A DNA stretch of 30,983 nt from a virus: the IMG/VR virus record IMGVR_UViG_3300030390_000831, positions 1-30,983 of that record. One strand, written 5' to 3'. The notes below the pieces were generated by a model that had not been told where the DNA came from, searched no databases, and saw only the letters and a program-made list of their open reading frames with translations. The translations under genes and the position numbers were made by a program. How positions within the stretch are numbered: the stretch's first letter is position 1; the number at the start of each line of letters is the position of its first letter. This document shows, one piece after another, positions 1-30,983 of this stretch.

Positions 1-2
1 AA

Positions 3-569
3 GCCGTAGGCGCAGGAGCTTTTGGTGGATCACGTCAAGGTATTCAAGCGGCAGAGCAAAACAGAAACACATTAGAAACACAAGCGCGAACAGCTGCGAA
101 CTTACGTCAGTCTGGTTACGGTCAAGCACAGCAACAGCAGTTAGCTAGAGCGCAAGCGGCAGGCCAAGCAGGATTAGCCGGAGCACAACTTATGCAACAG
201 GGTGCAGGGCAGTATGGTCAATTGGCACAGGGCATTGGTAGCTTGGGTATGCAACAGGCTAAACTAGGCGAGGCGTTCCAAGGATTAAATATCAACGATA
301 TCAATACGTTATCAAGCCTTGGCGGCCAAGAACAACAGCAACAGCAGTCAGAGATGGATGCGGCACGTCAAACTCAATACCAGAACGTTATGCAACCATA
401 TCAACAGTTGGGTTTCTATTCAGATGTATTCCAAGGGATGCCAACGTCACAGTCTACATTTACCAATCAGCAAAGACCTAGCCCGAGTGCGATCTCACAG
501 TTTGCAGGTCTAGCGGGCGGTCTATATAGTCTAGGTCAAACAGGAATGTTTGGCGGCGGAGGACAATAA
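3..569 (+). CDS. Gln/Ala/Gly-rich probable virion protein (5' partial)
   Basis: The reading frame is open from the first bases of the window to a TAA at 567-569, so the true start lies upstream and at least 188 codons are visible. The visible part is rich in Gln, Ala and Gly, with stretches such as AGAFGGSRQGIQAAEQNR at the left end, a poly-Gln run encoded around 330-345, and a glycine-rich tail (MFGGGGQ). This composition and the place just upstream of two other large rightward genes resemble structural or tail-associated proteins of marine phages, but no named domain is recognised. An ATG at 192 lies in frame but has no special claim to be the start, because coding-like sequence continues upstream of it. 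The gene ends 1 nt before the next ATG, suggesting coupled translation. Virion role is an inference. Confidence 0.7.
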   Translation, partial: AVGAGAFGGSRQGIQAAEQNRNTLETQARTAANLRQSGYGQAQQQQLARAQAAGQAGLAGAQLMQQGAGQYGQLAQGIGSLGMQQAKLGEAFQGLNINDINTLSSLGGQEQQQQQSEMDAARQTQYQNVMQPYQQLGFYSDVFQGMPTSQSTFTNQQRPSPSAISQFAGLAGGLYSLGQTGMFGGGGQ

Positions 570-570
570 T

Positions 571-2367
571 ATGAACAACGTGTTAAACCGAAAGATGTTT
601 GCAAATCGTGACGCTCGTGCCAAGCTTGCAAACATGGGTGGAATACTAGCGTCATCTCCTGAGATGGTAAATGTTACTCAACAGTTTGCTCCTGGTGGAA
701 TGGTTACTGTGGACGCCAACGGTATGACAGGGACGTTTAGTACAGAGCCACAGCCTTCGTTTTTGGAACGTTTGATTGAAGACCTAATGAGAAAGGTCAA
801 AAACAACGAGCCATTTAATGACCGAGATGTGCAAGTATATGATTCTTTGCCTACAGAAGTAAAACAACGTATCAACGTTAACTCTGCCGAAGGTCTGGAC
901 ACCACAGATAATGACCGAGCGCGTCGTGGCCCTGGAAGAACAGCAATGGATTTCTCATCTAACGTTGGGATTATGAGTGCTGCTCCGTCTGTAGAAGCAG
1001 TGAACCCCGCACTTGACGATCCTACTACTAAATTAGATCAGACTCCTCAGTTAGACATGGGGTTATCTGCGTTTCAACTACAGGAACTTCAAAAGCAAAG
1101 GGACGCATACCAAGAAAACCTTAGAGAGTATCAGGAAGATTACCCAGAGACAGAGTTAGCTAGTGCAGAAATACTTAGTGATCCAGAAATTGCACCAGAA
1201 CGTATTAATGTTAACTCCGCAGAACTTTTAGATACGTCTGATAACGACCGAGCGCGCCGTGGTCCTGGGAGAACAGCAATGGATTTCTCAACAGAGACTA
1301 TTCCTACGGCTTCTGTTGAAGAGAAATCAGAGGTCGAGCCTTCCGCAGGAGAAAGTCTTTTAGACAGTAATGAGTTTATTTTTGCTCCCGACGCAGGATA
1401 TCCTTTCCCTATTGATGTTAGAGATGACCCAAAATACGAAGGTAAATCTGTAGCTGATGCGTTGACTACTTCTTCTAACCTAGAGGAACTAAGTGAACAG
1501 TTAGAAAAAAACCTACAAGAAAAAAAGAAAGAAGTCGCTGACAAACTAATAACTTCTAGTCCACCAGATGATGGATCAAGAGCAGGGCAAGAGGCTAACG
1601 CAGATGTAGAACCCGTATCAGGGTTCGATAGTATGGTGCCTTTATTACGCCCAGATAATTTAAATAAAATTGCAGAAAAAATTAACAAGAGTAACGACCC
1701 AAGTGACGAGCTAACCAAAACTGTGTTAAAAGCTGCAAACGAGGACTTTGAAGGCATGGACATGCCAGAAAGAATTTCATCGTACAAGAAAATCTTGAGT
1801 GACCTGTTAGGAACTGACACCAAGGAAGACAAAAAGGAAGAGTTCTGGATGAACATGGCGATGGTGGGTTTCGCTGTTGCGGCAGGGGACGATCCTAGTG
1901 CAGTTAAAAATATTGCTGACGGTTTGCTTGCAGGATCTAAGATGATGAAACAAGACAAAGCTTCTAATCAAGCGCGTCAAGATAAAATCAATATGATGTC
2001 GTTAGAAGAATCCAACAAGGACAAACGTTTAGCGGCTAGACTGCGTAGTGCAGAAAATCTTGCGGGGATAAGAGCGGCAGGCGAAACAGGGATGCGTAAT
2101 TACAAGTCACCCATTGATGCTATTCAGTTCAAAGAAAACGAACTTGCAACCGCGATAGACAACGGAACACTTGTACTCAAAGAAGGCGAAACTATTCAAT
2201 CTCTTGCTTTAGCTTCAGTTATACCATTATATGAAGCCATGGGTGTAGACATGTCTACGTTTAAAACTTTAGGATCTAGTACATCTACCGAATCAGAGGA
2301 TGATGGTTTGGTTGATGTAGTGCAAAACGGTAAGACATTTAGAGTTCCAAAAAGTCAAATAAAATAA
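571..2367 (+). CDS. Hypothetical probable virion protein with an internal 30-residue duplication
   Basis: This 598-aa protein is not assigned to a known family. The ATG at 571 is preferred because GGAGG at 558-562 sits 8 nt upstream; an in-frame TTG at 550 would overlap the previous gene. The N-terminus (about residues 27-50) carries a VNVTQQFAPGGMVTVD segment. A 30-residue module starting RINVNSAE and ending GPGRTAMDFS occurs twice, at residues 100-129 and 211-240. The middle is acidic and low in complexity, with a charged predicted coiled coil (LEELSEQLEKNLQEKKKEV). The C-terminal half (about 380-520) looks globular and alpha-helical, and the end (VDVVQNGKTFRVPKSQIK) looks like a small beta unit. 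Its place between Gln-rich and giant virion genes suggests a virion or assembly role, by context only. Confidence 0.75.
   Translation: MNNVLNRKMFANRDARAKLANMGGILASSPEMVNVTQQFAPGGMVTVDANGMTGTFSTEPQPSFLERLIEDLMRKVKNNEPFNDRDVQVYDSLPTEVKQRINVNSAEGLDTTDNDRARRGPGRTAMDFSSNVGIMSAAPSVEAVNPALDDPTTKLDQTPQLDMGLSAFQLQELQKQRDAYQENLREYQEDYPETELASAEILSDPEIAPERINVNSAELLDTSDNDRARRGPGRTAMDFSTETIPTASVEEKSEVEPSAGESLLDSNEFIFAPDAGYPFPIDVRDDPKYEGKSVADALTTSSNLEELSEQLEKNLQEKKKEVADKLITSSPPDDGSRAGQEANADVEPVSGFDSMVPLLRPDNLNKIAEKINKSNDPSDELTKTVLKAANEDFEGMDMPERISSYKKILSDLLGTDTKEDKKEEFWMNMAMVGFAVAAGDDPSAVKNIADGLLAGSKMMKQDKASNQARQDKINMMSLEESNKDKRLAARLRSAENLAGIRAAGETGMRNYKSPIDAIQFKENELATAIDNGTLVLKEGETIQSLALASVIPLYEAMGVDMSTFKTLGSSTSTESEDDGLVDVVQNGKTFRVPKSQIK
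868..957 (+). repeat. 90-bp in-frame repeat, copy 1
   Basis: This stretch encodes residues 100-129 of the 598-aa protein and matches 1201-1290 in both length and sequence. The proteins differ at only a few positions (for example EGLDTT against ELLDTS). Many differences in the DNA are at third codon positions, so the copies look like an old duplication kept under protein-level selection. Confidence 0.85.
1201..1290 (+). repeat. 90-bp in-frame repeat, copy 2
   Basis: Second copy of the 30-residue module, residues 211-240 of the same protein. It keeps the basic core NDRARRGPGRTAMDFS exactly, while the DNA differs mostly at synonymous positions. Confidence 0.85.
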
Positions 2368-2376
2368 GGTGGTTCC

Positions 2377-5300
2377 ATGGCTGAATTTAATCCAAGCAAA
2401 CCTTTTACTATTGCTGAACCAGAGCCTGTAGGGTTTGATCCAAGCAAACCTTTTACGGTAGACGAATCCGATCAAACAGTCATTGGTTCTATTGCTCGGG
2501 GTGCCGGTGCAGGGATCGTGGACATTGGACAGGGGATCTCGGAACTTGGTGCTGCGGGACTAGAAGCCGCAAATATAATTGACGAAGGTAGTCAGCAAGC
2601 TACGACTAAGTTCTTTGAAGATGCAAAGATTAACCTTGGTTTAACGCCAGAACGTACCGCAGGTAAAGTAGTAGAGACTATAGTGAACTACGGTGCTCCA
2701 GGTATTGGCGTGTTTAGTTGGGTTTCTAAAGCAGACAAAGCTAGAAAAGCTTTGCAGTCTGGCAAAGCGGTGAAGAAAGCGCGGACATGGTTTGGACAAT
2801 CCGCAGATTTGTTTGGACGCAAGGCACCTAAAGTACTTACTCAAACACGAGCCGGTCGAGCAGGTTTAACCACAGCAGGAACTGGGATTGCAGACGTACT
2901 AGTTTCTCCTAGTACTATGACTACATTAGCAGATAGTTGGGACGCTATGCCTGAGTTTTTACAAACTGAGGACGAAGGGTCTTTGACAGGGAAAGAACTA
3001 GCTGCTCTTCGTCTTAGAAACAAATTTCGTTTAGGTACTGAGGGTGCAAGTTTTAACCTTGCCGGGGAAATCATACTGCCCGTAGCAGGTGCCGTGATCA
3101 AAGGAATAGGAAGTAGTGAGCTTTCGGGTATGCCTACTTTAGCCAGAGGTTTGCAAACTGGGATGGGTTACCTTGGAGATAAAGCAAAAGGGTTTTTCCC
3201 TGGGGGAACCAACTTTCTGAAAAGAAACTTTACTGCGGACGCCGGTGCTCCAGAAGAAATAGGCGCAGCTGTTAGAACCGCAGAAGGAATCACGGATTTT
3301 CAAGAGGCTGCGGCTACTAGACTACTTAATAATTTTGACAAAGCAATTAAAAAATCTATTAGATTACAGAAGCTTACAGGTCGAGGCAAGAAAGCTACGC
3401 AACGAACATACAATGACACGATGGACTACCTTACAGGGGAGATGGACGCCGATAACTTTGGCGCAGTTTATGGAACTAAGGTTCGCACCGCTGTAGATGC
3501 AATGAGAAATAAAATTGATGACCTCAGTGTTGAGTTTGAGGTAGCAGTTCGCTCCGCACCCAACTTGACGCCGCAACGACAAGGGGAACTACTTCAACAG
3601 TTCCAAAACAATCAGGGCACATACATTCGACGACTATATGAATTACATCTAAACCCTAATAAATTTAGTGACGTTGATTTTAAAACTATGCCTCAATACA
3701 AACAAGCTAAAGAGGAGCTTCGAAAAGTAATACAAACAAAAAACCCTGGTACAGTTACAGAACTGGCTGATCAACAGGCAGACTTGTTTATATCTGAAGT
3801 TTTTAACAAATCTATTGTAAATTCTTTTGGTTTAACTCCAGAAGCTGCCGCACGGCAGGCAGGGGCAAGTGTAGCTAAAGGCGCTGAAGAAGTGGTGGGC
3901 AGGACTTCGTTGTTTAAATTAGCGAGTGGAATGCTGACTGAAAGAGGTGAGTATTTAGATGCTGCTCCTGCGTTACGAGAAATGATGGGCGAAGTTCGCA
4001 ATCCTAGAGATGCTTTCTTACTTACAGTGGATAATATGGCAACCACCATGGCGTCTCAGAAATTATTTGACTCTATTAGTAATACGGCGCAGTCGGTTAG
4101 AGCGCCTGGTCAGGTTCAATACTTTGATGAAGCCGTTGCAAAAATGAATGCAGGAGGAAGACCTTTTGCTATCAACGGCAGCGCTTTAAAAGAAGATGAT
4201 AACATCGCTAAAGTGTTAACCAATGAGTTAAACTACACTAAGTTAGGCGAAGCTGATATGGATCATCCTTTTGGTGGTTCATATGGTTCCTTGTCTGGTC
4301 ACTATGTGCCTACTGAAATAGCCAACAGCTTGACTACTCCTGGTCGAACACAATCCTTTGTACAAGATGCACTAGCTGTGTCTCTACAGCTTAAAGGTGT
4401 GTCTCAGATGTCAAAGACAGTGTTAAACCCACTGTCTCAAGTTCGTAACTTTCTATCCAACACCTTTGTTGTTGGGGCAAACGGGTTGCTCGGACGTAAC
4501 ATGGGTATCTTTGAAAGTGGTCAGGTACTGATGGCCAATGCAATTGATAGCCCAGAGCAATTCAAATTATTAAAGGCTATGCAAGACGAGGGTGCTATCG
4601 GGCAGAACATTCAACTTAGCGAAGTTAAGAACCTGTTAAAAGAACAAACAAAATCAGGTGTATCTGCTATGTTAAATACAGGGGGTAAGCTTCTTCGTAA
4701 AACCCCAGTTGCAGGAACCACGGTCAACTTTATGGAGAAGACATATCAACTAGGCGACGACTATTGGAAAGTAGTTGGCGCGTTAGGAGAGAAAGCTAGA
4801 TATGGAGCGGCATTAAGAAAAGCAGGGTTAGATATTGAGAATGTTAATCCCGCGGTTCAAGACGCATTGGTCAATGCTAAGATAGCAAAACGTAAGACAT
4901 CTATAGCAGGGACAGATTTTGGCGATATGTTAGCCGTGGATGTGGTCAAACAAACGATGCCTGTGTATTCCATGGTTCCCGAAGTTATTAAATCGCTTCG
5001 TCGAATCCCGGTCATGGGTAACTTCATGGCGTTTCCCGCAGAGATTATTCGTACATCAGGTAACATCGTAAACAGATCAGTCAGAGAGATGGGCTTCAAA
5101 GCAACTGACGAATTGATTGCGGCGATGGGCGAGGAGCAAGCTAAAGCGTTTGCTCGACAGATCCGTGGTATCGGAGCGGAGCGTCTTACAGGATATATTT
5201 CTATGGCTACGGTTGCACCTGGAGCTATGCGTAATGCAGCGCATGACGTTCTAGGTATTACTGAAGCTGAAGAGGATTTACTAGAGCAGAACAAACCTTA

Positions 5301-6507
5301 TTGGTCTGAAGGTAATACAATGATGTATCTAGAGAAGCCAGATGCAGACCTAAATGCCGAAGCTGTGGATCTATCTTACATGCTGCCGTATGAATTTATG
5401 TTGGCTCCTGCTCGTGCGGCGATGGAAGTATACAGGAACAAGGGCGCGGTCGGAGCTAACGAGGCAGAGCAACTAGGGTTCGCGGCTACGGCTGCGTTTA
5501 AAAAGTTTGCAGAACCATTTGCTTCTGAAGCTATGGCCACGGAACGTCTCGTCGATGTTACCTTACGTGATGGTAAAACTCAAACAGGTGCTGAGATATA
5601 CGAGCCTGGAGAAATGTGGGGCGATAAACTTTCTAAGTCTATCAACCACGTTGCCGGAGCATTTATACCTGGAATCGTAGAGCAAGCCTACACTGTTAAA
5701 GGTGGAGAGATTACTGAGGGCAGGATCAATCGTGCATTCACAGATACTCCAAGTAAGTCAGGGGATGAATATTCTGTGGCAGAAGAAGCAGGCACCATGC
5801 TCACCGGACTACGGCCCATGAAAGTAAACATTGGTAGAAGTCTTGGTTATGACGGTGGAGCTTACTCAGCGGATAGATCAAGTGCTGTTCAGATCTTTAC
5901 TAAGGTGGCAGATGATAACGATGCTACTGCCGAAGATGTAACGGCTGCATATGTCAAAGCTAACGATGCCAAACGTAGACATCAGAGCCTGTTAAAAAAC
6001 AAAATAGATACTGCCATGGATGCAGGATTTACTCGCGCTCAGATATTCCGTGCTTTAAAAAACACGGGGGTGTCCAAGAAAGAATTAAACAATATTCTTC
6101 GGAACAGGTTTGAGCCTATTAAGATCAGCAGAAATTTACTGAGAGAAGTAAGTGACGAAGTAAATGTAAAAAAAGAAAATCGCATTTTACAGAGGTTACC
6201 TGTTGCTGACATCAATGAGATCAGACGTTCGATGATAAACAGTGAGATTGTTCCAACTCAAGTAGAAGAAGTAGCTGAAGGGTCGTTTGATCCAACGCAA
6301 CCATTCGATATTGTAGGGAGTCCTGCTCCTGTAGCACAACCAACGCAGAACTTCGTGGGCCAGGTATCTAATACGTTTGATAACGTGACGGACTCTGTTG
6401 TTGAAAAAGGCGGTGAAGTCTTTGATCGTGTCAAATCATTCGTGCCATCGTTGTTAGGCGACCGAGCTAACCAAGAGATAGCCGATCGCGCTAGAGATAA
6501 TCAGTAA
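2377..6507 (+). CDS. Giant probable internal virion / DNA-ejection protein
   Basis: At 1376 aa this is the largest gene of the window. The ATG at 2377 follows AAGGTGG at 2365-2371 and lies 9 nt after the previous stop. The N-terminus carries two short repeats, FNPSKPF and FDPSKPF (encoded by an identical 19-nt word at 2390-2408 and 2438-2456), and a related FDPTQPF appears near residue 1305. Residues about 30-70 form a Gly/Ala-rich, possibly membrane-active helix (SIARGAGAGIVDIGQGISEL). The rest is long and helical, with a central stretch (SKTVLNPLSQVRNFLSN) that I associate with giant internal proteins of marine podovirus-like phages. No lysozyme or transglycosylase active site is obvious. 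Size, amphipathic helices and position after other virion genes favour an ejection protein delivered with the DNA; that role is inferred. A tape-measure-like or polyvalent protein is the alternative. Its stop overlaps the convergent 69-aa gene by 7 bp. Confidence 0.7.
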   Translation: MAEFNPSKPFTIAEPEPVGFDPSKPFTVDESDQTVIGSIARGAGAGIVDIGQGISELGAAGLEAANIIDEGSQQATTKFFEDAKINLGLTPERTAGKVVETIVNYGAPGIGVFSWVSKADKARKALQSGKAVKKARTWFGQSADLFGRKAPKVLTQTRAGRAGLTTAGTGIADVLVSPSTMTTLADSWDAMPEFLQTEDEGSLTGKELAALRLRNKFRLGTEGASFNLAGEIILPVAGAVIKGIGSSELSGMPTLARGLQTGMGYLGDKAKGFFPGGTNFLKRNFTADAGAPEEIGAAVRTAEGITDFQEAAATRLLNNFDKAIKKSIRLQKLTGRGKKATQRTYNDTMDYLTGEMDADNFGAVYGTKVRTAVDAMRNKIDDLSVEFEVAVRSAPNLTPQRQGELLQQFQNNQGTYIRRLYELHLNPNKFSDVDFKTMPQYKQAKEELRKVIQTKNPGTVTELADQQADLFISEVFNKSIVNSFGLTPEAAARQAGASVAKGAEEVVGRTSLFKLASGMLTERGEYLDAAPALREMMGEVRNPRDAFLLTVDNMATTMASQKLFDSISNTAQSVRAPGQVQYFDEAVAKMNAGGRPFAINGSALKEDDNIAKVLTNELNYTKLGEADMDHPFGGSYGSLSGHYVPTEIANSLTTPGRTQSFVQDALAVSLQLKGVSQMSKTVLNPLSQVRNFLSNTFVVGANGLLGRNMGIFESGQVLMANAIDSPEQFKLLKAMQDEGAIGQNIQLSEVKNLLKEQTKSGVSAMLNTGGKLLRKTPVAGTTVNFMEKTYQLGDDYWKVVGALGEKARYGAALRKAGLDIENVNPAVQDALVNAKIAKRKTSIAGTDFGDMLAVDVVKQTMPVYSMVPEVIKSLRRIPVMGNFMAFPAEIIRTSGNIVNRSVREMGFKATDELIAAMGEEQAKAFARQIRGIGAERLTGYISMATVAPGAMRNAAHDVLGITEAEEDLLEQNKPYWSEGNTMMYLEKPDADLNAEAVDLSYMLPYEFMLAPARAAMEVYRNKGAVGANEAEQLGFAATAAFKKFAEPFASEAMATERLVDVTLRDGKTQTGAEIYEPGEMWGDKLSKSINHVAGAFIPGIVEQAYTVKGGEITEGRINRAFTDTPSKSGDEYSVAEEAGTMLTGLRPMKVNIGRSLGYDGGAYSADRSSAVQIFTKVADDNDATAEDVTAAYVKANDAKRRHQSLLKNKIDTAMDAGFTRAQIFRALKNTGVSKKELNNILRNRFEPIKISRNLLREVSDEVNVKKENRILQRLPVADINEIRRSMINSEIVPTQVEEVAEGSFDPTQPFDIVGSPAPVAQPTQNFVGQVSNTFDNVTDSVVEKGGEVFDRVKSFVPSLLGDRANQEIADRARDNQ

Positions 6508-6710
6508 CTCTCGATCTTTACTCTAACGCCGTTGCCCCCGAACAATCTAATCAGTTCGTCCGCTTCGGCTTCGGCTTCGTTCATGATATCCTGGTCGCCA
6601 CAAAGAGCTGCAAGGTTCAAGCTCATATTAACAAAGTCCATCAACGCTTCTATCTGCATTGAGTGCATTTGATGAAAGCCTAGTGATTCTACTTTCTTGG
6701 GATCGATCAT
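6501..6710 (-). CDS. Small hypothetical protein, end of replication operon
   Basis: A 69-aa acidic, helical protein (contains NEAEAEADELIRLFGG) with no recognised family. It is the last gene of the leftward replication operon. Its ATG overlaps the methyltransferase stop as TAATG, which argues for coupled translation. Its own stop overlaps the convergent 1376-aa gene by 7 bp, leaving no space for a terminator between the two opposing transcripts. Confidence 0.6.
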   Translation of the reverse strand: MIDPKKVESLGFHQMHSMQIEALMDFVNMSLNLAALCGDQDIMNEAEAEADELIRLFGGNGVRVKIESY

Positions 6711-7885
6711 TATAGTTCTCCTTTTTCGACCATATTAATACGTCGCCCTATCCAATTCATGACAGGAACTGCCATACTATTGCCTAACGCCTTGTATCTA
6801 TGGCCATTAGGGCAATCCTCTGGCTCTTTATTTCTCCATGGTATCCTACTAAAGTCATCGGGGAAACCCTGTAATCTCTCACATTCTTTAGGAGTGAGCC
6901 GCCTGACCGTACTGGAACAGACCATTGGCTTGGTTGCTAAGTCCGCGCCTCCCTGTCCATAGCTTGCAGTAAGAGACATCGTCACATCAGACAGAGTTGT
7001 TTCGCCTGTAGCTTTCGAAGCAGCAACTAGATCTGTAGCATCCTTGTCGTCCCGTGCTTTAACTGTGCTTGCCGTTCCGTCATCAGTGTAGTCTCCAAAC
7101 CCACGCATCCTTGAAGCAACGATAGCATGAACATCGGTAGCTGTTTGACAGGGGGACAGATCAACAAAGGGTTCTACCTGATTGCCACCGTTCTCTGGCT
7201 TACGACCAATCCAATTTCCAGGCAGAGCGTAGGTAACTAACGCCTCGGTTTCTACTCTGGAGTTTCCTGTGCGACTGAAAGGAGGGCCGACTGTAACTGT
7301 GGGGGCAACTCTTTGCCCCGCCTCTCGGCTCGGAGGAGGATTCCCCGACATGCTTTCGGGCTCAAATAAAACACTCGCGGCACGTCTCCAGTCTCCAAGA
7401 TGTCCGACAACGAACACACGTCGGCGTCGTTGTGGAACTCCGAAGAATTGTGCGTCCAGCACTCTGTAGGAGAACCCGTACCCGATTTTCCCCAACGCCC
7501 CGAGGAAGGTACCAAAATCCCTTCCTCCGTTGGAGGACAAGACACCGGGGACATTTTCCCAGACAATCCACTTGGGCTTAAATTGTTCAGCCATTGCAAG
7601 ATATGTAAGCATGAGGTTTCCTCTCGGGTCCGAGAGTCCTTTTCTAAGTCCGGCGACGCTGTAGGACTGACATGGTGTCCCGCCAACAAGAAGCTCAATT
7701 GTTCTGTCATTATTCCATTCCTTATATTTGGTCATGTCTCCATGATTTGGTATGTGTGGGTAGTGATGTTGCAACACGGCACTTGGAAAAGGGTCAACTT
7801 CACTGAACCATTGTGGTTCCCAACCCAGTGGGTGCCAAGCGGCAGTAGCCGCCTCGATGCCCGAGCATACTGATCCATACTTCAT
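6710..7885 (-). CDS. DNA (cytosine-5) methyltransferase
   Basis: A 391-aa C5 methyltransferase that would transfer a methyl group from S-adenosylmethionine to cytosine in a short target sequence. The conserved motifs are in the usual order: motif I SVCSGIEA (5-12), motif IV GGTPCQS (68-74) with catalytic Cys72, motif VI ENVPG (110-114), motif VIII QRRRR (152-156), motif IX RRLTPKECERLQGFPD (328-343) and motif X YKALGNSM (364-371). The target-recognition region lies between about 175 and 325 and includes a PGNWIGRKPENGGN segment of a kind seen in phage and prophage Dcm-like enzymes. Length is normal for the family. No cognate restriction enzyme is next to it, so self-protection against host restriction is the likely role; the target sequence cannot be read from the protein. 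The start overlaps the polymerase stop by 4 bp (ATGA). Confidence 0.93.
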   Translation of the reverse strand: MKYGSVCSGIEAATAAWHPLGWEPQWFSEVDPFPSAVLQHHYPHIPNHGDMTKYKEWNNDRTIELLVGGTPCQSYSVAGLRKGLSDPRGNLMLTYLAMAEQFKPKWIVWENVPGVLSSNGGRDFGTFLGALGKIGYGFSYRVLDAQFFGVPQRRRRVFVVGHLGDWRRAASVLFEPESMSGNPPPSREAGQRVAPTVTVGPPFSRTGNSRVETEALVTYALPGNWIGRKPENGGNQVEPFVDLSPCQTATDVHAIVASRMRGFGDYTDDGTASTVKARDDKDATDLVAASKATGETTLSDVTMSLTASYGQGGADLATKPMVCSSTVRRLTPKECERLQGFPDDFSRIPWRNKEPEDCPNGHRYKALGNSMAVPVMNWIGRRINMVEKGEL

Positions 7886-9792
7886 TCTATTTCTCCCCAG
7901 TCATCTTGAATATCCACGTCTATCTTAGACGGAACCTTTAGGTTAACGCCTGTCTCCATGATCTCTTTGATCCGAGCGGTCTGCTCGGGGCTTTCTATAT
8001 TAAAACAAAGCTCGTCGTGTACTGTAAGCATAGGAGTAAATCCCTCCCTATAACAATCAAGCATAGCTTTCTTTGTTTGATCGGCTGCCGATCCTTGGAT
8101 CAATCTATTCAATGCTTTATATGTGAATGCTCTACGGATACCCGTGCCGTTGACGCCGCCATATTCCTTCAACGCCTCATCATGGGGTAAAGGTTTGCCT
8201 GCACCAAATGTCTTAGGTTCCCAAAGATGAAACCTACACTTACGTCCTAGTAGTGTACGGATCTGACCATTGCTTGCCGCTCTCCTAGATGCCATCTCAG
8301 CTAACGCTTTAACAAACGGAACCTTGTCTCGATGCTGTTGTAGTAATTCCTTGGCTGTATCTGGATCGACGTCAATCTGATTGGCTAACTTAGCTACGCC
8401 CATGCCGTACATGATCCCAAGGTTCACGGCCTTTGCTTCTTTACGAGTGATGCCCGCTAAGTCCGCAACCATCTGGTGTAGATCTACATCTGATGTATTG
8501 TACTGATCTACGATGTCCTCAAGTAAATCATGCCTTGGCATATCCCCAACACTGGCGGCGAAGTGTACCAACAATCTTGGTTCTTGGCTAGAATAATCGA
8601 ACGATCCCCACTTATATCCATCTTCTGGTATAAACAAACCACGGATCAACTTCTTTATGTCCTTATCTCTGGCAGGTATCTGCTGCAGGTTTGGGTTGCT
8701 CGAAGAAAATCGCCCCGTAACTGTGCCCCCTTCGTCTCGACGAGTAGAGTGTAGCTCCGTATGGATACGCCCATCAGTTTCGTGACGTAGTATACTGTCG
8801 ATAAACGTACTGTCTGCCTTATCAAACTCACGGAGTTTGACTAAGTCCTGGCACACCTTGGATGGATGGCTACTGAGATAGCCCTTGTTGAACGAGGGAG
8901 CGCCCTTGTCTGTTCTTGGGTACTCTAGTCCCAACTTATCAAACATCTTAGCTATGGACGCTGACGCCCATATGTCCACGTCTCCGCCTGCTTGCTTCTC
9001 AATCCCTCGGCGTAGTTCCTTTACTTTGCCACGTATTAACTTCTTGTTCTTGCTTGCTTTGTCGAGGTCAACGCGCACCCCGTTGCTTCGCATGTCTAGC
9101 ATACAGGGGATCAGATCAGTTTCTATGTTCCAGATTTCCCATAGCTGTTCTTCTTCTAGCTTAACCTTTAGGAATTGCCATAGTTTTAGCGTGGCTACAG
9201 CATCTCGCTCGGCATACGCTCCCACATACGCCGGAGGTAACTGCCACATCTCTGCTTTGGGATCGATGCCCCATGCTTTGGCGGCGGCCTTCAACATCTT
9301 CTCGTCTTTACGGATACCCGCATAATCTCTAGCCATAGCATCTAGGCCAAACGACCAACGGTTCTCATCAACCAACGCGCCTGTAATCATGGTGTCAATG
9401 ATACGACCTTTGATCTCGACGCCCTCGGCTCTCATCCACCCCGCATCGTAGGTTGCGTTGTGCATAATTACCTTCATCTCAGGTACAGACATCTGTTTCT
9501 TTAACCACTTCAGTGCAAACTTAGGGTCTAGGTTGTGTCCGTTCTCATGTCTGATAGGAAAGTATCCTTTGTATTCTCCCGCAGCTACAGCGATACCAAT
9601 GATGTGCCCGTCTTTCCTTGCCCATCCTGGTCCGAGAGTTTTAATGTTTGGATCTTTGGTTTCTAAATCCACAGCAACTTCGCTGTAACCAGTAAGATCA
9701 GGGAACTCTGGTGGTATGTTCCAGTCAGAGTCAATCATATCCATCTCACCTTTAAACTGATGATGCAGATCGCTACCAAACAACGTACTCAT
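7882..9792 (-). CDS. polA: DNA polymerase I family (PolA) replicative polymerase
   Basis: A 636-aa family A polymerase with an N-terminal 3'-5' proofreading domain and no 5' nuclease domain. Exonuclease motifs: Exo I VDLET (D42, E44), Exo II NATYDAG (D116), Exo III YAERD (Y193, D197). Polymerase motifs: TGRFSSSNPNLQQIP (359-373), motif A FDYSSQEPR (D399), the O-helix motif B RKEAKAVNLGIMYG (450-463, with R450, K454 and Y462), and motif C VHDE (591-594). The residue matching E. coli Phe762 is Leu458; in marine viruses this leucine variant has been linked to slower replication or a less lytic lifestyle. The enzyme probably replicates the phage genome together with the nearby primase, helicases and SSB. 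The ATG overlaps the stop of the upstream 35-aa gene as ATGA. Confidence 0.95.
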   Translation of the reverse strand: MSTLFGSDLHHQFKGEMDMIDSDWNIPPEFPDLTGYSEVAVDLETKDPNIKTLGPGWARKDGHIIGIAVAAGEYKGYFPIRHENGHNLDPKFALKWLKKQMSVPEMKVIMHNATYDAGWMRAEGVEIKGRIIDTMITGALVDENRWSFGLDAMARDYAGIRKDEKMLKAAAKAWGIDPKAEMWQLPPAYVGAYAERDAVATLKLWQFLKVKLEEEQLWEIWNIETDLIPCMLDMRSNGVRVDLDKASKNKKLIRGKVKELRRGIEKQAGGDVDIWASASIAKMFDKLGLEYPRTDKGAPSFNKGYLSSHPSKVCQDLVKLREFDKADSTFIDSILRHETDGRIHTELHSTRRDEGGTVTGRFSSSNPNLQQIPARDKDIKKLIRGLFIPEDGYKWGSFDYSSQEPRLLVHFAASVGDMPRHDLLEDIVDQYNTSDVDLHQMVADLAGITRKEAKAVNLGIMYGMGVAKLANQIDVDPDTAKELLQQHRDKVPFVKALAEMASRRAASNGQIRTLLGRKCRFHLWEPKTFGAGKPLPHDEALKEYGGVNGTGIRRAFTYKALNRLIQGSAADQTKKAMLDCYREGFTPMLTVHDELCFNIESPEQTARIKEIMETGVNLKVPSKIDVDIQDDWGEIE

Positions 9793-9896
9793 TTCTTGAG
9801 CCTAAGTTTCTTCAGTAGTTTCTTGAACCATTTGCTGTTGCGAATGTCCTGTTCCATCTGGCCTAGAATCTCTGCTAAACGATCTATCTCTCTCAT
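9789..9896 (-). CDS. 35-aa basic peptide between DUF6378 gene and polA
   Basis: A short gene, easily missed. It has an ATG at 9894-9896 and a TGA at 9789-9791. Both ends fit the operon exactly: its start overlaps the upstream gene's stop as ATGA, and its stop overlaps the polA start as ATGA. AGGA lies about 10 nt before the ATG. The first half is a mixed amphipathic helix (MREIDRLAEILGQMEQDIRN); the second half is strongly basic (WFKKLLKKLRLKK). It could be a polymerase-associated or DNA-binding peptide, or serve mainly to couple translation into polA. Function unknown. Confidence 0.65.
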   Translation of the reverse strand: MREIDRLAEILGQMEQDIRNSKWFKKLLKKLRLKK

Positions 9897-10195
9897 AATC
9901 TGATTCCTTTTTCTGCTCGTTCAGAGAACTCTCCTCCCAACGCAGTGTACCCTGCCTTGTCGATCCATGAGTCCTCATGGTCTATGGTTTCCAGTAACCT
10001 AGAAGTTTTCAACCAGTCCATCATTAGTATGACGTGCTGTTCAGTTACCTCACCATGACTTAGTATAGCACCACGAATGATTATGTTCCAACCCTCGGCT
10101 ATGCGACTGTGATTATCAAACGCATCCCCGTAATCCTTGGCTCTCTGTCCACTGATTAATTCCTTGGCGGTGTCTAAGATTTCTGTACGTTTCAT
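9893..10195 (-). CDS. DUF6378-family protein
   Basis: A 100-aa protein that fits the phage DUF6378 pattern as I remember it: EILDTAKELISGQRAKDYGD at the N-terminus, a central helix with EQHVILMMDWLKTSRL, and a DSWIDKAGYTALGGE signature near residues 76-90. The biochemical activity of the family is not established. The conserved acidic and basic helices and frequent presence in replication modules have led to guesses of a nucleotide-metabolism role, which I cannot confirm here. The start overlaps the helicase stop as ATGA. Confidence 0.75.
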   Translation of the reverse strand: MKRTEILDTAKELISGQRAKDYGDAFDNHSRIAEGWNIIIRGAILSHGEVTEQHVILMMDWLKTSRLLETIDHEDSWIDKAGYTALGGEFSERAEKGIRL

Positions 10196-11721
10196 AATGT
10201 ATACCTGTATTTGTTATCGGATTGTAATATGTATAGTCGATGTCGGGCTCTTGTTATCCCAACATAGAATGCTCGATGCTCATCTTCTGGGAACTTTGTT
10301 TCATAACAAGCCCTAGTTGATGCTGTGTACACCACGCAGTTATCATCTTCTCCACCTTTCATAGCATGGAATGTGGACAACTTAATCCTTGGCGCAGACA
10401 AAAGACCTTCGCCCCTTCGTTCTATAGCCTCGATGTAGTTTCTCTCAGACGTACTAACCTTCAATACATCATACGCAGAACTCTCTGCTCCACATAACAG
10501 ACCAAGGTCGTCTTGTAGTTGAGACATACCTATCAAAGCCTCGGGATCTAACGCATCCAGTAGCTTGGACGATGCACGTTTGAGCTTGGCATCCTTCCCT
10601 TGTTTAGGCAGGGCAGAGTACAGCTGCCGAATCCGTTCTAGTCCCACGGACTTATCTTGGCACAGATCGTTCCACGTTAAGATGTTGCCCACCAATTTGT
10701 CTGAGATACTGGGGTATCCACGTACAGAATACTTAAACCCTGACTTACGAAACCATTTGGCTAGCTCTATTACATAGAAGTTTGTTCGACACATCACTGT
10801 CCATGTGCCTTCTTGGAAAGGGATAGAGTCCAGATGATAAGTGTATTCAACCATGCCCTCCTCTTCACGAGGCTCGAACTCTTTCTCTAAACGGCCACCT
10901 ATCCTTTCGGATATAACATTAGCCAAACGATGTACCGATCTAGGTATACGATAGGATTGTGTGAGACGCTCGACGTTGTCAGAAGATTTGATAAACAAAT
11001 CAACATCAACACCCGTCCATCTGTGAACAGCTTGGTCATCATCCCCTGCAATGATTACTCTTCCTGCTTTGGAAGCTATAAACTTAGCCATCTCCCACTG
11101 GAGCGGCGTGAAATCCTGGGCTTCGTCTATGAATAGATAGTCTAAGCTCGGTGGATCTCCCACATCAATGTACTTCTCTATCATATCCACGAAGTCATAC
11201 TTGCCCATCGCAGATTTGTATTCGCTCAGTTGCTGATTCAGCTGCACAAGTTTAGGATAGAACAGTTCCCTGTTTGCCGCATGGTTAAACTCTTCTTCCA
11301 AAGTAACCATTCGATATCTCGCTCGATGCTCTAACTGTAGATACTGTGACCCAGAGCCTCCGATAGTAGGTAGCTGAACACCATCATCAATACTGGTCTT
11401 ATCATCTCCCTCAAAGTTAAGACCAAGATCCGATCCAACAATAGAATAATCCTCGGCACTCATAACATCTTGACGCTGTAATCCCAATCCATTGAACCCA
11501 AACGAATGACTGGTTCTCATGTAAGGGAAGTCCTTGGGTATTAGGTTGAACTCAGCACAAGCTCGAGACACCATCTCCTCAATAGCTTTCTTGGTAAACG
11601 AGATCACACCAATACGAGAAGGATGCACCCCAGAATCTAAAGCGCTCTTGACTTCCTGTATCAACCGATATGTTTTACCACAACCAGGAGGACCCAGTAT
11701 AAGTAGAGAGTTATCGATCAT
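10192..11721 (-). CDS. Superfamily 1 (UvrD/Rep-like) DNA helicase
   Basis: A 509-aa ATP-dependent helicase with the full SF1 motif set: motif I GPPGCGKT (10-17), Ia SFTKKAIEEM (41-50), II FIDEAQD (197-203), III AGDDDQAVHRW (225-235), IV QSYRIPRSV, V STFHAMKGGEDDNCVV, and VI YVGITRARHRLYIL near the C-terminus. It is shorter than UvrD or Rep (about 670-720 aa), so the 1B/2B insertions must be reduced. It would unwind DNA during replication or recombination. It sits between an AlpA-like regulator (4-bp ATGA overlap) and the DUF6378 gene, inside the replication operon. Confidence 0.92.
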   Translation of the reverse strand: MIDNSLLILGPPGCGKTYRLIQEVKSALDSGVHPSRIGVISFTKKAIEEMVSRACAEFNLIPKDFPYMRTSHSFGFNGLGLQRQDVMSAEDYSIVGSDLGLNFEGDDKTSIDDGVQLPTIGGSGSQYLQLEHRARYRMVTLEEEFNHAANRELFYPKLVQLNQQLSEYKSAMGKYDFVDMIEKYIDVGDPPSLDYLFIDEAQDFTPLQWEMAKFIASKAGRVIIAGDDDQAVHRWTGVDVDLFIKSSDNVERLTQSYRIPRSVHRLANVISERIGGRLEKEFEPREEEGMVEYTYHLDSIPFQEGTWTVMCRTNFYVIELAKWFRKSGFKYSVRGYPSISDKLVGNILTWNDLCQDKSVGLERIRQLYSALPKQGKDAKLKRASSKLLDALDPEALIGMSQLQDDLGLLCGAESSAYDVLKVSTSERNYIEAIERRGEGLLSAPRIKLSTFHAMKGGEDDNCVVYTASTRACYETKFPEDEHRAFYVGITRARHRLYILQSDNKYRYTL

Positions 11722-11933
11722 AGATCCTTGCCCCTCGGTCTAGAGTTTACCCAGTCCTCGATCTCTGTCAGAACCCAACGGCTTGACGATCTCTTACTGT
11801 GTTCGTCTCCTAGAACTATTGGCTGTGGAAAGTCTGTCTTCTGAGCAACCAACTTATAGATGTAGGACTTGGATACCCCTAACATCTGAGCTACTTCTCC
11901 TACGCGCAGTAGTCTATTAGAATGGGATGTCAT
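11718..11933 (-). CDS. AlpA-like helix-turn-helix protein
   Basis: A 71-aa DNA-binding protein. RVGEVAQMLGVSKSYIYKLV (residues 10-29) is a MerR/AlpA-type winged helix-turn-helix, followed by FPQPIVLGD and a SSRWVLTEIEDWVNSR wing typical of phage AlpA or excisionase-like proteins. Members act as transcription activators or directionality factors; no integrase is visible, so a transcription role is more likely. It overlaps the primase gene by 17 bp and the helicase gene by 4 bp, so it is made with the replication proteins. Confidence 0.85.
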   Translation of the reverse strand: MTSHSNRLLRVGEVAQMLGVSKSYIYKLVAQKTDFPQPIVLGDEHSKRSSSRWVLTEIEDWVNSRPRGKDL

Positions 11934-13440
11934 TGTTCATCTCCCTCACTGATAATTCAATTTCTTCTTGTTCGAAAGCAGGTATGTGCCAACACCTAAC
12001 TTTTGTTCTTTTGCCATCGGCCTTTTGTATGTTTTGAACACCATTGTCCCCACCCAGATCACGGATCATTTGAATAAGTTGCCCACGGTTATCAACCTTG
12101 AACCTACGGTGGTGTAGAAATTCGATTAAACCCTCGAGCTTAAACTTTGTAACTCCGTCATCTGTCCATGGTTTATTCATTTCCATCTCCTCGGGAGCCA
12201 TCGCTCGAATGTGGCTCGTGCAATAAGATTTAAGATGCTCTTTGAACTGTCCCTTGACCGTGGCTTCTTCGGGTACTTCAAGAACAGTAGCCCCCTGCAT
12301 CAACTGATTAATCATCTGCTGCCACTTCTGTGGCTTAACTGTCGGAGGCATGATGTTCATCTGCTCCATGCATGCTCGTTGCCAAAGCACTTGGTTCTGT
12401 AATTGCTCTGTTGAAATCTGTATGCGTGACCCATCAACATCCATGAAGTATACTCTAGGTTCGGATAACATGATAGTCAGTCCGCCAACACTAGGCATGT
12501 CAGGGGATTCGTTCCCTATCCCATGCTTACGACTAGCACACAGCGTAGGATCACAGTAACTTTTGAAAGGTTCTTCTTTACATTTGTACGCCCAATCCTT
12601 CTTGTCCAGGGATTTACCTAGGTTGATAACTTCGTGAGAAGGTAACGGCTCCGTACACAGCGTTCGATTAAACTCTTCTAACTTGCTCTTCCAGTTGTCA
12701 GGGTCAGATAACTTAGCATAGATACCGCATTGATACATGCAAGTATTGCGTGGTGTATCGATAGGACCATCCGCAAACAAATGTTCAAGGCAGGGCGGAC
12801 CATCGGTGAAATACTTACGTTTGCCAGAGAAGCGCAGACCTTCAAGCTCGGACTCTGTTACACGGATCTCTTCGACCGCATCGAGGAACTCGTCTAGTTC
12901 TAATGCTTCGCACTTAGCATTGAAGGCGTAGCGTTGTGGCATCTCAGCATTGAAGTAAGGCATGTTGATGAAGTTACCTACATCTCCACGCTCTGCAATT
13001 ATAGTATCTTGTTTTGGAAAGATCTCACAGCCACTGAACCCTAGAGCAATAGACATCTCAGTCAGGTAGTCTCTGATGTTAGCTGCAGGAGCCCAATCTT
13101 TTAAAAATAGATAAAGGTGAGCGCCACCTGACTTAGACCTACAGTGCATCAACGGAAGCTTTAGCTTCTGGATCTTATCTTGTAGTTCATTGTGGTTCAG
13201 ATCGTAGACGTCAATGTCTAACGCCGCAAACTTACATACATTCTCTTCGTTAATAGGTATAGCACCCACGCCCTGTTGCCCATCGATATGAGACTGGACC
13301 AGTTCGAGTGTTAAAGGGGATCGGATGATCATACTTTTGGACTCGGCTTTACCGTTGCGTCCAATGCGGCCAACTGTAGTTGTGCCGTGTGCCGATTTCG
13401 CTCCAACGAATGCGGCGAGTAGTCGTTCTGCCTGTGTCAT
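11917..13440 (-). CDS. Archaeo-eukaryotic primase (AEP)-type DNA primase
   Basis: A 507-aa probable primase or primase-polymerase. The catalytic metal-binding pair is in ALDIDVYD (D75, D77), the nucleotide-binding histidine is in RSKSGGAHLYLFL (H108), and a third conserved stretch is GCEIFPKQD (138-145). These three motifs in this order and spacing are those of phage and TOTE-type AEP primases. The middle contains a Cys-rich region with CKEEPFKSYCDPTLCASRK, a likely metal-binding primase C-terminal element. The last residues are NNDIPF, which copy the tip of bacterial SSB tails. No helicase domain is fused. It would make primers for PolA. A good ribosome site (AGGAG, 9 nt before the ATG) follows directly after the terminator at 13456-13499. 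Confidence 0.85.
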   Translation of the reverse strand: MTQAERLLAAFVGAKSAHGTTTVGRIGRNGKAESKSMIIRSPLTLELVQSHIDGQQGVGAIPINEENVCKFAALDIDVYDLNHNELQDKIQKLKLPLMHCRSKSGGAHLYLFLKDWAPAANIRDYLTEMSIALGFSGCEIFPKQDTIIAERGDVGNFINMPYFNAEMPQRYAFNAKCEALELDEFLDAVEEIRVTESELEGLRFSGKRKYFTDGPPCLEHLFADGPIDTPRNTCMYQCGIYAKLSDPDNWKSKLEEFNRTLCTEPLPSHEVINLGKSLDKKDWAYKCKEEPFKSYCDPTLCASRKHGIGNESPDMPSVGGLTIMLSEPRVYFMDVDGSRIQISTEQLQNQVLWQRACMEQMNIMPPTVKPQKWQQMINQLMQGATVLEVPEEATVKGQFKEHLKSYCTSHIRAMAPEEMEMNKPWTDDGVTKFKLEGLIEFLHHRRFKVDNRGQLIQMIRDLGGDNGVQNIQKADGKRTKVRCWHIPAFEQEEIELSVREMNNDIPF

Positions 13441-13455
13441 GTATTGCTCCTAGTG

Positions 13456-13499
13456 AAAAAAGGGAACGGGCTAATGACTGCCCGTCTAGTCCGTTCCCT
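13456..13499 (-). terminator. Intrinsic terminator / possible attenuator between SSB and primase genes
   Basis: Read leftward, a perfect 9-bp stem AGGGAACGG/CCGTTCCCT (13491-13499 with 13461-13469) is followed at once by six T. A second stem ACGGGC/GCCCGT (13480-13485 with 13466-13471) shares bases with the first, so the two cannot form together. The primase ribosome site starts only a few bases downstream. Partial termination here would give much more SSB than primase mRNA. Confidence 0.75.
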
Positions 13500-13507
13500 A
13501 GGACTGC

Positions 13508-14302
13508 TTAAAACGGGATACTATCATCCTGTTCAACAGAAGAAGAGGTTGGCACACTCTCCTCTGCTACAGCCTTCGCTTCACCTGCCGCGACAGAGTC
13601 ACGGAAAGCTTTCGCCTCGAGCATTAGATCACGTTCACCAACTAATCCAACCTTCTCAACAGATGGATTGAACCATGAACCCTGGTCATTGCTTTCTTCA
13701 ACAGTAGTAATCTTCCACTCTGTTGCAAACAATGGAGGCGTAATCATCTGCCCAGTCTTTGGGTGTTTGATCTTCTGCATTGCAATCTGTGTCTTCCAAC
13801 GACGGCTGACCTTCAACTGCGTTGACTTCATGTCCATCACAGCAGGTTGGAATGAACCTTCACCATCCAACACTAAGCAGTAATGTTGATCAGACTTAAC
13901 CAGTTCATTACCATTAGGCAGTAGCTCCTTGGAACCCTGACGTGTCGTCTGTTGTAGAACAGGATTGGTTGGAGATATCTCTCCGCGGAAACCACCACCC
14001 ATATCACGAGGTGTAAACTCTAGATACTTTGTTACTTGGTAGCATGGAATTATAGTGACGCCTTCTTCACCCTTCCATACCTGACCAGTCACAGTGTTGA
14101 ACAAATCTCCCTGCTCCGCACCATCGATGTACTCAGGTTTCTTTTTATTTAGTTGTGGTGACAGAGCCTGTAACGCACGAATGAATGGGATCTGCATCTC
14201 ATCAGCACCAAACGCGGCACCTTCTCCTGCGAACTCTAGGATATCATCCATTAAATCTGTGCTTAACTCTGCACTTTTTTTCATTGCTACTTCATTAGCC
14301 AT
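13508..14302 (-). CDS. Phage single-stranded DNA-binding protein
   Basis: A 264-aa protein that I place in a widespread phage SSB-like family from its core: MQIPFIRALQALSPQ (36-50), EYIDGAEQGDLFNTVTG (57-73), a beta-rich centre with EFTPRDMGGGFRG, and MDMKSTQLKVSRRW. The C-terminal tail is acidic and ends EQDDSIPF, matching the tip by which bacterial SSBs recruit partner proteins. It is probably not a canonical OB-fold E. coli-type SSB by sequence, but the tail makes the role convincing. It would coat single-stranded DNA and recruit replication partners. It overlaps the preceding gene by one base (TAATG) and is followed by a terminator, consistent with a need for many copies. Confidence 0.82.
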   Translation of the reverse strand: MANEVAMKKSAELSTDLMDDILEFAGEGAAFGADEMQIPFIRALQALSPQLNKKKPEYIDGAEQGDLFNTVTGQVWKGEEGVTIIPCYQVTKYLEFTPRDMGGGFRGEISPTNPVLQQTTRQGSKELLPNGNELVKSDQHYCLVLDGEGSFQPAVMDMKSTQLKVSRRWKTQIAMQKIKHPKTGQMITPPLFATEWKITTVEESNDQGSWFNPSVEKVGLVGERDLMLEAKAFRDSVAAGEAKAVAEESVPTSSSVEQDDSIPF

Positions 14303-14862
14303 TATGCTTTCCTCTTAATTACTGCGGTGTTAGAAATGAATGCCCCGAATAGATCGAGGTCGATTGGTTTGCCATCAGTGATGCGCTCTTTAACGAACGC
14401 CTTTAATGTGGATGGGTGAACGTGGGTCTTGGTCTTGGGATCAAAACCTTTACTCTGTAGCATGCCAACGACATCTCCCGCTACATTGTCTTCGCCCTTG
14501 CCAAAGGACACAGTGATATCGTTCTTGATGATATCATCTAGACCATTGGATCTTAACCATGCAAACGCATCGTCTTTGTTAGCGACAGGGATCGAAGCAG
14601 CTACGATCATCCTACGCTCAACAGACATGCCGTCTACGTCCAATCGTTCTACACCCATCTCATCCATTAACGCAGGGATGTTTTCCACAGAGAGCTTATG
14701 CTTCTCTTGCTTCAGTGATTTTAAATGTTGCTCCGTATCGTCGATCTGTTGCTCGACGTTACGAAGGCTTCGAACCAGTTGGCTAAGTTGCTTTCCAGTT
14801 CCTGTATCGATCTGGCTAACTGCGTCAGCCTCGTCGAATATGTCTTCAAATATATCAGTCAT
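14302..14862 (-). CDS. Hypothetical coiled-coil protein, first gene of replication operon
   Basis: A 186-aa protein of no recognised family. Residues about 22-60 form a coiled coil (QLVRSLRNVEQQIDDTEQHL), which is followed by a DEMGVERLDVDGMSVER segment and a C-terminal domain containing TLKAFVKERITDGKPID. It is the first gene after the leftward promoter and overlaps the SSB start by 1 bp (TAATG), so it is probably a replication or recombination accessory protein. Resemblance to Gam-like nuclease inhibitors is only in the N-terminal coiled coil and is not enough to name it. Confidence 0.7.
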   Translation of the reverse strand: MTDIFEDIFDEADAVSQIDTGTGKQLSQLVRSLRNVEQQIDDTEQHLKSLKQEKHKLSVENIPALMDEMGVERLDVDGMSVERRMIVAASIPVANKDDAFAWLRSNGLDDIIKNDITVSFGKGEDNVAGDVVGMLQSKGFDPKTKTHVHPSTLKAFVKERITDGKPIDLDLFGAFISNTAVIKRKA

Positions 14863-14887
14863 AAGTTTTTACCTCTTCAGGGTTGCA

Positions 14888-14916
14888 TTGTGCGGTAGCC
14901 TCATGCTATCCGTAAT
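14888..14916 (+). promoter_or_regulatory. Weak candidate sigma70 promoter for the SNF2 helicase gene
   Basis: TTGTGC (14888-14893), a 17-bp spacer and CGTAAT (14911-14916). Both hexamers are imperfect. It is listed because it lies in the only space available upstream of the rightward pair. Confidence 0.3.
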
Positions 14917-14920
14917 GAAG

Positions 14921-14950
14921 ACAATAGTGGAGATATGTGATGACTGTCAA
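14921..14950 (-). promoter_or_regulatory. Candidate sigma70 promoter of the leftward replication operon
   Basis: On the minus strand there is a perfect TTGACA (14945-14950), an 18-bp spacer and TATTGT (14921-14926), about 60 bp upstream of the 186-aa gene. The -35 box lies inside the first codons of the divergent helicase gene, so the two transcripts overlap and could interfere with one another. Confidence 0.6.
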
Positions 14951-16409
14951 CTACAAATTTAAAATGAAACCATTTAATCATCAGAACGAGGCACTTGCTT
15001 TCGGTTGGGACAGACCAGAGTTCGGTCTGTTCATGGAGATGGGTACAGGCAAGTCCAAAGTATTACTCGATAACATAGGTATGTTGCATCAAGATGGGAA
15101 GATAGACTTTGCTTTAGTCCTCGCTCCCAAGGGTGTGTATCGTAACTGGGTATCAAAAGAAATACCAGAGCATATGTCTGATGATGTACCTCATCGAGTG
15201 ATTCGTTGGGTGTCAGGTCCCAACAAGAAACAAAAGGAAGAAATGCGCTCAGTCCAGGATGACTTCGATGGATTAACTATATTTGTCATGAATGTTGAAG
15301 CGTTCTCTTCTCTCAAGGGTCAGAAGGCAGGGTCCTGGATGGCTCGTGCGCTCGGTCACAACGGATTAATTGCTATTGATGAATCAACCACGATCAAAAA
15401 CCACAAAGCCAAGCGCTCTAAAGCTTTAATGAAAATAGCTGCAGGTTTCAAGTATAGAAGACTGTTGACAGGCTCTCCCGTAACAAAAAGTCCAATGGAT
15501 ATTTACTCTCAGTGCGAGTTCCTTAGACCAGGGCTTTTGGGACACGAGTCATACTACTCGTTCCAAGGTCGATATGCCATCGTGCAACGTAGAACTATGG
15601 GACACACAGCCTTTCAACAGATCATTGGCTTCAGAAACCTAGACGAATTAACCAAAAGAATAGATATGTTCTCCTTTCGGGTACTCAAGAAGGATTGTTT
15701 GGATCTCCCTGATAAAATATACACCGCTCGATATGTTGGCATGACCAAAGAACAATTGAGTATGTACGAACAGATCCGAAGACACGCCATGGTTCTACTC
15801 GAGAATGGTGAGATGGCTACTGCCCCTGCTGTAATCACGCAGATGCTCCGACTTCAACAGATTATGTCTGGGCATTTGAAGACAGACGAAGGTGAGATGA
15901 TGTACTTCCCATCTAAAAGAATGGATGCATTGGAAGAGATCATCAACGAGCACGATGGTAAAGCAATCATCTGGTCTAGGTTTCGCCATGACATCATAGG
16001 CATGACTGAAATGTTGAACAAGAAGTTTGGTGAGGGTTCCGCTGCCGCATACTTTGGCGACACATCTGATGATGATCGTAATGATATCGTTATAAATTTC
16101 CAGAACCCTAACCACCCCCTCAAGTATTTTGTGGGCAATCCTGCAACCGCAGGGTATGGGTTGACTTTGACCGAAGCTAATCTCGTGGTATACTACGCAA
16201 ACGATTTTAATCTAGAGACGCGCATTCAATCAGAGGATCGTGCTCATCGGATCGGTCAAAAGAATAACGTAACGTACATCGATCTGATCTGTGAAGGTAG
16301 TATTGATGAGCAGATAGTTAAAGCTTTACGCGCCAAGATAGATATCGGTGCTAAAGTATTAGGAGAAGAGGCTAAAGAATGGCTAAGTCTAAAACCCACG
16401 ATCAAGTAA
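14940..16409 (+). CDS. SNF2-family (SF2) DNA helicase / translocase
   Basis: A 489-aa protein. The ATG at 14940 is chosen because GTGGAG at 14927-14932 gives an 8-nt spacing; an in-frame GTG lies one codon earlier. Motif I is MEMGTGKSK (32-40), motif II is IDEST (146-150), where SNF2 proteins usually have DEAH or DEAQ, motif III is LTGSP (176-180), motif V is in NPATAGYGLTLTEAN (400-414), and motif VI is QSEDRAHRIGQ (430-440). This is a compact single-chain SNF2 motor with no extra domains. Phage relatives are found in replication modules and may remodel protein-DNA complexes or help recombination. It is transcribed against its neighbours on both sides and overlaps the following small gene by 31 bp. 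Confidence 0.93.
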   Translation: MTVNYKFKMKPFNHQNEALAFGWDRPEFGLFMEMGTGKSKVLLDNIGMLHQDGKIDFALVLAPKGVYRNWVSKEIPEHMSDDVPHRVIRWVSGPNKKQKEEMRSVQDDFDGLTIFVMNVEAFSSLKGQKAGSWMARALGHNGLIAIDESTTIKNHKAKRSKALMKIAAGFKYRRLLTGSPVTKSPMDIYSQCEFLRPGLLGHESYYSFQGRYAIVQRRTMGHTAFQQIIGFRNLDELTKRIDMFSFRVLKKDCLDLPDKIYTARYVGMTKEQLSMYEQIRRHAMVLLENGEMATAPAVITQMLRLQQIMSGHLKTDEGEMMYFPSKRMDALEEIINEHDGKAIIWSRFRHDIIGMTEMLNKKFGEGSAAAYFGDTSDDDRNDIVINFQNPNHPLKYFVGNPATAGYGLTLTEANLVVYYANDFNLETRIQSEDRAHRIGQKNNVTYIDLICEGSIDEQIVKALRAKIDIGAKVLGEEAKEWLSLKPTIK

Positions 16410-16621
16410 TCGAAACGTTCTGCTCTCGACGAAGAGGTTGGATGAACGATAAGACCGCAACCAAAGCTCTCGAGGATCTGGTAGGTTTAGATCCTGGCGT
16501 AGCTAATGCTCTGCTAAAAGAAATGAAACGTCACAACGTCACGCAAATCCGTGGGTATAGTAAAGAACCTGAGAGATTAGCCAAGGGTAAAAAAGGTACA
16601 GTCTTCGAGGCAAAAAAATAA
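16379..16621 (+). CDS. Small basic hypothetical protein downstream of SNF2 helicase
   Basis: An 80-aa basic protein beginning MAKSKTHDQVIETFCSRR and ending GKKGTVFEAKK; no family recognised. It starts inside the end of the helicase gene (31-bp overlap) behind AGGAGAAGAGG, an excellent ribosome site, so the two are probably made together. The helix with DPGVANALLKEMKRHNVTQI could bind nucleic acid. Its last codons (Lys-Lys-stop) are also the A-tract that provides the U-run of the leftward terminator at 16612-16658. Confidence 0.7.
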   Translation: MAKSKTHDQVIETFCSRRRGWMNDKTATKALEDLVGLDPGVANALLKEMKRHNVTQIRGYSKEPERLAKGKKGTVFEAKK

Positions 16622-16658
16622 CCCCGACGTTGCAGTGCGAAACCTAGCCAGTCGGGGT
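16612..16658 (-). terminator. Intrinsic terminator of the leftward accessory operon
   Basis: On the minus strand an 8-bp perfect stem ACCCCGAC/GTCGGGGT (16621-16628 with 16651-16658) with a 22-nt loop is followed by TA and seven T (16618 to 16612). On the plus strand no T-run follows, so it works leftward only. It stops the accessory transcript before it runs antisense into the helicase gene. Confidence 0.75.
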
Positions 16659-16700
16659 CTAGTTGATGGTTGAGCACACAGGCGTACTCCACCGAGCAAT
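16612..16700 (-). ncRNA. Candidate structured small RNA of about 88 nt
   Basis: A strong promoter (16707-16735) points leftward into a gene-free stretch that ends about 88 nt later in a perfect terminator hairpin. The predicted transcript would start near 16700, form a 6-bp stem-loop (16684-16689 with 16672-16677, one G-U pair, loop of 6), leave a short single-stranded link, and end in the 8-bp terminator stem plus U-run. No open reading frame of note lies in it. It could act as a phage regulatory RNA. The alternative is that this is only the 3' untranslated tail of the regulator gene upstream. Confidence 0.45.
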
Positions 16701-16706
16701 TTGTAT

Positions 16707-16735
16707 ATTATATCATACTATATTGGTTTCAGCAA
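16707..16735 (-). promoter_or_regulatory. Extended -10 sigma70 promoter
   Basis: TTGCTG (16730-16735), a 17-bp spacer, then TATAAT (16707-16712) preceded by TG at the extended -10 place (TGATATAAT), all on the minus strand. The -35 lies in the last codons of the 56-aa regulator gene. This is the best -10 element seen in the window, and it points at the candidate sRNA. Confidence 0.6.
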
Positions 16736-16883
16736 CTGCTCTTCGGATTAATACCGATAGCTGCCGAGCCATAGATCTCTGTTCACGTTCGGATAACTTA
16801 CGCAACAGTTCATGGTCAGCCTTTAGCAAACCTACGTTCTGAAATTGTTGCTTATCTCGTTCTTCCATTTTTTGTCGAGCCAT
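16713..16883 (-). CDS. Small ribbon-helix-helix-like regulator (56 aa)
   Basis: A 56-aa gene, easily missed because of its size. Translation starts at 16881-16883 behind a perfect AGGAGG, 5 nt from the ATG. The protein MARQKMEERD...ETNIV contains a short strand (FQNVGLL), a first helix (ADHELLRKLSEREQRS) and a second helix (MARQLSVLIRRAVAE), the strand-helix-helix order and basic character of Arc/CopG-type ribbon-helix-helix DNA-binding proteins. It is the last gene of the leftward accessory operon and is followed at once by the promoter and candidate sRNA. It may control one of the palindromic operators elsewhere in the window. The fold is inferred from the pattern only. Confidence 0.75.
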   Translation of the reverse strand: MARQKMEERDKQQFQNVGLLKADHELLRKLSEREQRSMARQLSVLIRRAVAETNIV

Positions 16884-16938
16884 GATGACCTCCTATTTGT
16901 GCACAGCTTATACAACAGATGTTAGTGGGATGCAACCT

Positions 16939-17220
16939 TTACTCATTCTCGGTGTCCACGTCTTCGTATTGCCCATCGTCTTTCATGGTACTTGTTACTC
17001 GGATCGCTCTCCAAGGAGTTTCGTGTCGTTTGTCCTCATAGTTAGGGATGCAATGTGCAAGCACGATGTCGCCAAGGTCGATGTCTAGTTTATTAACCAA
17101 GCGGCTGTTGAAAAACACGACGTCGCCTTCTTCGTTCTGGCCGAAGGCACTGTTCGTGGGGGTTATGTCCTCAATGATTACATTGAAAGGAGTTGTGTTG
17201 AATGTTGTTTTTAATTCCAT
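16939..17220 (-). CDS. Hypothetical beta-rich protein, possible OB-like fold
   Basis: A 93-aa acidic protein with strand-like segments: FNVIIEDIT, EGDVVFFNSRLVNKL, LGDIVLAHCIPNYED and PWRAIRVTSTM. The order of short strands with a central GD[IV]V turn is like cold-shock or other small OB folds, but no family signature is certain. It lies 19 bp after the stop of the preceding helix-turn-helix gene and 55 bp before the 56-aa regulator gene. Confidence 0.65.
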   Translation of the reverse strand: MELKTTFNTTPFNVIIEDITPTNSAFGQNEEGDVVFFNSRLVNKLDIDLGDIVLAHCIPNYEDKRHETPWRAIRVTSTMKDDGQYEDVDTENE

Positions 17221-17239
17221 GTTTGTTTTCCTATTTGAT

Positions 17240-17593
17240 TTAAGTTCGCGGTAATCCGTAACGCTTCTTGATGTAGTTCACAGCGTGGCGCGACGTTCTT
17301 AGTTCTTCTGACATTTCCACTAGGGTCATGTCCGTTGTAAGCATCATCTTGTTGACGAGCTCTGCGGATTTAGAAAGAGGGCGACCTTTGGGATCGACAT
17401 CTGGACCAGACGCAGGGGCTTTGTCAGTGCGAATGCGTTTACTTGTTCCACGCTTCGCGTTAGTCAATGATTTGCGGCTCATGGTAGATGATCCCCGAGC
17501 CAAAGGGTTTGCTTTGCGGTCGATTATATTCTGCCTATCCCAAGCTTCTTTATATATGTCTTGGTACTTTTCAACCTTCTCCTGGTCTGTCAT
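17240..17593 (-). CDS. Hypothetical protein with C-terminal helix-turn-helix
   Basis: A 117-aa basic protein. The N-terminal half is charged and likely flexible (RKANPLARGSSTMSRKSL). The C-terminal 35 residues (DMTLVEMSEELRTSRHAVNY followed by IKKRYGLPRT) have the helix-turn-helix pattern of small phage regulators. Its start overlaps the upstream stop by 1 bp (TAATG). Confidence 0.7.
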   Translation of the reverse strand: MTDQEKVEKYQDIYKEAWDRQNIIDRKANPLARGSSTMSRKSLTNAKRGTSKRIRTDKAPASGPDVDPKGRPLSKSAELVNKMMLTTDMTLVEMSEELRTSRHAVNYIKKRYGLPRT

Positions 17594-17982
17594 TAGTGCC
17601 GCGTCCTTTCTTTTGGTTTTGCTTTGACCATGCGAGACGTGATGTCTTGAAGCAGATTAAATAACCCTGCCATTTCTTCGGGTGATCCTGCGTATACAGA
17701 GCCAAATGTCATTAAAGCAGCGGGCACCTCCTCGTCGGTTAAATTGTCAGGCAGAACCCGAGCGATGTTGTTTATCAATGCGGATTTTTCTTTGTCCACA
17801 TGAGTATCCACTCGAGACTGGTCTTCAAACCTACTGCTGATAACCAAAGAGATCGTCCAATCCATGACGTCGTCTCGAGCATCGAGGTCAGCCTTCCAAG
17901 ACTGAACCTCCTTCCATGTCTCAAATTTTCTAATCATCTCGTGCGGAAGAGATCGTTCCCTACTCCATGTTACTTGGTACAT
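17593..17982 (-). CDS. Hypothetical protein
   Basis: A 129-aa protein, family not recognised. The N-terminus (YQVTWSRERSLPHEMIRKFE) and the WTISLVISSRFEDQ strand suggest an alpha/beta fold, and the C-terminal half is helical with SPEEMAGLFNLLQDITSRM. It overlaps the next upstream gene by 13 bp and the downstream one by 1 bp. Confidence 0.65.
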   Translation of the reverse strand: MYQVTWSRERSLPHEMIRKFETWKEVQSWKADLDARDDVMDWTISLVISSRFEDQSRVDTHVDKEKSALINNIARVLPDNLTDEEVPAALMTFGSVYAGSPEEMAGLFNLLQDITSRMVKAKPKERTRH

Positions 17983-18194
17983 TGATATGCCCCCCTACAA
18001 TCTAAATCGATAGTCATACTCAATCGCCAAAAGTCTCCTTCTGACAGGTGAACAGCCATTTTATCTGCCAAATTCCAAGCATTATCTATAAACTCAGGAG
18101 GATCAATCCACTCATAATGCTCGTCGCTCACAGTGGTTGTAGCTATTAGCTTATTGTTCTGGCTAAATAGTTTAAGTTTTGCGGTCATACTCAT
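17970..18194 (-). CDS. Small hypothetical protein
   Basis: A 74-aa protein starting MSMTAKLKLFSQNNKL. The ATG at 18192-18194 is chosen because it lies just after the stop of the upstream gene and 12 nt beyond AGGAGG; an in-frame ATG two codons later is also possible, and longer starts would run through the upstream gene. It has alternating strand-like segments (KLIATTTVSDEHYEWI and FWRLSMTIDLD), so a small alpha/beta fold is likely. Function unknown. Confidence 0.65.
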   Translation of the reverse strand: MSMTAKLKLFSQNNKLIATTTVSDEHYEWIDPPEFIDNAWNLADKMAVHLSEGDFWRLSMTIDLDCRGAYQCTK

Positions 18195-18196
18195 GT

Positions 18197-18406
18197 TCAG
18201 TATTTCCCTCCTGTTACATCGTATTGAAGACCTTTGATCACAGCTATCCTGCGTGCAATCGTTGACATCTCGTCCCAATCGTTAATGGTTAGCGTAGCGC
18301 GATAAACTTCGTCGCTGTTTTCGATATGCTCATTAAACACGTCGGTTTGCATCTCGAGTAGGTGATCTAGTGCTACTTGCACCACACTTATTTCTTCTTT
18401 AGTCAT
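18197..18406 (-). CDS. Small acidic hypothetical protein
   Basis: A 69-aa acidic protein: an N-terminal helix (EEISVVQVALDHLLEMQTDV), a short strand (RATLTIND), a second helix and the tail YDVTGGKY. No family recognised. It overlaps the upstream 83-aa gene by 8 bp and carries the AGGAGG used by the gene after it in its own last codons. Confidence 0.65.
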   Translation of the reverse strand: MTKEEISVVQVALDHLLEMQTDVFNEHIENSDEVYRATLTINDWDEMSTIARRIAVIKGLQYDVTGGKY

Positions 18407-18650
18407 GATTGTTTCCTTTTCTGAATGGTCTTAATTTAGGCAGAGGACTTGTCATAGTTGTAGACATCTCTGCGGTTTCTAGGCATTGCGCCATGCTATC
18501 AGGGTAATGCGCGAAGATCGTCGGATAGAAATCATCCATCACATCTCCGCATATTTCCATGGAAGGCAGAAGGATGCTCGAGATCATCGGCTCTCGGTCA
18601 TCGGTTCCTGCATGATAAGTTAGTAGAAGAATTGTCCAGAATTTAACCAT
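18399..18650 (-). CDS. Small protein with hydrophobic N-terminus
   Basis: An 83-aa protein starting MVKFWTILLLTYHAG, a short hydrophobic lead that could be a membrane anchor or signal-like segment. It is followed by SSILLPSMEICGDVMDD and a C-terminal Pro/basic tail. The start at 18648-18650 is preferred because its ATG overlaps the stop of the 30-aa gene upstream by 8 bp; an in-frame ATG at 18681-18683 would overlap that gene further and lacks a good ribosome site. The PSMEIC element recalls small membrane-anchored phage proteins, but the function is unknown. Confidence 0.6.
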   Translation of the reverse strand: MVKFWTILLLTYHAGTDDREPMISSILLPSMEICGDVMDDFYPTIFAHYPDSMAQCLETAEMSTTMTSPLPKLRPFRKGNNHD

Positions 18651-18735
18651 AGCAGGCACCAAAGATATTGCTAAACACTTCATCCAACACCGTTTCTAGC
18701 TCCTCGGACGTGAGGGTCTTGATATTATAATACAT
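18643..18735 (-). CDS. Possible 30-aa peptide gene
   Basis: A short frame from ATG at 18733-18735 to TAA at 18643-18645 encoding MYYNIKTLTSEELETVLDEV and ten more residues. An AGGAGG-like site lies about 6 nt upstream, within the end of the preceding gene, which it overlaps by 11 bp. Its stop overlaps the start of the next gene by 8 bp. The chain of overlaps fits the operon; the small size keeps confidence moderate. Confidence 0.5.
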   Translation of the reverse strand: MYYNIKTLTSEELETVLDEVFSNIFGACYG

Positions 18736-18940
18736 CCTCGACCTCCTCTTCTGGAACCATGTAATCGGTCGAGTAGGCCATATCAGTTCGGACAACCAAA
18801 CCTGTTACAGCTTTCGTTCTAGACATGAACTCACAGTAAGCTTCCGACGAGGCATAGTGCTCGCCAATCGCCTCGACATAATGTACTTCGCTGACCAATC
18901 CTTCGACGACCACGCGGTAAACTTGAGGTATCTTTGACAT
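18725..18940 (-). CDS. Small acidic hypothetical protein
   Basis: A 71-aa protein starting MSKIPQVYRVVVEGLV. The ATG at 18938-18940 is chosen because it forms TAATG with the stop of the upstream gene and has GGAGGGGG about 9 nt before it. Two strands (VYRVVVEGL and GLVVRTDMAY) flank a helix (SSEAYCEFMSRT), and the tail is acidic (PEEEVEDVL). No family recognised. Confidence 0.65.
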   Translation of the reverse strand: MSKIPQVYRVVVEGLVSEVHYVEAIGEHYASSEAYCEFMSRTKAVTGLVVRTDMAYSTDYMVPEEEVEDVL

Positions 18941-19269
18941 TAATAATCCCCCTCCAATACAGGTTCGAGCGCGTCGAACGCTTCTTGTGTCCACTCAGGA
19001 AAACCATGCTCCTCGTCCCTGAGATCCAATAAGTTTTGCGCCACGAAGAATGCAACTCGGTCGGTGCAATCCTCAAACGTTAAGGTGTCTGGATCTAATC
19101 GAAGCACTCGGATAGATGAGCATTCACTACAATGATCATATGCCAAGTGACATGCATCCTCGAATGTTTCTGGGAGCTCCTCTGCGTGAGCGAGATCCTT
19201 GTATTGAACATGCTCGGTTCCATGCTGAAACGAACCTGTTGATGTGATTAAGAATTGATACGGCATCAT
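18940..19269 (-). CDS. Acidic hypothetical protein
   Basis: A 109-aa strongly acidic protein with five cysteines, including CSEC at about residues 47-50. The segment FEDACHLAYDHCSECSSIRV has a helix then strand pattern, and the C-terminus is highly acidic (DEEHGFPEWTQEAFDALEPV). Excess negative charge could suit a DNA mimic, but this is only a possibility. Start overlaps the upstream stop as ATGA. Confidence 0.65.
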   Translation of the reverse strand: MMPYQFLITSTGSFQHGTEHVQYKDLAHAEELPETFEDACHLAYDHCSECSSIRVLRLDPDTLTFEDCTDRVAFFVAQNLLDLRDEEHGFPEWTQEAFDALEPVLEGDY

Positions 19270-19529
19270 GATAAAGCTCCTTGTGCATAAAATAACTTGA
19301 ACTCTGCGTTGCCTTGCCTGTGAACAAGTTGTTCGGAATACTCCTCCTTATTCAATTCGGTAGCCTCCCCCCATGTCCATTCACATTCACTGTGATCTTC
19401 AACGAACTCACCATCCGCTCCATTGTTGCGATAGTATTCCATCACATCGTTTTCATCCCAATCATTAGGTGTCAAAACAACAACGTCTAGTGGCTGTGTG
19501 TATGACGCGGTTACTCTAAATCTTTTCAT
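19266..19529 (-). CDS. Small acidic hypothetical protein
   Basis: An 87-aa acidic protein starting MKRFRVTASYTQPLDVVVLT, with a strand-rich N-terminus, a helix (NDVMEYYRNNG) and a Trp-containing acidic stretch (SECEWTWGEATEL). The strand-helix arrangement is like that of the 71-aa protein two genes downstream, so they may be distant relatives. ATGA overlap with the upstream gene. Confidence 0.65.
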   Translation of the reverse strand: MKRFRVTASYTQPLDVVVLTPNDWDENDVMEYYRNNGADGEFVEDHSECEWTWGEATELNKEEYSEQLVHRQGNAEFKLFYAQGALS

Positions 19530-20059
19530 CCCATTGTCTCCTTCATTAAGTTTTTAAATACATCTATGGTGTCCTCGAGGCCAAGCTCTTCATCGTCCTC
19601 CTCGTCATCAGGTCTCCAACAGTTGTCCTGACCCAAGGCATACTCACCCTCGAACCATCCGCCTTCGTCAACGTATTCCGCTTGGACTTCAATACCCATG
19701 GCAAACAACTTATCCCACACTGGAACAGGTGGTGCCCAAGCCGTCCAACATCGGAACGTGAACCACGCGGTGTCCTTGTCTTCGCTGAACTCAATCCTGT
19801 CCTCGATCTCAACTTCACAAACATCCCACTTGGTATTCCAGTTTTCATTACGCCACTCGTGAGCAGATTGGATCTCAAGATCATGTTGCCCATGCTTTCG
19901 CTTAGTCGTAGGATCAAGCAAAACTTGAAGAGGCATAGGTGAGATGACACTACAAAAACGAGGATCATCACAAAGCTCTGGGCTTAGATATTGGTATAGT
20001 TCATACACCACTTTACTAGCTCCATGCAGATAAACAGTTTGTTCACAATGATTAGGCAT
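19526..20059 (-). CDS. Api92-like / YubB-like protein (ferredoxin-like domain)
   Basis: A 177-aa protein. MPNHCEQTVYLHG at the start, NENWNTKWDVCEVEIED in the middle and FRCWTAWAPPVPVWDKLF after it are the hallmark order of the Api92-like (DUF1281/YubB) family of phages and plasmids, whose core is a ferredoxin-like fold. The length is close to the family norm and the tail is very acidic (DDEEDDEELG). The molecular function of the family is not established. It overlaps the upstream gene by 8 bp and the downstream one by 4 bp. Confidence 0.82.
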   Translation of the reverse strand: MPNHCEQTVYLHGASKVVYELYQYLSPELCDDPRFCSVISPMPLQVLLDPTTKRKHGQHDLEIQSAHEWRNENWNTKWDVCEVEIEDRIEFSEDKDTAWFTFRCWTAWAPPVPVWDKLFAMGIEVQAEYVDEGGWFEGEYALGQDNCWRPDDEEDDEELGLEDTIDVFKNLMKETMG

Positions 20060-20282
20060 TATCTATATCCTTTACTAAAACGTGATAAACAGAACGTATG
20101 TTGTTTCTGAAACATTTGTTAGAAACCTCTAATGCAAGGTTTCTGTTTCCCTGTTCTTCATCAACATACTTTTGGTAACTATAATGTTCGCCATTCTCCT
20201 CAAGCTTGAGCTTCGCAAGATAGTCCTCGGACATCGTTACTTCCATGTGGATTTCTAAATTAACTTTTACCGCAACTGACAT
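20052..20282 (-). CDS. Small hypothetical protein
   Basis: A 76-aa protein: two strands (AVKVNLEIHMEVTM), an acidic helix with HYSYQKYVDEEQGN, and a C-terminal strand (RSVYHVLVKDIDNA). No family recognised. Start overlaps the upstream stop (TAATG) with AGGAGG just before it. Confidence 0.65.
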   Translation of the reverse strand: MSVAVKVNLEIHMEVTMSEDYLAKLKLEENGEHYSYQKYVDEEQGNRNLALEVSNKCFRNNIRSVYHVLVKDIDNA

Positions 20283-20485
20283 TACACATCCTCCTGTGAA
20301 AGAAAGGCATACGCAGGGTTCTTGAACTCTTCTTCAAACAACCCAATCTCATCAAAGCCGTACAGAACTAATGCGTCCTCGGTACTCTGTCCTTGCTCAT
20401 AAACAACCAAGTCATATCCAACAGGGATCCCACCCTCGAAGTCCTCATGAATTGGCATTACTTTAGGTAAGGTAGTCTGGTTCAT
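20282..20485 (-). CDS. Small acidic hypothetical protein
   Basis: A 67-aa acidic protein starting MNQTTLPKVMPIHEDFEGGI, with an EEFKNPAYAFLSQEDV tail. No family recognised. Its ATG forms TAATG with the end of the 249-aa gene, and AAGGAG lies 9 nt before it. Confidence 0.65.
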   Translation of the reverse strand: MNQTTLPKVMPIHEDFEGGIPVGYDLVVYEQGQSTEDALVLYGFDEIGLFEEEFKNPAYAFLSQEDV

Positions 20486-21234
20486 TATAAATACTCCTTG
20501 TTTAAAATATTAAATAATTGACTGATGTATTCTGCTTTCGCTTTATCAGGCAAAGTTTTGCGGTTCTCTTTTTTGTAATCTAAGAACTTAGCTTCAACTG
20601 GATCTAAATCCTTGTCGAAATATCCCACGACAACTTCCCAATCGTTGATAACCTGACCTTTACGATCACGTTCAAGCTTAGATCGATCCTTCATATTAAC
20701 AGTGATCTCGTAGTAGCTTTCGTCCTCCTCGTTAAACCTAATCAATGATGGACACTTCTCACCATCAACTCCACCATGAGTAAAGCCGTCTGGCTCCACC
20801 ATTGTGATGATCTCATTGTATAGAGACACGTTATCAAAGTCAGGGAACATCGCTTCAAGATGTTTGCCATGTACGAAGTCGATTACTTCTTGAAAGTTGT
20901 TAGTCATCAAACTGTCATGGAAGTTTGTCCAATCTGAGTTGTGACCATTGTATCTGTCAGATGTCTGAACAGTGAACCTCGGTGGCAAAGTATGCTCCAC
21001 ATCGGAAAATTTAAAACCCTCAGAGAGATCCTCTCTCCTCCAATACCATTCTAATAAATCATGATTGGTTCCCATAATACGAGAAGCGTTCATAACACGC
21101 TGTTGAAGGTGATGAGTATCCACCCAGATGTGAAAGCCGTTTACTTGGTAGCTCGGTAACTCATCGTTACCATACGTCGTGCATTCCCAGTGATCTGGTA
21201 TTTGCAAGTCGTCAGTGTATGTTTCAAAACTCAT
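20485..21234 (-). CDS. Hypothetical protein, largest of the accessory operon
   Basis: A 249-aa protein with no recognised domain. The first part is rich in aromatic residues and histidines (GFHIWVDTHHLQQR, LLEWYWRRED), the centre contains FTHGGVDGEKCPSLIRF, followed by a strand (YYEITVNMKDRSK), and the C-terminus is helical and basic. The spread of His and Asp could bind a metal, but no catalytic motif is clear. Overlaps the first gene of the operon by 4 bp (ATGA). Confidence 0.68.
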   Translation of the reverse strand: MSFETYTDDLQIPDHWECTTYGNDELPSYQVNGFHIWVDTHHLQQRVMNASRIMGTNHDLLEWYWRREDLSEGFKFSDVEHTLPPRFTVQTSDRYNGHNSDWTNFHDSLMTNNFQEVIDFVHGKHLEAMFPDFDNVSLYNEIITMVEPDGFTHGGVDGEKCPSLIRFNEEDESYYEITVNMKDRSKLERDRKGQVINDWEVVVGYFDKDLDPVEAKFLDYKKENRKTLPDKAKAEYISQLFNILNKEYL

Positions 21235-21461
21235 GATATTCTCCTGTGAAAGATATTAATTTGCTCGTTGCTGTAGCCTAGGTTTTTATATTCGTTTAAG
21301 ATTTTAACGATGAAGCTTTTTGGCTCATTGCTTGTTATCTCATCAAAACCTCTTTTGCCTACTAAACTAAACAAAACTTTAAACTTAGGGTTGCAAGCGT
21401 CATCCGCCATTTTTTCAATAAATCCAAAGTGTACGAAGGGATTGGTTTCTGTAGGTGCCAT
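21231..21461 (-). CDS. Small hypothetical protein, first gene of the accessory operon
   Basis: A 76-aa protein starting MAPTETNPFVHFGFIEKMAD and ending GYSNEQINIFHRRIS; a helical protein of unknown family. It directly follows the leader with TTTAATTAA and AAGGAG (about 21465-21490) that is shared with genes at 23.5-24.5 kb. Being first in line, it would be the most highly expressed of this operon. Confidence 0.7.
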   Translation of the reverse strand: MAPTETNPFVHFGFIEKMADDACNPKFKVLFSLVGKRGFDEITSNEPKSFIVKILNEYKNLGYSNEQINIFHRRIS

Positions 21462-21504
21462 ATGGCAATCTCCTTAGTTTAATTAAATTGGTAGTAAGTA
21501 ACAA

Positions 21505-21531
21505 GTTATAGGTTCTTGCTCCATGGGTCAA
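21505..21531 (-). promoter_or_regulatory. Candidate leftward promoter of the accessory operon
   Basis: On the minus strand TTGACC (21526-21531), a short 15-bp spacer and TATAAC (21505-21510), continuing as TATAACTTGT. The mirror promoter for the terminase side has the same TTGnCC, 15-bp and TATAACTTGT layout, which supports both. Confidence 0.45.
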
Positions 21532-21565
21532 GGAAATAATTTTAGAGGGGTGAGTACAAAGATCA

Positions 21566-21739
21566 CTATATAGGCGTATTTCCCACAGGTTTTATTTTTT
21601 TTTGAAAACTAAATTCATATTAGGTGTTCTCACTGTTCTCACTGTTCTCACTACCATATTTATATACTTCAAACTAGCCCATACCTGAGAACACCTGAGA
21701 ACGTTGAGTACACTTCTTGTAGAAAAAACGCCTATATAG
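21566..21739. promoter_or_regulatory. Symmetrical divergent control region or origin with nested inverted repeats
   Basis: This gene-free stretch has a nested layout. The outer pair is CTATATAGGCGT (21566-21577) and its exact inverse (21728-21739). The inner pair is AGGTGTTCTCA (21622-21632) and its exact inverse (21686-21696). An AT-rich centre lies between them. Promoter-like elements sit just outside on both sides, pointing outward. It may be an operator for a phage repressor, a replication origin, or a packaging site near the small terminase gene; the sequence alone does not decide. Confidence 0.7.
21625..21651 (+). repeat. Three exact tandem 9-mers TGTTCTCAC
   Basis: TGTTCTCAC is repeated head to tail three times without any mismatch. 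Two inverse partial copies (TGAGAAC) occur at 21686-21692 and 21696-21702 with a 10-bp step. The pattern looks like iterons or a cooperative operator array. Confidence 0.85.
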
Positions 21740-21744
21740 AGAAG

Positions 21745-21771
21745 TTGCCCTCTCTCTTTCTTTGATATAAC
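21745..21771 (+). promoter_or_regulatory. Candidate rightward promoter for terminase small subunit gene
   Basis: TTGCCC (21745-21750), a 15-bp spacer and TATAAC (21766-21771), continuing as TATAACTTGT, about 28 bp before the ATG at 21799. It mirrors the leftward promoter at 21505-21531. Confidence 0.45.
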
Positions 21772-21798
21772 TTGTACCTAAAGAACAACGAGGAACAA

Positions 21799-22377
21799 AT
21801 GAGCTCTGTTAAAAAGAAAATAGAAAAAGAACATGGTCGCACCTTAACCAATAGGCAAACAACTTTTGCTAGGCACATAGTTGAGGGCATATATTCCAAT
21901 GCCGAATGTGCCAGAAAAGCAGGATATTCACATGATGTAGCAAACAACCAAGCTTCAAAGCTTTTGAATGGTAGGGAATACCCTCATGTATTGGAGTATA
22001 TCCAAGATCTAAGGAGTGAGAGGGAACGTCGTTATGGCGTGACAACCATTGGACAATTGGAACGATTGCATCAGCTATCTAGTGGAGCAGAGGAGGCAGG
22101 TCAGTTTTCAGCGGCTATCAATGCAGAAAAAATACGCGCCGCTCTGGGTGGTTTAACTGTTGATAGACGCGAACAAGTAAATACTATTGATCAACTATCT
22201 CGTGATGAAATTGTCGGAAGGTTGGCAGATTTACAAAAAAAATACCCTCAAGTTTTTGAGATCGAGGGGACATATAAAGACGTAACTGAGGGAGAAAAAG
22301 ATGAGCGGTCAGGAAGCGAACTTTTGGAGCACGATACGAAAAAACCTACCGAAGAAGTGCTTCGCAACGAGGATTGA
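21799..22377 (+). CDS. terS: Terminase small subunit
   Basis: A 192-aa protein that would recognise the packaging site and hand DNA to the large terminase. The N-terminal part matches the Terminase_2 pattern: LTNRQTTFARHIVEGIYSNA followed by ECARKAGYSHDVANNQASKL and a LLNGREYPHVLEYIQDLR segment. The helix-turn-helix lies around residues 35-57. The C-terminal part is helical and ends in a charged tail. The ATG at 21799 is preferred, with AGGAAC 6-8 nt upstream; an in-frame TTG at 21772 lacks a ribosome site and lies at the promoter. The large subunit gene is 4.4 kb away, beyond a block of opposite-strand genes. The last 77 bp overlap the next gene in another frame. Confidence 0.82.
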   Translation: MSSVKKKIEKEHGRTLTNRQTTFARHIVEGIYSNAECARKAGYSHDVANNQASKLLNGREYPHVLEYIQDLRSERERRYGVTTIGQLERLHQLSSGAEEAGQFSAAINAEKIRAALGGLTVDRREQVNTIDQLSRDEIVGRLADLQKKYPQVFEIEGTYKDVTEGEKDERSGSELLEHDTKKPTEEVLRNED

Positions 22378-22720
22378 AAACAAACATGGAGGTGGTGTTC
22401 CAGACGTTCATCTTGTCTGGGAAGGTCTACCCTTTTGGCTAGAACTCAAGGTTACAAAATCCAACGCGGTCGCCGTCTCGCCTCATCAAGTCGCTTGGCA
22501 CATGGCATATTGGGCACGAGGAGGGGCAAGTTTCTTCTTAGTAAAGAGAGCCTCTGACCGAGAACTACTTTTGTTTGGAGGGGAAAAAGGGGTGGATTTG
22601 GCACGAGGTGGGTGCTCCGCGGTTCAAGTACCGAGTTTCAAGAGCGTTGATGATATGTTTTGCGCCCTGCGCCCTGTTTTAATTGATAAGTATTCGTGTG
22701 CCTTGCGCCCTGCGCCTTGA
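22301..22720 (+). CDS. PD-(D/E)XK nuclease, VRR-NUC-like / resolvase-like
   Basis: A 139-aa protein. Residues 24-50 hold the active-site order RIENKHGG (E26), VPDVH (P34-D35) and LELK (E48, K50), followed by SPHQVAWH with Q63, the arrangement of VRR-NUC and similar small structure-specific or Holliday-junction nucleases. It may resolve branched DNA before packaging. The start at 22301 lies 77 bp inside the small terminase gene behind GGGAG. The normal fold seems to end near residue 118; the last residues (CALRPVLIDKYSCALRPAP) are encoded by the GCGCCYTG repeats at 22659-22720 and look like a repeat-derived extension. Confidence 0.8.
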   Translation: MSGQEANFWSTIRKNLPKKCFATRIENKHGGGVPDVHLVWEGLPFWLELKVTKSNAVAVSPHQVAWHMAYWARGGASFFLVKRASDRELLLFGGEKGVDLARGGCSAVQVPSFKSVDDMFCALRPVLIDKYSCALRPAP

Positions 22721-22739
22721 TCTTGCGCCCTGCGCCTTG
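22659..22739. repeat. GCGCCYTG repeat cluster, left flank of cassette
   Basis: Three blocks built from GCGCC(C/T)TG lie at about 22659-22676, 22700-22719 and 22722-22739, for example CTTGCGCCCTGCGCCTTG. The first two encode the tail of the nuclease gene. The GC-rich blocks stand out from the AT-rich spacers between them. Confidence 0.8.
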
Positions 22740-22756
22740 TTAATATTATTCTGCAC

Positions 22757-22785
22757 AAAAAAGCTAGGCAATTTTTTGCCTAGCT
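22757..22785 (-). terminator. Intrinsic terminator of the cysteine-rich gene
   Basis: A perfect 10-bp stem AGCTAGGCAA/TTGCCTAGCT (22762-22771 with 22776-22785) with loop TTTT. Read leftward it is followed by a run of T (22761 to 22757), just after the stop at 22794. No T-run follows on the plus strand. Confidence 0.85.
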
Positions 22786-22793
22786 CCTTGGTT

Positions 22794-23486
22794 CTAGTGT
22801 TCTACAATTGCGATTGATTTGCCTAGGCTCGATCCTTTGCATAATTTGCAAGCGGTACATTGAACACGACGCCCTGCTTCTTTTGATGCAGGACAAAGAG
22901 CCTCGTTTGCTTTGTCTAATTGTCCTAGATCCGCGATCACTCGAAAGGTTCTACGACCTTGCGCCCAATGGTCGAGTGCCTCTTGCTTATTGTCCGCGCT
23001 TTGCATCGCAATATCTGGACGCCAACCGCTTTGATGTGAATAGGCTGTAAAGGTCGACGCCTCCGCGAGTAGTTGTTCCCATACAAAAGAGGGAACCGCG
23101 GCCGGATCTCCATATGTTCCGATTCTAACGAACCGATTGCGGCCGATTATGTTCCGATTCTTTTGAGTGTTAGCAATTGGATACACGCCTTTAATAAAAG
23201 ATTTATAAACAATTAAAACGCCTTGCCCTAGGTTAACATAGCAACGACGCCCCTTGGCAATCTTGCGCTCTGGCTCTGTTGTAACCTCACCTCGCATTGT
23301 GCAATTGCCACAAATAGAAAAATCCTCGCCTGTCTTGCTTGCTTCTCTTGGATCTATATCCGAGCGCAATATATAAGTTTGCACAACCGCGCCTGTCTTG
23401 GTGTTTCGGTCGGAATATGTAGCTATTACTACAATAGGCTTACCATCCAATAGGCTCTTGCCATTGTATATGATACCGTTTTTCAT
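22794..23486 (-). CDS. Cysteine-rich phage protein (DUF7227-like)
   Basis: A 230-aa protein of a family often found in phages and, from memory, listed as DUF7227; function unknown. Seven cysteines fall in two groups: C59, C62 and C82 (CGNC, then RRCYVNLGQG) and C198, C210, C213, C216 (CPAS, then CTACKLC). They are well placed to bind zinc or an iron-sulphur cluster. Between them are RFVRIGTYGDPAAVPSFVWE and GRRTFRVIADL. It has its own ribosome site (AAGGA), an extended -10 promoter upstream and a strong terminator behind it, and it is bounded on both sides by GCGCCYTG repeats. The whole behaves like an independent cassette. Confidence 0.72.
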   Translation of the reverse strand: MKNGIIYNGKSLLDGKPIVVIATYSDRNTKTGAVVQTYILRSDIDPREASKTGEDFSICGNCTMRGEVTTEPERKIAKGRRCYVNLGQGVLIVYKSFIKGVYPIANTQKNRNIIGRNRFVRIGTYGDPAAVPSFVWEQLLAEASTFTAYSHQSGWRPDIAMQSADNKQEALDHWAQGRRTFRVIADLGQLDKANEALCPASKEAGRRVQCTACKLCKGSSLGKSIAIVEH

Positions 23487-23520
23487 AATATTATCCTTTG
23501 TTTAATTAAATTGTATGTAA

Positions 23521-23548
23521 ATTATAACAGAATGTAGACCAGGCACAA
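23521..23548 (-). promoter_or_regulatory. Extended -10 promoter of the cysteine-rich gene
   Basis: Minus strand TTGTGC (23543-23548), a 16-bp spacer and TATAAT (23521-23526) preceded by TG (TGTTATAAT). The leader that follows contains TTTAATTAAAC and AAGGA, shared with other leftward genes. Confidence 0.6.
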
Positions 23549-23560
23549 GTAAATATTGTC

Positions 23561-23628
23561 TTGCGTCTTGCGCCTTGGTTCTTATATTTTTATGGGTTCA
23601 TTTTGCGCCTTGCGCCTTGCGCGCCGCG
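23561..23628. repeat. GCGCCYTG repeat cluster, right flank of cassette
   Basis: Two blocks, about 23561-23578 (TTGCGTCTTGCGCCTTGG) and 23603-23628 (starting TTGCGCCTTGCGCCTTG), related to the cluster at 22659-22739. They lie between the promoter of the cysteine-rich gene and the terminator of the next gene. Confidence 0.75.
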
Positions 23629-23656
23629 TCTTTCTATTTGTATTTTTCTGCAGCGC

Positions 23657-23684
23657 AAAAGAAAACCAGGTCCAAGGACCTGGT
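23657..23684 (-). terminator. Intrinsic terminator of the 90-aa gene
   Basis: Minus-strand stem ACCAGGTCC/GGACCTGGT (23676-23684 with 23665-23673; the centre AA is extended to a small loop by opening a pair or two) followed by TTTTCTTTT, starting 15 bp after the stop at 23699. Confidence 0.75.
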
Positions 23685-23698
23685 CTATTGGTTTTATA

Positions 23699-23971
23699 TT
23701 ATACGTTGTATTCGTCGCGCCACTGTGGATCAGCATCCAAGAGCTTTCCGAATTGAGTGATTTCCCTGGCGTAGGTATCACCCATTTCATATTGACCATC
23801 ATGCATCATGGGTGATGTGGCCGCTACAAACCATCTTGCATATGGATCTTGCATTTCTGCAGCTGAATGCTTGTAGGTCTTTAAAACCTTCCACACCCAA
23901 CCTTGATCGTTCACATAGGTTGCGTATGGTGTATCAGCTTCACGAGTTTTTCCGAAAGATGTTCTAGGCAT
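23699..23971 (-). CDS. Small hypothetical phage protein
   Basis: A 90-aa protein starting MPRTSFGKTREADTPYATY and containing WVWKVLKTYKH, DPYARWFVAATSPMM and GDTYAREITQFGKLLDAD. The DPYARWFVAA signature recalls a small family of unknown function in marine phages. It has its own promoter and terminator, so it is a single-gene unit. AAGGAG lies 8 nt before the ATG at 23969-23971. Confidence 0.7.
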   Translation of the reverse strand: MPRTSFGKTREADTPYATYVNDQGWVWKVLKTYKHSAAEMQDPYARWFVAATSPMMHDGQYEMGDTYAREITQFGKLLDADPQWRDEYNV

Positions 23972-23996
23972 ATTGTTCTCCTTAATTAAGTTGATA

Positions 23997-24029
23997 CCCT
24001 ATTGTACACCATGCACAATAGGGCTTCAA
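23997..24029 (-). promoter_or_regulatory. Promoter with palindromic operator over the -10
   Basis: Minus strand TTGAAG (24024-24029), a 17-bp spacer and TACAAT (24001-24006). A 9-bp perfect inverted repeat CCCTATTGT/ACAATAGGG (23997-24005 and 24015-24023) covers the -10 and most of the spacer. A protein bound there would block the promoter. Alternatively it is an RNA hairpin at the end of the upstream gene; no U-run follows leftward, which favours an operator. Confidence 0.55.
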
Positions 24030-24032
24030 GTT

Positions 24033-24254
24033 TTATTTCCAAGTAAACTTATTTACTGTAGTTGTTGATGCAAACCGTTGCCAAGACTGGGGACGGTTCT
24101 CTTTCCACCATGATAGATTTGGGGCAATGTCCCTAGTTGTTTGAACGTAGTAAGCAAAGTCATGTTCAATCGCTTCAACACGTAAAGCAGCTTTCTGTTT
24201 ATTTAGCTTGGCAATCTTTTTATCTAATGCCTGCAGCTTGTTTTTGATATCCAT
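24033..24254 (-). CDS. Small basic coiled-coil protein
   Basis: A 73-aa protein starting MDIKNKLQALDKKIAKLNKQ, a Lys-rich coiled coil, followed by a DFAYYVQTTRDIAPN segment and an aromatic tail (LSWWKENRPQSW, NKFTWK). The ATG at 24252-24254 is chosen because AAGGAG lies 8 nt before it. Longer in-frame starts would run through the hairpin at 24276-24297. Function unknown. Confidence 0.65.
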   Translation of the reverse strand: MDIKNKLQALDKKIAKLNKQKAALRVEAIEHDFAYYVQTTRDIAPNLSWWKENRPQSWQRFASTTTVNKFTWK

Positions 24255-24275
24255 TTTATTCTCCTTAGTTGAAAT

Positions 24276-24297
24276 GGTGGGGCGTTGCCGCCCCACC
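24276..24297 (-). promoter_or_regulatory. GC-rich hairpin between two small leftward genes
   Basis: A 9-bp perfect stem GGTGGGGCG/CGCCCCACC with loop TTGC, between the stop of the 82-aa gene and the ribosome site of the 73-aa gene. There is no U-run, so it is more likely an RNA processing or stability element, or a weak terminator. Confidence 0.5.
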
Positions 24298-24303
24298 GTT
24301 GAA

Positions 24304-24552
24304 TTACACGTCGATTGAGATCGATGCGTTGCCGATAACTTCAGAAACTTCGTCTCTGATTTCACTAGCGAATTCGCTCATGTCCAAGTTGTTAGAAACA
24401 ATATCCATGATATCAATTGCATGGTCATGCATATTGATCTCACTGTTGCCTTCTACTTCTTCGATCTTTAGATCGATCATGCGTGAAATACGCCCTTGCA
24501 ATGCTTCCCAGATTGCTTCAGTGACGTTGTCTTCCGTATCCAAATATCCCAT
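24304..24552 (-). CDS. Small acidic hypothetical protein
   Basis: An 82-aa acidic helical protein starting MGYLDTEDNVTEAIWEALQG and ending EVIGNASISIDV, with repeated Ile/Met/Asp-rich helices (AIDIMDIVSNNLDM). No family recognised. It has an AAGGAG ribosome site and a promoter of its own about 55 bp upstream. The leader has the same 18-nt word ATTCTCCTTAGTTGAAAT (plus-strand reading) as the next gene. Confidence 0.65.
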   Translation of the reverse strand: MGYLDTEDNVTEAIWEALQGRISRMIDLKIEEVEGNSEINMHDHAIDIMDIVSNNLDMSEFASEIRDEVSEVIGNASISIDV

Positions 24553-24596
24553 GATATTCTCCTTAGTTGAAATGTGGGGCAGAAGAATTCCACCGC

Positions 24597-24635
24597 CTAC
24601 AACTAAGTTGTAGAATATAACTTGTAGATAGTCAA
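24597..24635 (-). promoter_or_regulatory. Promoter with palindrome over the -10
   Basis: Minus strand TTGACT (24630-24635), a 17-bp spacer and TACAAC (24607-24612). A palindrome CTACAACT/AGTTGTAG (24597-24604 and 24606-24613, 1-nt centre) covers the -10. The arrangement resembles that at 23997-24029, although the operator sequence differs. Confidence 0.55.
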
Positions 24636-24935
24636 CAAGTAGAAGTAAATTAAACGAGAATATTTTCCCTAAAAATCCCCAAAAATAGAACGATATCCCT
24701 GGTCCCTGTGGGGGTTACTTATTGGTTTGCGTTCTGAAATCGTGCGTGCGCGCCGACCCCATCCCCCCTATATAAGGAGAGTACGCAGTACTATATGCTT
24801 ATATACAAGGTGTCATAAATTCATTTGGGGATAATTTCATTGCCCCTTTTACAAACCGAGGACCGCCCAAAAAATGCCCACTATATTTTCATTTGGGTTT
24901 ATAGTATGTTGTATGTAATTTCATTTGGGGTTGTT
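24636..24935 (+). promoter_or_regulatory. Non-coding leader and probable late promoter region of the packaging operon
   Basis: These 300 bp hold no convincing gene and no clear sigma70 promoter pointing right. They do hold CTATATAAGG (24768-24777), an AT-rich stretch after it, and three copies of TTCATTTGGG at 24820-24830, 24888-24897 and 24920-24930. The last copy provides GGGG six bases before the ATG at 24936. A late promoter needing a phage or modified RNA polymerase would fit, but nothing proves it. Confidence 0.4.
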
Positions 24936-25343
24936 ATGACGAAGCAGGCAGATTTCATCGATTGCGTTGATCTTTGGACCACGATCCTCCCTTATTCGAC
25001 TTTTCCTTCGAGTACGATTGCGTGGCGTTTGGTACCTGCGATTGAGAGTGGTCAGTATAAGATTTGGCATAACGAGGGTGGATCGTGTGCAGGGTTTGTG
25101 ACCTGGGCGTGGATGACGGATGAGGAGTTTGAGACGCGAGATTATTGGGGTACAGATATTTTTCGTCGAGAAACAGGTGACAAATTAGTTTTTGTTGATA
25201 TGATTGCACCCGAGGGCACTTCTGGTGTATTAGGGTTTTGTAGGGATCTTCGACGGATGTTTATCTCGGAGTTCCCAGAAGTTAAAAAGGTTTGGTCGCA
25301 TCGTGGCCAACGGCGCGGAGTTTATCCGAACAAAGGTGGCTAG
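24936..25343 (+). CDS. HlyC/RtxC-like toxin-activating acyltransferase homologue
   Basis: A 135-aa protein. ATG at 24936 is preferred; an in-frame TTG at 24825 would add a poorly conserved hydrophobic lead. Residues about 32-60 (LVPAIESGQYKIW, then AGFVTWAWM) and 83-94 (KLVFVDMIAPEG) align by eye with HlyC, whose equivalents are LPAI..NQY, AYCSWA and WFIDWIAPFG. HlyC moves a fatty acyl group from acyl carrier protein to lysines of RTX toxins. Asp88 matches the catalytic Asp92 of HlyC, but the position of catalytic His23 appears to be Ser21, so activity may be altered or lost. Homologues occur in marine phages with no toxin gene nearby; the substrate is unknown. It is the first gene of the packaging operon. 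Confidence 0.68.
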   Translation: MTKQADFIDCVDLWTTILPYSTFPSSTIAWRLVPAIESGQYKIWHNEGGSCAGFVTWAWMTDEEFETRDYWGTDIFRRETGDKLVFVDMIAPEGTSGVLGFCRDLRRMFISEFPEVKKVWSHRGQRRGVYPNKGG

Positions 25344-25346
25344 GAC

Positions 25347-26741
25347 ATGTACAACGTATTATTTTCATTTTTAAAACCTCAGATAGCTTTTGGCGGGGAT
25401 TCTGGTGGCGGCGGTGGCAAATCATCATCTGGTGGCGGTGGATCGAGAGCCGATAAGAAAGGTGCGGCGGCAGTTTTTTCTGCACCAAAGCCTAGACCTG
25501 CACCACCTCCCCCGGTAGTTAATACATCTAGGGATAGAAGTGATCGCAAAGGCGCGGCGGCAGTGATGTCTGCACCTGTCGTATCTCCGGTTACAGCGGC
25601 AGCGGAAGATGACAACAGAAGTATCTTTGATCGGTTAGAAAATATCCAGTTGGTATCGAAGAATCTTGGTGGTGAAGGCGAGGATGTTTTACGCAGAAGA
25701 GAGAGCCAGCTTAATCTTCCTGCGAAAGCTAGTCCGATTGCCCCAGTTAAAAACACAGGCATTACGTCAGGGTTAGATCCGAAAGCTAAAGTAGATTTGT
25801 ATAATTTTGCCAAGCAGTTCGATCCTTCCAAGGATATGCCAGGCTCTCCAAGGAACTTGCAACAAGAAGAAGATTTACAAGAGCGTATGATGCGTCAGAA
25901 CATTGCGGCAGCTATTGATCCGTATGGTCAGAGTACAGCAACCGATTCTAATTTGACCAGTAGAGCGGTGGACATGCTCAACAAAGGCAATATGAGCAAA
26001 GAACAATATGAGCAATCTGTTAAGAACTTAGGTCTTCGTTTAGATCAGCCTCGGTTCGGGGACAGTGGACTTGGGAAAATGTTTGAGGCTTCACCGTTAG
26101 GGCAAGGATTAGATTACTTAGGGGATATGAATCAGCGTCGTGCGTATGAGAAGTTGACCGGTCAGTATGAACCAGGGTTCTTGGCCAGTGTATTTACAAA
26201 CTACGGAGACGGGGAACGACAAGTCCCTGTGTTTGATAACGGACAGGTTATCGGAGCGTTGGGTGTAGATGCGGCAGGGAACATTATCAATTACACTGGT
26301 GAGCATAGTGATACGGCAGAAGTATTCGACGAAACGGTAGATGCGAATAAGGCTAAAGACTATACTAAAGTATATAACATGGGCGACCCCTCTCGATTAG
26401 ATGGTTCGGATAACAACGACCGCGGAAGGGGAGAAAACACAGAAGACGGAGGAGAAGGTGGCGCAGAAGATCCAACATGCCCAGACGGATACATATTTGA
26501 CCGCGACAAGAACGCCTGTGTCCTCGATCCGTTCCAACAACCGTTCCCAGAGGCACCGACCACGGGTGGTGGAACATATACAGCCCCTGCATTGTCACCG
26601 TATACGAGTGTAGCTCCGGTCACATTGCCGTCACTTATGCCTGTTCAACAACAACAGTACATGGTGCCCGCACCTAACGTACAACCGATTTCTGTTGCAG
26701 CACAAACACCCGTAGGATTAGCATCACTTAGGCGCTCATGA
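25347..26741 (+). CDS. Gly/Pro-rich probable virion protein upstream of terL
   Basis: A 464-aa protein with low-complexity ends. Residues 17-33 are Gly/Ser-rich, and a KGAAAV[FM]SAP element is found twice (25455-25487 and 25548-25577) around a Pro-rich stretch. A longer globular middle (about 110-340) includes FDNGQVIGALGVDAAGNII. The region near 385-395 has CPDGYIFDRDKNACV, a possible disulphide-linked loop. The tail is Pro/Gln-rich (LPSLMPVQQQQYMVPAPNV). No family recognised; the location before the terminase and the composition suggest an adhesin-like or head-associated virion protein. Stop overlaps the next ATG as ATGA. Confidence 0.65.
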   Translation: MYNVLFSFLKPQIAFGGDSGGGGGKSSSGGGGSRADKKGAAAVFSAPKPRPAPPPPVVNTSRDRSDRKGAAAVMSAPVVSPVTAAAEDDNRSIFDRLENIQLVSKNLGGEGEDVLRRRESQLNLPAKASPIAPVKNTGITSGLDPKAKVDLYNFAKQFDPSKDMPGSPRNLQQEEDLQERMMRQNIAAAIDPYGQSTATDSNLTSRAVDMLNKGNMSKEQYEQSVKNLGLRLDQPRFGDSGLGKMFEASPLGQGLDYLGDMNQRRAYEKLTGQYEPGFLASVFTNYGDGERQVPVFDNGQVIGALGVDAAGNIINYTGEHSDTAEVFDETVDANKAKDYTKVYNMGDPSRLDGSDNNDRGRGENTEDGGEGGAEDPTCPDGYIFDRDKNACVLDPFQQPFPEAPTTGGGTYTAPALSPYTSVAPVTLPSLMPVQQQQYMVPAPNVQPISVAAQTPVGLASLRRS

Positions 26742-28204
26742 ATTTACAAGCCCTCCCAGAGGAAGCACTAAAAGAGATCTTGGCCTTAACAGAGGCCAAG
26801 AAGCGCATGGATTTGCGCGAACAAGCACATGACAACTTCATGCCTTTCGTCCATCATGTGTACGACAACTTCATTGAAGGGCAACATCATCGCATCATAG
26901 CCGAAAAACTTGAACGTGTTGCACGAGGAGAGCTCAAGCGATTAATTATCAACATGCCTCCACGACATTCTAAGTCTGAGTTTGCAAGCTACTTGATGCC
27001 TGCTTGGTTTCTAGGTAGAAACCCTAAACTGAAAATCATCCAAGCGACGCACAACACTGAGTTGGCGGTACGTTTTGGTCGTAAAGTGAGGGACTTGATC
27101 GATGACCCTGAGTACAAAACTATATTTCCGGATACAAATCTTAAAGAAGACAACAAAGGAGCGGGTACGTGGGGCACGGACAAGGGTGCTGAGTACTTTG
27201 CGGCGGGTGTTGGCGCTGCCATCACGGGTCGTGGTGCGGATTTACTCGTCATTGATGACCCGCATTCGGAACAAGATGCGTTAAGCTCCACTGCATTCGA
27301 CCATGCATACGAATGGTACACGTCTGGACCGCGACAACGTCTCCAACCAGGGGGTGCAATCATAATTGTTATGACCCGTTGGGGTAAAAAAGACTTGACA
27401 GGTAGATTATTGGCTCAACAGGGTAGTGATGTGATGTCTGACAAGTGGGAAGTTGTGGAATTCCCTGCGATATTGCCTAGTGACAAGCCGTTATGGCCAG
27501 AATTCTGGGAAAAGAACGCCTTATTGTCCATCAAAGCGTCTCTGCCCGTGGGCAAATGGAACGCGCAGTGGCAACAGAACCCTACGGGCTCTGAATCGGC
27601 GATAATTAAGCGCGAATGGTGGAATCCGTGGCAAGAAAAGAAGATTCCTAGGATCGATTACGTCCTACAGTCCTACGATACAGCGTTTTCCAAGAAGGAA
27701 ACAGCGGATTACTCTGCAATTACGACTTGGGGCATCTTCAAACCAGAGGATGGTGGACCTGACAACATAATTCTGCTAGATGCACAGCGTGGTCGTTGGA
27801 ATTTCCCAGAATTAAAAGAGGTTGCCTTCGAAGAACACGAGTATTGGGAGCCTGATATGGTGTTGGTAGAGGCAAAAGCGACAGGTACGCCGCTCATTGA
27901 CGAACTTAGACTGCGAGGAATACCCGCATTGGGGTTCTCACCAGGCAAAGGAAGTGATAAGGTAACCAGAATGCACATGGTTGCACCGTTGTTTGAAGCG
28001 GGAATGGTATGGGCACCAGACGACAAGAAATTTGCAGACGAAGTGATTGAAGAAGTTGTTTCGTTTCCTAATGGTGACAACGACGATTATTGTGATAGTA
28101 TGACACTAGCACTTATGCGTTTCCGTCGAGGTGGATTTATCTCTCTTCACGGAGAGGACACACAAGACGACGAATGGAGGCCCCGTAAACGGGAGTATTA
28201 TTAA
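26738..28204 (+). CDS. terL: Terminase large subunit (packaging ATPase and nuclease)
   Basis: A 488-aa motor protein that pumps DNA into the procapsid and cuts it. The ATPase domain has an atypical Walker A PPRHSKSE (74-81), Walker B LLVIDDP (169-175, with D173 and D174) and the coupling motif VMTRWGKKD (211-219). The nuclease domain has SYDTAFS (D314), VLVEAKATG (E378) and NDDYCDSMTLAL (D450 or D453), the acidic residues of an RNase H-like fold. Length is typical. Partners are the small subunit at 21799 and the portal immediately downstream, whose ATG overlaps the stop by one base (TAATG). Confidence 0.95.
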   Translation: MNLQALPEEALKEILALTEAKKRMDLREQAHDNFMPFVHHVYDNFIEGQHHRIIAEKLERVARGELKRLIINMPPRHSKSEFASYLMPAWFLGRNPKLKIIQATHNTELAVRFGRKVRDLIDDPEYKTIFPDTNLKEDNKGAGTWGTDKGAEYFAAGVGAAITGRGADLLVIDDPHSEQDALSSTAFDHAYEWYTSGPRQRLQPGGAIIIVMTRWGKKDLTGRLLAQQGSDVMSDKWEVVEFPAILPSDKPLWPEFWEKNALLSIKASLPVGKWNAQWQQNPTGSESAIIKREWWNPWQEKKIPRIDYVLQSYDTAFSKKETADYSAITTWGIFKPEDGGPDNIILLDAQRGRWNFPELKEVAFEEHEYWEPDMVLVEAKATGTPLIDELRLRGIPALGFSPGKGSDKVTRMHMVAPLFEAGMVWAPDDKKFADEVIEEVVSFPNGDNDDYCDSMTLALMRFRRGGFISLHGEDTQDDEWRPRKREYY

Positions 28205-30729
28205 TGGCATTACCACCAAACATGGTCGCATCCGGCCTTAACCTCGATGACACAGCAGGACTTCCCGAATTAGAAGTTTCAGTAGAAGCACCCATGGAGT
28301 TCCCAGGGGGAGCCGAGATCATAGAAGACGGGATGGGCGGCGCAACCGTACAGCCCATAGACTTCAATGGTTTAGAAGGACTGAGCCAAGAAGATCTTAT
28401 CCCGTTTGATTCTAACCTCTCCGAGTTCCTAGATGACGGAACCTTGGGCGAATTGTCTTCGGATCTGAGAAGCATGTACGAAGAAGACTTGTCCTCTCGC
28501 TCTGAGTGGGAAGATGCATACGTCAACGGCCTAGACCTATTAGGGATTAAGACGGAAGATCGCTCTACTCCATTTGAAGGAGCCTCTGGCATAACGCATC
28601 CTATGATTAGTGAAAGCGTAACCCAGTTCCAAGCACAGGCATACAAAGAACTGCTGCCATCGGGCGGACCAGTACGCACCGCGGTCCTTGGACTTAAAGA
28701 CCGCGCACGAGAAGAGCAAGCCAAGCGTGTAAAAGACTTCATGAACTACCAGATTACGGAGATTATGGAAGAATACGATCCAGATATGGATCAGATGTTG
28801 TTCTATTTGCCACTGTCAGGTTCTACATTTAAGAAAGTTTACTTCGATCCAACGAAACAACGCGCTGTTGCGAAGTTTATTCCTGCACAGGATCTCGTTG
28901 TTTCTTACTCTGCATCTGATTTAGCCACAGCTAGCCGTGTAACCCACGTTCTACGCATGGATTTAAACGAAGTTGTGAAATTACAGTATGCGGGGATGTA
29001 CCGTGACGTTGATCTGTCTGCTTCGGAAGATGTAGAAGAGGATCAAGTACGCCAGAAGGTAAACGAGCTAGAGGGATTATCTAAGAACTACAGCGACGAT
29101 GTCCTCAATATACTAGAGATGCACGTTGATTTAGACCTTGAAGGGTTCGAGGACATGGATCCAGAGACTCAAGAGCCTACTGGAATTAAGTTACCTTACA
29201 TCGTAACACTGGACGATTCGTCTGGTTCAATCCTATCTATCCGTCGTAATTACGAGATGGAAGATATATTCAAGCGTAAGCGCCAGTACTTTGTTCATTA
29301 CAAGTTTATGCCTGGTCTTGGGTTCTATGGCTTCGGTCTGATCCACATGATTGGTGGTTTAGGCAGAGCGGCAACGAGCCTCCTACGTCAGCTTATCGAT
29401 GCAGGAACACTCGCTAACCTCCCAGCAGGTTTTAAAGCCCGTGGAGTGCGTGTACGCAACGCAGATGAGCCATTACAGCCTGGAGAGTGGAGAGACATTG
29501 ACGCCCCAGGAGGAAGCATTAGAGACGCTATCGTTCCTTTACCCTACAAAGAACCATCAGGTACACTTGCACAATTGTTAGGTGGATTGGTGAATGACGG
29601 ACGTCGGTTCATTGCATTAGCTGATCAACAGATCTCGGACATGGGTCAGGAAACTCCTGTTGGAACTACAGTAGCTATGTTGGAACGCGGAATGAAAGTT
29701 ATGTCCGCGATTCATAAACGATTGCACTACGCTCAGAAAACAGAGTTTCGTTTACTGGCGCGTATCTTCTCTGAAAACCTACCACCTATGTACCCCTATC
29801 AAGTAGCGGGAGCGCAGGCGCAGGTTAAGGTTGAAGACTTTGATGCTCGGGTAGACGTCCTCCCAGTCTCAGACCCCAACATCTTCTCAATGTCGCAACG
29901 TGTTACACTCGCGCAAACACAGCTTCAACTGGCGCAGTCTAATCCGCAGATGCATGATTTGCATGCGGCGTATCGAAGAATGTATCAAGCATTAGAGGTG
30001 CAAAACATAGACGAGCTTCTGCCACCGGCACCAGAACCTATGCCTCAAGATCCTGCTACGGAGAATGCGGCTATGATTGGTGGTCAAACACCACAAGCGT
30101 TCCCACAACAGGATCACGATTCGCACATTCAGAGTCACTTGGCTCTGCTTGAACTGGATATACTACAACAAACACCGGCAGTTCTGGCCTCAATATTCAG
30201 CCATGTGTTCCAACACATCAGCATGAAAGCCAGAGTTATGGTTCAAATGGAGATGCAGCAGATGCAACAAGCGCAGATGCAAGAGCTACAACAACAGGTT
30301 GCTCAGATTACAAACCTAGTACAAGCAGGAGCATTGCTTCCTGAGATGGCGCAGACACAGATTGCTCAACTACAACAACAGATGCAACAATCTCAAATGC
30401 CACCAGATCAGGTAGAAGCCCGTGTTTCACAGGTCGAATCTCAAATGCTCCAAGAAATTATGCCTCTGTTGACATACAAAGGTGAAGGTGGCGCAGAGCA
30501 GGATCCATTAGTTACGATCCGTATGCAAGAGCTAGCGATTAAAGAAATGGAAGCAACACAGAAAGCTCAGATGGAGCAGGCTAAGTTGCAACTAGATCAA
30601 TTGAAGCTAGAACAGCAAGCCACTACTGATTCTGCCAGACTAGAACTTCAAGAGCAAATCGCTGATGATCGCAGTGAGGTAAACAGGGAACGCATTGACG
30701 TACAACGTCAGGCTATGGAACGCAGATGA
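28204..30729 (+). CDS. Portal protein
   Basis: An 841-aa protein whose long size suits portals of podovirus-like or large siphovirus-like phages. The region from about residue 95 (SRSEWEDAYVNGLDLLGIK, then FEGASGITHPMISESVTQFQ) is the usual start of the wing domain. It continues with YLPLSGSTFKKVYFDP and a stem and crown part containing GFYGFGLIHMIGGLGRAATS and TPVGTTVAMLERGMKVMSAI. The C-terminal 180 residues are a long Gln/Met-rich coiled coil (MQQAQMQELQQQVAQITNL) that may form the inner barrel. It would form the dodecameric ring at one capsid vertex. It follows terL directly and overlaps the next gene as ATGA. Confidence 0.9.
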   Translation: MALPPNMVASGLNLDDTAGLPELEVSVEAPMEFPGGAEIIEDGMGGATVQPIDFNGLEGLSQEDLIPFDSNLSEFLDDGTLGELSSDLRSMYEEDLSSRSEWEDAYVNGLDLLGIKTEDRSTPFEGASGITHPMISESVTQFQAQAYKELLPSGGPVRTAVLGLKDRAREEQAKRVKDFMNYQITEIMEEYDPDMDQMLFYLPLSGSTFKKVYFDPTKQRAVAKFIPAQDLVVSYSASDLATASRVTHVLRMDLNEVVKLQYAGMYRDVDLSASEDVEEDQVRQKVNELEGLSKNYSDDVLNILEMHVDLDLEGFEDMDPETQEPTGIKLPYIVTLDDSSGSILSIRRNYEMEDIFKRKRQYFVHYKFMPGLGFYGFGLIHMIGGLGRAATSLLRQLIDAGTLANLPAGFKARGVRVRNADEPLQPGEWRDIDAPGGSIRDAIVPLPYKEPSGTLAQLLGGLVNDGRRFIALADQQISDMGQETPVGTTVAMLERGMKVMSAIHKRLHYAQKTEFRLLARIFSENLPPMYPYQVAGAQAQVKVEDFDARVDVLPVSDPNIFSMSQRVTLAQTQLQLAQSNPQMHDLHAAYRRMYQALEVQNIDELLPPAPEPMPQDPATENAAMIGGQTPQAFPQQDHDSHIQSHLALLELDILQQTPAVLASIFSHVFQHISMKARVMVQMEMQQMQQAQMQELQQQVAQITNLVQAGALLPEMAQTQIAQLQQQMQQSQMPPDQVEARVSQVESQMLQEIMPLLTYKGEGGAEQDPLVTIRMQELAIKEMEATQKAQMEQAKLQLDQLKLEQQATTDSARLELQEQIADDRSEVNRERIDVQRQAMERR

Positions 30730-30983
30730 TCCGCGTTCTTTTAGTTGCGCTATTACTAACGCTCGGCGGGTACGCATCCGCCGACGACGATGACACTATT
30801 AGATCAGAAACTACTGTTACGTCTGACGGCAAAATGGACACAACCATCAACAGTCCACCGCCTTCTGCTATTACTCCAAACATCAGCGCTACTAACTCTG
30901 ATCTATGTACTGTTGGTGTAGCAGGAGCTGTGCAAACACAAATCCTTGGTATATCCGCAGGTAGAACTGTACGAGATATGAAT
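30726..30983 (+). CDS. Secreted protein downstream of portal (3' partial)
   Basis: Eighty-six codons are visible before the window ends. ATG at 30726 overlaps the portal stop as ATGA. The first residues MIRVLLVALLLTLGGYASA form a clear signal peptide, with a likely cut after ASA before the DDDD stretch. The mature part contains SPPPSAITPNIS and LCTVGVAGAVQTQILGIS, a pattern I associate with a conserved marine phage protein of unknown function located after the portal. Export to the periplasm or envelope suggests a role in lysis or host-surface change, which is speculation. Confidence 0.7.
   Translation, partial: MIRVLLVALLLTLGGYASADDDDTIRSETTVTSDGKMDTTINSPPPSAITPNISATNSDLCTVGVAGAVQTQILGISAGRTVRDMN

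Follow-up and report, generated by a model that had tools for sequence, protein, structure and literature searches.

The interval upstream of terS examined in this study (positions 21,462 to 21,798) is very probably a phage replication origin, in which short repeats of the form GTnnnCA (iterons) would be bound by the winged-helix wing of the phage's own primase, with the spelling of the repeats and the residues of the wing switching together. The window analysed here (30,983 bp) is a complete IMG/VR viral record, possibly part of a longer genome, with phage genes for packaging, the portal, replication and structural proteins. Table 1 lists the features of the interval and of the primase gene.

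Table 1. Features of the putative origin and of the primase gene in the window
Feature	Position	Strand	Remark
Leftward promoter-like element TTGACC-N15-TATAAC	21505..21531	-	
Outer-left iteron GTACTCA	21551..21557	-	Spelling as in sister phage G001
Second, degenerate site after outer-left iteron	near 21560		
Left flank CTATATAGGCGT	21566..21577	+	Conserved; constant although iterons vary
A/T-rich stretch GTTTTATTTTTTTTTGAAAAC	21589..21609	.	Kept in relatives; candidate unwinding element
Iteron B1 GTTCTCA	21626..21632	+	
Iteron B2 GTTCTCA	21635..21641	+	
Iteron B3 GTTCTCA	21644..21650	+	
Spacer separating the two iteron groups, includes ATATTTATATACTTCAAACTAGCCCA	21653..21685	.	Conserved
Iteron C1 GTTCTCA	21686..21692	-	
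Iteron C2 GTTCTCA	21696..21702	-	
Iteron C3 GTACTCA	21705..21711	-	Spelling as in sister phage G001
Right flank CTATATAGGCGT, inverted	21728..21739	-	Conserved
Rightward promoter-like element TTGCCC-N15-TATAAC	21745..21771	+	Upstream of terS
terS, small terminase subunit	21799..22377	+	Neighbour of array, not specificity factor
AEP-type primase, 507 aa, phrog_21866	11917..13440	-	Proposed origin-binding initiator
AEP catalytic domain, aa 41-172	12925..13320	-	D75, D77, S104, H108 invariant
C-terminal winged-helix domain, aa 395-487	11980..12258	-	Predicted
Beta-wing specificity segment, aa 467-481	11998..12042	-	468, 470, 480 covary with iteron bases

The elements that an earlier, sequence-only reading described in this interval are real: an outer 12-bp exact inverted pair (CTATATAGGCGT at 21566-21577 on the plus strand and 21728-21739 on the minus strand, with no further copy in the 30,983-bp record), an inner 11-bp exact pair (AGGTGTTCTCA at 21622-21632, inverse at 21686-21696), three perfect tandem copies of TGTTCTCAC starting at 21625, 21634 and 21643, and two copies of TGAGAAC 10 bp apart at 21686 and 21696. 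Of 2000 randomised versions of the 337-bp interval (first-order Markov), 12 contained a 12-bp exact inverted repeat and not one contained a perfect 9-bp tandem triple. Chance does not explain the repeats, inverted pairs and mirror promoters, all of which are present. The proposed layout of nested repeats needed revision, because both arms share one motif and form a single set of about seven sites. The inner-group repeats all read GTTCTCA, in two orientations (B1-B3 on the plus strand, 9 bp apart, and C1-C2 on the minus strand, 10 bp apart), and two outer copies that had been overlooked, TGAGTAC at 21551 and 21705, read GTACTCA on the other strand. The array thus has the general form of a tandem 7-bp site, 5'-GTnnnCA, that recurs every 9-10 bp in two orientations; it surrounds an A/T-rich stretch and lies upstream of terS. 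An array scan found a single strong array in each genome checked. The outer pair and the A/T-rich stretch are elements distinct from the iterons and are largely constant. The array of the window is mixed, with five inner sites spelled GTTCTCA and both C3 and the outer-left site spelled GTACTCA as in the sister phage, and it looks as though it had been caught in transition between two spellings.

Outward promoter-like elements of the form TTGnCC-N15-TATAACTTGT lie on both sides of the array (21745-21775 on the plus strand and 21501-21531 on the minus strand) and are the only two occurrences in the record. Their 15-bp spacing, from which dependence on an activator had been proposed, is also retained in several relatives, where every match around the origin has exactly 15 bp between TTGnnn and a TATAAnTTG-like part. 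A third TATAACTTGT is found at position 24616 of the window. In many relatives the outer flank (window 21560-21577 and 21728-21745) reads CACTATAGG or CACTATAGACG, which resembles the core of T7/SP6-type promoters and points inward; a search for a single-subunit RNA polymerase that would use CACTATAG-like flanks gave no match, but the control gave none either, so the test was not valid. The protein encoded at 24825-25343 of the window (plus strand) matches the HlyC/RTX acyltransferase family (PF02794, E 4e-11) and adjoins a Gly/Pro-rich protein of 464 aa, upstream of terL, that is strongly divergent between close relatives.

When relatives were searched for the same array upstream of terS, the layout was found to be kept together with the flanking genes. 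In 11 loci encoding a 93-96% identical TerS, the sequence surrounding the sites is conserved and nearly all sites of a given genome are respelled together: the origins read GTACTCA in L003 and L007, GTCCTCA in L004, GTAAACA in L006, L008, L012 and L013, GTCAACA in L009, and GTTCTCA in L010 and L011. The locus L005 contains a chimeric origin upstream of terS, with mostly GTCATCA on the left-hand side and only GTCCTCA on the right-hand side. The switches affect mostly the three middle bases of the site, and the bases between sites are unchanged. Conserved flanking genes beside unconserved repeats had been named as the outcome that would count against a functional array; this is what was seen for the letters of the repeats, whereas the layout is kept. 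The changes of letters can be taken as the informative part of the comparison.

Several proteins encoded close to the array were considered as readers of these spellings. The small terminase subunit had been suggested to recognise the repeats as a packaging site, a proposal that the repeats themselves contradict: TerS is identical in L009-L013, where the repeats read GTCAACA, GTTCTCA and GTAAACA, and therefore does not set the spelling. In addition, no column of TerS tracks the repeats (best mutual information relative to entropy, MI/H, 0.28). GTTCTCA and GTAAACA phages also encode one and the same 56-aa RHH protein, which is thus not what determines the spelling. The 117-aa HTH-like accessory protein is nearly identical in G003 and G002 despite their unlike iterons, and differs between the window and G003 despite their shared iterons; the 76-aa gene adjoining the array is missing from most relatives. 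A C5 cytosine DNA methyltransferase with a variable target domain was also rejected, as the window and G006, both of the GTTCTCA type, differ in that domain, in a comparison for which few genomes contain both the methyltransferase and the origin. This enzyme (PF00145; window 6710-7885, minus strand) differs in its target-recognition part from the otherwise approximately 94-98% identical relatives G001 and G006, and is 99% identical throughout to G005; its target recognition is a putative second quickly changing specificity in these phages.

A gene-by-gene comparison of near-identical phages gave one lead, the C-terminal end of a primase encoded at 11917-13440 on the minus strand, approximately 8 kb from the array and outside the list of readers proposed earlier. 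The 507-aa protein matches the AEP family (PF22548, E 3.7e-14, above the cut-off) and has the DxD and sxH motifs, with D75, D77, S104 and H108 invariant in 43 sequences; a Pfam search of the protein found no helicase domain. Its wing motif is GVQN..K in the window and in G006 (a contig that overlaps the GTTCTCA phage G003 over 5.3 kb at 99.9%), GVQA..T in the GTAAACA phages G002 and G004, and TKVN..T in the GTACTCA phage G001, and the remainder of the primase groups the phages otherwise than the wing motif does.

Further loci were collected with primase and helicase queries, yielding 33 genomes that contain both origin and primase, and the mutual information between each variable base of GTn4n5n6CA and every alignable column of 11 phage proteins was calculated. 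With the consensus spelling of each genome set by hand from its array after the pattern had been noticed, and by judgement in G023 (TGACTCA register) and G007 (mixed sites), the best column for n6 was primase residue 470 (MI/H 0.82; next best among the 11 proteins 0.32), which accounts fully for this base in the 33 genomes (N with T, A or S with A, and H with C). The best column for n4 was residue 480 (0.43; next 0.30), a rule to which L489 is an exception, and for n5 it was residue 468 (0.41; best column of another protein 0.38), which explains the base only in part. On a tree built from primase aa 1-430, excluding the trait columns, n6 changed eight times. Phylogenetically independent pairs were all concordant for n6=T with 470=N (8/8, p=0.0078) and for n6=A with 470=A or S (6/6, p=0.031); the pairs for n4 and residue 480 (five for, one against) are not significant. 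The n6 rule is valid in two primase clades that are approximately 57% identical. It appears from this covariation that the primase is the partner of the array and that its wing reads the variable iteron bases, from which we infer physical binding.

The changes are also focal, in that near-identical phages differ almost solely in the wing codons and the iterons. Between G010 and L102 the origins differ little outside the iterons (GTCATCA versus GTATCCA), and the primase genes share 95.8% identity, falling to 75% over the wing codons; in G022 and G023 the primase genes are 96.7% identical, falling to 60-72% at the wing. The 9-kb tract with the primase gene is 96.5% identical in the first pair, and the corresponding tracts are approximately 98.6% identical in the second. 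Primases of six types and origins of six types occur within the window's own clade, and the code pairs them one to one. Among these, the orphan primases L239, L241 and L243 predict GTCATCA, GTCAACA and GTCCTCA, the spellings found in L005 (left half), L009 and L004, which contain only the origin; these are separate contigs, and the match is one of sets and not of genomes.

An AlphaFold2 model of the whole primase is moderately confident (mean pLDDT 76), and the C-terminal domain is well modelled (mean 85, core above 90) as a winged helix. Residues 467-481 fall inside its beta-hairpin wing, with 468, 470 and 480 within the modelled hairpin 465-487; the model thus points to a winged-helix domain with the specificity residues in the beta-wing. 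Foldseek with this domain returned no significant match (best E 4e-3), and a profile search of solved structures returned none. The top neighbour in VIA-align was TcpK of pCW3, with a Z of 7.0 over 80 residues (2.5 A), a score within the range of chance or common fold arrangements that is alone no proof of kinship. It was followed by the C-terminal domain of STY4665 (2IPQ), the C-terminal part of the SCCmec Cch helicase (Z 6.5) and, further down, MCM8 and ORC winged helices; the P4 alpha domain was absent among the matches listed.

Of the three functions guessed for the interval in the sequence-only reading (a master switch, a replication origin or a packaging site), the origin is favoured by the layout of the iterons, the covariation with the primase, and GC skew. 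As is characteristic of iteron origins, tandem short direct repeats are found at one place in the genome, adjacent to an A/T-rich stretch. The cumulative GC-skew check that had been suggested placed the window's minimum 151 bp from the array, which supports an origin without proving it; across 13 records the minimum lies within 0.5 kb of the array in seven and 2.5-4.8 kb to its right in six, a measure that gene direction confounds. When genes were matched for coding strand, plus-strand skew on the right of the array exceeded that on the left in 6/6 genomes for minus-strand genes (few genes) and in 5/6 genomes for plus-strand genes. This change is in the direction expected of an origin and supports that assignment.

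In the mechanism we propose, primase molecules would bind both opposed iteron groups through their C-terminal wings, with the beta-wing (aa 467-481) reading the variable bases, roughly the third by residue 470, the second by 468 and the first by 480. The A/T-rich stretch would then melt locally, the AEP domain of the primase thus placed at the origin would synthesise the first primers, and the helicases and polymerase of the phage would come next; the outward promoters may be coupled to initiation. It is also possible that the iteron sites could serve repression alongside, or in place of, initiation.

There are several potential explanations other than an origin for the array. If the primase, or a cofactor of the same specificity, mainly controlled the two outward promoters, the repeats would be operators and no origin would lie here. 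The flanking promoter-like elements with their conserved 15-bp spacing fit such a role, as does the position of one array directly upstream of the primase gene in Acinetobacter phages (see below); however, the protein that covaries best is a primase for replication, the window's skew changes direction at the array, and the two opposed iteron groups with their A/T-rich stretch resemble the ori/crr iterons of P4, so that we consider operators in place of an origin unlikely, the two roles being in any case compatible. A pac or cos site read by the adjacent TerS would account for the location directly upstream of terS, but is highly improbable given that TerS is unchanged across three spellings and varies nowhere in step with the repeats; the invariant flanks of the array could still contain a pac signal.

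Two further explanations dispense with a protein reader. The arms of the array are inverted copies that change together, as would the arms of a single-strand hairpin or RNA element varying by compensation. However, spelling is shared by tandem copies within one arm and by copies near terS in distant clades, it is tied to a protein residue, and there is no Rfam match, leaving little probability for such an element. Tandem repeats are prone to homogenisation, and the mixed arrays of the window and L005 resemble intermediates, so the concerted change might be due solely to copying between repeats by slippage or template switching. That explanation is very doubtful as a complete one, as mostly the three middle bases switch, the bases between sites stay the same, and the switches track wing residues encoded approximately 8 kb away; nevertheless, copying between repeats may spread a new spelling once the reader has changed.

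An origin read by its own primase has partial parallels in known systems. In design, the proposed system would operate in the manner of phage P4 alpha and its ori/crr iterons. The replication protein P4 alpha combines primase activity with origin binding by a C-terminal domain. The 8-bp iterons of P4, TGTTCACC (NC_001609), are often 9-11 bp apart in both orientations and are near the window's TGTTCTCA in spelling and layout; however, P4 alpha has its own helicase and iterons in both ori and crr, and the specificity of the window's group varies between near-identical phages. The window's AEP primase was not filed as P4 alpha because it has no helicase domain. A literature search with the letters of the P4 iterons returned only unrelated papers. 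ColE2 Rep acts at its own origin. ColE2-type and RepE/RepS initiators (PriCT-HTH) fuse an AEP primase to a DNA-binding domain (PMC5862659). They are likened to the window's primase by domain make-up, but are plasmid proteins with other origin layouts. TcpK of pCW3 is a winged helix whose beta-wing enters the major groove to read tandem repeats of 9 nt (PMC6137059), and TcpK-oriT (PDB 5VFX) parallels the reading of the array by the primase wing proposed here; unlike the primase, it is a conjugation accessory protein acting at oriT, with no detectable sequence relation to the primase domain. In the PLE RepA/ori and ICP1 Odn systems, the DNA-binding domain of the initiator covaries with the origin iterons, and both are exchanged together as a module (PMC8263062), but these involve satellites, a RepA_N initiator, iterons of approximately 30 bp and whole-domain swaps, compared to a handful of wing residues here.

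Cultured Acinetobacter phages encode a primase that is approximately 30% identical and have arrays of 8-bp period upstream of the primase gene; in SH-Ab 15497 and Bhz9, whose whole genomes were read, a further array lies upstream of terS. Read by eye and without statistics, spelling and wing vary together in these phages: CGGTTGC with wing GALKVNKSSVKVWY in SH-Ab 15497, DMU1, AbaSI_2 and 2AB-P; GAAACC/GTAACC with wing GAIKVNKSAVKVWY in pB23 and 53; GGAACC/GTAACC with wing GSIKVNKSAVKVWH in Bhz9 and Bhz20; and a less regular repeat set with wing SVIRVNKSSVKVWF in Barton and JeffCo. The array scan recognised no array in DSL-LC04 and MW202510, and found none above threshold in primase contigs lacking a recognised terS, save a weak one in L351. 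The Acinetobacter relatives of the primase also carry adenylosuccinate synthetase and dATP-directed hydrolase genes (SH-Ab 15497, L398, 31689-34621), which suggests a 2-aminoadenine genome pathway. When bacterial genomes were scanned for the pattern, one element was found on the Cellvibrionaceae MAG contig L533 (432-5179), which has an integrase gene; the other match, in a Prevotella MAG, was apparently a simple tandem repeat. The element on L533 encodes an 893-aa Toprim-containing replication protein beside many GTAAACA iterons, some 9 bp apart and in two orientations, and by eye the C-terminus of the protein (MVRSRIDKKMVRCF) is similar to the phage wing and has S near the position at which the code would call for A or S.

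Related phages have repeatedly switched iteron spelling and wing residues jointly, giving rise to what would be distinct origin types in nearly identical genomes. Candidate causes of this switching are competition between co-infecting relatives, satellites, and nucleases directed at origins, of which ICP1 Odn is an example; no second protein with the same wing domain, as would be expected of an Odn-like nuclease, was found among the 38,037 ORFs of the collected loci. We give roughly even chances to the proposal that a combinatorial wing code, probably under pressure from such co-infectors, satellites or nucleases, has produced mutually exclusive origin types on nearly identical genomes of marine phages, the wing and nearly all iterons switching together. 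In this code, at residue 470, N would read the base T, A or S the base A, and H the base C; at residue 480, T would go with the base A, K with T or C, and N with C; and residue 468 would influence the middle base.

No published account of such a co-switching origin and primase was found in searches of open-access literature, and what seems unusual is the frequency and legibility of specificity switching between near-identical phages. The origins of most uncultured phages are unknown; here natural variation shows a putative origin, its candidate initiator and much of the recognition code, all of which can be checked in cultured Acinetobacter phages. The relatives form a natural series of protein-DNA specificity switches, the mixed array of the window included, which makes it testable how a multi-site region and its reader change specificity jointly with function retained. 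These findings suggest an origin-level compatibility system between co-infecting phages.
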